DNA of 64,000 nucleotides from Acidobacteriota bacterium (lineage in GTDB: Bacteria > Acidobacteriota > Thermoanaerobaculia > Multivoradales > Multivoraceae), in assembly GCA_003388555.1 (NCBI GenBank), contig QQVD01000042.1:124001-188000 (forward strand), written 5' to 3'. Of the stretch, positions 1 through 64,000 are shown one piece after another. Every line of letters starts with the position of its first letter. Within the stretch, counting starts at the first letter, position 1. The notes under the pieces are model-generated. The model was given only the letters and a program-made list of their open reading frames with translations, made no database searches and was not told the DNA's origin. The position numbers and the translations under genes are program-made.

Positions 1-9
1 GCCGGCGGC

Positions 10-28
10 CCGGTCCGCGCGGGACCGG
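10..28. terminator. GC-rich hairpin after the aldolase gene
   Basis: CCGGTCC (10-16) and GGACCGG (22-28) form a perfect 7-bp stem around a 5-base loop, just beyond the stop codon of the minus-strand aldolase gene. No T-tract follows, so termination here is only plausible. Confidence 0.35.
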
Positions 29-33
29 CTCGC

Positions 34-819
34 TCATCCGGCGACGATCGCGGCCCGCGCCGCCGCGATCTGCTCCTGCATGGCGCGCACCAGCAGGCCG
101 AAGTCGTTGCCGACGTTGACCATCTGGAAGCCGCGCTCGACCCGCCTGGCGGCCGTCTTGCCGCTGTTGCAGTAGATGCCGACCCCGACCCCCTGCTGCA
201 GGGCGTGGTCGAGCACCCGGTGCACCGCCTGCTCGACCTCCTCGTGACCGGGGTCGCCGAAGTGCCCAAGCGAGGCGGAGAGATCGGCCGGACCGACGAA
301 GACGACGTCGACGCCCGGCACCGCGACGATCTCGTCGATGGCGTCGACCGCCTCGCGCGATTCGATCTGCACCGCGATCACCAACCGGCCGTTGGCGCGC
401 GAGAGCGCGTCGGCGGTGGCGGTGAAGTAGGAGGAGGAGCGGTGCGGGCCGATGCCGCGCTGCCCGGCGGGCGGATAGCGGCAGGCCTCGACGACCTTGG
501 CGGCCTCCTGGGCGTTGTCGACCTTCGGCACCATGATCCCGTGCGCCCCGGCGTCCAGCACGCGGCCGATCAGCGAGGGCTCGAGGTGCGGCACCCGCAC
601 GAAGACGGTCTTGCCGCCTCGGTCGGCTGCCTGGATCTGCACCAGGCACCGCTCGGCGCCGGTGAGGCCATGCTCGCAGTCGATCATCAGCCAGTCGAGG
701 TCGAGGTGGGTCATCGCCTCGATGGTCGCTGGCGAGTCGAGCGCGCACCAGGCTCCCAGCAGGGCCTCGCCGTTCTTCATCCGTTCCTTGAATCGCAGTC
801 CCGGGTGCACGCTGTGCAT
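34..819 (-). CDS. HpcH/HpaI-family aldolase
   Basis: A 261-residue class II pyruvate-type aldolase of the HpcH/HpaI family, which cleaves or forms 2-keto-3-deoxy or 4-hydroxy-2-oxo acids using a divalent metal. The family motifs are present: IDCEHGL near residue 47 (catalytic His), the V-Q-I-E-S-R segment with the metal-binding Glu, and GPADLSASLG with the metal-binding Asp. Length is normal for the family. The ATG at 819 is used; an internal Met at residue 14 is a possible alternative. The gene follows the flippase-like gene on the same strand after about 107 bp, so it may have its own promoter. The physiological substrate cannot be read from the sequence. Confidence 0.9.
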   Translation of the reverse strand: MHSVHPGLRFKERMKNGEALLGAWCALDSPATIEAMTHLDLDWLMIDCEHGLTGAERCLVQIQAADRGGKTVFVRVPHLEPSLIGRVLDAGAHGIMVPKVDNAQEAAKVVEACRYPPAGQRGIGPHRSSSYFTATADALSRANGRLVIAVQIESREAVDAIDEIVAVPGVDVVFVGPADLSASLGHFGDPGHEEVEQAVHRVLDHALQQGVGVGIYCNSGKTAARRVERGFQMVNVGNDFGLLVRAMQEQIAAARAAIVAG

Positions 820-925
820 GGTGTCGTGTCGGTTCCTGATGGACGGTCTTCAGGAGCCAGCGGCTCCCGGAGAAGGTGAGCTCTCTGCCGCGCCGAGCCC
901 CCGCGGCGCGCCCGATGGCCGGACG

Positions 926-1876
926 CTACCGCAACGCGAGCCGCCACGCCGAGAGCGCGACGATGGCGTCGCCGAGCACGGTGACGGCGCGGAAGGCGAG
1001 TGCCAGGCCGCTGGCGTCGGCGGCGCCGAGAAGCGGCTCGAGGCCGATGAAGAAGATCGCCTCGCGGACGCCGAGACCGCCCGGCGCTCCCGGCGCCAGG
1101 GTGCCGACCAGCCAGCCCGCGGGCACCACCCAGAGCATGGTGGAGAAGGCATCGGGCGCGGCGGTTCCGTGCCAGCCCGCCTGCAGCAGGAGGGTGACGA
1201 TGCCGGCCGAGCCGATGAAGAGCAGAGCGTGCGCCGGGATGGTGCGCACCAGGGTGCTGGCGTTGGTGGCCAGACCGACCCGGGGCAGGTGGCGCTGCAC
1301 CCGCTCGGGCAGCCCGAGCCGGGCCAGCAGCTCGACGCCCAGCGGCCAGAGCAGCAGCCCGCCGACGACCAGGAGAGCGAGCAGGGGCAGCGGCACCGGC
1401 AGTGCTCCGGCCCAATCGGCGGAGCGCCCGAAGAGCAGCAGCAGGGCGAGCGCCGCGCCGGCGAGCGAGGCGTGCTCGAGCACGCTGGCCGTCGCCAGGG
1501 TGGACTGACGCAGGCCGAGGCGGCGCCCGAGGATCTGCCGTCCAACCAGGTGCATGGTGTTGGAGGGCAGGTACTTGGCCCACTGCGAGCGGCCGATGCA
1601 CCACCAGGCGTCGCGCAGGCTGGGAGGTGCCTCGAACGCTCCGATCAGCAGGCGCCAGGGCGCCACGACGAACAGGTAGAGGCCGGCGTAGAGGACGCCG
1701 CAGACGGCGATCGCCGCGGCGAGGTGCAGCGGAGAGACGCGGTCTCTGAGCTCGCCGAGATCGGCGACCAGGGGTCGCAGCACCCAGACGAAGCAGGCGA
1801 TCGCCAGAACGCCCACCAGCCGGCGCAGCAGCACGACCGCCGGACGGGGCGAGGGCTCGGCCGACTCCTGGCTCAC
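926..1876 (-). CDS. Flippase-like LPG-synthase-TM (UPF0104/AglD-type) membrane protein
   Basis: A 316-residue multi-pass membrane protein. The segment around W-A-K-Y-L-P-S-N, with a following conserved Arg, and the C-terminal P-G-G-L-G-V-R-E motif are characteristic of the lysylphosphatidylglycerol-synthase transmembrane/UPF0104 family. Some members act in lipid-linked sugar or aminoacyl-lipid handling. The frame stays open far upstream, but that stretch overlaps the methyltransferase and reads as low-complexity Ser/Ala/Arg. I chose the GTG at 1876, which begins V-S-Q-E-S and lies 7 bases past the methyltransferase stop. It is the last gene of the minus-strand glycan-like cluster. Transport of a lipid-linked intermediate is inferred from context. 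Confidence 0.8.
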   Translation of the reverse strand: MSQESAEPSPRPAVVLLRRLVGVLAIACFVWVLRPLVADLGELRDRVSPLHLAAAIAVCGVLYAGLYLFVVAPWRLLIGAFEAPPSLRDAWWCIGRSQWAKYLPSNTMHLVGRQILGRRLGLRQSTLATASVLEHASLAGAALALLLLFGRSADWAGALPVPLPLLALLVVGGLLLWPLGVELLARLGLPERVQRHLPRVGLATNASTLVRTIPAHALLFIGSAGIVTLLLQAGWHGTAAPDAFSTMLWVVPAGWLVGTLAPGAPGGLGVREAIFFIGLEPLLGAADASGLALAFRAVTVLGDAIVALSAWRLALR

Positions 1877-1883
1877 GGCCGGC

Positions 1884-2507
1884 TCACCGCAACCGCGCCA
1901 GCAGCAGCGTCCAGGGCAGCGGTCGGCGCTCGCCGATGACCTCGAAGCGACGACCGACCAGGTCGCGGATGGTGCGGCGCGAGAAGTGCTGCAGGTGGCC
2001 TGGCGTGTTGCCGAGTTGGCCGACGTAGGCGCCACGCATCAGGTTGAGCAACCTCCACACCGGCTCCCAGGGAACGCTGAGCAGGAGCAGTCCCGCATCG
2101 CTGACCCGGGCGATCTCCTCGACCGCTGTCTCGGGGCGCTCGAGGTGCTCGAGGACCTCGCAGGCGATCACCAGGTCGAACGAACGGTCGGCGAGTGGCA
2201 GCCGGTCCGCCGATGCGAGCAGGGGCAAGCCAGCAGGCACCTGGGCGCGCATCCGGCGCACCTCGTCGAGGCCGATGTCGAGACCGACGTAGGGCCACTC
2301 CGGCGGCACGATCTCGGCCGCGAGATCTCCGGGGCCGCAGCCGATCTCGAGCACCGAGCGGGGCGTGCCGAGCGCCGAGACCCGGCTCAGCAGCTGACGT
2401 GCGGCGCCCAGGAAGCCCGACTGCAGCCACCGGGCCACCGGATTGCGGGTACGGAACTTGTCGTAGGTGTTCCCGGTGACGATCGGGCGCCCGTCGTCGA
2501 GTCTCAA
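1884..2507 (-). CDS. Class I SAM-dependent methyltransferase
   Basis: A 207-residue methyltransferase with a canonical motif I (LEIGCGPGDLA), an acidic second-strand residue (GLDIG) and the C-E-V-L-E-H-L-E motif typical of the Methyltransf_11/UbiE-like fold. The start is a TTG whose TTGA overlaps the stop of the upstream glycosyltransferase gene, which implies translational coupling. It sits between a GT2 glycosyltransferase and a flippase-like protein, so it may methylate a lipid or glycan intermediate. That role is inferred from position, and the substrate is unknown. Confidence 0.85.
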   Translation of the reverse strand: MRLDDGRPIVTGNTYDKFRTRNPVARWLQSGFLGAARQLLSRVSALGTPRSVLEIGCGPGDLAAEIVPPEWPYVGLDIGLDEVRRMRAQVPAGLPLLASADRLPLADRSFDLVIACEVLEHLERPETAVEEIARVSDAGLLLLSVPWEPVWRLLNLMRGAYVGQLGNTPGHLQHFSRRTIRDLVGRRFEVIGERRPLPWTLLLARLR

Positions 2508-3463
2508 GGCGTCGACTCCGAGCCTTCGCGCACCTCGCCGCGACGCTGCAGGTAGCGCAGCTCCTCGAGCAGGCGGCGGTTGATCGCCAGCAGGTGGGCG
2601 AGCACCGCGATGGCCACCGCGAAGACGCCACAGACCGCCAGCACGCCCGAGGCGATCACCGACTGCACGTGACCAGTGCCCTCGCCGATGGCGACGAAGT
2701 AGACGTAGCGGGCCGCCAGCACCGCGCCGGGCACCAGGAAGAGGGCCGCCAGCCAGCCGAACAGCCGTGCCGGCGCGTAGATCACGTAGGTTGCGAAGAG
2801 GTCGAGGATGCTGCGCCGCACGTAGGTCGGGATGCTGCGGATCAGCCGGCTGGGGCGGGTCGGTCCGTTGATCCTGATCGGCACGTCGACGACGCGCAGG
2901 TTGCTGTGCCCGGCCTGGATCAGCGTCTCCAGGGTGTAGGTGTAGCGCGAGAAGACGTTCAGTCGCAGCGCCGCGTCGCGGCTGAAGGCGCGGAAACCGC
3001 TCGGAGCGTCGGCGATACGGGTGCCCGAGAGGCTGCGGACGACGGTGCTGCCGATGCGCTGGAGCACCTTCTTGACCGGCGAGAAGTGCTCGATCGAGCG
3101 GATCGGCCGCGCTCCGACGACGATGTCGGCCCGGCCAGAGACGATCGGCGCCACCAGCTCGGCGATGTCGTCGGCGTTGTACTGGTTGTCGGCGTCGGTG
3201 TTGACGACCACGTCGGCACCGAGCGCGATCGACTGCTCCAGGCCGTTCATGAAGGTGCGCGCCAGCCCCTGGTTGCCGGCGTTCGAGATCACGTGACGCA
3301 CGCCGCAGCGCCGCGCCACAGAGACCGTGTCGTCGGTGCTGCCGTCGTCGATCACCAGCACCTCGACCGAGTCGATGCCGGGAACCTCCCGGGGCAGGGC
3401 GGCGAGGGTGGTGGGCAGGTCGTCCTGCTCGTTGTAGCAGGGGATCTGGATGACGAGCTTCAT
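2504..3463 (-). CDS. Family 2 glycosyltransferase (polyprenyl-phosphate-sugar type)
   Basis: A 319-residue inverting GT2 enzyme. The N-terminal GT-A domain begins I-Q-I-P-C-Y-N-E, followed by I-D-D-G-S-T-D-D-T and the D-x-D-type metal/nucleotide motif N-T-D-A-D-N-Q-Y. The C-terminal part from about residue 230 carries two hydrophobic membrane segments, as in DPM1/undecaprenyl-phosphate glycosyltransferases. It probably loads a nucleotide sugar onto a polyprenyl phosphate at the inner membrane. Its stop overlaps the TTG start of the methyltransferase by 4 bases. The large membrane protein upstream could be the GT-C enzyme that consumes the lipid-linked sugar; this pairing is inferred. Confidence 0.9.
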   Translation of the reverse strand: MKLVIQIPCYNEQDDLPTTLAALPREVPGIDSVEVLVIDDGSTDDTVSVARRCGVRHVISNAGNQGLARTFMNGLEQSIALGADVVVNTDADNQYNADDIAELVAPIVSGRADIVVGARPIRSIEHFSPVKKVLQRIGSTVVRSLSGTRIADAPSGFRAFSRDAALRLNVFSRYTYTLETLIQAGHSNLRVVDVPIRINGPTRPSRLIRSIPTYVRRSILDLFATYVIYAPARLFGWLAALFLVPGAVLAARYVYFVAIGEGTGHVQSVIASGVLAVCGVFAVAIAVLAHLLAINRRLLEELRYLQRRGEVREGSESTP

Positions 3464-3547
3464 GATGGTGGGGGATTGGGTGCGAGTCGACGACGGATGG
3501 CGGCGGCCCTCAGCGTCCGCGGTGTCGCGAGTTCGACCGGCAGTCTG

Positions 3548-6500
3548 TCAGCTCCCGCCCAGCGGCTCGCGCTGCACGTCGACGAACTCCACGGTCTCGA
3601 TGCGGAAGTCGACGTTGGAGCGCAGCAGGATCGGGCGGTCGCGGTGGATCCACTGCCAGAGCGAGGTCAGCGGCACCAGGTAGGTCTGACTGACGTCGTC
3701 GCGGGGATCGCTGGGCAGCAGGTCGAAGGCGAAGCCGCAGCACAGGTCGTCGGTCTCGAAGGTGCCGTAGATCCGGCCGCGACTCGGTGGCCGCAGATCC
3801 GGCGGCCGCAGGTCGCTCGGCCCGGTGGGGATGCCGGGAGAGGCGCGGGCGTCCCAGCGACCGCGGATCAGCAGGTGGTTGGCGTCCCACGGCGAGACGC
3901 CGTAGGGCTTGCAGAGCATGATCGGCTCGTCGGGACGCAGCCACTCGTCGCGCGCCACCGGTCTTCCGATGCGCGGCGCGTTGGCGAGATCGATGGTCTC
4001 GTCGAAGGCGGCGAAGGCCGCCGGCAGCATCGTCAGGTCGTGCAGCTGCGGCACCTCGGAGCGCGCCGAGAAGGTCTCGACGCCGATCAGCGCCGCCGAG
4101 TCGATGACGAACTTGGCGCCGTCCGGCGGGTCGATGCGCAGTGAGCTGATCGCTTCGCCGCCCTTCGAGCGGTCGATGCGGAAGGTCACCTCGAGGAAGT
4201 CGAGCTCGGCGTAGGTGGCGACGTCACCGGAGCCCTCGACCGGCACCGCGAAGCTGTGCTCGGGGCTCCAGTTCTCCTCGCCGTGGCGCCAGAAGAACTC
4301 GAAGGCGCCGTCCTCGGAGGACGCCAGCCGCAGCCGCAGCGCCCAGTCGATGTGGTCCTCCTCCGGCGGCGCCTCGGCCCAGCGCAGCACGCGGTGGATG
4401 TAGGGGTCGTCGCCGAAGGCGCGGTACTGGTAGGGCTCGTCTTCGGAGAACTCCAGCTCCTCGACGCCGACACGCTCCGGATAGCGCCGCAGCTTCAGCG
4501 GGTACACGGGATCGTGCAGCACCATCTCGAACCCCGGCTCGGCCCAGACGTCGAACGGACCGAGCATCGCCCGCGGCTCGTAGTGGCGGTAGATCCACTC
4601 GGTGATGTGCGGGATCCGCACCTCCGCCGGACCGCCGTTGGCGCCGAAGTCGTTGCCGAGCCCGCGGCGGAAGACGACGATCGGCAGCCGGCCCTCGCCG
4701 CGCAGCCGCTCGAGGTCGGCGAGCGCCCGCCTCTGCGGCAGGTCGCCGGTGTGCTCGAGGTTGGGGATCAGGTAGGTGGGGAACTCGCGGTCGGCGACCA
4801 CGTAGAGCAGCGGCGACTCCGAGAAGTCGTAGAACGTCTGGTGGTCCTCGAGGTTCCTCTCCAGGAAGCGGATCAGCGGACCGTAGCGAGGCTGGCGCAC
4901 GATGACGCGTGCCTCTCCGGCGGTCCAGCGCCTGACCTCGAAGAGCGGCTTGTCGGGCTCGGGCAGCAGCTGCACCGCCGACAGCCGCACCGTGGTGCCG
5001 TAGATCGGCGGCGCGGTGAGCACCAGGCGCAGGCCGAAGAGCGCCAGCACCGCGGCGAGCACCATGGCGCTGCGGCGCCAGGGGCGGGCGAGCACCGGCA
5101 GCAGGCAGAGCACCATGAAGAAGGCGTAGGGCTTGAAGCCCTCGACCAGCGTGTGGCGCTCGAGGGCCCGGGTCGAGATCACCAGGCTGTAGGCGGCGAG
5201 GAAGGCGACGACGGCGGCTCGCGGGTCGGGCGCCCGGCCACGCAGCAGGGTGCGGGCGGCGAACCAGATCACCGCCACGACGGCGACGGCGGGCAGCAGC
5301 TGGTACTGCAGCAGCGACCAGATGTCGGGGTCGCCCGAGAAGAGGTTGGGCCGCGCCCGGGTGTTGGACCGCACCAGGTAGCTGTGCACGAAGAGGCCGA
5401 GGCTCTGCAGGATCGGCCGGCTCGCCAGCAGCGCACCGACCAGCGCCGCGGCCAGCAGGCCGGCGGCGGCGATGGCGGCGCCGCGCGCGAACCAGGCGAT
5501 CTCCTTCGCGGCGCGCTCGCGGTGCAGCCAGCAGAGTGCGAGCACGCCGAGCAGCGCCGGCGTCGCGGCGATGCCAAAGTCGATGCGCCAGAAGGCGAGG
5601 GCCACGAGAGCCAGGACCAGGCGCAGGTAGCTGCCGCGGCTCGGCCGGATCAGCGCCGCGGCGAGGGCGATCGGCACGATCAGGGCCATGGCGTCGTAGG
5701 TCGGCAGCAGCGCCGTCGCCGGCAGCATCACGACGAGCAGGAAGGCGGCGAGGGGTGAGAGCAGGCCGCGCAGCAGCCAGTAGAGCAGCAGCATGGTGAT
5801 CACGCTGGGCATCCACTGGAACCAGATGAAGCTGTCGAGACCGTCGGCCCCCTCTCCACCGAGCAGGGCGAAGAGGCTCTGGAAGAGCATGTCCGACAGG
5901 CTGTGCACAGGGCGCAGGTCGAGGAACGGGATCTTCCCGAACGAGAACAGCTGGTGGGTGGGCAGTGTCTGCTCGCCGCGGTGGAAGACGTCGATGTTGC
6001 GCACGCTGTACAGGTGGCTGTGCAGCCGGATGAGGCTGAGCTGCAGCAGCGAGGACGGCAGCACGACGCCGGTCATCCACCAACGCGGTGTGAACCGTGG
6101 CGGGCGCCACCATGCCAGCGCCGCCAGCAGCAGCAGCGGCAGGCAGAGCCAGCGCGCCACCGCCTCGACGCTGGCGCCGGTCCACCGGTACTGCAGCTCG
6201 TTGCCGAGGATCAGCGCTGCCGGTAGCCAGAGGAGGGGCGTCAGGGTGGCGAGGATGCGGGTCTCGCGGGCGGCCAGCTCGCGGCGGCTGCGGCCGCGGG
6301 CCGCGACGGTCGCCAGGATCAGGCCCAGCAGCGCCAGGCCCGCCGCGGTCGGCGCGTGCAGCACCGGCTCGACGCGGGCGAAGATGGCGAGCGCGAAGGG
6401 CCACGACAGCGGCAGCAGCAGCACCGCCCCCGGCAGCACCTGCCAGCCGATGGCGCCGTCGACCCAGGGCAGCAGGCGGCGCGGCACGCGGTCGCGCAGC

Positions 6501-7060
6501 GCCGGCGTGCGCAGCAGCGCACGCAGCAGCAGCAGGCCGATGATCGCCAGCAGCAGCCGGGCGTTCACCGTGAAGCGGTCCCACGGCCGCACCAGGGTCA
6601 TCACCTGCAGCAGGGCGGTGAAGGCGGCGAAGATGGCGATCTGGTGGCGATCGCGCACCTGGAGGCGCCACCGGCTGCCGACCGTCATCGTCTGCTCCCA
6701 GTGACGCAGCAGCGCGTAGAGGAGCAGCCAGAGGCCGACGCTGACCGCCACCGTCAGCACGTAGTGCGGCGTGTAGGCCGAGGCGTCGACCCCGAAAGCG
6801 AGCGCCAGCCCGATGGCGCGGTCCTCGAAGCTCGACGCCGGCTTGGCCGCCAGGAAGAGGCCGTGGGCACGCGGCACCGCCCAGGCGAGGCAGAGGGCAG
6901 TGGCGAGCAGCTCGGAGAATCCGGTGCGCCCCGGCGATCGCACCAGCGGAACCGTGCGAAGATGCGTGCGCAACGCCGCCAACCGCCGACCCAACGGCCG
7001 AAGCGGTTCGGCCAGCGCGCGCAGTCGACGCCGGCTGCTTGATCGAGTGCTCGCTGCCAT
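3548..7060 (-). CDS. Large multi-pass membrane protein, GT-C-like, with soluble C-terminal half
   Basis: A very large protein (1170 residues from the ATG at 7060; the 30 codons upstream of it look non-coding). Roughly the first 700 residues are a long series of hydrophobic segments broken by a loop with R-N-I-D-V-F-H-R-G-E and L-P-T-H-Q-L-F near residue 390. The last ~450 residues are soluble and rich in acidic and aromatic residues, with a beta-sandwich-like look near the end. The plan (polytopic N half, extracytoplasmic C half, acidic first loops) recalls GT-C glycosyltransferases that use lipid-linked sugars, and the adjacent GT2 gene fits. I do not recognise a named family, so the function is unassigned. 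Confidence 0.7.
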   Translation of the reverse strand: MAASTRSSSRRRLRALAEPLRPLGRRLAALRTHLRTVPLVRSPGRTGFSELLATALCLAWAVPRAHGLFLAAKPASSFEDRAIGLALAFGVDASAYTPHYVLTVAVSVGLWLLLYALLRHWEQTMTVGSRWRLQVRDRHQIAIFAAFTALLQVMTLVRPWDRFTVNARLLLAIIGLLLLRALLRTPALRDRVPRRLLPWVDGAIGWQVLPGAVLLLPLSWPFALAIFARVEPVLHAPTAAGLALLGLILATVAARGRSRRELAARETRILATLTPLLWLPAALILGNELQYRWTGASVEAVARWLCLPLLLLAALAWWRPPRFTPRWWMTGVVLPSSLLQLSLIRLHSHLYSVRNIDVFHRGEQTLPTHQLFSFGKIPFLDLRPVHSLSDMLFQSLFALLGGEGADGLDSFIWFQWMPSVITMLLLYWLLRGLLSPLAAFLLVVMLPATALLPTYDAMALIVPIALAAALIRPSRGSYLRLVLALVALAFWRIDFGIAATPALLGVLALCWLHRERAAKEIAWFARGAAIAAAGLLAAALVGALLASRPILQSLGLFVHSYLVRSNTRARPNLFSGDPDIWSLLQYQLLPAVAVVAVIWFAARTLLRGRAPDPRAAVVAFLAAYSLVISTRALERHTLVEGFKPYAFFMVLCLLPVLARPWRRSAMVLAAVLALFGLRLVLTAPPIYGTTVRLSAVQLLPEPDKPLFEVRRWTAGEARVIVRQPRYGPLIRFLERNLEDHQTFYDFSESPLLYVVADREFPTYLIPNLEHTGDLPQRRALADLERLRGEGRLPIVVFRRGLGNDFGANGGPAEVRIPHITEWIYRHYEPRAMLGPFDVWAEPGFEMVLHDPVYPLKLRRYPERVGVEELEFSEDEPYQYRAFGDDPYIHRVLRWAEAPPEEDHIDWALRLRLASSEDGAFEFFWRHGEENWSPEHSFAVPVEGSGDVATYAELDFLEVTFRIDRSKGGEAISSLRIDPPDGAKFVIDSAALIGVETFSARSEVPQLHDLTMLPAAFAAFDETIDLANAPRIGRPVARDEWLRPDEPIMLCKPYGVSPWDANHLLIRGRWDARASPGIPTGPSDLRPPDLRPPSRGRIYGTFETDDLCCGFAFDLLPSDPRDDVSQTYLVPLTSLWQWIHRDRPILLRSNVDFRIETVEFVDVQREPLGGS

Positions 7061-7245
7061 CTGTCTCGGCGGCTCCGGTCGGCAACCGACGGCGCATCCT
7101 AGCGCGGAGCGACGACCCGGCTCGTTGCGGCTGCGCCCCCCGGAAGACAAGGGCCGGGGCCCAGGTGAGCGGAGCCGGCCCGGTGGCGATACTGGGTCGC
7201 AGCGGCGTCCGCCGAGACCTCCAACCGAAGGAAGAGAAGCTCCGA

Positions 7246-8931
<1,686 letters not shown>

Positions 8932-9017
8932 CGTCGCGGCCGGTCTGGCGAAGGAGCCCGGACGCAGCGAAGGCGCCGCACCGCAGGTCGCGGTGTCGAC
9001 GCCTTCGTCGCTTGCGG

Positions 9018-9038
9018 GCAGCTCCGCGAAGGAGCTGC
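9018..9038. terminator. Hairpin between convergent ettA and BON gene
   Basis: GCAGCTCC (9018-9025) and GGAGCTGC (9031-9038) form a perfect 8-bp stem with a 5-base loop between two convergent genes. It could serve both directions. There is no T-tract, so it would not be a classical intrinsic terminator. Confidence 0.45.
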
Positions 9039-9063
9039 TCCGCGCTGCACTGCTGGCTCGGCG

Positions 9064-9927
9064 TCAGCTCTCGAGGTCGGCGCTGGTCAGCAGGTTGTTC
9101 TCGATCTGGCCGAACGACAGCGCCGCCGACGAGGCGAGATTGCGCGCCAGGCGGCGTTCCGCCTCGTTGCGCACGATGCCCTCGAGCCGCACCCGGCCGC
9201 GTTCGACGATGATGTGGATCGGCGGGTTGATCCAGCTGCCGCGATCGAAGAAGGTCAGGTCGCCGTAGATGGCGCGCGCCACCTGATAGCGGATCTGGTC
9301 GTCGAAGGCCGAGCTGGCGAGGATCTCGATCTGGTTGTCGACCGATCGCACGCCACGGATGTTCTCGATCCGCTCGGCGACGGCATCCTTCTTCCAGGCC
9401 TGGTAGACGACGCCGTCGAGAGTCACGGTGTCACCGTCGACCCTCGCTTCCAGCCAGTCGAAGACGTCGTAGAAGCGGTAGGTGCCGAGCGACTCCGAGA
9501 CCTCGGCGACGATGTCTGCCTCGACGCGGTCGGTGGCCTCGAGATCGATGGTGGCGACGACGCTGCGCACGTCCTCGAGCTTGCGGGCGATGCGCATCGC
9601 CTGCTTCTTCTGGTGCAGGGTCTCGACCGTGCCGCTCAGGCGCGCCTGGCGGTCGTCGACGTCGACCTCGACCGCGTCGAGGCCCTTGCGCTCGAGGCGG
9701 TGCTCGAGCAGGTTCTCGATGCCGGTGTCGACGGCGCTCGTCGCCTGGTCGGCGTCGCTGGCCAGGGCGGCCGGCGCGCCGGCGAGGATCAGTCCGAGGA
9801 CCAGCACGGCGATCGGGGTGGGCAGGAGACGGCCCTGGTGTTGATTCGGGTGTTGATTCGGGTGTCGATTCCGGTGATGGCTCGGGTGTTGGTTCTGGTG
9901 TTGGTTCTGGCGTCTGCGTTTCTGCAT
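9064..9927 (-). CDS. Exported protein with three BON domains
   Basis: A 287-residue protein starting at the ATG at 9927. A His/Asn/Gln-rich stretch (about residues 7-31) precedes a hydrophobic segment ending A-A-L-A-S, which looks like a signal peptide. Three BON-type modules follow (about 65-130, 135-205, 210-280). BON domains bind phospholipid or envelope surfaces, as in OsmY. The repetitive N-terminus is encoded by 12-bp tandem repeats and is unusual for a signal-peptide n-region, so the true start could lie just downstream. The last two modules are clearly paralogous to the next gene upstream. Role: probably periplasmic envelope maintenance (inferred). Confidence 0.8.
   Translation of the reverse strand: MQKRRRQNQHQNQHPSHHRNRHPNQHPNQHQGRLLPTPIAVLVLGLILAGAPAALASDADQATSAVDTGIENLLEHRLERKGLDAVEVDVDDRQARLSGTVETLHQKKQAMRIARKLEDVRSVVATIDLEATDRVEADIVAEVSESLGTYRFYDVFDWLEARVDGDTVTLDGVVYQAWKKDAVAERIENIRGVRSVDNQIEILASSAFDDQIRYQVARAIYGDLTFFDRGSWINPPIHIIVERGRVRLEGIVRNEAERRLARNLASSAALSFGQIENNLLTSADLES
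9837..9908. repeat. 12-bp tandem repeat, six units
   Basis: Six consecutive 12-bp units of the type GGTGTTGATTCG, with drift to GGTGTTGGTTCT. They lie inside the 5' end of the BON-protein gene and encode a degenerate four-residue H-x-N-Q/P pattern in front of the signal-like segment. Confidence 0.9.
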
Positions 9928-10217
9928 CGTTCCGTGGATCTCCGGTGGTTCTCGGTGTCGGAGGCTCGAGCCGCGGGCGATGTCGGCGACGCCGCCCGGG
10001 TCTCGGTTCCGGTTCGACAGATCAAGGCGCAACTTCCGTTCCAGACCCGGAGCAGGTGGCGAAGCCCCTCTGCCGTGGGGCGCTTCGCGGGTCAACGGCG
10101 AGCCGGAGCCGTTGCCGATCGGCGTCGACCGGTTGCAAGGCCTACGGGGTGGACGCGAGATCTTGCCGTCTCCCGCCTGTTTCGCCGCCGCCGTCGCGAC
10201 GGCGAACCAGCGCTGCC
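9928..10217. other. 290-bp intergenic region between the two BON genes
   Basis: The region upstream of the three-BON gene and downstream of its paralogue. I find no convincing ORF, no obvious -35/-10 pair and no strong hairpin. It presumably holds the promoter of the downstream BON gene. Confidence 0.3.
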
Positions 10218-10856
10218 TCAGCGGGCCAGCTCGCTGGCGAGTTGCAGGTTGTTCTCGATCTTGCCGATCGACAGCGGCGAACGCGACGCCAGCGAGCGGG
10301 CGAGCATGCGCTCGGCCTCGTTGCGCACCACGCCCTCGAGGCGGATGCGGCCGCGGTCGACGAGGATGTGGATGGGCGGCGAGGCGCGGTATCCGCGGTC
10401 GAAGAAGGCGTGACTGCCGTAGATCGAGCGCGCCACCTGGTAACGGATGCGGTCGTCGAAAGCCGACACCGGCAGGACCTCGATCTCGTCGACCACGCGC
10501 GGCGCTCCCGACAGCGCCTCGATCCTCCGGTTCAGCGAGTCGCGCTTCCAGGGCTGGAGCACGGCGCCGGAGAGGTAGACCGTGTCGCCGTCGACCCGTG
10601 CCTCGATCCAGTCGAAGACGTCGTCGAAGCGGTGGTTGGAGAGCACCCGGCCGACGTCGGCGACGAGGTCGGCCTCGACGCGGGCAGGGATCTCGGCGGG
10701 GATCTCGGCGCTCGACGGCTGCGGCCCGGCGTCTGCCGCGAGGATCGGTGCGGCACAGAGCAGGGCGGTCGCGGTCAGCGAGGCGACGGCGACGATCGAG
10801 GCGCGCCGGTGGGATGGCCGGCGAGCTGGCGGCGTGGCTCGGAGCAGGGTGGACAT
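10218..10856 (-). CDS. Exported BON-domain protein (paralogue of neighbour)
   Basis: A 212-residue protein. The ATG at 10856 is preceded by AAGGAGACC at good spacing, so the longer open frame upstream is not used. An Arg-rich n-region and a hydrophobic core ending I-L-A-A-D-A form a signal peptide. Two BON modules (about residues 55-125 and 135-205) share long runs with the downstream gene, including D-V-F-D-W-x-E-A-R-V-D-G-D-T-V and V-R-N-E-A-E-R. The pair is therefore a local tandem duplication, with the downstream copy carrying one extra N-terminal BON module. Likely periplasmic or outer-membrane associated. Confidence 0.85.
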   Translation of the reverse strand: MSTLLRATPPARRPSHRRASIVAVASLTATALLCAAPILAADAGPQPSSAEIPAEIPARVEADLVADVGRVLSNHRFDDVFDWIEARVDGDTVYLSGAVLQPWKRDSLNRRIEALSGAPRVVDEIEVLPVSAFDDRIRYQVARSIYGSHAFFDRGYRASPPIHILVDRGRIRLEGVVRNEAERMLARSLASRSPLSIGKIENNLQLASELAR

Positions 10857-11151
10857 GGGACGGTCTCCTTCGGTCTCTTGGGCTGAAAGGGGATCGGGCA
10901 CTGGCCGCGCTCGCGTCATCTGCGGAGTCGCCGGCATCGGGGCCCGTCGATCGTCTCTTCAATCTCCGGGCCAGCAATCGTCCCGGACCTTGGTGAAACC
11001 CGTAAGTTTCCTGGAATGAGTCACTTGCGGTCTGCAGCGATGAGCTCTCGCGGCTCCCGCAGCGGGCGCCCGGGAGACATGTGTCCTCCAGAGTGGACGA
11101 CGAGTCGGGGCCTCCCCGGGCCGGCGTCCTCGCCGTCCGTAGACTGAGCAG
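10857..11151. promoter_or_regulatory. Divergent upstream region between BON and DUF429 genes
   Basis: 295 bp between divergently transcribed genes, so promoters for both should lie here. I see the Shine-Dalgarno of the BON gene (near 10862-10870) but no clear sigma-70 hexamers, operator or RNA element. Confidence 0.3.
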
Positions 11152-11973
11152 ATGGCCAAGACCGCTGAGCCGCGCACCGCCGGCACCGCCCTGCCCGTCG
11201 TCCTCGGCCTCGATCTCGCGTGGTCGGCGCGCAACCCGTCCGGCGTGAGCCTGATCGCGCCCAGCGACGCGCCGCCGGGCGGCATGGTCACCCTGCGCAG
11301 CGCCCGCGCCGAGGGAGACGACGAGATCGTCGCCCTGGTGCGCGAGGCGCTGGCCGACGCCTTCCTGCGCGCTCACGAGCGCCAGCTCCTCGTCGCCGTC
11401 GACGCGCCGCTCATCGCCCCCAACCCGGCCGGCACTTCGCGCCCTGCCGATCGCGAGGTGACCCGCCTCTACGGCCGCTTCGACGCGGGGGTGTACCCCG
11501 CCAACCGCGAGCGCTGTGCCCGCCCGCTGGCGATCGCCGCCCGCCTGCGTGAGCTCGGCTTCTCCCTCGATCCGCGGGACGTCACAGCGGGGCACCCGCG
11601 GGTGGCGCTCGAGGTCTATCCCCACGCCGCCGCGGTCGGGCTCTTCGATCTGCCGCGCATCGTCAAGTACAAGAAGGGCAGGGTGCACGAGCGTCGGCGC
11701 GGTCTCGCCGCCTGGCGTGAGCTGCTGGTCGAGCGCTTGCCGCGTCTGCCTCTGCCGGTCCTGCCGCCGGTCTTCGAGGATCCGGCGCCCCTGCGCGGCC
11801 GCGGCCTCAAGGACCTCGAAGACCGCCTCGATGCCCAGCTGTGTGCCGCGACCGCGGCACAGTACTGGCTGCGGCCGCACGACTTCGTCGTCGTCGGCGA
11901 CACCACCGCGGGCTACATCCTCGTGCCGGCGCCGCCGGCGGTCGGCGAGGGCGGCGGTAGCACCGTCGGCTGA
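11152..11973 (+). CDS. DUF429-family predicted nuclease
   Basis: A 273-residue protein of the DUF429 family, which has a predicted RNase H-like fold. Visible hallmarks are the N-terminal strand V-L-G-L-D-L-A-W-S with an acidic residue, V-A-V-D-A-P-L after a helix, D-R-E-V-T-R-L-Y-G-R in the middle, and A-L-E-V-Y-P-H-A-A preceding the K-Y-K-K-G-R segment. The Asp/Glu set would fit metal-dependent nucleic-acid hydrolysis, but no activity is established for this family to my knowledge. The gene stands alone, with a regulator operon 182 bp downstream. Confidence 0.8.
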   Translation: MAKTAEPRTAGTALPVVLGLDLAWSARNPSGVSLIAPSDAPPGGMVTLRSARAEGDDEIVALVREALADAFLRAHERQLLVAVDAPLIAPNPAGTSRPADREVTRLYGRFDAGVYPANRERCARPLAIAARLRELGFSLDPRDVTAGHPRVALEVYPHAAAVGLFDLPRIVKYKKGRVHERRRGLAAWRELLVERLPRLPLPVLPPVFEDPAPLRGRGLKDLEDRLDAQLCAATAAQYWLRPHDFVVVGDTTAGYILVPAPPAVGEGGGSTVG

Positions 11974-12131
11974 GGACGAGGCGCCACCTCGCTCGCCCGC
12001 CGGCGAGCGCCGGAAGCACCGCTCTCGCGCCGGGGGACCCTTGGGGCTGAGAGAGGGAGCGGCGTCCGCGGTGGCTCGCGAGGGTGGCCTTCGTCGGCGC
12101 CGATGGTGGGGCCTTGCCTTGGGCTCCGATA

Positions 12132-12163
12132 CTGTACATACTGTGCATACTCGCTATGCACAG
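12132..12163. promoter_or_regulatory. Palindromic operator overlapping the GntR start codon
   Basis: CTGTGCATA (12141-12149) and TATGCACAG (12155-12163) form a perfect 9-5-9 inverted repeat whose right arm covers the ATG at 12156. A third half-site, CTGTACATA (12132-12140), sits directly upstream in tandem. Inverted repeats of this type are usual GntR operators, so this is probably an autoregulatory site. A TTGCCT (12114-12119) may be part of the promoter. Confidence 0.65.
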
Positions 12164-12551
12164 CAAGCCGACCAGTGCCCAGCTGCTCCTGTCACCCAAC
12201 GACGGACCGCCGATGTACCAGCAGGTGGTCGACCAGATCACCATGAAGGTGGCGTCGGGTGACTGGCCGCCCGGTGCGGCCCTGCCGTCCATCCGTGAGC
12301 TCGCCAGCACCAGCCAGGTCAGCGTGATCACGGTGAAGCGTGCCTACCAGGAGCTCGAGCGCGCCGGCGTCATCGTCACGCGTCAGGGCCTCGGCTCCTT
12401 CGTCGCCGAATCGACCGACGCCTCGCGCTCGCTCCTGCAACAGGAGTTCGAGCGCAGCCTGCAGGCGATGTTGCAGGCCGCGCGGAGACTCGATCTGTCG
12501 ATCCCGGAGATCCAGCAGATGCTGGAACGCGAGCGATCGACAGGGGACTGA
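12156..12551 (+). CDS. GntR-family regulator, YtrA type
   Basis: A 131-residue regulator with an N-terminal winged helix-turn-helix. P-M-Y-Q-Q-V-V-D-Q-I, G-A-A-L-P-S-I-R-E-L-A and V-S-V-I-T-V-K-R-A-Y-Q-E-L-E are the canonical GntR recognition segments. The short C-terminal tail (about 50 residues) has no metabolite-binding domain, which places it in the YtrA subfamily. Members typically repress a following ABC-transporter operon, exactly the arrangement here. The ATG at 12156 is preferred because the conserved P-x-Y-x-Q motif lies about 20 residues in. An operator overlaps the start codon. The inducer is unknown; envelope stress or cell-wall antibiotics are usual for this subfamily. Confidence 0.88.
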   Translation: MHSKPTSAQLLLSPNDGPPMYQQVVDQITMKVASGDWPPGAALPSIRELASTSQVSVITVKRAYQELERAGVIVTRQGLGSFVAESTDASRSLLQQEFERSLQAMLQAARRLDLSIPEIQQMLERERSTGD

Positions 12552-12609
12552 CAGAGAGATCGACAGAGAGATCGACAGAGAGATCGACAGAGAGACCGAC
12601 AAAGAGATC
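12550..12609. repeat. 12-bp tandem repeat, five units, in operon spacer
   Basis: Five units of GACAGAGAGATC (the fourth ends ACC, the fifth reads GACAAAGAGATC) fill the spacer between the GntR stop codon and the ATPase Shine-Dalgarno. The purine-rich repeat overlaps the GntR TGA. No spacers separate the units, so it is not a CRISPR. Confidence 0.92.
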
Positions 12610-12643
12610 GACAGCGGTCAAGACAGGAAACAGGAAGACAACC

Positions 12644-13528
12644 ATGAACTTCGCCTTCTCGGTGCAGGGGCTCACCAAGCGCTACCCGCACTTCCATCTC
12701 GGGGACCTCGACCTTCGCCTGCCGGAGGGCCAGATCATGGGCCTGGTCGGCGTCAACGGCGCCGGCAAGACGACCCTGCTGCGCATCCTCACCGGATTGG
12801 CGCTGCCGGACCGTGGCCAGGTCGAGGTGCTCGGCCTGCCGATGCCCGGGCAGCAGGTCGCCGTCAAACGCGACCTGGGCTTCGCCTCGGAGGACATGCG
12901 GCTGTACCGCAGCCGCACACTGCGTTGGCACATGGATCTGATCGCCAGGATCTACCCGGGCTGGGACGAGGCCTACGCGAGTGAGCTCCTGCGGCGATTC
13001 GATCTCCGCGCCGACCAGGCGGTGGGCGGCTTCTCGCACGGCCAGCGGGTCAAGGCGCTGCTGCTGCTGAACCTCTCCCGCCGGCCGCGCCTGCTGCTCC
13101 TCGACGAGCCGACCACGGGCCTGGACCCCGTGGCTCGCGCCGAGGTGCTCGAGGCGCTGGCCGAGGTCCTGCGTGACGAACAGCGCAGCGTGCTGTTCTC
13201 GTCGCACAACACGCACGACATCGAGCAGCTGGCCGACACCATCACCTTCCTGCACCAGGGGCGCATCGTCGCCTCGGAGGAGAAGGAGCGCTTCCTCGAC
13301 CTCTGGCGCCGCATCGTGTGCCAGGGAGACGCGGCGTTCGAACAGGTCGACTGGCCGGAGGTCGCCGCGGCGCGCCGCAGCGGTTCGCTGGTCGAGCTCA
13401 AGGTGCGCCGATTCGACGACGGCATCCGCGAGCGCCTGGCGGCGGGCGGCCTCGCGGTCCAGAGCGTGCACCCGATGAGCCTGGAAGACATCTTCGTCAC
13501 CACCGTGCGCACGGGAGGTGCGGCATGA
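12644..13528 (+). CDS. ABC transporter ATP-binding protein
   Basis: A 294-residue ABC ATPase. Walker A GVNGAGKTT lies near residue 36, and Walker B with the catalytic Glu is L-L-L-L-D-E-P-T-T-G-L-D-P near 150. The signature reads F-S-H-G-Q rather than LSGGQ, a variation common in ABC-2-type exporters. The C-terminal ~80 residues form the usual accessory region of such ATPases. It is the second gene of the GntR-ATPase-permease operon, and its TGA overlaps the permease ATG. The ATG at 12644 is preceded by AGGAAACAGGAAG. It probably drives export of a lipid, peptide or antibiotic (inferred). Confidence 0.9.
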   Translation: MNFAFSVQGLTKRYPHFHLGDLDLRLPEGQIMGLVGVNGAGKTTLLRILTGLALPDRGQVEVLGLPMPGQQVAVKRDLGFASEDMRLYRSRTLRWHMDLIARIYPGWDEAYASELLRRFDLRADQAVGGFSHGQRVKALLLLNLSRRPRLLLLDEPTTGLDPVARAEVLEALAEVLRDEQRSVLFSSHNTHDIEQLADTITFLHQGRIVASEEKERFLDLWRRIVCQGDAAFEQVDWPEVAAARRSGSLVELKVRRFDDGIRERLAAGGLAVQSVHPMSLEDIFVTTVRTGGAA

Positions 13529-14211
13529 ACGTCGGCGCGATCGACATCCCGATGGTCCGGTTGCTGGTGGCCAAGGACTGGAAGCTGTTCGAGAAGCAAC
13601 TCGCTGCCTACGTGCTCGCCGGCATGGTGGCGCTGGCGTTCCTCGGCAACGCCAAGCCGTGGAGCTTCTACGTCGGCTCGCTGCTGCTGCTCATCGTCCT
13701 GGTCGCCGCCGCCTGCTTCTCGATCTCCACGTCGCTGCTGGTCGAGCGCAAGGAACAGACGCTGGGCTTCGTGATGAGCCTGCCGGTCTCGCCGCTCGAC
13801 TTCTACGTCGCCAAGCTGGCCGGCAATCTGATCACCTTCGGCGTGCCCTTCGTGGTGCTATCCGCCGGAACGGTCGCAGTGATCCTCCTGACCCCTCTCC
13901 CGGATGGTCTGCTGGTGTTCGCGGTGCTGGTCTTCGGCCACGTCCTGCTCGCCTACAGCGTCTCTCTGGGTGTGGCGATGGCGGTCGAGTCGGAGGGTTG
14001 GAACACCTTCGTGATGATCGCCAGCATGGTGCTGGTCAATCCGTTCCTGATGGGGATCGGCCAGATCCCGGCGATCACCGACCACCTCCAGACCGACACC
14101 ATCGTCTTGAGTGCCCCTGCTCTGGCCATCCTCGCCGCCCAGGCACTGCTCAGCACCGGCATCGTGGTGCTGACCGGCTGGGTGCACTGCCGCAAGAAGT
14201 CCTTCTATTGA
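13525..14211 (+). CDS. ABC-2-type transporter permease
   Basis: A 228-residue membrane protein with about six hydrophobic segments, overlapping the ATPase stop by ATGA. The open frame extends upstream within the ATPase gene, but that part is Arg/Gly-rich shadow. The sequence L-V-E-R-K-E-Q-T-L-G-F-V-M-S-L-P-V-S near residue 75 is the conserved cytoplasmic loop of ABC-2 permeases. With the preceding ATPase and YtrA-type regulator it makes a complete minimal exporter. The substrate is unknown. The gene ends in a Lys-Lys-Ser-Phe-Tyr tail. Confidence 0.85.
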   Translation: MNVGAIDIPMVRLLVAKDWKLFEKQLAAYVLAGMVALAFLGNAKPWSFYVGSLLLLIVLVAAACFSISTSLLVERKEQTLGFVMSLPVSPLDFYVAKLAGNLITFGVPFVVLSAGTVAVILLTPLPDGLLVFAVLVFGHVLLAYSVSLGVAMAVESEGWNTFVMIASMVLVNPFLMGIGQIPAITDHLQTDTIVLSAPALAILAAQALLSTGIVVLTGWVHCRKKSFY

Positions 14212-14255
14212 ACCGGGCGGCCGGCCGGCCGGCGGAGGAGGGTGCGTCGGCAGCG

Positions 14256-15464
14256 ATGCAGGCAGCGACTGCGACTGCGCGTCGCCACGACATGGACAGC
14301 CTGCGAGCGCTCGCCATGCTCGCCGGTGTCGTCTTCCATGCCGGGCTCGCGTACAGCCCGATGGTGCAGCCGCTGTTCCCCACCGCCGACCGTGGCAACG
14401 CGGTGGTGGTCGACGCCACCCTGTGGTTCCTCCACCTCTTCCGGATGCCGCTCTTCTTCGTCGTCGCCGGGTTCTTCACCGCGTGGCTCGTCGAGAGGCG
14501 TGGCCTCGCCGGTCTGTTCCGCAACCGCGTCCGCCGCATCCTCGTGCCGTTCCTGGTCTTCTGGCCGATCGTGCACCTGGCGCTCACCAGGAGCACCCTG
14601 CACGCGGCCGCCACCGTGGAGCACCCGTCGCCGTTGCTGCAGTGGGTGGCGCAGGGGCAGCGCGACGGCGAGCTGCCGGGGGCGCCACTCGCCACGGGCC
14701 ACCTGTGGTTCCTGTACTACCTGATGTGGATGTACGTGCTGGTGTGGTGCCTGCGGGCTCTCACCTCGGAACCGTCCGGATCGGCCGCTCCGGCATGGGC
14801 CCGGGTCCTCGGGCGGCTCGCGGCCCTGCCTGGGTGGGTGTGGCTGCTGGTCCTGCCCTGCCTGCTCACCCCATCCCTGGCGTCGGTCACCGCACCTCAC
14901 CCGGCCCCGGAGTCCCTGTTGCCGCGCTTCTGGGCGTTCGGCTTCTTCGGGCCCTTCTTCGCCTGGGGCTATCTGCTGCGACGCCACCCGGAGACGGAGT
15001 CACGCCTGGACCGGAACGCCCCGGTGCTGCTGGTCGGCAGTCTGGTGGCGTACTCGGCCTGGTTCTTCCTGGTCAGCGGGCGCAGCGTCGAGCAGGCGAC
15101 AGCGTCGAGCAGCTGGCCGGTGGCCCTGCTCGGCGCCTTCGTCAGCGTCTGGATGACCAGCGTCTGCCTCACCTGCGGACGCAGGTGGTTCGGGCGGCCG
15201 AGCGCGCCGGTGCGTTGGCTCGCCGACGCCTCGTACTGGATTTACGTCGTGCACCTTCCGGTCCTGTTCGCGATCCAGTACCGGCTGATGGATCTCGACT
15301 GGGGATGGTCGCTGAAGTACTTCGTGGCGCTCGCCCTGACCTACGCGATCTGCCTGGTCGGCTACCAGGCACTCGTCCGGCACGGCCCGATCGGCTGGCT
15401 GCTCGGTGGGCGGTCGCACGGGCGTCGGGTGGCGAGCTCCGTGCCGCCGGTGCCGTCGACCTGA
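14256..15464 (+). CDS. Acyltransferase-3-family membrane protein (OpgC-like)
   Basis: A 402-residue polytopic protein of the Acyl_transf_3 family. The start H-D-M-D-S-L-R-A-L-A-M-L and the catalytic-type His in V-V-F-H-A-G-L, the F-R-M-P-L-F-F-V-V-A-G-F-F segment and R-R-I-L-V-P-F are family hallmarks, followed by about ten membrane helices. Members O-acylate glycans or lipids at the periplasmic face; OpgC succinylates osmoregulated glucans. The ATG at 14256 follows a GGAGGAGGG. A second ATG at 14292 is possible. It lies 44 bp after the ABC permease but shows no functional tie to it. Confidence 0.82.
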   Translation: MQAATATARRHDMDSLRALAMLAGVVFHAGLAYSPMVQPLFPTADRGNAVVVDATLWFLHLFRMPLFFVVAGFFTAWLVERRGLAGLFRNRVRRILVPFLVFWPIVHLALTRSTLHAAATVEHPSPLLQWVAQGQRDGELPGAPLATGHLWFLYYLMWMYVLVWCLRALTSEPSGSAAPAWARVLGRLAALPGWVWLLVLPCLLTPSLASVTAPHPAPESLLPRFWAFGFFGPFFAWGYLLRRHPETESRLDRNAPVLLVGSLVAYSAWFFLVSGRSVEQATASSSWPVALLGAFVSVWMTSVCLTCGRRWFGRPSAPVRWLADASYWIYVVHLPVLFAIQYRLMDLDWGWSLKYFVALALTYAICLVGYQALVRHGPIGWLLGGRSHGRRVASSVPPVPST

Positions 15465-15592
15465 GCTCTGCATGCCATGCGCATCGACCGGGCGACCCGC
15501 GGATAGTCGGCGAGGTCGAACTCGGCTACATTCTGCGCCCCGTCCACCTGGCACGCCGCCGGCTCGTGGCGTCGGCCGATCCGGAGCTGCCG

Positions 15593-16219
15593 ATGAAGAT
15601 CGCCTTCCTGCTCTATCCCGGCTTCACCGCGCTCGACATCGTCGGGCCCTTCGACGTGCTCTGCCGGCTTCCGGGCGCCGACGCGACCTTCGTCGGCAAG
15701 CAGGCCACGGCCTACCCGAACGACAACCAGCGGCTGACGATGGTCGCCGCGAAGGCGCTCGCCGAGGTGCCGGATCCCGACGTCGTGGTGGTGCCGGGCG
15801 GCACCGAGGGCACCCGCGCCGCCGCCAGGGATCCGGAGATCCTCGACTGGCTGCGCGCCGCCCACGAGCACACCCGCTGGACCACCTCGGTGTGCACCGG
15901 CTCCCTGATTCTCGCCGGCGCCGGTCTGCTCGAGGGCGCGCCGGCGACCACCCACTGGGCTGCGGCCGGAGAGCTCGAGAAGCTGGGCGCCAGCTATCGC
16001 CCCGAGCGCTGGGTGCGCAGCGGCAGGTTGGTCACCGCGGCGGGCGTCTCGGCCGGCATCGACATGGCCCTCTGGCTGGCGGCGCAGATCGCCGGCGACC
16101 TCGGCGCGCAGGCGATCCAGCTCGGCATCGAGTACGACCCGGCGCCGCCGTTCGACTCCGGCTCGCTGGCCAAGGCGTCGCCCGAGGTGCGCGAGCTGGT
16201 CGCCAGCGTCTTCGGCTGA
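15593..16219 (+). CDS. DJ-1/PfpI-family protein (isonitrile-hydratase-like)
   Basis: A 208-residue cytosolic protein of the DJ-1/PfpI superfamily. The nucleophile elbow is S-V-C-T-G-S, followed by L-I-L-A-G-A-G-L-L and T-T-H-W, which is the pattern of the InhA (cyclohexyl-isocyanide hydratase) and AraC-sensor branch. An acidic residue in the first strand region (A-L-D-I-V-G-P-F-D-V) is also conserved there. No DNA-binding domain follows, so it is a stand-alone enzyme. The exact reaction cannot be settled from sequence. It is convergent with msrB, with 19 bp between the stops. Confidence 0.85.
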   Translation: MKIAFLLYPGFTALDIVGPFDVLCRLPGADATFVGKQATAYPNDNQRLTMVAAKALAEVPDPDVVVVPGGTEGTRAAARDPEILDWLRAAHEHTRWTTSVCTGSLILAGAGLLEGAPATTHWAAAGELEKLGASYRPERWVRSGRLVTAAGVSAGIDMALWLAAQIAGDLGAQAIQLGIEYDPAPPFDSGSLAKASPEVRELVASVFG

Positions 16220-16238
16220 TGCCGGTCGCTGCTTCCGC

Positions 16239-16823
16239 TCAGGCGCCGCGCAGCGCCGGCAGCTCCTCGCCCGCGGCGACGAAACGCAGCGCCACGCCGT
16301 TGTTGCAGTAGCGCTTGCCGGTCGGGGCCGGTCCGTCGTCGAAGACGTGACCCTGGTGGCCGCCGCAGCGGGCGCAGTGGTACTCGGTGCGCGGCACCAG
16401 CAGCTTGAAGTCGCGCGAGGTGCCGAGCCGGCCTTCGATCGGGGCGTAGAAGCTCGGCCAGCCGGTGCCGCTGTCGTACTTGGTCTCGGCGTCGAAGAGC
16501 GGCAGGAAGCAGGCGGCGCAGAGGAAGAGGCCGTCGCGCTTCTCGTCGTTCAGCGGCGAGGAGAACGGGCGCTCGGTGCCCTCCTGGAAGAGCACCCGGT
16601 AGGCGTCGTCAGAGAGCACCTCGCGCCACTTCTTCTTTGGCCAGTCGAGCGGCTGCCAGTCGAGCGAGTCAGGCTTCTTCGCCGTGCTGCCTGTGCTGCC
16701 TGTGCTGCCTGTGCTGACGGTGCTGCCGCCACCAGCTTTCATCGACAGCGCCGCGACGGCGGGAGCGGCGACGGCGGCGCCGAGGGTGGCGAGCAGAGCG
16801 CGCCGATTCGGTCGGTAGAGCAT
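16239..16823 (-). CDS. msrB: Exported peptide-methionine (R)-S-oxide reductase MsrB
   Basis: A 194-residue MsrB that reduces methionine-R-sulfoxide. The two zinc CxxC pairs (L-C-A-A-C and H-C-A-R-C-G-G-H) and the catalytic R-Y-C-N-N are present, with the G-T-G-W-P-S-F segment between. The N-terminus has R-R-A-L-L-A-T-L-G-A and a hydrophobic stretch, a Tat-like signal, so it probably repairs exported proteins. A Gly-Ser-Thr linker encoded by 9-bp repeats (about 16685-16730) joins the signal to the domain. The ATG at 16823 has GGAGG 11 bases upstream on its strand; a longer frame to 16937 is unlikely. Confidence 0.92.
   Translation of the reverse strand: MLYRPNRRALLATLGAAVAAPAVAALSMKAGGGSTVSTGSTGSTGSTAKKPDSLDWQPLDWPKKKWREVLSDDAYRVLFQEGTERPFSSPLNDEKRDGLFLCAACFLPLFDAETKYDSGTGWPSFYAPIEGRLGTSRDFKLLVPRTEYHCARCGGHQGHVFDDGPAPTGKRYCNNGVALRFVAAGEELPALRGA
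16685..16730. repeat. 9-bp repeat encoding a Gly-Ser-Thr linker
   Basis: Several copies of a 9-bp unit (GTGCTGCCT and variants) encode the repeated Ser-Thr-Gly linker of exported MsrB, between the signal peptide and the catalytic domain. Confidence 0.75.
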
Positions 16824-16893
16824 GTGGGAGTCCTCCAGAGGTGAGACGTGGGGTCGCGGACGGCGTCCGTTCCTGGCGCGATAGCGTCGATCC

Positions 16894-18048
16894 ATGAATG
16901 CAAGCACGATCCCCGACATCGCCAGGCGCAACGCCAAGAAGCCCGGTCACGCCCTTCTGTCCACTGTACTGCTCTCGTTGGCTCTCGGATTCCTCACCCT
17001 CACCCTCGCCTCTCCGTCCCCCGCGCAGGAGGAGAGCGCGACGGCGTCGACGCCCCGCGTGGTGCGGGCGGTGACCCGCGAGGTGCCGCCTTTCGCCTTC
17101 CTCAACGAAGGCCAGAGGTGGGAAGGCATCAGCGTCGACCTGTGGAACCGCATCGCCGCAGACCTCGAGCTCGAGGTCGAGTGGAGCACCGCCACGGTCC
17201 CCGAGCAGATCGCGGGCCTCGAGGACGGCAGCTTCGACGTCGCGGTGGGGGCGCTGAGCATGACCGAGGAGCGCGAGCAGCGCATCGACTTCAGCCACGC
17301 GTTCTACTCCAGCGGCCTGGGCATCGCGGTGGGCTCGGCGTCGCGGCCGAGCCTGCTGCAGCAGGCCCGGGTGCTGATCTCGGGCACCTTCCTCAAGGCG
17401 CTGCTCGGGCTCACCGTGCTGCTGCTGATCGTCGGAGCGCTGATCTGGATCGCCGAGCGGCGCGGCAATCCGGATCAGTTCGGCGGCGGACCGCTGCGCG
17501 GGCTCGGCTCCGGCCTCTGGTGGGCGGCGGTGACCATGACCACCGTCGGTTACGGCGACAAGGCGCCCAGCTCACCTGCCGGTCGCGCCATCGGCCTGGT
17601 CTGGATGTTCGCCAGCCTGCTGCTGCTCGGCGGCTACGTCGCCGCCTTCGCCTCGGCGCTGACCGCCGGCCAGATGCAGGCCGGGATCGCCGGCGTCGCC
17701 GACCTCGCCGGGGTGCGCTCCGGCGTCGTCGAAGGTACCGTCAGCGAGCAGTGGGCGCGCCGTCGCGGCCTGCGCTGGCGGGGTTACCAGGACGTACAGG
17801 CGTCCCTCGACGGTTTGTCGCGCGGCGAGGTCAAGGCCGTCGTCTACGACCTGCCGCTGCTGCAGTACGCGGTGCGCCAGCACGACGACGAGGGGCTCGC
17901 GACGCTCGAGGTTCCGGTGACCCGCGAGCCCTACGGCTTCGGGCTGCCGGAGGGTAGCGCCCTACGCGACCCGGCGAACCGCGTGCTGCTCAGACTGCTG
18001 GTGACCGGCGAGGTCGACGCCATCGTCGAGAGTCACCTGGGTAACTGA
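16894..18048 (+). CDS. Prokaryotic glutamate-receptor-like potassium channel
   Basis: A 384-residue protein with the GluR0 layout. A signal peptide (to about 44) is followed by ligand lobe S1 (about 55-150), membrane helix M1 (about 167-187), a pore loop (205-222), helix M2 (about 231-257) and ligand lobe S2 (about 265-384). The pore contains T-V-G-Y-G-D at 217-222, the K+-channel selectivity filter. S1 carries the periplasmic amino-acid-binding pattern ending T-E-E-R-E-Q-R-I-D-F-S, with the Arg that usually contacts the ligand carboxylate. It therefore looks like an amino-acid-gated K+ channel with an external sensor. It is divergent from msrB by 70 bp. The ligand is unknown. Confidence 0.9.
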   Translation: MNASTIPDIARRNAKKPGHALLSTVLLSLALGFLTLTLASPSPAQEESATASTPRVVRAVTREVPPFAFLNEGQRWEGISVDLWNRIAADLELEVEWSTATVPEQIAGLEDGSFDVAVGALSMTEEREQRIDFSHAFYSSGLGIAVGSASRPSLLQQARVLISGTFLKALLGLTVLLLIVGALIWIAERRGNPDQFGGGPLRGLGSGLWWAAVTMTTVGYGDKAPSSPAGRAIGLVWMFASLLLLGGYVAAFASALTAGQMQAGIAGVADLAGVRSGVVEGTVSEQWARRRGLRWRGYQDVQASLDGLSRGEVKAVVYDLPLLQYAVRQHDDEGLATLEVPVTREPYGFGLPEGSALRDPANRVLLRLLVTGEVDAIVESHLGN

Positions 18049-18089
18049 ACCTCGGCGTCGGTGCGGCTGCCACGCGGCGACGTGGCGGC

Positions 18090-18341
18090 TCAGCGCCCGG
18101 CCAGGACCTCGCGCGCGGCGCTGGCGTGCTCCCGCGGCACGCGCAGGTGGCCCGGCTGGCCGGCGGGGTCGACCGAGCCGGCGGAGAGGCCCGGCACCGA
18201 CAGTCGATCGGGACTGATGACGGGGATCCCGGCCGCCTCGAGGGCCGATCGCGCGGCGAGGAACTCGCCCATGTCGTGGGTCTCGAAGACGGTGACGTAC
18301 TCGGTCTTCTCGTGTCCGGCGGGATCGCGTGCGTCGCTCAT
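18090..18341 (-). CDS. DUF2007-family small protein
   Basis: An 83-residue cytosolic protein. The pattern Y-V-T-V-F-E-T-H-D-M-G-E-F-L-A-A-R-S-A-L-E-A-A-G-I-P, followed by a C-terminal V-P-R-E-H-A-S-A-A-R-E-V-L, matches the DUF2007 (putative signal-transducing) fold, a small ferredoxin-like domain. It begins at the ATG at 18341; the frame is open far upstream across the HDAC gene but that is shadow. Function unknown. It is divergent from the deacetylase gene. Confidence 0.75.
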   Translation of the reverse strand: MSDARDPAGHEKTEYVTVFETHDMGEFLAARSALEAAGIPVISPDRLSVPGLSAGSVDPAGQPGHLRVPREHASAAREVLAGR

Positions 18342-18476
18342 CGGGTGGGTCGACTTCCCTCGGTCGGTTCTGACGGATCGCGGCGCTCGCGGCCGCGGGT
18401 TCATCTTGTCACGTCGCGTCCGATGGCCCGACTCGAGTCCCGGCGACCGCGGCGCTTTCGCTACAGTGCGGCCGCA

Positions 18477-19478
18477 GTGAGCGAGACCAGCCCAGAAGCA
18501 GCACGCCGGTCCAGCCCGACACGCGTCTACCTGCACCCGGCGAGTACGGGCCACCAGGTGCCGCGTGGGTTCCCGGAGTGTCCCGAGCGCATCGAGAGTG
18601 CCGAGGCGGGCCTGCGCCGCCTCGGATGGCAGCTGGTGGAGCGCCCCGACGACTCGCCGGATACGCAGCAACGGGCTCTCGTCGAAGCCGTGCACACGCC
18701 GGAGTACCTGGCGCGGTTCGAACACGCCGTGGCGCGGGGCGCCCGCTTCCTCGACGGATCCGACAACCCGATCTCGGCCGGTACGTCCGCGGCGGCCTGG
18801 GGCGCGGTGACCACCGCCCTGGAGGCGGCACGGGCGACGCTCGCCGGCGAGACCCGGCACGCCTTCTCGCTCACCCGTCCTCCGGGACACCACTGCGAGC
18901 GCGACCGCGCCATGGGATTCTGCTTCCTCAACCAGGTCGCCGTGGTCGCCGAGCACCTGCTGCGCACCACCGACGCCGAGCGGATCGCCATCGTCGATTT
19001 CGACGTGCACCACGGCAACGGCACCCAGCACCTGTTCGAGGAGCGCGCCGACGTCTTCTACCTCAGCCTGCACCAGTGGCCCTTCTATCCCGGCACCGGC
19101 GCCCGGGAGGAGCGGGGCGTCGGAGCGGGCGAGGGCTGCACCCTGAACCTGCCGCTGCCCGCCGGTACCGGCGACGAGGGGTTCCTCGAGGCCTTCGAGG
19201 ACGCGGCCCTGCCGGCGCTGCGCGACTACGGTCCCGACCTGCTGCTGGTGTCGGCGGGATTCGACGCCTGGCGCGGCGACCCTCTCGGCGGCATGAACCT
19301 CAGTGCGCAGGCCTACTGTCGGCTGGGGACCCTCCTGGCGGAGCTCGCCGATGAGCGCTGCGGCGATCGTCTCGTCTCGGTGCTCGAGGGCGGCTACGAT
19401 CTCGCGGCCCTCGCCGACCTCGTCGACGCCTACCTCGCCGGAGCCGCCGGCGTGAGATACTCCAGGGTCTCCCAGTAG
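18477..19478 (+). CDS. Histone-deacetylase-family (acetoin utilisation/APAH-type) amidohydrolase
   Basis: A 333-residue zinc deacetylase of the arginase/HDAC superfamily. R-P-P-G-H-H carries the catalytic His pair. D-F-D-V-H-H-G-N-G-T-Q supplies the zinc Asp and His, G-F-D-A-W the second zinc Asp, and E-G-G-Y-D-L the late conserved Gly-Gly-Tyr. Bacterial members deacetylate acetylpolyamines, small acetamides or acetyl-lysine. A GTG at 18477 is the best start, because the product then reaches the conserved P-E-C-P-E-R substrate-lid motif at about residue 35. Agmatine genes elsewhere in the window make an acetylpolyamine substrate attractive but unproven. Confidence 0.88.
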   Translation: MSETSPEAARRSSPTRVYLHPASTGHQVPRGFPECPERIESAEAGLRRLGWQLVERPDDSPDTQQRALVEAVHTPEYLARFEHAVARGARFLDGSDNPISAGTSAAAWGAVTTALEAARATLAGETRHAFSLTRPPGHHCERDRAMGFCFLNQVAVVAEHLLRTTDAERIAIVDFDVHHGNGTQHLFEERADVFYLSLHQWPFYPGTGAREERGVGAGEGCTLNLPLPAGTGDEGFLEAFEDAALPALRDYGPDLLLVSAGFDAWRGDPLGGMNLSAQAYCRLGTLLAELADERCGDRLVSVLEGGYDLAALADLVDAYLAGAAGVRYSRVSQ

Positions 19479-19564
19479 CGAGGCGGTGCGGGCGCGGCCC
19501 CCTCTTCCGGCGGGTCGCGGTCGCCGTGACCTCGCCTCCCTCGAGCACCAACGGTGATCCACGC

Positions 19565-20653
19565 ATGAGTCCGGCGAAGAAGAAGGCCAGCGCCAAGAAG
19601 AAGACGGCCAGTGCAAAGAAGGCCACCAGCGCCAAGAAGACGAGTACCAGGAAGAAGAAGACTCCCGCCAAGAAGAAGACGACCGCCAAGAAGGTGACGC
19701 CGCCGCGTCGCGGCAAGCCGACGATGGTGCTCTTCGGCGAAGGGGACCTGGCGACCGCCTGCCTCGAACACCTCAGTGAGACCGGCTCCTTCGAGCTGCC
19801 GCTGCTGGTCACCGTGCCCACCAGTGCCGACCGCTCCTACGCCGGCACCAAGGGACTGCATGCGATGGCGAAACGCTGCGGTGTCGACAAGGTGCTGTTC
19901 AAGCGCAGCGCCGCCGCCGAGGTGACCGAGCGCATCGAAGCGCTCGAACCGACGCTGATCGTCTTCACCGACTTCTACCGTTCACAGGCGAACGAGCTGT
20001 TCCCGGAGCGAGACAACTGCTTCCGGCTGCACTGTTCGTTGCTGCCGAAGCTGCGCGGCGCCGATCCGCTGCGCCGGGCGCTCGACAACGGCGACAAGGT
20101 GCTCGGCGCGACCCTGATCGAGTGTGTCGAAGAGCCCTACGAGGGCCCGATCCTGGGCCGTGCCGAGGTCGAGACCGACGGCGAGGAGAAGTACGGCTTC
20201 ATCTGTGACGAAGTGCACCAGGCCGCCGCCGAGCTGCTCGAGGAGGTCGGCGCCAAGCTGGCGGCCGGCAAGCGGGTCAAGCGTTCGCCGCAGAGCGACA
20301 AGGGAGTCACCCTGGCCGGCCGGATGACCGAGCAGCATCGCAAGGTGCCCTGGGTGCGCGGCGCCGCCCAGGTCTACAACCGCCTGCGCGCCTTCGCTCC
20401 CCATCCGGGCCTGGTCACCCTGGTGCAGCGCCGCCAGGCGGTGATCGAAGGCGGCACTCCGATGACCTGGGAGACGGCGCCGTTCGGGCTGCCGGGCACC
20501 TTCCTCGGCGTGCGCCAGGGCCGCATCGCGGTGCTCTGCGGCGAGAACTCGGTGTTCGGCATCTCGCGCCTCGGATGGGAGGGCGAGGAGGCCATGGGCG
20601 CCGCCGAGTTCGTAAGCAAGGAGCGCCTCAGCATGGGAACGCGCTTCGTCTGA
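19565..20653 (+). CDS. Formyltransferase-fold protein with histone-H1-like Lys/Ala tail
   Basis: A 362-residue protein. Residues 1-50 are a basic tail (18 Lys in 50) built of S-A-K-K and A-K-K-K steps, like the DNA-binding tail of histone H1 or bacterial AlgP. From about 53 a formyltransferase N-domain follows, with H-C-S-L-L-P-K-L-R-G at 156-165 and G-A-T-L-I-E-C, then a C-terminal beta domain as in methionyl-tRNA formyltransferase. The family's catalytic Asn two residues before the His is Arg154 here, and the D-T-G motif reads Y-E-G, so normal formyl transfer is doubtful. The ATG at 19565 begins the tail. It follows the HDAC gene by 86 bp. Confidence 0.75.
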   Translation: MSPAKKKASAKKKTASAKKATSAKKTSTRKKKTPAKKKTTAKKVTPPRRGKPTMVLFGEGDLATACLEHLSETGSFELPLLVTVPTSADRSYAGTKGLHAMAKRCGVDKVLFKRSAAAEVTERIEALEPTLIVFTDFYRSQANELFPERDNCFRLHCSLLPKLRGADPLRRALDNGDKVLGATLIECVEEPYEGPILGRAEVETDGEEKYGFICDEVHQAAAELLEEVGAKLAAGKRVKRSPQSDKGVTLAGRMTEQHRKVPWVRGAAQVYNRLRAFAPHPGLVTLVQRRQAVIEGGTPMTWETAPFGLPGTFLGVRQGRIAVLCGENSVFGISRLGWEGEEAMGAAEFVSKERLSMGTRFV

Positions 20654-20858
20654 GCCGCTGAGGGTGAGGCGACCGAGACCGCGAGTGTCGACGAGATCCC
20701 CAGCACGCCCGCGCTCGAGGCCCGGGCGGGGCTCGTCAGGGGCCGGCGGCGCTGAAACATCCCTCCCGGCGGCAGCGTAGATCGAGCGCGAACCCCCCGC
20801 ACGGCCGACCTGCGTCAGTTCTGGCGTCAGGGCCGCGATGGCACGAGAGGAGTTGCCG

Positions 20859-22466
20859 ATGTCCGCAGCGCAGTCCGTCCGAGATCATTGCCGGGTCGTC
20901 CGCGTCCTCCCGCCAATGCTCCTGCTGACGCTCCTGATCCTCCTCGGCGGCGGGGCGGCGGTGGCCGGGGCAGCCATGGACGCCCCCACCTTCGTCGACC
21001 ACGTGGCGCCGCTGCTGCACCAGAACTGCGCCGGCTGCCACCGGCCCGGCGACATCGCGCCGATGGCGCTGCGCAGCTACGACGAGGTGCGTCCGTGGGC
21101 GAAGTCGATCGCTCGCGTGGTCCAGGACCGCGAGATGCCGCCGTGGGACGCCGACCCGGGATACGGGCCGTGGTCCAACGACATCAGCCTGTCGCAGGAG
21201 GAGATCGATCTGCTGACCCGCTGGGTCGCCGCCGGGGCGCCGCGCGGCGAGGGGGCGGAGCCGGCGCTGCCGGAGGCCGCCGACCCGGACGCCTGGAGGC
21301 TCGGCGAGCCCGACTGGGTGTGGGAGTTCGATCCGGTCGAGGTCACGGCCGACGGCCCCGACTCCTTCGTCGTCGTGCCGATCCCCAACGACGCGGAGGA
21401 GGACCGCTGGATCACCGGCATCGAGGTCAAGCCCGGAGACCCCTCGGTGGTGCACCACTTCATCCTCTGGCGGGCCGACGAGGCGAACAGCAACCAGGAG
21501 TCGTGGATGGGTGGCTGGGCTGCGGGCGCGCCGCAGGCCATGCTGCCGCCGGGCACGGCCCGCTTCCTGCCCGCCGGGCGCTCGATGCTCGGGGACTTCC
21601 ACTACCACCCGAGCGGTGAGGCGACCGTCGACCAGACCAAGATCGGTTTCCACTTCGCCTCGGAGGAGGAGATCGAGAAGGAGCTGGTCAACCTCTGGAT
21701 CCTGAACGCCGAGTTCCGCATCCCGCCGGGGGCGCCGAACCACCGCGCCGAGGCGTCCCACACCTTCCGCGAGGACGTGCGCGTCCTCTCGCTGGCGCCG
21801 CACATGCACTACCGCGGCAAGGACATGACCTACACCGCGGTGCTGCCGGACGGCGAGAGCAGAGAGCTGCTCAAGGTCAGCGACTACGACTTCAACTGGC
21901 AGATGGGCTACGACTTCGCGCAGCCGCTCGACCTGCCGGCGGGCTCGCGCATCGACGTCGTCGCCCACTGGGACAACTCGCCGGACAATCCCGCCAACCC
22001 GGACCCGACCAAGGAGGTCACCTTCGGCACCGACTCCACCGACGAGATGATGATCGGCTTCGTCGACTACGTGGTGCAGGAGGGCCGTCGTCCGAAGCCG
22101 GCCAGCCCGGTGATCAGCAAGTTGGTGGAGCTCGCGGAACGCTACCCGGGCCAGGCCTGGAGGCTCGATCTGGCGCGCTCTCCGGGCGCCGATCCCGAGC
22201 CGATGGCGATCCATCTGCCGAGGAACGGTGATTCCGGCGGCTGGTACGTGCAGTTCGGCAACCTGGCGCTGCCGGCCCCGATCCAGGAGATCGAGTGGAA
22301 CGGCGACCGGGTGTCCGCCAAGGCGCTGCTGCCGGGACAGGAGCCGGTGCCCCTCACGGCCACGGTCGATCCGGCGAGCGGCGAGCTGACGCTCGAGATG
22401 TTCGGCGGCGAGATGATCGGCTCGCCGGCCGAGCGTGAGCGCTCGGCGCTGCCGGAAGGCCCCTGA
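20859..22466 (+). CDS. Cytochrome c fused to copper type II monooxygenase-like (PHM) domain
   Basis: A 535-residue exported protein. After a signal peptide comes a small heme-c domain with C-A-G-C-H at 57-61. Then a two-part beta fold like the copper type II, ascorbate-dependent monooxygenases follows: V-V-H-H-F-I-L-W resembles the CuH site and H-M-H-Y-R-G the CuM site, with a further H-Y-H-P. Such fusions are recurrent in Acidobacteriota and Planctomycetota. A periplasmic copper oxidase or monooxygenase fed electrons through the heme is inferred. The ATG at 20859 is preceded by GAGAGGAG; an in-frame ATG at 20838 lacks one. Confidence 0.82.
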   Translation: MSAAQSVRDHCRVVRVLPPMLLLTLLILLGGGAAVAGAAMDAPTFVDHVAPLLHQNCAGCHRPGDIAPMALRSYDEVRPWAKSIARVVQDREMPPWDADPGYGPWSNDISLSQEEIDLLTRWVAAGAPRGEGAEPALPEAADPDAWRLGEPDWVWEFDPVEVTADGPDSFVVVPIPNDAEEDRWITGIEVKPGDPSVVHHFILWRADEANSNQESWMGGWAAGAPQAMLPPGTARFLPAGRSMLGDFHYHPSGEATVDQTKIGFHFASEEEIEKELVNLWILNAEFRIPPGAPNHRAEASHTFREDVRVLSLAPHMHYRGKDMTYTAVLPDGESRELLKVSDYDFNWQMGYDFAQPLDLPAGSRIDVVAHWDNSPDNPANPDPTKEVTFGTDSTDEMMIGFVDYVVQEGRRPKPASPVISKLVELAERYPGQAWRLDLARSPGADPEPMAIHLPRNGDSGGWYVQFGNLALPAPIQEIEWNGDRVSAKALLPGQEPVPLTATVDPASGELTLEMFGGEMIGSPAERERSALPEGP

Positions 22467-22474
22467 GCGAGCTG

Positions 22475-22514
22475 GCCGATCTTCGGCTCGGAGTCACTGC
22501 CTGCGGCCGCAGGC
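22475..22514. terminator. Two hairpins between convergent genes
   Basis: GCCGA-TCT-TCGGC (22475-22487) and the perfect 16-bp palindrome GCCTGCGGCCGCAGGC (22499-22514) lie between the cytochrome-PHM gene and leuB, which converge. Either could terminate both transcripts. There is no T-tract. Confidence 0.5.
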
Positions 22515-22545
22515 GTCGTCGTCGGGCGATCCGCTCGGCCGCCGC

Positions 22546-23661
22546 TCAGCCGCTCTCGTCGAGGGCGGCGAGCACTGCTTCGCTCATCGCCGCGGTGCTG
22601 CCTGCGCCGCCCAGGTCGGGAGTGCGGACGCCGCGCTCGAGCGCTCGCGCCACGGCCTGCTCGACCCGCTGCGCCAGGTCGTCGCGGCCCAGCGAGTGGC
22701 GCAGCAGCATCGCCGCCGAGAGGATCGCGCCGATCGGGTTGGCCTTGCCGCTGCCGGCGATGTCCGGCGCCGAGCCGTGCACCGGCTCGTAGAGCCCCAG
22801 CGAGCCGGTGCCGAGTGACGCGGAGGGCAGCAGGCCGAGCGAGCCGGCGAGCACCGAGGCCTCGTCGCTGAGGATGTCGCCGAAGAGGTTGCCGGCGAGT
22901 ATGACGTCGAAGGCGGCTGGGCGGGTTATCAGGTGCATGGCGCAGGCGTCGACCAGCACGTGCTCGAGCTCGACGTCGGGATACTGCTCGCCGATGCGGG
23001 TCACGGTGCGGCGCCACAGGCGCATCGAGGCGAGCACGTTGGCCTTGTCGACGCTCGAGACCTTGCCCCGGCGCTCGCGCGCGGCGCGGAAGGCGACGTG
23101 GGCGACCCGCTCGACCTCGGTGACGGAGTACTCCATGGTGTCGAAGGCACTGAGGCCGTCCTCCGACTCCTCCTGCTCGCGGCGGCGCCCGAAGTAGAGG
23201 CCGCCGGTCAGCTCGCGCACGATCAGCAGGTCGACGCCGCCGATCAGGTCGGAGCGCAGCGGCGTCAGGTCGCCGAGGGCCGAGAAGAGCGGCACCGGCC
23301 GCAGGTTGGCGAACAGCTCGAGCTCGCGCCGCAGCCGCAGCAGCCCCTGTTCGGGGCGCACCGGCGCCGAGGGATCGGACCACTTCGGCCCACCGACCGC
23401 TCCGAGCAGGATCGCGTCGGCGCGCCGGCAGAGCGACAGCGTCTCGTCCGGCAGGGCGGAGCCGGTCTCGTCGATCGCGCGGCCGCCCACCAGGGCGGTC
23501 TCGAAGCGCACCGGCTCGAGCACGGCGGCGAGGACCTCACGCGCCGCGCCGGTGACCTCCGGGCCGATGCCGTCGCCGGGCAGCAGGGCGACGGTCGGGT
23601 TCTTTCTGCTGCCGCCTAGGGCTGCGTCTCGCGGCGTCTCGCCGCCCGCTTGGCTGGACAC
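22546..23661 (-). CDS. leuB: 3-isopropylmalate dehydrogenase
   Basis: A 371-residue NAD-dependent beta-decarboxylating dehydrogenase of leucine synthesis, oxidising 3-isopropylmalate to 2-oxoisocaproate after decarboxylation. L-L-P-G-D-G-I-G-P-E-V begins the fold, V-R-E-L-T-G-G-L-Y-F-G is the LeuB-specific active-site segment, S-V-D-K-A-N-V carries the catalytic Lys, and G-S-L-G-L-L-P-S-A-S and H-G-S-A-P-D-I-A-G close the NAD pocket. I chose the GTG at 23661; a TTG at 23670 is equally possible. No other leu genes are in the window. A short gap separates it from the methyltransferase gene on the same strand. Confidence 0.95.
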   Translation of the reverse strand: MSSQAGGETPRDAALGGSRKNPTVALLPGDGIGPEVTGAAREVLAAVLEPVRFETALVGGRAIDETGSALPDETLSLCRRADAILLGAVGGPKWSDPSAPVRPEQGLLRLRRELELFANLRPVPLFSALGDLTPLRSDLIGGVDLLIVRELTGGLYFGRRREQEESEDGLSAFDTMEYSVTEVERVAHVAFRAARERRGKVSSVDKANVLASMRLWRRTVTRIGEQYPDVELEHVLVDACAMHLITRPAAFDVILAGNLFGDILSDEASVLAGSLGLLPSASLGTGSLGLYEPVHGSAPDIAGSGKANPIGAILSAAMLLRHSLGRDDLAQRVEQAVARALERGVRTPDLGGAGSTAAMSEAVLAALDESG

Positions 23662-23699
23662 GGCGGGCAACGTAGCACACCGCTCGATTGGCGCGGCGG

Positions 23700-24839
23700 T
23701 CAGCGACGGAGGAGCGCCAACGCTTCGATCTGGGAGGTCTGCGGCATCATGTCGATGGCCTGCGCCGAGACCAGCTTCCAGCCGCCGCCGCGCAGCACGG
23801 CGAGGTCGCGCACCAGGGTCGTGGGGTCGCAGGAGAGGTAGGCGAGGGAGCGCGCCTGCGAGCTCAGGATGAGGTCGAGGGTGGCGCGGTCGGCGCCGGC
23901 GGCGGAGGGGTTGAGCACCACGGCGTCGGCCTTCTCGCCGCTCAGTCGCCTGACGGCGCGGTGGATCGGGCTGGCGACTACTTCGACGTTGTCCACCGAG
24001 GCCCGGCGGATCGTCGCCCTGGCGTCGGCGACGGCGCTGCGCACGCCTTCGACGCAGAGCACCCGACGGAAGCGGTCGCGCAGCGCCAGGCCGTGGGTGC
24101 CGACACCGGCGTAGAGATCGAGCAGGACCCGGCCTTCGGTGAAGAAGTCGCGCATGCGCTGGTGGATCAGCGGCAGCATGTCGAGGTTGACCTGGAAGAA
24201 CGAGCCGGGAGAGACGCGCAACTCGAGATCGCCGGACGTCACCCAGACCTCACGTTCGCCGGCGAGCGGCTCGATGGCGCCCTTGAGCACCTGCGGCCCG
24301 GGCGAGCGGTTGAGGTTGACCGCCAGTCCCGCCACCCGCGGGCAGGCGTCGAGGATGGCTTCGACCGGAAGTGCGGTCTCCGGCATCTCTTCGGCCTTGA
24401 GCACCAGTGTCAGGTGCTGGCGTCGGGGGTCGGTGCCGCAGCGCAGGTCGACGTGGCGCAGCGCGAAGGGGAAGCGCCGGCGCCCGTTGAGCAGGTCGCG
24501 CAGCTCGCGGGTGGTCTCGAGCAGCTCGGGCACCAGCACCCTGCACGAAGGCGCGTCGACGACCTCGCGGGTGCCGCGGCGGAAGTAGCCCAGCGACCAG
24601 TTGCGCTCGCGGTCCGAGGAGAGCGTCATCTTGGCCCGGTTGCGGTAGCCGACCGTGCGCGGCGACGGCACCGTCGGCAGCAGCTGTCGTGGGTCGAGGC
24701 GCCCTTCGGCGCTCAGCGTGCGGCGCAGCTCCTCACGCTTGCGCTCGAGCTGCGACGCGTATGTCTCGCGCAGCAGCGAACAGGCACCGCAGGGAACCCG
24801 GTGCGGGCAGTCGACGGCCTCGTGCAGGGGAGAGCTCAC
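23700..24839 (-). CDS. TrmA/RlmD-family RNA (uracil-5)-methyltransferase
   Basis: A 379-residue SAM-dependent RNA methyltransferase. The N-terminus holds Cys11, Cys17, Cys20 and Cys99, the spacing of a 4Fe-4S site as in RlmD, but there is no TRAM domain in front. S-F-F-Q-V-N, L-D-L-Y-A-G-V-G-T and the catalytic Cys in Y-L-S-C-D-P-T-T follow the family. The normally invariant D-P-P-R motif is replaced by N-P-S-A-A-G, which is unexpected near the catalytic pocket. The target is probably a uridine in 23S rRNA or tRNA; the subfamily is not resolved. Confidence 0.85.
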   Translation of the reverse strand: MSSPLHEAVDCPHRVPCGACSLLRETYASQLERKREELRRTLSAEGRLDPRQLLPTVPSPRTVGYRNRAKMTLSSDRERNWSLGYFRRGTREVVDAPSCRVLVPELLETTRELRDLLNGRRRFPFALRHVDLRCGTDPRRQHLTLVLKAEEMPETALPVEAILDACPRVAGLAVNLNRSPGPQVLKGAIEPLAGEREVWVTSGDLELRVSPGSFFQVNLDMLPLIHQRMRDFFTEGRVLLDLYAGVGTHGLALRDRFRRVLCVEGVRSAVADARATIRRASVDNVEVVASPIHRAVRRLSGEKADAVVLNPSAAGADRATLDLILSSQARSLAYLSCDPTTLVRDLAVLRGGGWKLVSAQAIDMMPQTSQIEALALLRR

Positions 24840-24890
24840 GCCGCGAAGGCTAGTCGATCAGGCCCCTCGGTTGTCAGGGCGGCGAGAGTC

Positions 24891-25685
24891 TCAGCGCCTG
24901 CGGGGCAGCAGGGCGAGCTGCCGCGACTGCGCCACCAGGCGGCCCTGCTCGTCCCACACCTCGCCGTCCTCCTCGAGCATGCCGCCGGTGATGAAGCGGG
25001 TGCTGAAGCGGCAGCGCAGCCAGCCCGGCGCCGGCTCGCAGCGGACATGGGCGGTGAGCTCGAGGGTGGGGGTCCAGGCGACCGGCAGGTTGGCGTTGAA
25101 GATGGTCGGGGGGAAGACGTCGACCGCCAGCAGCAGCGCGAAGGCGTCGATCGGCTCGTCGTCCACCAGCCGCAACCAGCCGCGGAACTCGGGCCTGCCG
25201 CTCGGTCGACCTGAGGTGAAGGCGAAGTCGTCGGGGTGCAGGCGCAGCTCGACGCGGCCCATGATCGCCGGCGGAAAACCTCCCGCGGTCGGTTCGATGC
25301 GTGGACACTCCTCGGGCGGAGGCAGCTCGGGCGGCCGGGCGTCGACCCGTACCGTCTCACCGAGGTCGGTGCGCTCGGTGAAGCTGCCGAGCAGCTCGAC
25401 CAGTGGACTGCCGGCTCTGCTCAGGGTGGCGCGCACGGTCGTCAGGCGCCGTCCCTGCTTGACCACCGCCGGCTCGATGCGCACCGGCCCGACCTCGCCT
25501 GGCGCCAGGAAGTGGGCGGTGACCGACACCGGGTGCGGTCGGCTCGCAGCAGCCATTGCGCGGGCGCCGATCGCCATCAGGTAGCCGCCGTTGGCCTTGC
25601 CGACGACGTCCCAACCGTCGCGGATCGCGGACTCGTAGGCACCGTCGCCAGCGGCACGGACCTCGGTGTCGGCGCGGAAGCTCAT
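24891..25685 (-). CDS. Acyl-CoA thioesterase-like double-hotdog protein
   Basis: A 264-residue protein of the TesB-like thioesterase superfamily. The N-terminal hotdog has W-D-V-V-G-K-A-N-G-G-Y-L-M-A and V-T-A-H-F-L-A-P, and the C-terminal hotdog ends with G-M-L-E-E-D-G-E-V-W-D, the expected late acidic segment. Such enzymes hydrolyse acyl-CoAs, often with unusual acyl chains. The ATG at 25685 is preceded by GAGAGGACG on its strand, which rules out the longer upstream frame. It is followed by the RNA methyltransferase gene with about 50 bp between. Confidence 0.82.
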   Translation of the reverse strand: MSFRADTEVRAAGDGAYESAIRDGWDVVGKANGGYLMAIGARAMAAASRPHPVSVTAHFLAPGEVGPVRIEPAVVKQGRRLTTVRATLSRAGSPLVELLGSFTERTDLGETVRVDARPPELPPPEECPRIEPTAGGFPPAIMGRVELRLHPDDFAFTSGRPSGRPEFRGWLRLVDDEPIDAFALLLAVDVFPPTIFNANLPVAWTPTLELTAHVRCEPAPGWLRCRFSTRFITGGMLEEDGEVWDEQGRLVAQSRQLALLPRRR

Positions 25686-25759
25686 CGGACGTCCTCTCGG
25701 AGGTGGTGGCGGTCGAACCGGCGGTAATCGTAGCGACAGCGTTGCTGTGGCGGCGACCG

Positions 25760-25936
25760 CTACGCCCGCACCGTCCGGCCGTCGTCGCGACGGTTCCCCG
25801 ACCGCCGCGCTCTGCGTCGCTCGCGCAGCATGTCGAGGGTCAGGTGGTACCTGTCGACGACGGTGATCGCAACGCCCGCGAAGGTGATGACGGTCACCGC
25901 GAGACCGACCGCGAAGATCGCCAGATCGGAGTTCAT
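25760..25936 (-). CDS. Small single-pass membrane protein
   Basis: A 58-residue protein with one hydrophobic segment (about residues 5-25) and a strongly basic C-terminal tail (R-E-R-R-R-A-R-R). Its ATG overlaps the stop of the upstream small gene as ATGA, which supports real translation and coupling. I do not recognise a family; the topology suggests an inner-membrane subunit or regulator with a cytoplasmic basic tail. Confidence 0.55.
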   Translation of the reverse strand: MNSDLAIFAVGLAVTVITFAGVAITVVDRYHLTLDMLRERRRARRSGNRRDDGRTVRA

Positions 25937-26166
25937 CGGCGACCACCGTCGTTCAGGACGAGGCAGCCGAGCGACAGGATGGAAGGCACCCAGAGCCCGA
26001 CGAACAGGCCCTGCTCCTTGGATCCGGTGAACCAAAGAGTGACCGAGAAGAGGAAGGAGACGAAGGCTGCGACGAGGAAGAGCAGACGGGCGCGGCTGAT
26101 GGCGCGGCGGCTGGCATCCTCGTCGGTGACGAAGTCGGAGGGGGAGGTGGCCTGGCTGGTGGACAT
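25933..26166 (-). CDS. Small two-pass membrane protein
   Basis: A 77-residue protein with a Ser/Thr/Asp-rich N-terminus and two hydrophobic segments (about 27-45 and 52-70) separated by a short polar turn. The ATG at 26166 has GGAG seven bases upstream; an ATG four codons earlier (26178) is an alternative. It is coupled by ATGA to the next small membrane gene, so the two probably act together. Family not recognised. Confidence 0.55.
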   Translation of the reverse strand: MSTSQATSPSDFVTDEDASRRAISRARLLFLVAAFVSFLFSVTLWFTGSKEQGLFVGLWVPSILSLGCLVLNDGGRR

Positions 26167-26321
26167 GCGGAGCTCCATCTCGGGAGAGGTGTCGGCGCCA
26201 GCAACGCGCTGGTACCTGGGATGCGGACTCGGGCCGCGCTGCCGAACGCTTCGGGCCGCCGATCGGCGTGGATGTGCGAGGGCTGTCGACCGCCGGAGCG
26301 TCTGTGGGAGACTGCGCCGCG

Positions 26322-27569
26322 ATGGCCACGGCGAGCGCCCCACTACGCGAGACCTTCCGTTCCCTGCGGGTGCGCGACTTCCGGCTCTTCGCCGCCGGCA
26401 TGATCGGCTCGCTGGTCGGTCTCTGGCTGCAGATCACCGCGTTGGCGTGGTGGATGTACGAGCTCACCGGGTCTGCGGCGTGGGTGGGATCGCTGTTCCT
26501 CGCCACCCAGGCGCCGACCCTCTTTCTCGGGCCCATCGCCGGCGCCTACGCCGACCGGCTGCCCAAACGCAGCCTGCTCGTCGCGGCCCAGTCCCTGTCG
26601 TTGGTGCCGGCGGTGCTGCTCGGCGCCCTGGCCATCACGGGTCGGGGCAACGCGCAATGGCTCTTCGGCGCGGCGCTGCTCGCGGGTCTGGCGCGCGCTT
26701 TCGAGGTCCCGACGCGGCAGTCGTTCGTGCCCCAGCTCGTCGCCCGCGACGAGCTCTCCAACGCCATCGCCCTCAACTCGATGGTGTTCAACGTCGCCCG
26801 CGTCGTCGGGCCGGCCCTCGCCGGGGTGCTGATCCAGACGGTGGGCCAGGCGTGGTGCTTCTTCGCCAATGCCGTCGCCTGCGCGTGGGTGGTGAGCACC
26901 CTGGCGAGGATCCGCGAGCGTGGCGATCCGAGCCCTGACCGTGAGCGCCGTACGCTCTTCGCCGACGTGCACGAGGGCGCCCTCTACGTGCGTCGCGCGC
27001 CGCTCTTCCTGGCCCTCTTCGGCTGCCTACTCAGCCTGTCGATCTTCGGCATGCCTTACGGCACCCTGCTGCCCTCGTTCGCCGAGCGGGTGCTCGAACG
27101 GGGCCCCGGCGCCTACTCGGCGATGCAGGTCGCGGTGGCGCTCGGCGCCCTCTGTGGCGCCTTCGTGTTGGCGCGCAGGACGGGAGTGGCCAGCGGCCTC
27201 GAGCGCTGGGTGCTGTGGGGCGGCAGCGGCTTCGGCGTCGGTCTGGCGCTGCTGTCGCGAGCGCCGGACCTGTGGACGACGCTGGCGCTGCTCGCCTTCC
27301 TCGGCTTCACCTTCATGATCCACCTGTCGAGCAGCAACGTGATCGCACAGACCGCGGCGCCGGACGGGCTGCGCGGTCGCGTGATGTCGCTGCACACGAC
27401 GCTCTTCCTCGGGGTCTACCCGTTCGCCGGGCTGGTTGCCGGAGCCACCAGCGACCGCATCGGAGAGCGGCCGGTGATGCTCGCCTGCGGTGTCTCGGTG
27501 CTGGTCGGGCTGCAGCTGTTCGGCCGCCGCCTGGTGGCGGCGGCCTCGGACTCGCAGCCCGACGGATAG
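26322..27569 (+). CDS. MFS transporter, EntS/MFS_3-like exporter
   Basis: A 415-residue protein with about 12 membrane helices. The loop G-A-Y-A-D-R-L-P-K-R between helices 2 and 3, R-A-F-E-V-P-T-R-Q-S-F-V-P-Q-L-V, and N-A-I-A-L-N-S-M-V-F-N-V-A-R-V-V-G-P-A-L-A-G are hallmarks of the MFS_3/transmembrane-secretion-effector group, which includes the enterobactin exporter EntS. No siderophore genes lie nearby, so the substrate is open. The ATG at 26322 is the first that gives a normal N-terminus. It ends 14 bp before the convergent TerB-like gene. Confidence 0.88.
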   Translation: MATASAPLRETFRSLRVRDFRLFAAGMIGSLVGLWLQITALAWWMYELTGSAAWVGSLFLATQAPTLFLGPIAGAYADRLPKRSLLVAAQSLSLVPAVLLGALAITGRGNAQWLFGAALLAGLARAFEVPTRQSFVPQLVARDELSNAIALNSMVFNVARVVGPALAGVLIQTVGQAWCFFANAVACAWVVSTLARIRERGDPSPDRERRTLFADVHEGALYVRRAPLFLALFGCLLSLSIFGMPYGTLLPSFAERVLERGPGAYSAMQVAVALGALCGAFVLARRTGVASGLERWVLWGGSGFGVGLALLSRAPDLWTTLALLAFLGFTFMIHLSSSNVIAQTAAPDGLRGRVMSLHTTLFLGVYPFAGLVAGATSDRIGERPVMLACGVSVLVGLQLFGRRLVAAASDSQPDG

Positions 27570-27583
27570 TCAGGCGGCCGTGG

Positions 27584-28147
27584 TCACTCGAAGGTGCGCG
27601 CCAGCTCGGCGAGCCTCTCCTCTTCCTGCTGGTTGACCCGGCCGATGCCGAGCATTCCGCCGGCAGCCTCGGCGACCTGGCGCGCCTTGCCCAGCACTTC
27701 GGCCCTGAGGGCCGCGGCGCCGTCGGCTCCGAGCTGGGAGGTGAGCTCCCTGACGTACTCCTTCCAGGCGTCGAGAAGCTCGTGACCCGGCCGGTGCTCG
27801 AGCCAGCCATCGAGCAGATCAGCGCTCGGTGAGCCCTGCTTGATACCGGCCTCCTGGGCGGCCTCGAGGATCGCCTGGCGCTCGCGACGCTCGATCGCCT
27901 GGTCGGCCCACGCCACCTCGATCAGCGGTACCAGGGTGAGAGCGGCCACGGTCTGGCCGTCGAGCCCGACCTCGATCAGGTGGGTCAGCACGGCGTCGTC
28001 CTGGATCCCCGACGCCTGGGCCAGCGCGTCCTTCTGGGCCGCGATCTCCTTGGCGGCCCGGTAGCGCTCCTTCAGCGCCTTGTCCTGGTTCTTGAAGAAG
28101 AGATCCTCGAGTGCCTGCTTTCGTTCGTCGAAGACACCTTCGCTCAT
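27584..28147 (-). CDS. TerB-like helical protein of unknown function
   Basis: A 187-residue, highly charged, all-helical-looking protein. The central part (about residues 55-95), with L-T-L-V-P-L-I-E-V-A-W-A-D-Q-A-I-E-R-R-E-R-Q-A-I, resembles the acidic/helical core of TerB/TerB-like domains that bind divalent metals. There are no membrane segments and no signal peptide. The resemblance is only by eye, and the function is unassigned. It converges with the MFS gene and lies about 190 bp from the helicase stop. Confidence 0.6.
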   Translation of the reverse strand: MSEGVFDERKQALEDLFFKNQDKALKERYRAAKEIAAQKDALAQASGIQDDAVLTHLIEVGLDGQTVAALTLVPLIEVAWADQAIERRERQAILEAAQEAGIKQGSPSADLLDGWLEHRPGHELLDAWKEYVRELTSQLGADGAAALRAEVLGKARQVAEAAGGMLGIGRVNQQEEERLAELARTFE

Positions 28148-28339
28148 CGTCCTGGACTCCTGTGCTCGGATCGTCGTACCGCCGCGGGCCGCCCTGGGCG
28201 GTCCGGCGGAACGCTCGGAAGTGGATTCTCGGGTGGCGCGCCGTTCCCTCGGATCGGCGGGCTCTGGGAGGCGCAGTCTACCAGCGGCTCACCGCTCCGA
28301 GCCGGCGGCCGAGCGGGCTTCGAGTCGCGGCACGCGCGC

Positions 28340-30988
28340 TCAACTGGTGATCTCCAGGAGACGGAAGATCGGACGGTCGAGGCCCAGCTCGTGTGCCGTC
28401 GCCGTGGTCGCGGCGGGATCGAGCCTCACCTCGCCGATCAGGCCCCAGACACCGTCCTCCTCGGGATCGAGCAGAGTCTGCTCGATGCGCCAGTGGCCTG
28501 GCTCCAGCCTCTCGATGCGGGTGAGGTCCTTGGCGCGCGAGGCCGGCGTGAACGGCAGGCTCCCGTACTCCTCGAAGTAGGGCGCCATCGCCGCCTCGAT
28601 CGCTTCGGGCGTGTCGAGCGTCGGCTGCGGCGCCGGCTCGGCGCCGGGGTGCTCGCCGGGCTGCCAGACGCAGTCCGCGGCCTCCTCCCAGTCCTGCCGC
28701 GCCAGGGCGCGCACCAGCTGGTGCAGCTCGGCGCGCAGCCGGGCGTCGAAGGCGCGCGGCGAGGTGAGCAGCTCGAGCGACTCGAGACGGCGCTCGCCGC
28801 CTTCGGTGGTGGCGACGCGGGTGCTGCCGGCATGGGGATCGAGCAGCGCCTCCCACTCGGTGAGCAGGCTCGAGTCGACGCGCGACAGCAGGGTGCGGAA
28901 GAAGCCCACCATCTCCCAGAGCTGCTCGTCCTTCGCCTCGTCGGGAACCGTCTGCACCAGCACCCGGTAGAGCTGCGACAGGTAGCGCAGCAGCAGTCCC
29001 TCGGTGCGCTGGATGCCGTAGCGCTGCACGACGTCGCCGAAGGACAGGTAGTTCTCCCAGATCTCGCGGCCGATGCCCTTGGGACGGATGTTCTCGCCCT
29101 GCACCCACGGCTGACGGGCGCGGAAGGCGTCGAAGGTGGCGTAGATCAGCTCGGCGTTGGGCTTCGGCCAGGTGACTTTCTCGAGCTCCTCCATGCGTTC
29201 CTCGTACTCGACGCCCTCGGCCTTGAGGCGCGCGATCAGCTCGTCCTTGAGCTTGTCGACCTGGCGCCGCAGGATGAGGGTCGGATCCTCGAGGATCGCC
29301 TCGGCGAAGCTGAGCACGTCGAGGGCGTACTCCTCGCTCTCGGGGTCGAGGCGCCCGAGGGTCTCGACCAGGTAGAGCGACAGCGTCTGGTGCAGTGAGA
29401 ACTTGAGCTGCAGCTCCTCGTCGATGCCGATGCGGTAGCCGGCCCGGGCCGGATCCCGTGAGAGGGCCACGATGTCGGCGCGGTACAGCGACAGCACCAG
29501 CTGGCCCGCTTCGCGCAGCAGCGCCGCGCGTCTCTCGGGCGGCTCGTGGCAGTGGGCGATCAGCTCGCGCAGCGCGGTGAAGTTCGGGTCGCCGCGCTGC
29601 AGATCGCGCTGGATCAGGTTGAGCACCGTGCCGTGGTCGATGCGGAAGCTGCTCTCGAGCGTCTCGGCGGGCCGTTCGATCAGCTGCTCGAAGGTGTTCC
29701 GGTCGTAGTGCACGTAGCCGAACTTCGGCGGGCTCTTGCGCGGCGGCTTCTTCTTGCGTCCCTGCGCCGCGGCCTTCTGGTCGGCGCGCAGATTCTCGAT
29801 CTCGTGCTCCGGCGCCTGGCAGACGACGCTGCCGGCGACGTCGAACCCCTTGCGGCCGGCGCGGCCGGCGATCTGCTTGAAGTCGCGCACCGACAGGATG
29901 CCGACCTTGGTGCCGTCGTACTTGCACAGCTTGGTGAACAGGACCGTGCGGATCGGCACGTTGACGCCGACGCCGAGGGTGTCGGTGCCGCAGATGACCC
30001 GCAGCAGTCCCTGCTGCGACAGCCGCTCGACGAGCAGCCGGTACTTGGGCAGCAGCCCGGCGTGGTGCACGCCGATGCCGAAGCCGAGGAAGCGGCGCAT
30101 GTCCTTGCCGTACGCGGTGTCGAAGCGGAAGCCGCCGATGGCGTCGCGGATCTCCGCCTTGTCGTCCTTCTCGGTGAGCTTCAGCGAGGTGAAACTCTGC
30201 GCCAGCTCGGCGCACTCGCGCTGGGTGAAGCTGACCACGTAGATCGGCGCCTTGCCCTGGTCGGCGAGCGACTGCACCGTCTCGTGCAGCGGCGTCTCGC
30301 GCCACTCGAAGTCGAGCGGCACCGGGCGCTCGGCGCTGGTCACCGTGGCCGCCTTCCGGCCGCTGCGCTTCTCCAGCCGCTCGACGATCGGCGCCGGGTT
30401 GCCGAGAGTGGCGGACATGAGCAGGAAGGTGGTCTGCGGGCAGGCGATCAGGGGGATCTGCCAAGCGACGCCGCGGTCGCGGTCGGAGTAGTAGTGGAAC
30501 TCGTCCATCACCACCGCGTCGGCCTGCAGCTCGTCACCCTCGCGCAGGGCGAGGTTGGCGAGCACCTCGGCGGTGCAGCAGATCAGCGGCGCGTCGGAGT
30601 TGATGCTCGCGTCGCCGGTGAGCATGCCGACGTTGTCGGCGCCGAAGAGGTCGCAGAGCTCGAAGAACTTCTCGCTCGCCAGGGCCTTGATCGGCGCGGT
30701 GTAGAAGGTGACCCTGTTCTGGCACAGGGCCTTGAAGTGCATGCCGGCTGCGACCAGCGATTTGCCCGAGCCGGTCGGCGTGTTGAGCACCACGTGGCGG
30801 CCCGCCATGATCTCGAGCAGCGCCTCCTCCTGCGCCGGGAAGAGCTCGAAGCCGAGCTCGCCGACCCAGTCGAGGAAGCGATCGAGTATCTCCTCCGGAT
30901 CGTCGATGCCGCCGGGCGGCCGACGCGCTATGAGGCTCGGTCGCGAGGCGGCGGACGTCTCCTCGGTGGGCTGCAGCGGCGCGCTCAC
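28340..30988 (-). CDS. Ski2-like DEAD/DEAH-box RNA helicase with DUF3516
   Basis: An 882-residue superfamily 2 helicase. Walker A N-T-P-T-G-S-G-K-S is at 69-77, motif II D-E-F-H at 162-165, motif III S-A-T follows L-L-M, and motif VI is Q-I-A-G-R-A-G-R-K-G. D-T-L-G-V-G-V-N-V-P completes the Ski2/RecQ-style second RecA domain. The C-terminal half matches the DUF3516 extension of bacterial Ski2-like helicases. A Lys/Pro-rich insert follows motif VI. It probably acts on structured RNA. The EEP-family gene lies 4 bp upstream on the same strand, so the two are likely co-transcribed. Confidence 0.9.
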   Translation of the reverse strand: MSAPLQPTEETSAASRPSLIARRPPGGIDDPEEILDRFLDWVGELGFELFPAQEEALLEIMAGRHVVLNTPTGSGKSLVAAGMHFKALCQNRVTFYTAPIKALASEKFFELCDLFGADNVGMLTGDASINSDAPLICCTAEVLANLALREGDELQADAVVMDEFHYYSDRDRGVAWQIPLIACPQTTFLLMSATLGNPAPIVERLEKRSGRKAATVTSAERPVPLDFEWRETPLHETVQSLADQGKAPIYVVSFTQRECAELAQSFTSLKLTEKDDKAEIRDAIGGFRFDTAYGKDMRRFLGFGIGVHHAGLLPKYRLLVERLSQQGLLRVICGTDTLGVGVNVPIRTVLFTKLCKYDGTKVGILSVRDFKQIAGRAGRKGFDVAGSVVCQAPEHEIENLRADQKAAAQGRKKKPPRKSPPKFGYVHYDRNTFEQLIERPAETLESSFRIDHGTVLNLIQRDLQRGDPNFTALRELIAHCHEPPERRAALLREAGQLVLSLYRADIVALSRDPARAGYRIGIDEELQLKFSLHQTLSLYLVETLGRLDPESEEYALDVLSFAEAILEDPTLILRRQVDKLKDELIARLKAEGVEYEERMEELEKVTWPKPNAELIYATFDAFRARQPWVQGENIRPKGIGREIWENYLSFGDVVQRYGIQRTEGLLLRYLSQLYRVLVQTVPDEAKDEQLWEMVGFFRTLLSRVDSSLLTEWEALLDPHAGSTRVATTEGGERRLESLELLTSPRAFDARLRAELHQLVRALARQDWEEAADCVWQPGEHPGAEPAPQPTLDTPEAIEAAMAPYFEEYGSLPFTPASRAKDLTRIERLEPGHWRIEQTLLDPEEDGVWGLIGEVRLDPAATTATAHELGLDRPIFRLLEITS

Positions 30989-30992
30989 CGGC

Positions 30993-31877
30993 TCAGCGCA
31001 GCTTGAGGTCGGCGACGACGGCCAGGTGGTCGGAGACCCGGTGGGGAAGCACCACGTGCTGGCAGGCGAAGTCGATCTCGTCGGAGACCAGGACCCAGTC
31101 GAGGCGGCGCAGCGGACGGATCGCCGGGTAGGTGGGGGTGCGCGAGACCGGACAGTGGCGAAGGCCGAGCTCCTGCTCGAGCATCGCCTGCGTGGCGCGC
31201 GCGTCGCTGTTGAGGTCGCCGAGCAGGATGGTGGGACGTGAGCGGGACCGGATCACCTCTGCCATGTGCCCGATCTGACGACGGCGCACGTTGGGCGCCA
31301 GGAAGTCGAGGTGCACCGAGACGACGTCGACGTCGAGGTCGCCCCACTGCGGCACCGCGACCCGGGCGACCACGAAGCCCTTGGTGTCGCGCCAGTTCTT
31401 GTCGAAGGCGTGCGACTCGGGGTCGCCGAGCTCCTGGCGTGAGAGCAGCGCGGTGCCGTACTGCAGCTCGAGATCGCCGAGCCGGAAGAGGCCGTGATCG
31501 CCGCGGAAGTGATGCTCGAGCCGCGCCATCTCGGCGATGGTGGCGACGTGGTCGAAGCGGCCGCTCCAGCTCGACGGGCCGTCCGCCTCCTGCAGCGCGA
31601 CGACGTCGGGTGAGGCGTGCAGCAGGGCCGCCGCCACGTCGCGCAGGTTCTGCTCCAGCCGGGCCCGCGGCTGCAGGATCTGGTGCGGCCCGCGCTTGCG
31701 CCCGTGCGCCACGTTGAGGGTCACCAGTCGCAGGTGCTCGGGGTCGCGCTCCTCGAGCTCGTGCTCGTCGAGCGAGGGGATCCGCAGGTCGTCCCAGCGC
31801 CGGCGAACCCGCTGCAGGAGCTGGCGGGTTCCAGGCGGCGATCGGTCGGGGTCCAGCTCGTACGGATCGGTGGGCAT
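30993..31877 (-). CDS. Endonuclease/exonuclease/phosphatase-family protein
   Basis: A 294-residue EEP-fold hydrolase. The ordered motifs are L-N-V-A-H-G, V-V-A-L-Q-E-A-D (metal Glu), V-H-L-D-F-L-A-P-N, L-G-D-L-N-S (Asp/Asn pair), R-L-D-W-V-L-V-S and V-S-D-H-L-A-V (catalytic Asp-His). There is no signal peptide. It may act on nucleic acid or a phosphorylated lipid; the family does not separate these by motif alone. It precedes the helicase with a 4-bp gap, which favours an RNA-related role. Confidence 0.85.
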   Translation of the reverse strand: MPTDPYELDPDRSPPGTRQLLQRVRRRWDDLRIPSLDEHELEERDPEHLRLVTLNVAHGRKRGPHQILQPRARLEQNLRDVAAALLHASPDVVALQEADGPSSWSGRFDHVATIAEMARLEHHFRGDHGLFRLGDLELQYGTALLSRQELGDPESHAFDKNWRDTKGFVVARVAVPQWGDLDVDVVSVHLDFLAPNVRRRQIGHMAEVIRSRSRPTILLGDLNSDARATQAMLEQELGLRHCPVSRTPTYPAIRPLRRLDWVLVSDEIDFACQHVVLPHRVSDHLAVVADLKLR

Positions 31878-32051
31878 GCGCCTCGGACAGGCTCAGGAGG
31901 TAGGCTGTGTGCGGGACGCCACGGCATCCAGGCAGCACGAAGGAGAAGCCTATCGCGGCTCGCGGCAGCGCCGTGGCATCGTCGTCACCGATCGGATGGG
32001 CGGCGGCGGATCGGCGTCCCGGACCGTGAATTCGTCGGAGGAGAGTGGAGG

Positions 32052-32654
32052 ATGGAGCAGACGCCGAACCGAGCCGCCGCGTGGATCGCCCCGTCGGCCG
32101 AGCTCTACGGCGAGATCCACCTCGGCGAAGGTGTCAGCATCTGGCCGCGGGTGGTGATGCGCGCCGAGGCCCAGAGCATCCGGATCGGCCGCTTCACCAA
32201 CGTGCAGGACTTCGTCATGGTGCACATCGGCTTCGATCAGCCAACCCGGATCGGTGACTACTGCTCGATCACCCACCACGCCACGGTGCACGGGGCGACG
32301 ATCGAGGACGAATGCCTGATCGGCATCAACGCCACGCTGATGGACGGGGTGGTGATCGGCGCGGGGAGCATCGTGGCCGGCCACACGATCGTCACCGAGG
32401 GCACCGTGGTGCCGCCGGGCTCGGTCGTCGCGGGAGTGCCGGGCAAGGTCATCGCCAGTCGCGACAACCGGCTCGCCAACCGGCTCAACGCCGTCGCCTA
32501 CCATCAGAACGCGATCGCCTACGCGGCGGGAAACCACCGGCGCTGGGCCGAGCCGGAGTTCCAGAGCCTGATGGCCAGGGCCCGGGCCGAAGGACTCGCG
32601 GAAGAGGCGATCAGCGGAGCAAAGAGCAGGTCCGGATCGGGAAGCGACTCGTGA
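32052..32654 (+). CDS. Gamma-class carbonic-anhydrase-like left-handed beta-helix protein
   Basis: A 200-residue hexapeptide-repeat protein. Regular I/V-G-x-x steps run from residue 20 to 130. F-V-M-V-H-I-G-F and I-T-H-H-A-T-V-H-G provide the three zinc-binding His of the gamma carbonic anhydrase family, and V-V-A-G-V-P-G-K closes the helix. A C-terminal helical tail of about 60 residues is longer than in typical members. It begins at the ATG at 32052 after GAGAGTGGAGG. It is divergent from the EEP gene and followed by the TPR lipoprotein gene. Hydration of CO2 or an acyltransferase-like relative are both possible. Confidence 0.85.
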   Translation: MEQTPNRAAAWIAPSAELYGEIHLGEGVSIWPRVVMRAEAQSIRIGRFTNVQDFVMVHIGFDQPTRIGDYCSITHHATVHGATIEDECLIGINATLMDGVVIGAGSIVAGHTIVTEGTVVPPGSVVAGVPGKVIASRDNRLANRLNAVAYHQNAIAYAAGNHRRWAEPEFQSLMARARAEGLAEEAISGAKSRSGSGSDS

Positions 32655-32718
32655 AGTGGATCCTTCGACCTTCGGCGACGTCTGTCGCCGGATTCTTCTT
32701 GCAGGGGAGAGTGACGAG

Positions 32719-33819
32719 ATGAGCTCGATGAGTGAGGGTTCCGGTTCGCGGTGCATCGATCGGCAGCGATCGTCGCGCCTGTCGTCGTTCGGTGGCCGGT
32801 TGGCGGTGTTGCTCTGCCTGGCGCTGCTGCCGGCGTGTGGGGAGCAGGACCTCGAGGGCGCCCGACAGGTCGGTGACGGATCGGCGGAGGCGGCGCCAGC
32901 CAGTCTCGCCGGAGCCGGCGCCGGTGGCGGCGAGCGGGTGGTCGAGGCGACGTCCCTGCTCGGCGAGCCGCTCTACCGTGTCGAGCTCCCGGGCGGTGGC
33001 CGCGAGGAGCTGACGGTGCAGCTCGCGGCCGCCGAGGCCGACCTCGCGGCCGCTCCGGAGAGTGCCGATGCGTTGATCTGGGTCGGCCGACGCACCGCCT
33101 ACCTGGGGCGTTTCCGCGAGGCGATCCAGGTGTTCGGGCGCGGTGTCGAACGCTTCCCCGACGATCCCCGCTTCCTGCGCCACCGTGGACACCGCTACAT
33201 CAGCACCCGGCAGCTGGAGGACGCGGTCACGGACCTGGAGGCGGCGGCGGCGATGATCGAGGGCCGTGAGGACGAGGTGGAGCCGGACGGCATCCCCAAC
33301 GAGCGCGGCGTGCCGACCAGCTCGCTGCACTCGAACATCTGGTACCACCTCGGCCTAGCCCACTACCTGCGGGGCGAATTCGAGCAGGCTCTGCGCGCCT
33401 ACCACGAGTGCCTGCAGGCGCTCGACAACGACGACCACCAGGTGGCGACCCGCTATTGGACCTACCTGACCCTGCGCCGGCTCGACCGCGACGAGGAGGC
33501 GGCCGGTGTGCTGTCGTGGCTCGACATGCCGCGCGACGTGCACGAGAACCACAGCTACCACCAGCTGCTGCGCTTCTACCGGGGCGATCTGACCCGAGAG
33601 GAGCTGCTCTCCGACGACTCCGCGGCGCTCGACCGCGCCACCCTCGGCTACGGCATCGGCGCCTGGCTGCTCGCCGAGGGAGACCCGGAGGCGGCGCGGG
33701 CACAGTTCGAGCAGGTGCTCGAGTCGCCGGTGTGGGCGGCGTTCGGCTACATCGCCTCGGAGGCGGAGCTGGCGCGGATGGATCGGGCCGCGCCGGACGA
33801 TGGCGCTGACGGCGAATGA
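32719..33819 (+). CDS. TPR-repeat lipoprotein
   Basis: A 366-residue exported protein with a lipobox L-L-P-A-C at about residue 43, so it is probably lipid-anchored. Helical repeats follow: S-A-D-A-L-I-W-V-G-R-R-T-A-Y-L-G-R-F-R-E-A-I, then D-P-R-F-L-R-H-R-G-H-R-Y, then W-Y-H-L-G-L-A-H-Y-L-R-G-E-F-E-Q-A, matching TPRs that scaffold protein complexes. The ATG at 32719 follows AGGGGAGAG; the upstream frame is shadow. The stop lies 3 bp before the convergent sulfatase stop. Partner unknown. Confidence 0.82.
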   Translation: MSSMSEGSGSRCIDRQRSSRLSSFGGRLAVLLCLALLPACGEQDLEGARQVGDGSAEAAPASLAGAGAGGGERVVEATSLLGEPLYRVELPGGGREELTVQLAAAEADLAAAPESADALIWVGRRTAYLGRFREAIQVFGRGVERFPDDPRFLRHRGHRYISTRQLEDAVTDLEAAAAMIEGREDEVEPDGIPNERGVPTSSLHSNIWYHLGLAHYLRGEFEQALRAYHECLQALDNDDHQVATRYWTYLTLRRLDRDEEAAGVLSWLDMPRDVHENHSYHQLLRFYRGDLTREELLSDDSAALDRATLGYGIGAWLLAEGDPEAARAQFEQVLESPVWAAFGYIASEAELARMDRAAPDDGADGE

Positions 33820-33822
33820 GTC

Positions 33823-35331
33823 TCAGTCGATGTAGCCGAGAGTCCTCAGGTTGCGCCGTGTCTCCTCGCTGACCGACTGGGAGTCGTCGAGGGTCGGCTC
33901 GGTGGGCGGCCGCCGCTCGAACAGCTCGCGCACCGCGAAGACGAGTCTGCGCACGTCTTCCGGGCGGCTGGGCGCCAGGTCGTGGAGCTCGTCGGGATCC
34001 CTCGACAGGTCGTACAGCTCGACGTGCCTTCCGCCCCGGAGCCTCCTGGCCCAGCCGTTGCGGGCATGCACCAGCTTCGTCGACCGGTCGCGCACCGCCA
34101 CGGTGTAGCTCGCGTTCCTGAGGGTCTCGGGACCTCCGGCCTGCGAGAAGACCAGTACCGGCTCCTGGCTCTGCTCGAGGGAGGACGACAGGAGGTCCTC
34201 CCCTGGGAAAGGGTTGTCGACCTGCGGGAGGAGAGCGGAGACGACGGTTCGAGCCAACGACCTCAGCTCGACGGGTCGGGTGACGCGCTCTCCGGCGCGA
34301 TCTTCTACCGGGCGCCGAAAGACCAGCGGGACGTGCACGTCGGCCTGGTAGGCGTACTGGCCGTGGGCGAAGTAGTACTCGTGGTCGCCGAGGCTCTCGC
34401 CGTGGTCCGCGGTCAGCACGACCAGGGCACGCTCGTCGATCGCGTCGGCAGCGAGCCGGTCGAGGAAGCGCTGGATCTGAGCGTCCGTGTAGCGGATCTC
34501 GCCGTCGTAGCGCGCGACGTACCAGCCGACGTCGTCGATGCCTTCGACCGACTGCCAGCGCTTGGAGGAGATGCCGTCGTTGTAGTGGTCTTCTTCGTGC
34601 AGGGGAACGCGGCGTACCTCGTGGTGCTCGTCGCCGACGAACCGGTCCTGCTCCTGCGGTGGAGCGCTGTAGGGCCAGTGGGGATCGACGTAGTGCACCC
34701 ACAGGAAGAAGCGGTTACCGGTCTCGAGGGCGCGATCCAGCTCCTCGAATGCCACCGCAGTCACCCTCTCGGCCCTGCTGCCACCCGTCTCCTTCCAGAG
34801 CTCGCGCACGCTGAGGAAGCCCTGGGGGAAGTTCGACTCGAGGCCGAGCACCGAGTTGGAGACCACCGCGGCGGTGTGGAAGCCGGCGTCTCGGAGCACT
34901 TCCGGTAGCAGCAGGAGATCGTCGGGCACCTTCTGGCCGTGCGCCTGCACGACCACGCCGTTGGCGTGCGGGTAGGTGCCGCTGAACATGCTGGTCATGC
35001 TCGGCGTCGTCGCCGGCCACTGCACCCACGCCTGGTCGAAGACGAGGCCGGCAGCGGCGAACCGATCGAGGTTCGGTGATGTCGGCCTCACGTAGCCGTG
35101 GAAGCCGAGATGATCGGCGCGCAGGGTGTCGACGGTGATCAGGATCAGGTGCTCGGCGACCGGTTCGGTCGGCGGCGCCTCCGGCGCCGGGCAGGCTGAC
35201 ACCAGCGTCAGGAGAGATGCTGCGGCACCGCCGAGGAGGGCTCCGCGCCAGGACTCGCAGCAGCGAGACGCAGGTGCACGTGGTGGGCTCATCGGGACCG
35301 GAGATACGGCGGCGGCTAAGGTCGTCGGCAT
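33823..35331 (-). CDS. Exported sulfatase-like hydrolase with Thr at the nucleophile position
   Basis: A 502-residue alkaline-phosphatase-superfamily enzyme. Its signal peptide ends at a lipobox-like L-V-S-A-C (residue 46), so it may be a lipoprotein. I-T-V-D-T-L-R-A-D-H gives the first metal Asp pair and L-T-A-D-H-G-E-S-L-G-D-H the later Asp/His. The place of the formylglycine motif C/S-x-P-S-R reads T107-T-P-S-M, without Cys or Ser and without the Arg. That rules out formylglycine maturation and suggests a Thr-based phosphoesterase. The ATG at 35331 follows a GGTGAG. It sits 12 bp behind the gamma-glutamyltransferase gene on the same strand. Confidence 0.85.
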   Translation of the reverse strand: MPTTLAAAVSPVPMSPPRAPASRCCESWRGALLGGAAASLLTLVSACPAPEAPPTEPVAEHLILITVDTLRADHLGFHGYVRPTSPNLDRFAAAGLVFDQAWVQWPATTPSMTSMFSGTYPHANGVVVQAHGQKVPDDLLLLPEVLRDAGFHTAAVVSNSVLGLESNFPQGFLSVRELWKETGGSRAERVTAVAFEELDRALETGNRFFLWVHYVDPHWPYSAPPQEQDRFVGDEHHEVRRVPLHEEDHYNDGISSKRWQSVEGIDDVGWYVARYDGEIRYTDAQIQRFLDRLAADAIDERALVVLTADHGESLGDHEYYFAHGQYAYQADVHVPLVFRRPVEDRAGERVTRPVELRSLARTVVSALLPQVDNPFPGEDLLSSSLEQSQEPVLVFSQAGGPETLRNASYTVAVRDRSTKLVHARNGWARRLRGGRHVELYDLSRDPDELHDLAPSRPEDVRRLVFAVRELFERRPPTEPTLDDSQSVSEETRRNLRTLGYID

Positions 35332-35343
35332 CGCGTCTGCAGC

Positions 35344-37230
35344 TCACCAGGCGACCGCGGCGCTGTTGTTGCGGTTGTGCGAGGCCGCCTCGAGCTCGCC
35401 TGTCGCTGGATCGCGGGAGATCGCCACCCAGATCCCCTCGCCTGCGAACCGCGCTTGTGCCGGATCGTGCTCGCGCCATGCGTAGCCGCTCTGCTCGAGC
35501 ACCTGTCGCGGGAAGCGACCGGTCGGCACGGTCATGCGCAGACGGAAGCTGCGCGGGTCCGTCTCCGGCATGAAGAAGTCGGCCGTGTCGATCGCCTGGC
35601 GCACGCTCATGCCGTAGTGCAGGACGTTCAGGAGCCCCTGGAAGGTGCGCTGGTGCAGGCCCGATCCCATCGAGGCGAAGGCGAGGACGGGCTGTCCGTC
35701 GCGCAGCACGATGCCCTCTTCGGTGGGACCGGGCAGACGCTCGCCCGGCTCGATGAGGGCGAGCTGCCGCTGCTGGAACGAGGCCGGATCGCCGATCGTG
35801 ATCCCGTCGACGACGATCGCCGTCCTGCCCCACAGGACGCAGTTGATGGTGTGGGTCAGCGCGACCATGTTGCCTTGGCGGTCGACGGCGACGACGTCGT
35901 CGGAGTGGCGGGGCTCGGAGAGCGCCTCGTCGAGCGCCTCGGGCACGGCGAAGCGGAAGGGACTCCGGCCGGCTTCCAGCGCCTTCCACAGCCGCTCCGC
36001 GTTGGCGGGTCGCAACCGACCGGTGGGGGAGAAGTCGACGCCGGGGAACAGGTTGGCGCGGGTGGCCTCCGGCAGGAAGCCGAGGAACGCCGCCTGGGTG
36101 ACGTCGTGCGCCTTGCGCAGGGCGACGCCGGAACGGGTCCAGTGACCGTCGTCGAGCATGCCCGAGGCGCGCGCCAGCAGCTGCGCCTCGATCAGGTTGA
36201 CGCCGCCATCGCCCGCCGCGGGCACGGCGATCTCGAACGGCCCGATCGTGGCCCGCAGCGGCTCGCCCCAGACCGCCGTGTAGCGACGCAGGTCCTCCAG
36301 CGTCATCTTGCCGCCGTCGCGCTGGATGGCGGCGACGGCGCGCTCGGACCACGGACCGTCGTAGAGGTGGTCGGCGCCTCCTCGGGCGACGGCGCGCAGG
36401 GTCTCGGCCAGGGCCGGCTGGCGGAAGGTGTCGCCGGCCCGCAGCAGGTCGCCGCTGCCGTCGGGACGGGCGAACACCCGGCGGGTCTCGTCGAGTCGTT
36501 TCAGATCTTCAGCGCGGAAGTCGAGGTAGCCGGCGAACTTCTCGCTCACCGGGATGCCCTCTTCGGCGACGTGGATCGCCGGCGCGAAGAGCTCGGCGAA
36601 GGGCACGCTGCCGAAGCGCTGGTGGGCCGCCTCGACGGCACGCAGGAAGCCTCCGACCAGGGCGGTGCGACCGCTCGGCTCGCCGATGCCGCGCAGGGCG
36701 TCGTCGCTGCCGAAACCGACACCGCCCGGGATCGACAGCGGATCGTCCTCGCCGAGCACGCTGTTCCAGCCTCCGTCGAGGGTGTGGATCGTGCCGGTCG
36801 CCGCGTCGTAGTAGATCAGGGAGACGATGCCGAAGTAGCTGACCGGGGCGCCGCCGGTCAGCGCCACCTGGGTCAGCGCCGCGACCAGCGCCGCATCCAT
36901 GGCGTTGCCACCCCGGTGCAGGGCCTCGAGGCCGGCCCGCCCCGCCAGGGCGTTGTACGCCACCGTCACCGCGCCATGGCTGCCACGCGCGCTGCCGGCG
37001 TGGTCGCGGTCGAACTGCTGACGCGCCAGATACTCATCGTAGGCGCTGCGCCAGGTGGTGGGCGACAGGTCGACCTGCGCTGCCTCGTCGGAGGCGAGCG
37101 AGACGGGCGGTCGCGGTTGCGCGATCGACGTGCCGATCAGCGCCAGACCGAGCGCGGCGACGGCGAGTCGCCTGGCCACGGGCGGGGTCGCCGAACCGGA
37201 TCGAATCGAGCTCGCAGGGGGCGGGTTCAC
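35344..37230 (-). CDS. ggt: Gamma-glutamyltransferase
   Basis: A 628-residue exported Ntn hydrolase that transfers or hydrolyses gamma-glutamyl groups of glutathione. The precursor part has G-G-N-A-M-D-A-A-L, and the small-subunit start has M-V-A-L-T-H-T-I-N, where autocleavage before the catalytic Thr is expected. The late segment G-E-R-L-P-G-P-T-E-E-G and S-M-G-S-G-L-H-Q resemble the substrate loop. An N-terminal signal peptide is present. The start is the GTG at 37230. The sulfatase-like gene follows closely. Glutathione or gamma-glutamyl-peptide scavenging in the periplasm is inferred. Confidence 0.9.
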   Translation of the reverse strand: MNPPPASSIRSGSATPPVARRLAVAALGLALIGTSIAQPRPPVSLASDEAAQVDLSPTTWRSAYDEYLARQQFDRDHAGSARGSHGAVTVAYNALAGRAGLEALHRGGNAMDAALVAALTQVALTGGAPVSYFGIVSLIYYDAATGTIHTLDGGWNSVLGEDDPLSIPGGVGFGSDDALRGIGEPSGRTALVGGFLRAVEAAHQRFGSVPFAELFAPAIHVAEEGIPVSEKFAGYLDFRAEDLKRLDETRRVFARPDGSGDLLRAGDTFRQPALAETLRAVARGGADHLYDGPWSERAVAAIQRDGGKMTLEDLRRYTAVWGEPLRATIGPFEIAVPAAGDGGVNLIEAQLLARASGMLDDGHWTRSGVALRKAHDVTQAAFLGFLPEATRANLFPGVDFSPTGRLRPANAERLWKALEAGRSPFRFAVPEALDEALSEPRHSDDVVAVDRQGNMVALTHTINCVLWGRTAIVVDGITIGDPASFQQRQLALIEPGERLPGPTEEGIVLRDGQPVLAFASMGSGLHQRTFQGLLNVLHYGMSVRQAIDTADFFMPETDPRSFRLRMTVPTGRFPRQVLEQSGYAWREHDPAQARFAGEGIWVAISRDPATGELEAASHNRNNSAAVAW

Positions 37231-37370
37231 CCGTCGGACTCTACTCTCCCGCTCGTGGGGTGGCTGCCCTTCTCGAGGCGGGCGCGTAGACTTCAGGTCG
37301 GAAGACGATGCCGAAGGCGCGCGCCGGCAAGAAGGGCGATTGATGATTCGGATCCCGGGAGGGCGACCAG

Positions 37371-38267
37371 ATGCGGACGAGGGAGCGGGTGGCTGGAGCC
37401 AGGGCGGTGGCGGGAAGGACCCGACGCGGCGGGCGGACCTGCCTGCTCGCTGCGCTGCTCGTCGTCTGGGCGTCCGGCTGCAACCCGCCGGGTGAGGCGG
37501 GCACCGATGCGGCTTCCGATCCAGCGGCTGCCGCAGCCGAGGCCGCTGAGCGGCCGACCCCGGCGGTGTTCACCTCGGCAGCACCGGTCGGCTTCGACGT
37601 CTCCCACCATCAGGACGAGATCGACTGGCCGAGCGTCGCCAGCGATCAGTTCGTCTACATCAAGCTCAGCGAGGGGGTCGACTACGTCGATCCGCTGTTC
37701 GCCGCCAACTGGGGTGCCGCCGCCGAGCACGGCGTGCTGCGTGGCGCCTACCACATGTTTCGCCCCGAGGACGAGGTGCCGCCGCAGGTCGAGTGGTTCG
37801 TCTCGCTGCTCCAGCGGCACGGCTTCGATCCGACCGCCGACCTGCCGCCCGCTCTCGATCTCGAGAGCAACAGTGGCGTGGCCAAGGTCACCCCCGAGCT
37901 GCTGCGGGCGCGCGCCGAGGAGTGGCTGCGTGAGGTGCAGGCGCGTCTGCGGGTGCGCCCGGTGGTGTACACCAACCCGTCGTTCTGGCGCGACGAGCTC
38001 GAGCCCGAGCACGAGCTGGTCGACTACCCGCTCTGGGTCGCGGCCTACAGCGACGAGCCGTCGCCGCCGCCGATGGAGAACGGCTGGACGGGCTGGACCT
38101 TCTGGCAGCACAGCGAGAACGGCGCCGTGGCGGGCGTGGCGAAACCAGTCGACCTGAACCGCTTCCACGCCGACGGGGCGACCCTGCGTCGCTTCGTCGA
38201 GGAGAGCGTCGCGGACACGGCCCCCGCCGCGGCGGTCACCGACGATTCGGCCGGCCCCGGAGAGTGA
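37371..38267 (+). CDS. GH25 lysozyme-like lipoprotein
   Basis: A 298-residue exported protein. The lipobox W-A-S-G-C is at residue 37, followed by an Ala/Glu-rich linker. The glycoside hydrolase 25 domain (about 70-270) opens with G-F-D-V-S-H-H-Q, has the catalytic L-D-L-E-S pair and ends W-T-F-W-Q-H-S-E-N-G, the typical C-terminal strand. Such enzymes cleave the MurNAc-GlcNAc bond of peptidoglycan from outside the cell or in the periplasm. The ATG at 37371 follows GGGAGGG. Divergent from the gamma-glutamyltransferase gene. Confidence 0.88.
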   Translation: MRTRERVAGARAVAGRTRRGGRTCLLAALLVVWASGCNPPGEAGTDAASDPAAAAAEAAERPTPAVFTSAAPVGFDVSHHQDEIDWPSVASDQFVYIKLSEGVDYVDPLFAANWGAAAEHGVLRGAYHMFRPEDEVPPQVEWFVSLLQRHGFDPTADLPPALDLESNSGVAKVTPELLRARAEEWLREVQARLRVRPVVYTNPSFWRDELEPEHELVDYPLWVAAYSDEPSPPPMENGWTGWTFWQHSENGAVAGVAKPVDLNRFHADGATLRRFVEESVADTAPAAAVTDDSAGPGE

Positions 38268-38369
38268 GCCGGACGGCTGCGGCCCGGCGCCGGGAACAGA
38301 AGCACCGTCGGCGTTGTTGACCGGAGCGAGGCGAGCCCTCGAACCGCCGGGACCGTGACATCACGGATC

Positions 38370-38384
38370 CCCCGCCCGGCGGGG
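38370..38384. terminator. Hairpin after the GH25 gene
   Basis: CCCCGCCCGGCGGGG can pair over at least 5 GC base pairs and is followed within 12 bases by a T-rich CTTGTTTTGTT stretch, so it could act as an intrinsic terminator for the plus strand. It lies between the convergent GH25 and SIMPL genes. Confidence 0.5.
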
Positions 38385-38452
38385 AGGGGTCTCGCCTTGT
38401 TTTGTTCCGGCCTCGATTCCGGCCTCGACGAGGATCTGGCCGGGGAGGCGGG

Positions 38453-39193
38453 TCACTCGAGCAGGAAGGTGACCTGCACGTCCGAGCGCACCTCGATCTG
38501 GCCGGGAGCGGTGATCGGCTGATCACCCTGCGCCGCTTCGGCGCTCATCATCCGGGCCTGCATCATCATCGGCGGCTGCGGCGGGTTTCTCGAGTCGACG
38601 ATCGAGATCGCCCTGCCGATCGACTGCCCGAGCTGCTCCGCCATCGCGGCCGCCTTGCGCCTCGCGTCCTCGACCGCCTTCTGGCGGATGTCGAGGTCGT
38701 GGTCGCGCAGCTTGCTGTTGCGGAACTCGGTGCCGTGCAGATCGACCTCGGTGGTCTCGAGGATGGCGCCGAGCACCGTCTCGAAGCGCTCGAGGTCGCG
38801 CAGCTTCACGGTGACGTTGCGGGACACCTGGAAGCCCTTGAAGATGCGCTGACGGTTGTTCCACTCGTAGTCGCGATGGGCCATCAGGTTCTGGGTGCGG
38901 ATGTCGTCGTCCTGGATCCCCGCCTCGTCGAGCGCCGTCACCAGGCTCTTCAGCCGGCTGGCGTTCTCTCGCCGCGCCTGGTCGAGCTCGGGCGAGGTGG
39001 TGCTGACGCCGATGGTGAAGACAGCCTCGTCGGGCTCGATCTGGGAGCTCGCCGTGCCGTCGACGGTGACGGACGGCTGCTGCACGTGGGTGGCAGTCTG
39101 CGACGAGACGGAGGTGGGAACGGCCATCAGGAGAGCTCCGAGGGCCAGTGCGCTGAGCCGGCCGGGGTTGGGACGGAGGGATAGGGGGCGCAT
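38453..39193 (-). CDS. SIMPL-domain (DUF541) exported protein
   Basis: A 246-residue periplasmic protein with a cleavable signal peptide (to about residue 30) and a SIMPL/DUF541 domain. The motifs V-T-V-D-G-T-A-S-S-Q-I-E-P-D-E-A-V-F, the acidic A-G-I-Q-D-D-D-I-R-T-Q-N and the late A-V-E-D-A-R-R-K-A-A-A-M-A-E-Q-L match the family. Members form large oligomers and are linked to oxidative-stress or signalling roles, but the molecular function is not established. The ATG at 39193 is used. The MFS gene lies 190 bp upstream on the same strand. Confidence 0.85.
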   Translation of the reverse strand: MRPLSLRPNPGRLSALALGALLMAVPTSVSSQTATHVQQPSVTVDGTASSQIEPDEAVFTIGVSTTSPELDQARRENASRLKSLVTALDEAGIQDDDIRTQNLMAHRDYEWNNRQRIFKGFQVSRNVTVKLRDLERFETVLGAILETTEVDLHGTEFRNSKLRDHDLDIRQKAVEDARRKAAAMAEQLGQSIGRAISIVDSRNPPQPPMMMQARMMSAEAAQGDQPITAPGQIEVRSDVQVTFLLE

Positions 39194-39385
39194 GGAGAAG
39201 GCTCCTTCGACGCAAGTCGTCGAGGTGGATCGGTTGAGTGAGTGGGGTCCGGCGGGACGGGTGCAGAGGGGACGGCGAGGCGAGGTCGGTGTCGTCGATC
39301 GGGCGCCCTCCGTCCGCGTGTGGGAGAACGAGGCCCGGCCGTCGGGCCATTCCTGGCTCGCCGAGCCCTACGGGCAAAGCAGCGC

Positions 39386-40735
39386 TCAAGGCGCTGCGGC
39401 GTCGGTCCTGGCAGATCCGGGGTGCGCCGCAGCGCCCGACAACTGTCGGCGTGGCGCCTCGATCGGTCCGGCGAGGACCAGGGCCAGGGCGCCGAGCAGG
39501 GAGAAGCCGAGCATGGCGAGGAAGGCCGAGTCGTAGCCTCCGGTGAGATCGTAGAGCAGCCCGAGCAGGGTCGGTCCGAGGGTGACGCCGAGGGCCGCTA
39601 CCAGAGAGGTGATCGAGTAGAGACGCGCATAGGCGGTGATGCCGAAGGCTTCGGCGACCAGCAGCGGCTGCATCAGCAGGGCGCTGCCGACGGTGAGCCC
39701 GAAAGCGGCGGAGGCGACCAGCGCTTCGCCGGCGTCGTCGATCCGGCCGAGGTTGACCAGCATGAGTCCCTGCGCCAGCAGGAGCCCGACGGTGAACCTC
39801 TGGATCGGCAGGTGGCGGACCAGGAAGCTGGCCATGAACCGCCCGACGATCGAGCCGGTGGCGAGCAGGCTCACCGCCAGGCGGGCGGTCTCCTGCCCGG
39901 CCACCGAGGTCACCAGGCTGAAGTGGTGTGCCAGTCCGCCGACCTGTGCCGCCAGCGCGAACAGGAAGGCGACCGAGAGCCCGATGAAGAAGCGGGTGCG
40001 CACCGCGTCGCTGAATGCGATGCTCGGCGGCGGGGGCAGTGCGGTCGCCGGTCCAGGAGTGGCTGTCGAGGCGCCGTCCGGGTCGAGCCCGAGGGCGGCC
40101 GGCGAGCGGCGCACCAGGGCCAAGGTCAGCGGCACGACGCACAGCAGCAGCAGTGCCGCCAGCAGAGGCGTGCCGTCGCGAAGCCCCCGTGCCTGGAGGA
40201 CGCGCGACGCGATCGGGGTCAGCACGATGCCGCCGACCGAGAGACCCGTGGTCATCAGCGCCAGGGCGAAAGAGCGTCTGGCGACGAACCAGCGGGTGAC
40301 CAGGGTGGTGCCGGGCACCAGGCTGGCGGCGCTGAAGCCGCAACCGAAGATCGCGAACGCGAAGTAGAGCTGGGCGAGCGAATCGATGCGGCCGATCAGC
40401 ACCAGAGCGGTGGCCGACAGCACCGCGCCGCCGCAGATCGTCCAGCGAGGGTCGTGGCGGTCGATCAGCCAGGCGACGAGCAGGCCGAAGAGCCCGCTGG
40501 CGCCGAAGAAGAAGGTCGGCGCGAGCGAGGCGCGCGCCACCGAGAACCCGTGCTCGCGGGTCAGCGCCTCGAGCAGCACCGACTGGTTGTAGAAGCCGAG
40601 GCCCGACGAGGTGCCGAGCATCACGAAGAGCGCCAGCACGACCCACCAGCCGTAGAACACGGGCGCGCTGCCGCCCGAGCGGCTGGAGGATGGGATCGTC
40701 ACCATGACGTCTGCCGCCGTTCGCCGCAGCCGCAT
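39386..40735 (-). CDS. MFS transporter, oxalate/formate-antiporter-like
   Basis: A 449-residue 12-helix transporter. F-Y-G-W-W-V-V-L-A at the first helix, L-V-A-W-L-I-D-R-H-D-P-R as the loop 2-3 signature and G-F-S-A-A-S-L-V-P-G-T-T in the middle match the OFA/monocarboxylate branch of the MFS. A long Pro/Thr/Ala-rich loop sits between helices 6 and 7. An ATG at 40705 would shorten it by ten residues; neither start has a convincing Shine-Dalgarno. Probable carboxylate transport, with the substrate undecided. Confidence 0.85.
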   Translation of the reverse strand: MRLRRTAADVMVTIPSSSRSGGSAPVFYGWWVVLALFVMLGTSSGLGFYNQSVLLEALTREHGFSVARASLAPTFFFGASGLFGLLVAWLIDRHDPRWTICGGAVLSATALVLIGRIDSLAQLYFAFAIFGCGFSAASLVPGTTLVTRWFVARRSFALALMTTGLSVGGIVLTPIASRVLQARGLRDGTPLLAALLLLCVVPLTLALVRRSPAALGLDPDGASTATPGPATALPPPPSIAFSDAVRTRFFIGLSVAFLFALAAQVGGLAHHFSLVTSVAGQETARLAVSLLATGSIVGRFMASFLVRHLPIQRFTVGLLLAQGLMLVNLGRIDDAGEALVASAAFGLTVGSALLMQPLLVAEAFGITAYARLYSITSLVAALGVTLGPTLLGLLYDLTGGYDSAFLAMLGFSLLGALALVLAGPIEAPRRQLSGAAAHPGSARTDAAAP

Positions 40736-40898
40736 CGCCGCGTTCGAAGCAGGGGCTCGGAGCCGTCGCGGCGCCCTTGGCCGAGCGAGAGCTGAGGGCG
40801 GCGTGGAGGACGACGCAGCGTAGCAGGACGGTGGGTCCCGCGCGCTCGAGATCGAGGCGGCAGAGGCGCTGGGCGCGGCCGCGCCGAGGCCGCTCTGC

Positions 40899-43592
40899 TC
40901 AGTCGCCGCCGAGCACCCGCAGGGGGTCGATCGTCGTCGCCCTGCGGGCCGGCCACCAGGCAGCGAGCAGGCCGGTGACCAGCAGCACCAGGAGCGCGGC
41001 CAGGAACACGACCGGCTCGGTCTGCAACCCGGCGACCCGCCCGGCGAGCAGCCGGCTCGCCGCCCAGGCGAGAGCGCCGCCGACGGCGCCGCCGACCAGG
41101 AGCAGTCGCAGGACGTCGCGACCGACCAGCCGCATCACGCCGCCCGGCTCGAGGCCGAGGGCGATGCGGACGCCGAACTCGTGGTGACGCTGGGCGACAC
41201 GGTAGCTGGTGATCGCCCAGACACCGGTCAGCGCGAGTCCGAGCGCGAGCGTCGCCATGCCGCCGAGCACCAGCAGGGAGAAGCGCCGGTCGCGCACCGA
41301 TTCCAGGCGCACTTCGCGCAGGCTGACGATCTCCGGCGGCAGCTCGGGGTAGGCGCTGCGCAGCCATCCCTCGAGCTCCGTGCGTAGTGCATCCGGCGCG
41401 ATCGCCGAGCGCACCACGTGGGTGGTGGTGCGAGTGCGCAGCGGGCGCTGACGGGCCGGGTAGAAGACCTCCGGCCGCACCTGCTGGTCGAGCCCGTAGT
41501 GCAGCACGTTGCCGACCACGCCGACGATCTCGGTCGGCTGCTCGCCGTGCAGGTCCATGCCGCCGGAGAGCAGCGTCTGACCGACCGCCTCACGCCTGCC
41601 GAGGTAGCGCTCGGCGAAAGCCCGGTTGACCACCGCGACGAAGGGCGCTTCGGCGTCGTCGCTGGGAGCGAAGGCCCTGCCCTGCAGCACCGGGATGCCT
41701 AGGGCCTCGAAGTAGCCGTCGCTGGCGAGCCGGTAGCCGGCATAGGCCTGACGGCTCTCGTCGTCATCGCACGGCTGACCGCCGATACAGAGGCGGCCGT
41801 TGGCGTCGCGGCCCGAGAGCGGCAGGTGGGAGATGATGCCGGTGGTCCCGACCCCCGGCCGCGAGCGCAGCTGCTGCTGGAAGCGGGCCTGGAAGGCGGC
41901 GATCTCGGGCTCGACGGCCAGGTAGGAGTCGATGTCGGCGTCGTCGGGCGTCGACAGATCCTGCGCCTCGACGGTCAGCGCCAGCACCTGGCTGGTCTCG
42001 AAGCCAGGTGAGCGCTGCAGCAGGCTGGCCAGCTCGTAGACCATCAGCAGCGCTCCGACGACGAGGATCAGGGCCAGCGCCACCTCGCCGCCGACCAGCA
42101 GGTTCCAGATCCTGCCGTGGCCGCGGTTGCCGGCGCGGGCGTCGGTGAGCACCGAGCGGATGTCGACGCGGGCCGCGTAGGCGGCCGGCACCAGGCCGAA
42201 GAGTGCACCGGTGACCAGGGCGACGCCGAGGGTGATCAGCAGCACCCGCAGGTCGACGGCGGTCTCTTCGAGGCGCGGTATGCGTTCGCCGGCAAGCGAC
42301 TTGAGCAGCCGTAGGCTGCCGAAGGCGAAGGCGGCGCCGAGCAGCCCCCCGACCACCGTCAGCAGGGTGCTCTCGGTGATCAGTTGACGCACCAGGCGCG
42401 CGCCGCCGGCGCCGAGGGCGCCGCGTACCGACATCTCGGCGCGGCGCTCCATGGCGCGGGCCAGCAGGCCGCTCGACAGGTTGGTGGCGGCGAGCAGCAG
42501 CACCAGCGTTGCGGCGCCGAAGAGGAACCAGAGGGCGCGGCCGGTGCCACCGACCATCTGGTCGTGGATCGGCACCAGCACCGCGCCGAACGCGTCGATC
42601 TCGTCGGTCGGCACCTCGCTGCGCAGCTGCGCGAACACCGCGTCGGCCTCTTCGCGCGCCCGCTCGAGCGAGACGTCGGCGCGCAGGCGGGCGATCGCGG
42701 CCCAGTTGTGGCTGGTGCGGGTCGAGGTGTCCTCGTAGACCTCGGCCGGATACCAGAGGTCGGTGCCGGGTGGGAAGTCGAACACCTCCGGCATCACCCC
42801 GACCACAGGCCAGGTGTCGCCGAAGAAACGGAGCGAAAGACCCTCGAGGGCGTCGCGAGAGCCGAGCTGTCGGCGCCAGAAGCGCTCCGAGACCACCACC
42901 GCGCGACGCCCGCCGATCCGCGCCTCGTCGCCGTCGAAGGTGCGGCCGCGCAGCGGCGCGGTCGCCAGCACGTCGAAGAAGCCAGACGAGACTCCGACGC
43001 TCTGCGCCTGCGCCGGGCGGGCGCCGCCGACCACGGCTGTGGAACCGACCCAACCGTCGTAGAGGGCGATCTGCTCGTGGCCGCGCCAGCGCTCGCGCAG
43101 GTCCTCGTAGTTGGGCCGCGCGAGGCGCATCGCGTGTCCCTCCTCGGCCCGCTCCCAGACTTGCATGACGCGGTGCGCCTCGGGGTAGGGAAGCGGTCGC
43201 AGCAGGATGTTGTCGACCAGGGTGACCATGGCGCTGAGCGCGCCGATCCCGAGGGTCAGGGTGAGCAGCGCCGAGGCGGTGAAGCCGGGGTTGCGGACCA
43301 TCTGCCTCATGGCGTAGCGCAGGTCGATGCGCAGGGCGTCGAACACGTCGGATCTCCTCTCTGCGGTGCGTCGTCGTTGCTCGAGGGCGCGGCAGCGGGC
43401 GGCGGTGGCCTTCACGTCGCCGAACTGGCGCCGCGCCTCGCTCTCGGCCTCCCGCGGTCTCCAGCCCGAGGCGACGAGCTCCCGGGTGCGCATCTCGAGG
43501 TGGAAGGCGATCTCGCGGTCGACGTCCTGCGCCACGCTGCGGGGCACGACGTCGCGGATCCTGGATGGCCTGGAAGGGATGGGTGTCGGCAT
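40899..43592 (-). CDS. ADOP-type MacB-like ABC transporter permease
   Basis: An 897-residue permease of the acidobacterial duplicated orphan permease group. The N-terminal ~80 residues form the permease-prefix domain (V-A-Q-D-V-D-R-E-I-A-F-H-L-E, E-A-R-R-Q-F-G-D). Two MacB-like halves follow, each with periplasmic MacB_PCD and FtsX regions: F-T-A-S-A-L-L-T-L-T-L-G-I-G-A begins the first, and R-V-A-Q-R-H-H-E-F-G-V-R-I-A-L-G is in the second. No ATPase gene is adjacent, as expected for this orphan group. It starts 22 bp after the PadR stop and is probably co-transcribed. Probable lipoprotein or peptide export. Confidence 0.92.
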   Translation of the reverse strand: MPTPIPSRPSRIRDVVPRSVAQDVDREIAFHLEMRTRELVASGWRPREAESEARRQFGDVKATAARCRALEQRRRTAERRSDVFDALRIDLRYAMRQMVRNPGFTASALLTLTLGIGALSAMVTLVDNILLRPLPYPEAHRVMQVWERAEEGHAMRLARPNYEDLRERWRGHEQIALYDGWVGSTAVVGGARPAQAQSVGVSSGFFDVLATAPLRGRTFDGDEARIGGRRAVVVSERFWRRQLGSRDALEGLSLRFFGDTWPVVGVMPEVFDFPPGTDLWYPAEVYEDTSTRTSHNWAAIARLRADVSLERAREEADAVFAQLRSEVPTDEIDAFGAVLVPIHDQMVGGTGRALWFLFGAATLVLLLAATNLSSGLLARAMERRAEMSVRGALGAGGARLVRQLITESTLLTVVGGLLGAAFAFGSLRLLKSLAGERIPRLEETAVDLRVLLITLGVALVTGALFGLVPAAYAARVDIRSVLTDARAGNRGHGRIWNLLVGGEVALALILVVGALLMVYELASLLQRSPGFETSQVLALTVEAQDLSTPDDADIDSYLAVEPEIAAFQARFQQQLRSRPGVGTTGIISHLPLSGRDANGRLCIGGQPCDDDESRQAYAGYRLASDGYFEALGIPVLQGRAFAPSDDAEAPFVAVVNRAFAERYLGRREAVGQTLLSGGMDLHGEQPTEIVGVVGNVLHYGLDQQVRPEVFYPARQRPLRTRTTTHVVRSAIAPDALRTELEGWLRSAYPELPPEIVSLREVRLESVRDRRFSLLVLGGMATLALGLALTGVWAITSYRVAQRHHEFGVRIALGLEPGGVMRLVGRDVLRLLLVGGAVGGALAWAASRLLAGRVAGLQTEPVVFLAALLVLLVTGLLAAWWPARRATTIDPLRVLGGD

Positions 43593-43614
43593 CGGAGGGC
43601 CCCGCGCCGCGGCC

Positions 43615-43974
43615 TCAGGACTCCTCCGCCAGTCGCGGACCGTCGGCGCCGAGCACCCTGGCCATCGCCGCGACGTAGCGGTTCCACTCCGTCACCTCGA
43701 GATCGAGCTGGCGCCTTCCTTCGGGGGTCAGCTCGTAGAAGCGAGCCTCGCGCTGCTGATCGGTGAGCGCCCAGTAGGAGGCGAGGTAGCCCTTGCCCTC
43801 GAGCCGTCGCAGGGCGGGGTAGAGCGCGCCTTCGTCGACCTTGAGGTCGTCGCCGGAGGTCAGGCGGATGGAGCGCGACACGGCGTAGCCGTGCAGCGGA
43901 CCCCAGCTGAGGGTCTTGAGCAGCAGCACGTCGAGGGTGCCCCGCAGCAGGCGGTTCGGGGAGCTGGCGGACAT
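43615..43974 (-). CDS. PadR-family transcriptional regulator
   Basis: A 119-residue regulator with a PadR winged helix. L-R-G-T-L-D-V-L-L-L-K-T-L opens the first helix, H-G-Y-A-V-S-R-S-I the recognition region, and E-G-A-L-Y-P-A-L-R-R-L-E-G-K-G the characteristic wing segment. The C-terminal dimerisation helix follows. PadR next to an ADOP permease is a recurrent acidobacterial pair. It probably represses its own operon through the palindromic site at 44029-44057. The ligand is unknown. Confidence 0.92.
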   Translation of the reverse strand: MSASSPNRLLRGTLDVLLLKTLSWGPLHGYAVSRSIRLTSGDDLKVDEGALYPALRRLEGKGYLASYWALTDQQREARFYELTPEGRRQLDLEVTEWNRYVAAMARVLGADGPRLAEES

Positions 43975-44028
43975 GTCGGTGCCTTCCTTGGGAGCGCTGG
44001 GTGCGAACGGACTCTCGGACGCATCGAC

Positions 44029-44057
44029 TTTCTATACATAGAAACCTTATGTGTCAA
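44029..44057 (-). promoter_or_regulatory. padR promoter with nested palindromes
   Basis: On the minus strand a perfect TTGACA (44052-44057) and a -10-like TAGAAA (44029-44034) lie 17 bases apart. TTTCTA-TACA-TAGAAA (44029-44044) is a perfect 6-4-6 palindrome covering the -10, and ACATA-N7-TATGT (44036-44052) is a second inverted repeat covering the spacer. ATGT/ACAT half-sites are typical of PadR operators. Confidence 0.7.
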
Positions 44058-44099
44058 CGGCGACTTGCGGGCGTCGCGCCTCTCCTCGGCCGCTCGGCC

Positions 44100-44819
44100 T
44101 CAGCTCCGCTCGGCCTGCTGGATCTGCAGCTCGATACGCCGTCCCGGCGCCGCCCGGGGATCGACCACGATCTCGACCCAGCGCCCCTCGAACCAGGGGC
44201 CGGGGTTGACCAGGCGGGTGGTGCCCAGCCGGCCCTCGCCGACCGACTCGTGGATGTGGCCCGAGAAGACGAGGTCGGGACGGTGCGTCTCGATGCTGGC
44301 GCGGATGCTCTTCGAACCGACGTGGTTGCCGCGCGCCAGATCGCACTCGGTGCCGTGCGCCGGCTGGTGGGAGACCAGGAGCACGGGCCTCTCGCCTGCC
44401 GGGTCGGCTGCCGAGACAGCCTCCCAGACTTCACGGCATGCGACCTCGTACTCCTCCTCGGTGCGCTCGTAGGGCAGGTCGCCGAAGGGCAGACCGCCCG
44501 ACAGGCCGGCGAGGCAGAGCTCCCGGTGCACGATCGCACGGCGATCGAGGGCGATGCCCTCGTCCTCGAGGTACTGCTCGATCTCGGGCAGGTCGCAGTT
44601 GCCGCAGACCGCGTAGACGGGCGCGCCGCCGGTGCGCAGCCCGTCGATCAGAGTGCGCGCGTGGCTCACGCCGAGGAAGTTGGTCAGATCTCCCGCCACC
44701 AAGACTAGGTCGTAGCCCTTTGTGTCGGGGAGGCGAGGCTCCCGCTTTCCGTTCCAGTGCAGGTCGACTATTCCCAGGATGCGCAGCGCGCCGCCCTCGG
44801 CTGGGTCAGGTCGATCCAT
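44100..44819 (-). CDS. Metallophosphoesterase
   Basis: A 239-residue calcineurin-like phosphoesterase. The ordered motifs are G-I-V-D-L-H (D-x-H), V-A-G-D-L-T (GD), V-C-G-N-C-D (GN-D), L-L-V-S-H-Q-P (H) and F-S-G-H-I-H-E (GHxH), making a complete dimetal centre of the YfcE-like type. The ATG at 44819 is chosen because GGAGGAGGAGGAGAGG precedes it; the longer frame to 44963 is not needed. The substrate is unknown (phosphodiester or phosphomonoester). Divergent from the respiratory operon; the two share a 246-bp upstream region. Confidence 0.9.
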   Translation of the reverse strand: MDRPDPAEGGALRILGIVDLHWNGKREPRLPDTKGYDLVLVAGDLTNFLGVSHARTLIDGLRTGGAPVYAVCGNCDLPEIEQYLEDEGIALDRRAIVHRELCLAGLSGGLPFGDLPYERTEEEYEVACREVWEAVSAADPAGERPVLLVSHQPAHGTECDLARGNHVGSKSIRASIETHRPDLVFSGHIHESVGEGRLGTTRLVNPGPWFEGRWVEIVVDPRAAPGRRIELQIQQAERS

Positions 44820-45065
44820 CTCCTCTCCTCCTCCTCCGGGTGAAGCCTGGTGCGTGCAACGAAGGTCGATCGCTCGTCCCTCTGCACGCCAGTGTAGCTC
44901 GCGTCTTGGGCTCGCTGGCGCCATCCACCGCGATACACTGCGCCCGTTTCCGACACGCACCAACGACTCTCCCCGGAGGCCGATATCGGCTCCCGAGCCG
45001 ATACAGCGCCGCGCTGGTCAGCCGACGCCGACGCCACGGGGAGCTGCTTCGCAGAGCCCGTCACG
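44820..45065. promoter_or_regulatory. Divergent upstream region of respiratory operon
   Basis: 246 bp between the divergent metallophosphoesterase and pentaheme-cytochrome genes. It contains the very purine-rich Shine-Dalgarno of the former. I see no confident sigma-70 hexamers or operator, so the location of the operon promoter is not resolved. Confidence 0.35.
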
Positions 45066-45623
45066 TTGCCGACCCTCTCGCGCTCCGCACAGCCAAAGCC
45101 GCGCCCCCCGCGCCTGCCCGAGCCGCTCGCCGCACTCGTCCTGTCCTGCGCCGTCGGCGCCGCCTGCGCCTCCGTCGCCTGTCGCCCGGCGGTGGCGGTG
45201 GTCGAGCAGCCGATCGGCTTCGACCACGCCGTACACGAGGCCGAGGGCGTGCGCTGCGTACGCTGCCACCTCGGCGCCGAGACCCAGGATTCGGCCGGGC
45301 TGATGCGCGTCGAGCGCTGCGCCGCGTGCCATCGGCGCGTCATCCCCGACCATCCCGATGTCGCCAAGGTGCTGCAGCACTGGCAGGACGAGGAACCGAT
45401 CCTGTGGCGGCGGGTGGCCTGGATCGACGAGGGCTCGGGGGTGCAGTTCTCGCATCAGGCCCACCATCTGGCGGGCGTCGAGTGCACCACCTGTCACGGC
45501 GACGTCGCCTCGATGGCCACGGCGCAACCGCCGGCCACCCACCGTCTCGACGACATGGACTGGTGCGTCGACTGCCACCGCGACAACGAAGCCTCGATCG
45601 ACTGCCTCACCTGCCACTTCTGA
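45066..45623 (+). CDS. Membrane-anchored pentaheme cytochrome c (ActA-like)
   Basis: A 185-residue multiheme cytochrome. Five CxxCH motifs are present: CVRCH (64), CAACH (85), CTTCH (140), CVDCH (167) and CLTCH (180), with additional His residues (around 54-57, 130-134, 159) that could be distal ligands. A hydrophobic N-terminal segment (about 20-45) is an uncleaved anchor or signal. Five hemes and size match ActA of alternative complex III, where it passes electrons from the quinol-oxidising unit to a soluble acceptor. The TTG at 45066 is a provisional start. It lies 19 bp before the molybdopterin-type gene, so the four genes form an operon. Confidence 0.85.
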   Translation: MPTLSRSAQPKPRPPRLPEPLAALVLSCAVGAACASVACRPAVAVVEQPIGFDHAVHEAEGVRCVRCHLGAETQDSAGLMRVERCAACHRRVIPDHPDVAKVLQHWQDEEPILWRRVAWIDEGSGVQFSHQAHHLAGVECTTCHGDVASMATAQPPATHRLDDMDWCVDCHRDNEASIDCLTCHF

Positions 45624-45642
45624 GCGCTGTCCGACCGCGTCC

Positions 45643-48144
45643 ATGTCTTCCGATCCACGAGAGCCCGGGCAGAGCGGCAAGGCGAGCCCATCGCGTCCGA
45701 CCGCTGACACCGGCGACCTGGTGCGGCTGGAGCGGCGCCAGCTGCTCAAGGCGGGCGCGGCGGCCTCGCTGGCCGGCAGTGCGGGGAGCCTGCTGTCGGG
45801 CTGCGCGTCGGAGCGCGAGCAGCGTGTGCTCGAGCAGGTGGTCGGCAGCGCCAACGACAACTCGGGCGTCACCCGCTGGGTGGTCACCAGCTGCGGCCAG
45901 TGTCCGGCGGGGTGCGGCATCGAGGTGAGGGTGGTCGATCGCGACGCCAAGAAGATCGAGGGCCTCCCCGGCCACCCGGTGTCGGGCGGCGGCGTCTGCG
46001 CGCTCGGCCAGTCGGCGCCGCAGCAGACCTACGATCCGGACCGGCTGCTGGCACCGCTGCTGCGCGGCGGGCGGGGGGCGCCGCAGGGCCCCGCTTCCTG
46101 GCAGGAGGCGCTGTCACGGGTGGCCGAGGCGCTGCGACGGTCGAAGGCGGACGGTGGTCTGGCGATCCTCACCGACTTCCGCGACTCGCTGGAGAATCGG
46201 CTCTTCTCGGCTCTGGCGCGCGAAGCCGGCGGGCGCCACTTCTTCTACGAGCCGGTGTGGAGGGCAGCGGAGCGCGCCGCGGCGGAGACCGTCTTCGGCG
46301 ATGCGCAGCTGCCCGCGTACGATCTCGAGGCGGCCGACCTGGTGGTCTCTTTCGGCGCGCCGCTGCTAGACGGCTGGCGAAACCCGGTGTGGGCCGCGGC
46401 GGCATTGAAGACGCGGGGGCAGCGGCGACGGCGGCCGACCCTGGTGCAGATCGAGCCGCGGATGAGCCTCACCGGTGCCAACGCCGATCTCTGGATCGCG
46501 CCGCGCGTCGGCAGCGAGGCAGCGCTGGCCCGGGCCCTGTCGCGGGTGCTCGCGCCGACCGCGGACGGCGAAGGAGCCGCCGCGAACGCCGAGCCCGAGG
46601 ATCCGCGCGCGGCGCTCGCCGCCGCGGCGGCGCGCTGCGACGTCCCGCTCGAGCGTCTCGAACGCCTGGTGGGCTGGGTGCGGGCCGCCGAGAGGCCGGT
46701 GTTCGTCGCCGCCGGCGCCTGGGTCAGCGGCGCCGGCTCCGACCCCGGCGCTCCGCCGGTGACCGTCGAGGTGCTGCGCCTGAACCAGCTGCTCGGTCGG
46801 ATCGGCCGACCCGGAGGCGTCTTCCCGACTTCGGGCCGCAGACTGCAGCTGCCGTTCGATCCGCCCGGCCCCGAGGCACTGCCGCCTCCCGAACCGCTGC
46901 CGGCGCTGCTCGGCCGACTGCGCGCGGGAGAGGTGAGCACCCTGCTGGTGGTCGAGGTCGATCCGCTGCGAGAGGCGAGTGAGGCGACCGAGCTCGAGCA
47001 GGCGCTGGAGAGCGTCGACCACCTGATCTGCATCGACTCGGTGCTCGGCGACACCGCGCTGCGCGCTGACGTCGTGCTGCCGTCGCTGACCGCTCTCGAG
47101 CGCTGGCGCTTCGAGCTCGCCGAGCCCTCGCGCCCGGGCGAGCTGCTGGTCGCCAGCGAGACGGCGATCCCCCCGGTCGCCGCCGACGCCGCCAGGCACC
47201 CCGCCGCGCTGGCGGCCGACCTGGCGACAGGCCTGGTCGGCGCGGGCGAGGAGCCTCGCTTCCCTGCGGCCGACGCTGCCGGCGTCGACGGGCTCTTCGC
47301 CGCCGCGGTCGCGGCCGCCGCCGAAGAGGTCGGTCTGCGTCCGGCGGCGCTGCTCGAGCAGGGCTTCCGTTGGCGCGATGTCGCCTCCACGTCCGGCGAG
47401 CTCACCGTCGCCGCCGGCGCGCCCGCCTCGGGGCCGGCCCGGTTCGCCGACCGTGGAGGTCTCGAGAGCGCCGATCTGAGCGCCGAGACGCTGCCTGCCG
47501 AGCGGCAGCCCGCCGACGGGCTCGCTGCGACAGACGCATCGCGCTACACGCTGCTGCCGTTCGACACGCCGCACCTGGGCGACGGGCGCGCCGCCAACCG
47601 CACCTGGCTGCAGCAGCTCCCGGATCCGTTGACGACGGTGATGTGGGGCGCCTGGGCGGAGCTCGCCAGCGCCGACGTGAGGCGGCTGGGGCTGCGCACC
47701 GGTCAGTGGATCGAGCTCGGCGGCCCGGCGGGCGCGGTGACCCTGCCGGTGGTCGAGAGCCCCGCCGCGAGACCGGGAACGGTGGCGGTGCCGCGCGGCT
47801 ACGGGCACCTGGAAGGCGGACGCTGGGCGCGCCAGCGCGGCGTCAACGTGCACCGGCTGGGCGCGCTCGCCGTCGCCGGGATCGACCGGGCCAGCGCGGT
47901 CGGTGTCGAGGTGACGCTGCGACCTGCATCCGCTCCTGCAGGCGCCGCCTTCGCCCAGTTCGGACGCGGCCTGCGCCATCCCGAGGACCTGCCGCGCCGT
48001 CGCGGCCGGCCCCTGCGCCAGGCCGAGACGCGCGCGCACCCTGGTGAACAGGCGAAGAGTGAGAGCGAGCGCCCGGCCGCCGCCGGCGACGCCGATGAGG
48101 CGTCCGCCGTGCCGGGTGGCGAGAGCAGCGAGGAGGAGCGATGA
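45643..48144 (+). CDS. Molybdopterin-oxidoreductase-fold Fe-S subunit (ActB1-like)
   Basis: An 833-residue protein of the DMSO-reductase/ActB superfamily. A Tat-type R-R-Q-L-L-K-A-G (31-38) is followed by L-L-S-G-C (residue 54), which looks like a lipobox. The 4Fe-4S ligands are Cys84, Cys87, Cys91 and Cys119. The C-terminal region (about 650-770) is a molybdopterin-dinucleotide-binding beta barrel in type. The middle is shorter than in catalytic Mo enzymes and Ala-rich, so it may lack cofactor as in ActB. A low-complexity tail of about 60 residues ends it. ATGA overlap couples it to the ferredoxin gene. Confidence 0.82.
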   Translation: MSSDPREPGQSGKASPSRPTADTGDLVRLERRQLLKAGAAASLAGSAGSLLSGCASEREQRVLEQVVGSANDNSGVTRWVVTSCGQCPAGCGIEVRVVDRDAKKIEGLPGHPVSGGGVCALGQSAPQQTYDPDRLLAPLLRGGRGAPQGPASWQEALSRVAEALRRSKADGGLAILTDFRDSLENRLFSALAREAGGRHFFYEPVWRAAERAAAETVFGDAQLPAYDLEAADLVVSFGAPLLDGWRNPVWAAAALKTRGQRRRRPTLVQIEPRMSLTGANADLWIAPRVGSEAALARALSRVLAPTADGEGAAANAEPEDPRAALAAAAARCDVPLERLERLVGWVRAAERPVFVAAGAWVSGAGSDPGAPPVTVEVLRLNQLLGRIGRPGGVFPTSGRRLQLPFDPPGPEALPPPEPLPALLGRLRAGEVSTLLVVEVDPLREASEATELEQALESVDHLICIDSVLGDTALRADVVLPSLTALERWRFELAEPSRPGELLVASETAIPPVAADAARHPAALAADLATGLVGAGEEPRFPAADAAGVDGLFAAAVAAAAEEVGLRPAALLEQGFRWRDVASTSGELTVAAGAPASGPARFADRGGLESADLSAETLPAERQPADGLAATDASRYTLLPFDTPHLGDGRAANRTWLQQLPDPLTTVMWGAWAELASADVRRLGLRTGQWIELGGPAGAVTLPVVESPAARPGTVAVPRGYGHLEGGRWARQRGVNVHRLGALAVAGIDRASAVGVEVTLRPASAPAGAAFAQFGRGLRHPEDLPRRRGRPLRQAETRAHPGEQAKSESERPAAAGDADEASAVPGGESSEEER

Positions 48145-48830
48145 CCCACTGGGGAATGGCGATCGACGTCGACCGGTGCACCGGCTGCGAGGCGTGCGTC
48201 GTCGCCTGCCACGCCGAGAACAACATCGCACCGGCGGGCCCCGAGGAGGCGGCCGACGGCCGGGTGCGCCACTGGCTGCGCATCGAGCGCGAGTACGTCG
48301 GCGAGTTTCCCGACGCCAGGGTGCTCTTCCGCCCGGTGCTCTGCCAGCACTGCGAGGAGGCGCCGTGTGAGCCGGTCTGCCCGACCTACGCCACGTACCA
48401 CAACGAGGAAGGCCTCAACGCGATGGTCTACGGGCGCTGCGTCGGCACCCGCTACTGCGCCAACAACTGCCCGTACACCGTGCGCGTCTTCAACTGGTTC
48501 GAGCCCGAATGGCCGCAGCCGCTCGAGCGCCAGCACAACCCCGACGTCACCGTGCGCCAGAGCGGCGTGATGGAGAAGTGCACCTTCTGCGTGCAGCGCA
48601 TCCAGCAGGGCAAGCGCGCCGCCCGCGCCGAGGACCGCGAGCTGCGCGACGGCGAGATCCAGCCGGCCTGTGCGCAGTCGTGCCCCACCCGCGCGATCGT
48701 CTTCGGCGATCTCGACGATCCGCACAGCGAGGTCTCGCAGGCGTTCGAGAGCGGCCGCGCCGAGGTGCTGCTCGAGGATCTCGGCACCCGGCCGTCGGTG
48801 GTCTACCTGCGCGGTGAGGAGCCGCGTTGA
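48141..48830 (+). CDS. Four-cluster ferredoxin subunit (ActB2/PsrB/NrfC-like)
   Basis: A 229-residue iron-sulfur protein. Cys groups C-T-G-C-E-A-C-V-V-A-C, C-Q-H-C-E-E-A-P-C-E-P-V-C-P, R-Y-C-A-N-N-C-P-Y and C-T-F-C-V-Q-R plus C-A-Q-S-C-P-T-R-A together bind four 4Fe-4S clusters, the DmsB/PsrB plan. There is no signal peptide, so export would be by hitch-hiking on the Tat-bearing molybdopterin-type partner. In ACIII this module is fused to the molybdopterin-fold unit; here it is a separate gene, coupled to its neighbours by 4-base overlaps on both sides. Confidence 0.92.
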   Translation: MTHWGMAIDVDRCTGCEACVVACHAENNIAPAGPEEAADGRVRHWLRIEREYVGEFPDARVLFRPVLCQHCEEAPCEPVCPTYATYHNEEGLNAMVYGRCVGTRYCANNCPYTVRVFNWFEPEWPQPLERQHNPDVTVRQSGVMEKCTFCVQRIQQGKRAARAEDRELRDGEIQPACAQSCPTRAIVFGDLDDPHSEVSQAFESGRAEVLLEDLGTRPSVVYLRGEEPR

Positions 48831-50725
48831 GCGACGCGGTGGCGGCTTCCGCCACGACCGCTGCGCCGGCCACCGGGCCGGCCCCGGCGCCGCCGCCGGA
48901 AGGCCTCGAACAGGTGCTGCTGCGACCGCTGCGTGGCGTGCGCTGGCCGCTGCTGCTCGGGTCGATCGTCACCGGCATCCTGACGGTGGTGATGTTCGCC
49001 GCGTGGGGTGTGCAGATCCGCGACGGTCTCGGCGTCTCGGGCCTGAACCGGCCGGTCTTCTGGGGCTTCTACATCACCAACTTCGTCTTCTGGATCGGCA
49101 TCTCGCACGCCGGCACGTTGATCTCGGCGATCCTGCGGGTGACGCAGGCGGAGTGGCGCCGGCCGATCACCCGTCTCGCCGAAGCGGTGACGGTGTTCGC
49201 GATCGCGGTCGGCGGGCTGTTCCCGATCATCCACCTCGGTCGTCCGCTGGTGTTCTGGTACATGCTGCCGCTGCCCGGCCAGCGGGGGCTGTGGCCGAAC
49301 TTCCGCTCGCCTCTGGCCTGGGACGTCGCCGCGATCAGCACCTACCTGCTGGGCAGCCTGCTCTACCTCTTCCTGCCGCTGATCCCGGATCTGGCGGCGC
49401 TGCGCGATCGCAGCGGGCCGGGCCTGCGCGGACGCCTCTACCGACTGCTCGCCCTCGGCTGGCGCGGCACGCAGACCCAGTGGCACGTTCTCGAGGCGGG
49501 CATCCGCACCCTGGCGGTGGTGATCATCCCGGTCGCGATTTCGGTGCACACCATCGTCTCGTGGGACTTCGCGATGTCGCAGCAGCCGATGTGGCACTCG
49601 ACGATCTTCGGCCCCTACTTCGTGGTCGGGGCGATCTACTCGGGGATCGCGGTGCTGATGATCGCGATGGCGGTGCTGCGGGTCGCCTTCGGCCTGCGCC
49701 AGTGGCTCGACGACCGCACCTTCTCGCACCTGGGGCTCCTCTTCGTGGCGATGACCATGCTGTGGGGCTACTTCACCTGGGCCGAGCACCTCACCGTGTG
49801 GTACGGCAACCACGTCGACGAGCACGACGTCTTCTGGGCGCGGGTGGTCGGGGAGTTCTCGGGGCCGTTCTGGACCATGGTGGTCTGCTGCTTCGTGGTG
49901 CCGATCGCAGTGCTGCCGTGGCGCTGGGGGAGGAGGCCGCTGCCGCTGGGGCTGGTGGGCGCCTCGGTGCTGGTCGGGATGTGGCTCGAGCGTTTCCTGA
50001 TCGTCGTGCCGACGCTCAGCTTCCCGCGGCTCGGCTTCACCGTCGGCGACTACTCGGCGAGCGGCATCGAGTGGGCGATTTTGATCGGTGCCTTCGGGCT
50101 GTTCGGCTTCCTCTACTTCGGCTTCCTCCAGCTGGTGCCGATCGTCTCTCTGTGGGAGGTGCGCGAGGGTGAGCTCGTCGCCCGCGAGCGCCTCGCCTCG
50201 GCCTCGGCGGCCTCGGCGGTCTCGGCCGAGACGGTGTCGGCGGCGAGCACGATCGAGATCGGTGACACCGACGAGGCCGTGGAGCTGGTGGTCGACGATC
50301 TCGAGCAGCTGCCGCCGTTGCTGCGAGGGCTCGAAGAACGCGGGCTGGCACCTCGGCAGGTCGAGGTGGCGAGCGCGGCGCCGTTGCCGGCGCGCCTGCT
50401 CGCCTCCGCCGGCGGGCACCCGGCGCGACGTCCCTGGCTGGTGGCCATCGCCGGCGGTCTGTCCGGCTGCGCCGCGGCCGTCGGGCTCGCCACTCTCACC
50501 GCCCTCGACTATCCGCTGGTCACCGGCGGCATGCCGATCGTCGCGGCGCCGCCGACCGGGGTGCTCGCCTTCGAGGGCACCGCTCTCGGCGCGATCTTCG
50601 CTACGGTGGGTTGGGTGTTGTGGCGGGCTCGCCTGGTGCCCGGTCGCCGCCTCGAGCCGCTGCGAGAGGGCGAACAGGTGGCGGCCGGCCGGGTCGTCGT
50701 GCGCGTACGCGGTACCGCCTCTTGA
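48827..50725 (+). CDS. NrfD/ActC-type quinol membrane subunit fused to DUF3341 (ActD) domain
   Basis: A 632-residue fusion. Residues ~60-440 form the NrfD-like membrane part with about ten helices, including E-H-L-T-V-W-Y-G-N and the G-R-P-L-V-F-W-Y region, as in ActC and PsrC. After an Ala/Ser/Glu-rich linker (about 450-485) a DUF3341/ActD domain follows (about 490-600), with V-V-D-D-L-E-Q-L, two helices and D-Y-P-L-V-T-G-G-M-P-I. In Rhodothermus-type ACIII, ActC and ActD are separate proteins. The TTG start overlaps the ferredoxin TGA (TTGA). No actE or actF follows. The fusion implies a single quinol-side membrane subunit. Confidence 0.85.
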   Translation: MSDAVAASATTAAPATGPAPAPPPEGLEQVLLRPLRGVRWPLLLGSIVTGILTVVMFAAWGVQIRDGLGVSGLNRPVFWGFYITNFVFWIGISHAGTLISAILRVTQAEWRRPITRLAEAVTVFAIAVGGLFPIIHLGRPLVFWYMLPLPGQRGLWPNFRSPLAWDVAAISTYLLGSLLYLFLPLIPDLAALRDRSGPGLRGRLYRLLALGWRGTQTQWHVLEAGIRTLAVVIIPVAISVHTIVSWDFAMSQQPMWHSTIFGPYFVVGAIYSGIAVLMIAMAVLRVAFGLRQWLDDRTFSHLGLLFVAMTMLWGYFTWAEHLTVWYGNHVDEHDVFWARVVGEFSGPFWTMVVCCFVVPIAVLPWRWGRRPLPLGLVGASVLVGMWLERFLIVVPTLSFPRLGFTVGDYSASGIEWAILIGAFGLFGFLYFGFLQLVPIVSLWEVREGELVARERLASASAASAVSAETVSAASTIEIGDTDEAVELVVDDLEQLPPLLRGLEERGLAPRQVEVASAAPLPARLLASAGGHPARRPWLVAIAGGLSGCAAAVGLATLTALDYPLVTGGMPIVAAPPTGVLAFEGTALGAIFATVGWVLWRARLVPGRRLEPLREGEQVAAGRVVVRVRGTAS

Positions 50726-50956
50726 GGTCGTAGGGGACGGCCGAGGGCCGAGACGGTTGCGCTCGTGGCGGACATGTCGTCGGCCCCGATGCGAGGTGCT
50801 GTCCGGAATCGAGGCGGGATTTCGTTCCAGAGGACACGTGATCGTGGCGCTGCGTCGTGGGGCGGGGATTTCCCAGGATTTCGAGATACAGTCGACGGGA
50901 CATCCCTGAGAACCGCCTTCGACGGCGTCTCCAAAGTCCCAACCAAGGAGAGAACG

Positions 50957-52468
50957 ATGAGAGCCCGACGCCTCCTCACGACGCGCCCGCTGACGGTGTG
51001 CCTCACTGCGTTCGTGGTGGCAGTCGTCGCGCTGCCGAGCCTGGCTCAGAACCCTTCGCGAGTCTTCTACGAAGACCTGCCACAGCTGGTCGGCGATCTC
51101 GCCGCCGAGAGCCGCGCCAGCCAGCTGCCGATCGGGACCGCGGTGGTGATCGACCGGCTCGACCTGGGTGGCGAGCTCGCCGCACTCGAGCTCGAGCGCT
51201 TCAGCGTCTGGACCGCCGACGCCCGCATCCGGGTGCACTCAGACCAAGGCGTCATGACCCTGCCGGCTCCCAGCACGGTCTCGCTGCGTGGCTTCATCGC
51301 CGGCGACCCGAGCTCGCACGCGGCGCTCAACCTGCACGAGAGCGGTGAGCTCAGGGGCATGCTGGCGCGACGCGGCCAGTACTGGCTCATCGGACAGCCG
51401 GACGGCGTCGGCTCTGCGATCGTGGTGCGCGAGGTCGACGTCGAGAACGAGCTCGACGACCGCGTGCAGCAGTTCACCTGCGGCACCGAGTCGCTCGGCG
51501 CGCGCAGCGATCTCAACGCTCTCTTCGGCAGCGCCGACCCGGCCTTCGATGCCTGGCGCGCGGCACAGGCCAATCCGCGTGGGGTGAGCCACACCGCGCG
51601 GGTCGCGGTGGAGACCGACTTCGAGTACTACAGCATCTTCGGCAACGTCGGCGACGCCACCGACTACGTCACCGACATCTTCACCTTCATCTCCGGCGTC
51701 TACGAAAGCGAGATCGACACCGACCTGCAGATCCCGGCCCTCGAGCTGCACACGACGGCGGCGGACCCGTGGGCGCAGTTCGGCACCACCTGCGGCCTGA
51801 TGGAGTTCGGCCTCTACTGGAACACCAACTTCGCCGGCGTCGACCGCACCGTCGCCCACATGCTGAGCGGCAAGAACAACGGCGGCGGGGTGGCGTGGGT
51901 CGGAGTGCTCTGCTCCGATCCCTTCAGCGTCACGCTGTCGAACTTCGGACTGTCGTGTCCGCCGCTGGCGAACACCGCCAACTACGGCGGCGGCTACGGC
52001 TACACCGGCACCATCGACGGCAACTTCAACATCAACGCCCCGGTGGTGCTGTGGGACATCGTCGCCACGGCGCACGAGATCGGGCACAACTTCAACTCGC
52101 CGCACACCCACTGCTACGCCGGTCTCGGCGGCAACGCGAGCCCGGTCGACACCTGCTACAACGGCCAGTGCGGCGGTGCGGGCTGTTGGTGTGGTGGCAC
52201 GTCACTGCCGGGAGTTGGGCCCGGCACTGGCACCATCATGAGCTACTGCCACCTGCTGGGCGGCGGCATGAGCAACATCACCATGACTTTCGGCGAGGGC
52301 CATCCCTTCGGCACCGCGCCGGAGAGGGTCGGTGCCCGCATGCAGGATCACGTCGCCGCGGCCTCGGCGGGTGACCCCGCCTGTCTCGCGCCGTGGTCGC
52401 CGAGCGACATCTTCACCGACGGCTTTGAGTCCGGCGACACGATGTCGTGGTCTACGACCACGCCGTAG
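50957..52468 (+). CDS. Secreted M12/reprolysin-like metallopeptidase with C-terminal DGFESG tag
   Basis: A 503-residue exported zinc peptidase. A Sec signal peptide (residues 1-31, ending S-L-A-Q) is followed by a propeptide-like region. The catalytic H-E-I-G-H-N-F-N-S-P-H at 373-383 carries the three zinc ligands. A downstream I-M-S-Y-C holds the Met-turn, and Cys-rich loops follow. The last 16 residues, DGFESGDTMSWSTTTP, form a short tag shared with the next gene. It starts at the ATG at 50957 after AAGGAGAG. Likely an extracellular protease released or anchored through the tag (inferred). Confidence 0.9.
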   Translation: MRARRLLTTRPLTVCLTAFVVAVVALPSLAQNPSRVFYEDLPQLVGDLAAESRASQLPIGTAVVIDRLDLGGELAALELERFSVWTADARIRVHSDQGVMTLPAPSTVSLRGFIAGDPSSHAALNLHESGELRGMLARRGQYWLIGQPDGVGSAIVVREVDVENELDDRVQQFTCGTESLGARSDLNALFGSADPAFDAWRAAQANPRGVSHTARVAVETDFEYYSIFGNVGDATDYVTDIFTFISGVYESEIDTDLQIPALELHTTAADPWAQFGTTCGLMEFGLYWNTNFAGVDRTVAHMLSGKNNGGGVAWVGVLCSDPFSVTLSNFGLSCPPLANTANYGGGYGYTGTIDGNFNINAPVVLWDIVATAHEIGHNFNSPHTHCYAGLGGNASPVDTCYNGQCGGAGCWCGGTSLPGVGPGTGTIMSYCHLLGGGMSNITMTFGEGHPFGTAPERVGARMQDHVAAASAGDPACLAPWSPSDIFTDGFESGDTMSWSTTTP

Positions 52469-52523
52469 TCGTCGCCGTCTCTCCAACGGGTCCGCCGCCG
52501 GCCTGGCTGGCGGCGTGCTGCAC
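52427..52523. repeat. ~98-bp tag repeat, unit 1 at metallopeptidase locus
   Basis: The unit starts at GAGTCC inside the tag codons, runs through the stop codon and ends at the next GAGTCC (52524), a 97-bp period. It contains the tag hairpin GTGGTC-TAC-GACCAC (52447-52461). Its 3' flank (CTCTCCA, then a GGCCTGGCTGGC element and CGTGCTGCACGAG) is clearly related to the unit at the next locus. Confidence 0.7.
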
Positions 52524-52590
52524 GAGTCCGATGGCATCGGCGCCACGGTCGACGATGCCTGCGCCGTAGTCGTCGCCGTGGGCGTGTGAC
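52524..52590. repeat. Decayed second copy of the tag unit
   Basis: Starting at the GAGTCC at 52524, the sequence again leads to GCCGTAGTCGTCGCCGT about 100 bp after the first occurrence. The reading frame of the tag is eroded (E-S-D-G-I-G-A-T...). It lies wholly downstream of the metallopeptidase stop codon. Confidence 0.6.
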
Positions 52591-52983
52591 TTCGCCAGAG
52601 GCATGGCTGCCGGTCTGACTTCCCGGAACGGGGCCGGCCGTCGAGGGCTGTGACAGCAGGTCAATGGTCCCGGCCCTGGGCGCCTCCCGGACGTCCTCCC
52701 GTGACTCGGCCGTCGGATCGCCCGGCGCGCGCGCGAACCCGTACGAGTGGTCTGCAGCGAAGCCCTTCTGGGCGATCCGTGAGCGCATCCCCACCGATCC
52801 GCTTCTCCTGCGTCGCCAGACGGACGGCCGAGGACGGCGGTGGAGCATCACTGCGGAGATCGACGTGCGATTCGCCGGTCTGCCTCGTTTGGTTCCTCGA
52901 GTTCTCGCAGGAAGAACTGCGCCAGAGCCTCCTGACGGTGCCCGAACGCTCTCGGGACCGTTCATGGAATGGGAGATCAAGCG
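52591..52983. other. 393-bp gene-poor region
   Basis: Beyond the decayed repeat copy there is no ORF I trust. An Arg-rich 107-codon plus-strand frame (52664-52987) has no recognisable family and runs into the next gene's start. The Shine-Dalgarno of the following gene (GGGAGA) lies at the end. No RNA gene or transposon relic was seen. Confidence 0.4.
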
Positions 52984-54432
52984 GTGATCAGACGACGCGG
53001 TTTCACTCTCGTCCCCGGACCCCTGCGGCCTTGGCGCAGCGTCGGTGGTGCACCGCTCCTGGCATTGCTCCTGCGAGCGGTCGTCGGAATCGCATCCCAG
53101 CCCGCGTACGCCGAGGAGCTCGGAATCGTGAGACGATTCGACAGCATCGACGTGACCTTCGGCTCGCTGGCCCACTCCCCGAGCCGACCAAACGTCGCCG
53201 TCGGCCCAGATCATGTCTTGGTGGGCACGACGTTTCACGTGCAGGTGTTCGACCGCTCCGGTGTCAGCCTCTCGCTGGAGAGCCTCGAGGACTTCTTGTC
53301 GCTCCCGTCGCAGTGCGAGGAAGCGTACTTCCCGGACGTCCTCTTCGACGGACAGTCGAGCCGGTGGATCGTCGGGGCTCGGGCAGCCGCCGACTTCTTC
53401 TGTCTCGCCGTTTCGTCCAGCTCCGATCCGCTGGCGACCTGGTATCGGTACGCATTCCCCGTTGACACCCTCGACTCCTACTTCCACGTGGGCATCGGCG
53501 TGGACGCCCTGTATCTGGGAGCACAGCGTCTCTCTTCTGGCGGGAGAGTCTTCGCGATCGACAAGGCGGCGCTCTACGCCGGAGCGAATACCTCCATGGT
53601 CGTGCGCAGTCTTCGTGGCGGTAGCCATCCGGTTCCGATCACTCTCCACGGCCAGGCATCCGGCACCTGGCCGACCTCCGATCGTCACCACTTCGTGGCC
53701 CTCGGCGATTCAGGCGCGCCCGCCATCCTCAGGCTCTATTCCTGGAGCGACGCGCTGGACGGAGGTGTTCCGGACAACGGCGTCAGCCTCGACCTCGAGT
53801 CGGTGCACGGCACGATCCTGGAGCCGCCAGTCGACAATCCACAAGCCGGATCCGGCGCCCCGATCGCCGGCTTCGAGAGCGTGCCTCTCGACTTCGAGTA
53901 CCGCGACGGCTTCGGATACGTGGTCAGCCACGCGTCTTGTCAGCCCGCCGGGGATGCGGTGAACTGCCTGCAGTGGGCGAAGATCGACCTCGAAACGCGT
54001 TTGCTGCACTCGGCGGGAGTCTTCGGCACCGATGGCGTCTTCAGAGCCTACGGTGATCTGGCCGTGGACCGGTGTGGCAATCTCGCCATCGGCTACTCAC
54101 GCTTTTCGACCGACACGTTCCCATCGAGCTTTGTCGCCGGCGCTCTGGCCACCGATCCGCCTGGGACCCTGTCGAGCGAGATCGAGCTCCAACCGGGTGA
54201 TGTGGTCTACCAGACCTCATCGGGCCGATGGGGTGAGTTCACGGGCATGACGCTCGCGCCGGACGGGAGATCGTTCTGGTACGCCGGGGTCTACTCGAAG
54301 GACGTGGGAGGGGGCAACTGGAACTGGGGAACGACCGTTGGCGAGCTCGCCTTTCCGAGTTGCACACCCACCGTGTTCGCGGACGGCTTCGAGTCCGGGA
54401 ACACCTCGTCGTGGTCTTCGACCACGCCTTAG
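52984..54432 (+). CDS. Secreted protein of unknown function with C-terminal DGFESG tag
   Basis: A 482-residue exported protein. A basic start (M-I-R-R-R-G) and a hydrophobic core ending Q-P-A-Y-A form a signal peptide. The body is beta-rich with repeated G-D-S-G/D-G-x patterns and Cys pairs, perhaps a propeller-like or sugar-binding fold, but no family is certain. It ends F-A-D-G-F-E-S-G-N-T-S-S-W-S-S-T-T-P, the same tag type as the preceding metallopeptidase although the two proteins are otherwise unrelated. The GTG at 52984 follows GGGAGATCAAGC; an in-frame ATG at 52969 is an alternative. Confidence 0.8.
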   Translation: MIRRRGFTLVPGPLRPWRSVGGAPLLALLLRAVVGIASQPAYAEELGIVRRFDSIDVTFGSLAHSPSRPNVAVGPDHVLVGTTFHVQVFDRSGVSLSLESLEDFLSLPSQCEEAYFPDVLFDGQSSRWIVGARAAADFFCLAVSSSSDPLATWYRYAFPVDTLDSYFHVGIGVDALYLGAQRLSSGGRVFAIDKAALYAGANTSMVVRSLRGGSHPVPITLHGQASGTWPTSDRHHFVALGDSGAPAILRLYSWSDALDGGVPDNGVSLDLESVHGTILEPPVDNPQAGSGAPIAGFESVPLDFEYRDGFGYVVSHASCQPAGDAVNCLQWAKIDLETRLLHSAGVFGTDGVFRAYGDLAVDRCGNLAIGYSRFSTDTFPSSFVAGALATDPPGTLSSEIELQPGDVVYQTSSGRWGEFTGMTLAPDGRSFWYAGVYSKDVGGGNWNWGTTVGELAFPSCTPTVFADGFESGNTSSWSSTTP

Positions 54433-54488
54433 GTGTTCCCGGCTCTCCAGGGGTCCGCGTCCGGCCTCCGGCCGTCAGCGTGCTCCAC
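54391..54488. repeat. 98-bp tag repeat, unit 1
   Basis: Starts at GAGTCCGG within the tag codons, passes the stop codon (TAG at 54430) and ends where the next unit begins. It contains the hairpin GTGGTC-TTC-GACCAC (54411-54425) encoding W-S-S-T-T, followed by a GC-rich flank with GGCCTCCGGCC. Confidence 0.85.
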
Positions 54489-54586
54489 GAGTCCGGTGAT
54501 ACCTCGTCGTGGTGTTCGACCACGCCTTAGGTGTTCCCGGCTCTCCAGGGGTTCGCGTCCGGCCTCCGGCCATCGGCGTGTTTCTC
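54489..54586. repeat. 98-bp tag repeat, unit 2 (non-coding copy)
   Basis: Nearly identical to unit 1 over its length, with a period of exactly 98 bp. Read in the tag frame it still gives L-H-E-S-G-D-T-S-S-W-C-S-T-T-P and a stop, although it lies after the gene. The hairpin survives as GTGGT...ACCAC (54509-54523). Confidence 0.85.
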
Positions 54587-54712
54587 GAGAGCGGTGACCC
54601 CAGGACACGACCTCCCTGGGGTACCGAGGTTTCCTGACCGGCCCGGAGACTCCCGAGGGCTCAGAGTCGCGGGAGGTCGCTGACGCTTCGGCGGCGGGGC
54701 GGGCCGTGCCGC
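54587..54712. other. Third partial tag unit and remaining spacer
   Basis: At 54587, again 98 bp on, GAGAGCGGTGACC starts a third, short copy (E-S-G-D in the tag frame) that then diverges. The rest of the spacer up to the convergent lipoprotein gene has no ORF or clear terminator. Confidence 0.55.
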
Positions 54713-55882
54713 TCACTCGGGCAGCTCGACCCGCCACTGCACCGAGTAGATCTCGGGGCCGCGCATCGACTCGGCGAAGGCGTCGAGGATCTCCTCGGCG
54801 GTCAAGGGTGCCGCGGGGGCTCGGCGCTCCAGCGCCAGCACCTGCTCGACGTCGAGCTCGATCTCCTCGCGCAGGGCCTGGATCTCGAGCACCACCGGGT
54901 TCGGCGCCAGCCAGCGCTCGGCGAGGCTCGACCACGCCTGCCAGAGGCCGGGACGGGGGGCGCGCAGGGTGGCGCCGTCGGCTTCGAATCCCTCGCTGCG
55001 CAGAGCCGGCGTCGGCAGCTCGAGGAGGAGGGCGCCAGGCAGTGGGTCGTAGACCAGCCGCGAGAGCTCCTGCAGGCTGAAGGCGTCGTCGTCCTCTGGG
55101 CGCCCCGAGTCGGATCGCGAGACGGCCGCCGAACCGGCGGCACCGCCTACGCCTGCCTCGAAGGCCTCGAGCAGGCGCGCCTTGCGGGAGGCGATGCGCT
55201 CGAGCAGCTCAAGCTCGCCGGGCTCGAGGAGCGGTTCGTCGTCTTCGGTCTCGTCGAGGAGCAGCCGCAGCAGAGGCTCGGCGCGCTCCGGCCGGAGCTC
55301 GAGCCGCGACCAGAGCTCGGCCACCGCATCGACGTAGCGGGCGTACTCGGCGGCCCAGTCGCGCAGGCGCCGTTCGAACGCCTGCCGTTCACCGCGCCCA
55401 GCTCGTCCCTCGCCGGTCGGCAGCAACGTCAGCTCGTGCAGATCCCCGCGCACGGCATAGGTGGCGTCGATGGCGCCGCGCCCGAGCACGGCGCGCACCG
55501 CGTGCGCCGGGTCGCGAGTCGCGACCCAGCGTTGCAGCGAGGTCAACCTGCCGTCCTCGCGCTCCCAGGCGCCGCCGTCGGCGATCGTTCCGGTGGTCAG
55601 CGCGAGCTCGTCGAAGACGGCGACCAGGGGATCGGAGCCGTCGAGAGTGCCGCGGGCGACGGCGCGCATGCGGGTCTCGAAGGCGGCGCCGCTGCCGCGA
55701 CCGTGGTGCAGCCGACGCTCGAGCTCGAGGCGGGCACCACCCTCGAGGCTGAAGCTCAGGGTGAGCTCGTCCTCGACCGGATCCTCGAAGCAGCCGGCCT
55801 GCAGCAGCCCGACCGCCAGGGCGCCGGCGGCGAGCCGGGAAGCCAGGCGGTTGCGCCTTCCGCTCGCAGCGCGCTGACTCAG
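54713..55882 (-). CDS. Lipoprotein of unknown function with apparent CTG start
   Basis: A 389-residue exported protein. A hydrophobic stretch followed by L-L-Q-A-G-C gives a lipobox at about residue 30. The mature part is Leu/Glu/Arg-rich with helical character, including a D-E-T-E-D-D-E acidic cluster. No ATG, GTG or TTG precedes the lipobox in frame close enough. A CTG at 55882 overlaps the methyltransferase stop as CTGA, suggesting translational coupling from a rare start codon. Family not recognised. The stop at 54713 faces the repeat region. Confidence 0.65.
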   Translation of the reverse strand: MSQRAASGRRNRLASRLAAGALAVGLLQAGCFEDPVEDELTLSFSLEGGARLELERRLHHGRGSGAAFETRMRAVARGTLDGSDPLVAVFDELALTTGTIADGGAWEREDGRLTSLQRWVATRDPAHAVRAVLGRGAIDATYAVRGDLHELTLLPTGEGRAGRGERQAFERRLRDWAAEYARYVDAVAELWSRLELRPERAEPLLRLLLDETEDDEPLLEPGELELLERIASRKARLLEAFEAGVGGAAGSAAVSRSDSGRPEDDDAFSLQELSRLVYDPLPGALLLELPTPALRSEGFEADGATLRAPRPGLWQAWSSLAERWLAPNPVVLEIQALREEIELDVEQVLALERRAPAAPLTAEEILDAFAESMRGPEIYSVQWRVELPE

Positions 55883-57018
55883 CGCCGGACCTCGTAGTAG
55901 AGATTCGAAGGGTCGTCGAAGTCGTGCACCCGGAAGCTGCCGAAGCCGACCTCGCGCGCCATCTCCTCGGCCCGCTGCGGCGGCAGTCCGAGCGTGCCCA
56001 GCCCCATGCCGCCGGGCTCGGAGAGCGCCGAGGACATGCAGGAGGAGACCGAGAAGCCGTAGAGCAACGGCAGCATCGGGTTCTTGAGGTCGGCCTCGAA
56101 GGAGCCCTTGCTGCGGATGTCCTTGATCAGCCACACGCCGTCGGGACGCAGCGCGTCGTGGATCGCGCGCATCACCCGGTCGGGGCGGGTCATGTCGTGC
56201 AGGCAGTCGAAGGTGATCAGGAAGTCGTAGGTGGGTTCGGCCGGCAGCTCCTCGCCGCGCGCCTGCACGAAGCGCACGTTGTCGAGGCCGCGCTCGGCGA
56301 GGCGCTCCTCCGCCAGGGCGATGGCGTTCGCCGACGGGTCGTAGCCGGTGAAGCGGGAGTTGGGGAACGCCTGGGCCATGGTGAGCAACGCGACGCCGCC
56401 GCCGCAGCCGACATCGGCAACGTCGGCGCCGGCCTCGAGCCGTTGCTGCACTCCCTCGAGGGCCGGGATGATGCGCGGCACCAGGGCGAGGCGCGACCAG
56501 GGCCCGAGCATGCGCTCGGTGCGGTGGGCGGCGCTGCGACCGAGCTGGTCGTAGCTGAGGCCGATGCCGGTGCGGAACGCCTCGGCGATCCCTTCGACCA
56601 CGTCGGGCGGCAGCGGGCCGCCGAAGGCTCCGGCGGCGAACATCACCGAGTCCCTCTCGTCGGCGAGCACCGCGGCCTGCAGCGCGGTGAGCTCGAAGCG
56701 GGCCGCGGCGGCCTCGTCGTCGTGCTCGAAGGGCGGCTCGCCCTCCTTCTCGAGGGGATTGCCGCGGTACTCGATCAGGCGTGCGGCGGCCTGTCCCTTG
56801 AGCCACTCGAGCAGCCAGCGCTCCTGCAGGCCGGTCTTCTCCGCCAGCTCCGCCGCGGTGACGGGACCGGCGCCACGCATCGCCTTGTAGATGCCGAGGC
56901 GGTCGCCGAGGTGCACCATGAGTGACACCAGCTCGCCCTGCTTGTAGCTCCAGACGGTGAAGGCGAACTTGCGCAGCGCCTCGTCGTCGTGCGGGATGGG
57001 GCCCGTGTCCTCGCTCAT
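55879..57018 (-). CDS. Class I methyltransferase with N-terminal winged helix
   Basis: A 379-residue SAM-dependent methyltransferase. The N-terminal winged-helix dimerisation domain (T-A-A-E-L-A-E-K-T-G-L near 75) precedes the Rossmann domain with motif I A-D-V-G-C-G-G-G and the later F-D-C-L-H-D-M, as in small-molecule O/C-methyltransferases of the UbiE or caffeate type. The ATG at 57018 has GGAG on its strand. The open frame upstream consists of the translated 12-bp repeat and is unlikely to be used. It is coupled to the lipoprotein gene. Substrate unknown. Confidence 0.85.
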   Translation of the reverse strand: MSEDTGPIPHDDEALRKFAFTVWSYKQGELVSLMVHLGDRLGIYKAMRGAGPVTAAELAEKTGLQERWLLEWLKGQAAARLIEYRGNPLEKEGEPPFEHDDEAAAARFELTALQAAVLADERDSVMFAAGAFGGPLPPDVVEGIAEAFRTGIGLSYDQLGRSAAHRTERMLGPWSRLALVPRIIPALEGVQQRLEAGADVADVGCGGGVALLTMAQAFPNSRFTGYDPSANAIALAEERLAERGLDNVRFVQARGEELPAEPTYDFLITFDCLHDMTRPDRVMRAIHDALRPDGVWLIKDIRSKGSFEADLKNPMLPLLYGFSVSSCMSSALSEPGGMGLGTLGLPPQRAEEMAREVGFGSFRVHDFDDPSNLYYEVRR

Positions 57019-57030
57019 CGTCTCTCCTCG

Positions 57031-57078
57031 CGTCACTCCAGGCGTAACTCCTGGCGTCACTCCTGGCGTCACTCCTGG
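57031..57078. repeat. 12-bp tandem repeat upstream of methyltransferase
   Basis: Four 12-bp units of CGTCACTCCTGG (the first ends AGG, the second reads CGTAACTCCTGG) fill the 5' leader between the amidohydrolase stop and the methyltransferase Shine-Dalgarno. Read on the minus strand they give a T-P-G-V repeat, so they could be translated if an upstream start were used. Confidence 0.9.
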
Positions 57079-57097
57079 CGTCTTCGTCCCGACGTCC

Positions 57098-58864
57098 TCA
57101 CGGCTGGTAGCGCGCGTAGACGGTCTGGCCGCCGACGATCGTCTCTTCGACCCGCAGCTCGTGCACGCGGGCGGGGTCGGCGAGAGGGTCGGCCGAGAGC
57201 ACCACCAGGTCGGCGAGCTTTCCGGGCTCGATCGAGCCGAGACGATCCTCCTGGAAGTGCTGGTAGGCGGCGGCGAAGGTCGCGGCCCTCAACGCGGCGC
57301 GCAACGGGATGCGTTGCTCCTCGCCGAGCACCCGGCCACTGGCGGTGCGGCGCTGGGTTGCCGACCAGACCAGCCGCAACGGCTCCATCGGCACGATCGG
57401 CGCGTCGGTGTGGATGGTGAAGGCGAGGCCGCGCTCGAGCGCGCTGCCGGTGGGACTGATGCGCTCGGCGCGCTGCGGGCCGAGGAAGACGTCGCGGTGC
57501 CGATCGCCCCAGTAGTAGGTGTGGAGCACGAAGAAGCTGGGCACCACGCCGAGCCGCGCCATCGCATCGAGCTGGTCGTCGCGCGCCATCTGGGCGTGGA
57601 TCAGGATCGGCCGCGGGTCGACGCGGGGAGTGGCCGCGAAGGCCGCCTCGAGGCCGGTCAGCACGTCGTCGATCGCCGCGTCCCCGTTGCCGTGGATGGC
57701 GAGCTGGAAGCCGCTGTCGTGCAGGTTGGCGATCAGCGCCTGCAGCTGCTCCCGCGGCATCAACGGGTAGCCGCGCGTCGCGGCGCTCTCCCCGTCACCG
57801 GCCACGGCATCTGCGGGTGGAGTGTGGTACGGCTGCGACAGGTAGCCGGTGTAGCCCTGGATCGAGCCGTCGGCGACGATCTTCACCGCGCCGATCTCGA
57901 AGCGGTCGGCGACCGCGGGATCGAGTCGGAACTGGCCCTCGACCAGGGCCGCCGCGGTGGCGACGTCGGGCAGGGCGACGACGCGCAGCGGCAGCTCGCC
58001 GGCGGCGGAGAGGGCGTAGAGGTCGCGCAGCTGCTGCAGTGAGGTGGAGCCGTTCTGGGCGGTGGTGACTCCGGCCGCGGCGTAGACCGCCGCCATCTCC
58101 CGGATCGCCGCCAGACGCTCCTCCGGCGGTCTCGGCGGCATCTGCGAGAAGACCGGTCCGAAGGCGGCGATCTCCTCGAGCACGCCGTTGGGCTCGCCGT
58201 CGGCGTCGCGTCGGATCAGGCCGCCGGGCGGCTGTGGCGTCTCGCGGTGGATGCCGGCGAGCTCGAGCGCCTTCGAGTTCACCGCGAACAGGTGGGCGGA
58301 GACGTGGATGGCGACCACCGGCCGGTCGCGGGACACCCGGTCGAGGTCCCGACGATTGGGGTGTCGCTTCTCGGCCAGCAGGGTGTCGTCGTATCCCATG
58401 CCGACGATCCACTCGTCCTCGGCAGTGGTCGCGGCGCGCTGCCGCAGCGCCTCGACGAGGTCGCCGATCGAACGCCTCGATCCCACCGGCGGCGAGGTCA
58501 GGTCGGCCATGAAGCGACGTACCTCGCCGGCCAGCACGAGGTGACTGTGGGCGTCGTGGAAGCCGGGGATGAGGGCGCGCCCGGCGAGATCGCTGCGCAC
58601 GGTGTCGGGCCCGGCCAGCGCCAGGACCTCTTCTCTGGCGCCGACCGCGACGATCCGCCCACCCGAGATCGCCACCGCCTCGACGACGCGGTCGCCTTGA
58701 TCGACCGTGATCACCGGCCCGCCGAAGAAGACGCGGTCGGCGACCGGCAGCTCGTCCGCGCCGGCTGGCTCCAGCTCCTGGGCTCCGGCGCTTCCTGCGA
58801 TCCCCGCCGCGAGCAGCGCGGCGAGCAGCAGGAGGCGGGTGGTGCGGTGGTGGCGCGGTGACAC
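57098..58864 (-). CDS. Exported amidohydrolase (YtcJ-like)
   Basis: A 588-residue metal-dependent hydrolase of the amidohydrolase_3/YtcJ group. A signal peptide (R-R-H-H-R-T-T-R then a hydrophobic run to A-G-A-Q) is followed by the F-H-D-A-H-S-H metal site, I-H-G-N-G-D with the later His, and L-F-T-I-H-T-D-A-P with the catalytic Asp. The end G-K-L-A-D-L-V-V-L-S-A-D-P closes the beta sandwich. Members hydrolyse amides or cyclic compounds; the substrate here is unknown. I chose the GTG at 58864, which gives a normal signal peptide, although no Shine-Dalgarno is visible. Confidence 0.88.
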   Translation of the reverse strand: MSPRHHRTTRLLLLAALLAAGIAGSAGAQELEPAGADELPVADRVFFGGPVITVDQGDRVVEAVAISGGRIVAVGAREEVLALAGPDTVRSDLAGRALIPGFHDAHSHLVLAGEVRRFMADLTSPPVGSRRSIGDLVEALRQRAATTAEDEWIVGMGYDDTLLAEKRHPNRRDLDRVSRDRPVVAIHVSAHLFAVNSKALELAGIHRETPQPPGGLIRRDADGEPNGVLEEIAAFGPVFSQMPPRPPEERLAAIREMAAVYAAAGVTTAQNGSTSLQQLRDLYALSAAGELPLRVVALPDVATAAALVEGQFRLDPAVADRFEIGAVKIVADGSIQGYTGYLSQPYHTPPADAVAGDGESAATRGYPLMPREQLQALIANLHDSGFQLAIHGNGDAAIDDVLTGLEAAFAATPRVDPRPILIHAQMARDDQLDAMARLGVVPSFFVLHTYYWGDRHRDVFLGPQRAERISPTGSALERGLAFTIHTDAPIVPMEPLRLVWSATQRRTASGRVLGEEQRIPLRAALRAATFAAAYQHFQEDRLGSIEPGKLADLVVLSADPLADPARVHELRVEETIVGGQTVYARYQP

Positions 58865-58932
58865 GGGTCGGGACGTCGGCTCGAGGACGCCGCACCTCCA
58901 TTGTGGCGGCGTCTTTTTGGTGCGGCGACGCG

Positions 58933-60003
58933 ATGATGTCAGAGTCGGCCGCGATGTCCGGACCCGATCGACAGACGGCTGCCGCGCTCGGCTGGCGCGC
59001 TCCGGCCGAGTGGACTGCGCACGAGCGCTGCTGGATGGCGTGGCCGAATCCGACCGCCGAGTGGCCCGACTGGCCCCTGGCACAGGAGGCCTACGAGCGC
59101 CTGGTGCACACCATCCTCGACTTCGAGCCGGTGGCGCTGGTGGTGCGCGAGCAGGAGCTGGCGCACGTGCGGCGCCGGTTGTCGGCCGAGATCGAGCTCC
59201 TGGTGGCGCCGCTCGACGACGCCTGGATGCGCGACATCGGGCCGACCTTCGTCGTCGACGAACGGGGCGGCAAGGCCGGCGTCGACTGGCGCTTCAACGC
59301 CTGGGGCGGCAAGTGGCCGCACGAGAACGATGCAGACGTCGCGCGCCGCGTGCTCGAGCACGTCGGAGCGGAGCGATTCGTCAGCGAGCTGGTGATGGAG
59401 GGCGGTGCGGTGCACTTCGACGGCGAGGGCACCCTGCTGATGGTGCGCCAGAGCGTGCTGCACGCGAACCGCAATCCCGGCGCCGATCCGCAGCAGGTCG
59501 AGGCCGAGATCTCGGCCCTGCTCGGCGCCGACCGTGTGATCTGGCTCGATCGCGGCCTGGCCGCGGACCACACCGACGGGCACGTCGACGAGGTGGCGGC
59601 GTTCGCTGCGCCGGGAGTGGTCGTCGCCGCCACGGCGCCGCCGGGTCATCCCGACCACGCGGTGCTGGCGGAGAACGCCGGGCGTCTACGCGAGGCGCAG
59701 GACGCCAGGGGGCGGGGACTCGAGGTGATCGAGCTGCCGCTGCCGCAGCGCGTCTTCGGGCCGCACGAGGAGCTCGCCCTCTCGTACGTCAACTTCTACC
59801 TGCCGAACGGAGCGGTCGTGGTGCCGGCCTTCGGCGACGCGGCGGCGGACGACCGGGCAGCCTCGGTGCTCGCCGAGCTCTTCCCCGGGCGCACGGTGCG
59901 TTCTCTGCCGGCGCTCGGCGTGGCCCAGAACGGCGGCGGCTTCCACTGCGTGACGCAGCAGGAGCCGGTCTCCGCCGCTTCCGCCGGCGAGGCGGTTCGG
60001 TAG
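58933..60003 (+). CDS. aguA: Agmatine deiminase
   Basis: A 356-residue enzyme of the PPAD/agmatine-deiminase family, converting agmatine to N-carbamoylputrescine and ammonia. W-M-R-D-I-G-P-T-F gives the guanidinium-binding Asp region, H-T-D-G-H-V-D-E the catalytic His-Asp pair, and G-G-G-F-H-C-V-T-Q-Q-E-P the nucleophilic Cys. The ATGs at 58933 and 58936 are equally good; 58954 is a third. It is followed 19 bp downstream by aguB, so both steps of the pathway are encoded together. Cytosolic; no signal peptide. Confidence 0.94.
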   Translation: MMSESAAMSGPDRQTAAALGWRAPAEWTAHERCWMAWPNPTAEWPDWPLAQEAYERLVHTILDFEPVALVVREQELAHVRRRLSAEIELLVAPLDDAWMRDIGPTFVVDERGGKAGVDWRFNAWGGKWPHENDADVARRVLEHVGAERFVSELVMEGGAVHFDGEGTLLMVRQSVLHANRNPGADPQQVEAEISALLGADRVIWLDRGLAADHTDGHVDEVAAFAAPGVVVAATAPPGHPDHAVLAENAGRLREAQDARGRGLEVIELPLPQRVFGPHEELALSYVNFYLPNGAVVVPAFGDAAADDRAASVLAELFPGRTVRSLPALGVAQNGGGFHCVTQQEPVSAASAGEAVR

Positions 60004-60022
60004 ACCTCGATAGAGTCTCTGC

Positions 60023-60970
<948 letters not shown>

Positions 60971-61782
60971 GGGAGACCGCGGAACTCGGTCGGCGCGACG
61001 CCCGCCTCGCGCCGGAAGAAGCGGCTGAAGTACGCCGGATCGTCGAAGCCGAGCGAGGCGGCGACGGCGCCGACGGGCGCCGCCGAGAAGAGCAGGCGGC
61101 GCTTCGCCTCGCCGGTGAGGCTGGCGCGCACCAGAGCTCCCGGGCTGGTCCCCAGCGCCCGTCGTGTCAGGCTGCGCAGATGGGTGGTCGAGATGCCGAG
61201 CTGGCGGGCATGCCAGTTGACGTCGCGGCGGGCATCGGGCTGCTCGAGCAGGCGCAACAGCCGCAGCAGGCGGACGTCGACGAGGGCTTCGGACGGTACC
61301 TCCGCCGCCTCGGCGAACCAGCGGTTGGTGCACACCAGCAACTCGTAGAGCACCGCCCGCAGCAGGTGCTCGCTGTCGGCCCGGAAGTCGCGCAGCTCCC
61401 GTCGCATAGTGAGCAGGCGCTCGCCGAACCAGGCTGCACGCTGCGCCTCCAGAGCCAGGGCGGTCGCGCCTCGGTGCTGGTGGAAGAAGTGCAGCCGGTG
61501 GAGGAAGAACGGATCGTTGAAGAAGTCGAGCGCGAAGGGGCCGAGGAAGAAGAGGACGAGCCCCTCGAACCGGGGCCGCTGCTCGGGTGCAAGGTGCAGC
61601 CGCCGTACCTGCCCGGGGCTGGTGACGACGAGCTGGTGCGGCCGCAGCGGCACCGGGTCTCCGTCGAGCTCGATCCAGCCCTGGCCGCGAGTCACCAGCA
61701 GCAGGTCGTAGAAGTCGAGCCGGTGCGGCTCGTCGTCGAGCACGATGCCGTGCAGCTCGCTGACCGCTCCGACGTCGACCAT

Positions 61783-61987
61783 CAGAGGGTGGCCGTACTT
61801 CGAGCGGTCGAATGCGATCGACAGGATAATCGGTGGTGCATACGCGCTGTGCCGACGGCGGGTTGCGAAAAGTACCAGCCGACGATCGCCGGTTGACTTG
61901 TGGCGCCAGCCCGCCTCGGTCAGCCTGAGTGTCCGTCATCACCCCGCCGGGCGCACACGCCCGACCGGAGACCCGGAGGAGGCAGCG
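61783..61987. promoter_or_regulatory. Divergent region between AraC regulator and secreted protein gene
   Basis: 205 bp carrying promoters in both directions. A TTGACT lies near 61890, but I could not pair it with a convincing -10. The Shine-Dalgarno GGAGGAGG of the plus-strand gene is clear at about 61975. Confidence 0.35.
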
Positions 61988-63235
61988 ATGAGTCTGAGGA
62001 GTCCAGGACCCCGCAACGCGACACCGACTACCTCGCCGACGCCGTCAGGGACGACGACGGCCGGCATCCTTCGAGCGGCCAGCAGGTTGGCGCTGGCTTC
62101 GTCGCTGGTGGTCGCCTCGCCGGCCACGGCCGACGAGGTCGTCGGCTGGGGAGAGGAGCGGTGGATCGCGGAGGGCGACGTCGAGTGGACCCGCGAGGCC
62201 GGGCAGCCGCCGAGCGGCGTCGAGCTGGGCGCCAACGGCACGGTGGTGCTGCGCGAACCGAAGCTCGAACACGGCACCATCGAGCTCGAGATGATGCTGA
62301 GTGGTCAACGCGCCTTCGCCTACGTGCAGTTCCGCTGCGAGGGTGGGACACCGGGCCGCGCCGGCGGCGAGGAGATCTACTTCCGCTCCCACAAGACGCA
62401 GGCTCCCGACGCGCTGCAGTACACCTCGGCCTACCCCGGGGGCTCGAACTGGCAGCTGTACCACGGCGAGGGCGGCACCGCCGCGGTCGACCTGCCGTCC
62501 GACACCTGGATCCCGGTGCGGCTGCGCTTCCGCGACCGGACGCTCGAAGTCGAGGTGGGTCGCGACGACGTCGCCGACCCGGCCGGTCCGCCTGCGCTGC
62601 GGGCCCATCTGGAGCGCCCGCCGGCCGCCGGCGCGGTGGCGCTGAGGGGCTTCGTGCCGAGGGGCTCCGGCGCTGCCTACGCGATGCGGGTGCGCAACCT
62701 GCGGATCTCGAGTGAGCCGCCCGAGCTCGAGCCGGCGGCGCCGGTCGCCGAGGTCTCCGGCGCGGTGCGGCGTTGGCGCCTGTCGCCGGCGGTGGCGGTC
62801 GCTGCCGAGGCCCCCGAGCTGCTCGAAGCGATACCTGCCGGGCTCGCCGGCGGTGCCGACGAGGTCGTCGAGGCGAGGCCGGATGGACTGGTGGTTGTGC
62901 TGGCGCACCGCGATCCGCCGCCGGACGCCCGCCGCTGGGCGGCTGTCGGCGAGGTCGATCTGGTCGCGCAGCGGGCCGGCCGCCGTCGTCTCGACCTGGG
63001 CTACAGCGACGCCGTCAGCGTCTTCCTCGACGGAGAGCTGCTGTTCGCCGCCGACGACAGCTACTCCTACGACGCGCCGCGCCGGCAGGGCCTGGTCGGG
63101 CTGCACCAGGCGACGCTCTACCTGCCACTGAAACCGGGGCGCAACCGCCTGCGCGTGCTCGTCGCCGACCGCTTCGGCGGCTGGGCGCTGCAGGCGAGGA
63201 TCGAGGATCGCGAGGGCCTCGACGTCGAGCCGTGA
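61988..63235 (+). CDS. Secreted concanavalin-like (DUF1080/LamG-type) protein
   Basis: A 415-residue exported protein with a signal peptide ending S-P-A-T-A-D. The central part (about 55-230) has the strands of a concanavalin-like sandwich (G-T-I-E-L-E-M-M-L-S-G, F-A-Y-V-Q-F-R-C, G-G-S-N-W-Q-L-Y-H-G-E-G, L-P-S-D-T-W-I-P-V-R-L-R-F), as in 3-keto-disaccharide hydrolase/DUF1080 and LamG domains. The last ~150 residues look like a second jelly-roll (V-F-L-D-G-E-L-L-F-A). Probably glycan binding. The ATG at 61988 follows GGAGGAGG. Confidence 0.78.
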   Translation: MSLRSPGPRNATPTTSPTPSGTTTAGILRAASRLALASSLVVASPATADEVVGWGEERWIAEGDVEWTREAGQPPSGVELGANGTVVLREPKLEHGTIELEMMLSGQRAFAYVQFRCEGGTPGRAGGEEIYFRSHKTQAPDALQYTSAYPGGSNWQLYHGEGGTAAVDLPSDTWIPVRLRFRDRTLEVEVGRDDVADPAGPPALRAHLERPPAAGAVALRGFVPRGSGAAYAMRVRNLRISSEPPELEPAAPVAEVSGAVRRWRLSPAVAVAAEAPELLEAIPAGLAGGADEVVEARPDGLVVVLAHRDPPPDARRWAAVGEVDLVAQRAGRRRLDLGYSDAVSVFLDGELLFAADDSYSYDAPRRQGLVGLHQATLYLPLKPGRNRLRVLVADRFGGWALQARIEDREGLDVEP

Positions 63236-63244
63236 CGCCTGGAC

Positions 63245-64000
63245 TCAGGATCCGTCGGCCGCCGGGAGTCCCAGCCTGCCGAGGGCCTCGCTGATCTCGT
63301 CGAGGATCGCCGGGTCGTCGATCGTCGCCGGCACCTTGTAGCTCTCGCCGTCGGCGATCTTCTTCATCGTGCCGCGCAGCACCTTGCCGGAGCGCGTCTT
63401 CGGCAACCGCTCGACCACCGTCGCCAGCTTGAACGAAGCCACCGGCCCGATGCGCTCGCGCACCGCCGCGATCACCTCGCCAACGATCGCGGCCGGCTCG
63501 CGACGGCAGCCGGCGTTGAGCACCAGCAGCCCCAGCGGCACCTCGCCCTTCAGCGGGTCGGCGACGCCGATGACGGCGGCCTCGGCGACGTCGGGATGGT
63601 CGGCGAGCACCTCCTCCATGGCGCCGGTCGACAGGCGGTGACCGGCGACGTTGATCAGGTCGTCGGTGCGGCTCATCACGAACACGTAGCCGTCCTCGTC
63701 GACGTAGCCGGCGTCGCCGGTGTCGTAAAAGCCCGGCTGGCGCTCGAGGTAGGAGCGCACGAACCCCTCGTCGTTCTGCCACAGGGTGGGCAGGCAGCCG
63801 GGCGGCAGCGGCAGTCTCAGGACGATCGCCCCGATCTCGCCGCGCGGGCGCTCCTCGCCGCCTGAGCCGAGCACCCGGACGTCGTAGCCGGGCGCCGGCA
63901 GGCTCGGAGAGCCGTGCTTGATCGGCATCAGGCCGAGGCCGGCGTAGTTCGCCACGATCGGCCAGCCGGTCTCGGTCTGCCACCAGTGGTCGATCACCGG
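63245..64000 (-). CDS. prpE: Propionyl-CoA synthetase, C-terminal part (gene runs off the window)
   Basis: The 3' ~250 codons of an acyl-CoA synthetase. D-H-W-W-Q-T-E-T-G-W-P-I opens the visible part with the AMP-binding core, Y-D-T-G-D-A-G-Y-V-D-E-D-G-Y is the A8 hinge region, and P-K-T-R-S-G-K-V-L-R carries the catalytic Lys acetylated for control in this family. The W-W-Q-T-E-T-G-W-P-I-V-A-N form points to PrpE, which activates propionate to propionyl-CoA, rather than acetyl-CoA synthetase. The 5' part lies beyond position 64000. It converges with the secreted-protein gene. Confidence 0.88.
   Translation of the reverse strand, partial: PVIDHWWQTETGWPIVANYAGLGLMPIKHGSPSLPAPGYDVRVLGSGGEERPRGEIGAIVLRLPLPPGCLPTLWQNDEGFVRSYLERQPGFYDTGDAGYVDEDGYVFVMSRTDDLINVAGHRLSTGAMEEVLADHPDVAEAAVIGVADPLKGEVPLGLLVLNAGCRREPAAIVGEVIAAVRERIGPVASFKLATVVERLPKTRSGKVLRGTMKKIADGESYKVPATIDDPAILDEISEALGRLGLPAADGS

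Follow-up and report, generated by a model that had tools for sequence, protein, structure and literature searches.

An Fmt-like paralogue without the catalytic asparagine in one order of Thermoanaerobaculia

Gene, domains and fold

Methionyl-tRNA formyltransferase (Fmt) formylates initiator tRNA, is very widespread among bacteria and carries a C-terminal domain that helps hold tRNA. The window, which is the whole 64,000-nucleotide stretch of DNA that was analysed, encodes an Fmt-like paralogue behind a lysine-rich start (Table 1), and the question raised by this locus is what such a protein does when catalytic residues of its formyltransferase domain have been replaced. The first-pass annotation had described a lysine-rich start joined to a formyltransferase fold without catalytic residues; this description was confirmed by the open reading frame, the Pfam matches and alignment to the solved Fmt structure 4iqf. 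An in-frame GTG at position 19526 is an alternative start upstream of the ATG, and the G+C content by codon position, with the frame counted from 19526, was.64,.50 and.89.

Table 1. Features at the paralogue locus (positions are those of the window)
Feature	Position	Strand	Basis and remarks
Upstream ORF, histone-deacetylase-family domain	18126..19478	+	PF00850, E 1.9e-89; neighbour, no conserved unit
Fmt-like paralogue, CDS	19565..20653	+	Reading frame, Pfam matches; 362 aa
Lys/Ala/Ser/Thr tail, residues 1-50	19565..19714	+	Composition, pLDDT 41-62; predicted disordered
N-terminal Rossmann-like formyltransferase domain, ~residues 52-235	19718..20269	+	PF00551, model, Foldseek; catalytic Asn and Asp lost
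R154 codon, site of the catalytic Asn (E. coli N106)	20024..20026	+	N in 81/81 canonical rows, 0/8 clade members
H156 codon, retained catalytic His (E. coli H108)	20030..20032	+	8/8 clade members, 81/81 canonical rows
Y192 codon, site of the catalytic Asp (E. coli D144)	20138..20140	+	D in 81/81 canonical rows; clade W6 Y1 D1
C-terminal domain, ~residues 236-362	20270..20650	+	PF02911, alignment; basic; 18 of the 33 positions invariant in the clade

Both Formyl_trans_N (6.3e-13) and Formyl_trans_C (1.8e-11) were matched above their Pfam cut-offs; the Fmt architecture is complete, with the C-terminal domain present besides the formyltransferase domain. The score on TIGR00460 was 107.6 bits, below the equivalog cut-off of 201.5. 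In the structure model, which was built from a 20-row alignment, the pLDDT was at least 90 at 237 of the 362 residues, and the low values given in Table 1 for the tail are block means. The best solved structures in Foldseek were Fmts, with 4iqf first; the Fmt entries among the top 15 had target-length TM-scores of 0.86-0.90, and ArnA entries were interleaved from rank 7. The paralogue thus resembles Fmt (TIGR00460, PF00551 plus PF02911; PDB 1fmt, 2fmt, 4iqf) in its fold and in having both domains in order, and it retains the catalytic His, the SLLP loop followed by R-G, and residues Q243, W263, R275, P279 and G282.

The fold is also shared with the formyltransferase domain of ArnA and with the sugar N-formyltransferases, to which the sequence match is partial; their sequence scores with the window's protein were lower than those of Fmt, and no sugar-pathway domain was found by a Pfam scan of six neighbouring proteins. 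ArnA and the sugar N-formyltransferases retain the Asn-His-Asp triad. The siderophore formyltransferases also retain it, according to the available part of PMC4786211.

A clade beside canonical Fmt

When profile A2 was run on 72 genomes of the order, including the window's own, eight proteins scored 423-472 bits and the next, a canonical Fmt, scored 336 bits, although this gap is biased because seven of the eight, chosen partly for the missing Asn, had themselves served to build A2; their loss of Asn is likewise not independent. Independent support for the clade came from the eighth member (G060, found by its score and equated with L038, the core sequence of which had been removed as a copy), from the tree, and from the TIGR00460 scores, which were 101-152 bits and below the cut-off in all eight members. 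From 121 near-full-length matches, 89 different rows were kept for the alignment (81 canonical and eight from the clade). In the tree, which took 57 of these 89 rows (the 32 omitted were mostly Gastranaerophilales) and for which the drawn root is a midpoint only, the eight members formed one group with support of 100/99, with a single change on the tree. This clade sits inside a group (support 98/94) that also contains five canonical Fmts from the same order.

The paralogue was found in 8 of the 72 genomes of this one Thermoanaerobaculia order (Acidobacteriota), with a patchy distribution across three families; in the window's family, 21 genomes of one other genus had no paralogue at the A2 score level. 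The clade comprises eight members only, and the seven other than the window's copy, where named, are from metagenome-assembled genomes. No member was found outside the order among 148 genomes of the class, where the 13 matches at E 1e-80 were the eight clade members and five canonical Fmts, or in a sample of 396 genomes of the phylum, where the five matches were four clade members and one canonical Fmt. In a contig scan with one peptide pattern, which kept 80 of 418 relatives, the top 7 were clade members and none of the others matched better than E 1e-23. The class, phylum and contig scans alike would overlook inactive copies of greater divergence. Genome size was greater in the eight genomes with the paralogue than in the remaining 64 (Mann-Whitney P ~6e-5, from rounded sizes uncorrected for kinship).

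A canonical Fmt, scoring 243-296 bits on TIGR00460, was also present in seven of the eight paralogue-bearing genomes. The remaining genome, G003, had no canonical Fmt above the TIGR00460 cut-off; this assembly is in 1390 contigs and is ~92% complete, so the absence is unsure.

Catalytic positions, constraint and possible function

On alignment to 4iqf, the Asn-His-Asp triad reads R154-H156-Y192 in the window's copy, with Y192 lying within Y-E-G. According to the available part of PMC4786211, Asn106, His108 and Asp144 are the catalytic triad and SLLP has a part in folate binding. The earlier proposal of a repurposed formyltransferase without catalytic residues was supported, since the catalytic Asn was missing from all eight members of the clade; the catalytic Asp was retained in one, G032. 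Arg154 itself was not conserved: residue 154 was Gly in three members, Glu in two, and Arg, Lys or Gln in one each, and R154 was ruled out as a newly conserved catalytic residue; nor did catalytic residues at other sites come to light. In further contrast to Fmt, none of the eight had the G-R-[GKRQ] tRNA-recognition loop motif (the E. coli R42 loop), which was present in 75 of the 81 canonical rows, or G-T-P or A-T-P near residue 58, present in 78 of the 81. In E. coli Fmt, this basic insertion loop contacts initiator tRNA at its acceptor stem, as described in the available parts of PMC13234167 and PMC8843374.

Other positions were held across the clade. H156, S158, L160, P161, K162, R164 and G165 were invariant; SLLP was intact in the window's copy, position 159 being Leu in just four of the eight members. 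All eight had R170, at a site occupied by Gln in 30 of the order's 34 canonical rows, and W192, a change from Asp that is specific to the clade, was present in six. Further clade-specific residues were found near the start of the C-terminal domain, namely H258 and R259 (seven of eight each) and P262 (eight of eight).

The 33 positions that were invariant in the clade were divided between the N-terminal domain (15 of its 183 positions) and the C-terminal domain (18 of 127). In sets of eight canonical rows, the C-domain share of invariant positions had a mean of 0.16 and a maximum of 0.35 (13,999 sets, being those of 20,000 draws with a mean identity below 46%); in sets from the order alone, the mean was 0.23 and the maximum 0.33 (5,000 sets). 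Mean identity in the N-terminal domain was 36% in the clade compared to 59% in the order's 34 canonical Fmt rows, and in the C-terminal domain it was 43% compared to 44%. From these alignments it is clear that the excess conservation of the N-terminal domain, which is a feature of Fmt, is gone and that the conservation of the C-terminal domain has not been lost. The argument from the C-terminal domain is weakened because 127 of the 310 positions (41%) belong to this domain, which places the clade's 18 of 33 (55%) just modestly above its share, and because 51 of the 126 invariant positions (40%) of the five nearest canonical Fmts also lie there. Part of the pattern may therefore predate the catalytic loss, yet a few close sequences would be expected to lie near 41% in any case. 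The net charge of the C-terminal domain was +6 to +14 in all eight members; it does not discriminate, because the five nearest canonical Fmts are also at +8 or +9.

In the one close pair of paralogues, from G052 and G060 (81% identical), dN was 0.122 and dS 1.16 (NG86), near the values for canonical Fmt in that genome pair (dN 0.108, dS 1.63); dS exceeded 1 in all seven pairs, which makes dN/dS rough, and reliance was therefore placed on this closest pair alone. Judged from these substitution rates, the paralogue in this pair is plainly under selection.

We tentatively favour the interpretation that the protein is an Fmt paralogue that no longer transfers formyl groups and acts by binding, probably to RNA, which would make it an ancestral enzyme that has probably taken on a different role. 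The Rossmann half would serve as a folded scaffold with an altered, possibly ligand-binding pocket, and the basic C-terminal domain, which is at least as constrained as the N-terminal domain, would probably still bind RNA or an RNA-containing partner. The protein would then act as a regulator, decoy or adaptor alongside the canonical Fmt. That a clade-wide, catalytically dead paralogue still holds initiator tRNA or other RNA through its C-terminal domain, and controls formylation or the initiation of translation in the presence of the active Fmt, is quite unlikely. A literature search, with most subscription journals outside its reach, found no report on point for inactive or duplicate Fmts and no case of an inactive Fmt paralogue that regulates formylation or translation initiation. 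Several observations count against the favoured interpretation: G032 keeps the Asp, G003 shows no canonical Fmt, and the clade consists of eight sequences only. In addition, the invariant residues from H156 to G165, together with R170 and W192, suggest that the pocket may be under selection, perhaps for chemistry.

New chemistry is the main rival, and it is somewhat unlikely. Here the pocket formed by H156, S158, K162, R164, R170 and W/Y192 would catalyse another reaction without Asn or Asp, for example with another acyl donor or by hydrolysis. The invariance of the first five of these residues in all eight members, the clade-specific replacements of Gln by R170 and of Asp by W192, and the low dN/dS of the one pair speak for such an enzyme. 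Position 154 is variable, however, no Asn or Asp is invariant among the eight rows (the best acids, D130, E200 and E208, reach seven of eight), the identity of the N-terminal domain has fallen to 36%, and there is no shared neighbour to point to a pathway, save in two genomes of one genus.

It is improbable that the paralogue is a functionless duplicate in slow decay. Branches leading to the window's copy (1.41) and to G032 (1.16) are long and the catalytic positions have drifted, as decay would predict, but the match was free of internal stops in all eight members from three families, dN/dS was low in the sole close pair, and R170, H258, R259 and P262 are conserved in a clade-specific manner.

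Slightly less probable still is a working Fmt, or another formyltransferase, with rearranged catalytic residues. The near-complete fold, with the TM-scores to Fmt entries given above, argues for it, as do the His in all eight members, the SLLP of the window's copy and the lack in G003 of any other Fmt above the cut-off. Against it are the loss of the Asn (8/8), the Asp (7/8), the tRNA-loop motif (8/8) and the G-T-P motif near residue 58 (8/8), with no invariant Asn or Asp in replacement, and the canonical Fmt found in seven of the eight genomes.

The lysine-rich tail and the neighbouring genes

Residues 1-50 comprise 18 Lys, 3 Arg, 9 Ala, 13 Ser or Thr and no Asp or Glu. Seven neighbouring ORFs contain 38 Lys in 2626 residues, against which 18 in 50 has a binomial P of ~9e-21, a value that says only that the composition is odd. 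Comparison of homologues did not support a view of this tail as a defining part of the protein, and the tail proved to be largely a non-conserved, low-complexity stretch: it was long in two of the eight members (50 residues in the window's copy and ~30 in G002, the start codon of which is unsure), a stub in one (AAKKK in G003) and absent from five. A clade-wide, histone-H1-like Lys/Ala region was ruled out on these eight members.

Exact-pattern scans of the same genome picked up three further genes with Lys/Ala repeats, and this number may be too low because the scans miss the window's own tail. One (L160, G000:C19 ~70095-70403) encodes a small protein that consists almost entirely of A-K-K-K repeats and resembles bacterial histone H1; another (L168, G000:C25) encodes a DksA/TraR-type zinc-finger protein with a long N-terminal Lys/Ala tail and an HC2 match below its cut-off; the third (L173, G000:C54) encodes a WS/DGAT acyltransferase with a Lys-rich tail at its C terminus. 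The tail of the paralogue is like the histone-H1-like tails of AlgP, PhaF and chlamydial HC2 in being of low complexity, basic and predicted to be disordered; it differs from them in being N-terminal, short and attached to an enzyme fold, and the window's protein had no HC2 match (Pfam, E 0.01). Such tails can bind DNA and matter for polyphosphate granules in the case of AlgP, according to the available part of PMC9239181. Nothing was found here that links the window's protein to either. The tail is a recurrent low-complexity add-on that is minor and lineage-specific.

The deacetylase-family gene lies on the same strand as the paralogue, with 86 bases between its stop and the ATG. In all seven other members a different gene lies directly upstream: an FtsX/MacB-type permease in two, and a kinase-TPR protein, an epoxide hydrolase, a symporter, a molybdopterin oxidoreductase and a secretin-type protein in one each. 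No deacetylase homologue was found in the available flanks of these seven, three of which end at contig ends (L036 downstream, L037 on both sides and L038 upstream at 1.7 kb). Homologues were located on other contigs in six of the seven genomes, a position still compatible with nearness at cut contig ends, and G002 had none at E 0.001. The proposed link to the histone deacetylase was therefore rejected on the differing upstream genes, the flanks without a homologue and the location of the homologues elsewhere. No conserved operon surrounded the clade members, save between two genomes of one genus; unlike the paralogue, canonical fmt lay between the FtsK and RsmB genes in both genomes checked (G000 and G043).

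Other genes near the paralogue in the window encode a solute-binding domain into which an ion-channel domain with a TTVGYGD stretch is inserted (16894-18048, + strand), a product that we take to resemble a prokaryotic ionotropic glutamate receptor, and a protein that carries an STG repeat at its N terminus and a SelR domain, as in peptide methionine sulfoxide reductase B (16239-16937, - strand). The product of 20838-22466 (+ strand) gave weak matches to copper monooxygenase C-terminal and cytochrome c domains, both below curated cut-offs; in G002, too, a relative (L035) lies at a distance of ~8 kb from the clade member.

The earlier hint of a histone-like or lysine-modifying role was not borne out by a tail found in a minority of members beside a neighbour that is not conserved, and a nucleoid factor that partners the deacetylase-family protein, to which the Lys-rich tail and the close same-strand gene might point, has a negligible probability in view of the five tail-less members, the other upstream genes and flanks without a homologue in the remaining seven, and the Lys/Ala tails on the zinc-finger protein and the acyltransferase of the same genome.

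If the paralogue is instead a former enzyme that acts by binding, the basic tail would have been added in the window's family and would strengthen binding to polyanions. The clade would then offer a natural experiment on the uses of the Fmt fold other than formyl transfer, in genomes that mostly have an intact Fmt. It also cautions against naming such genes fmt on a domain match alone, and against inferring function from Lys/Ala tails in such genomes.
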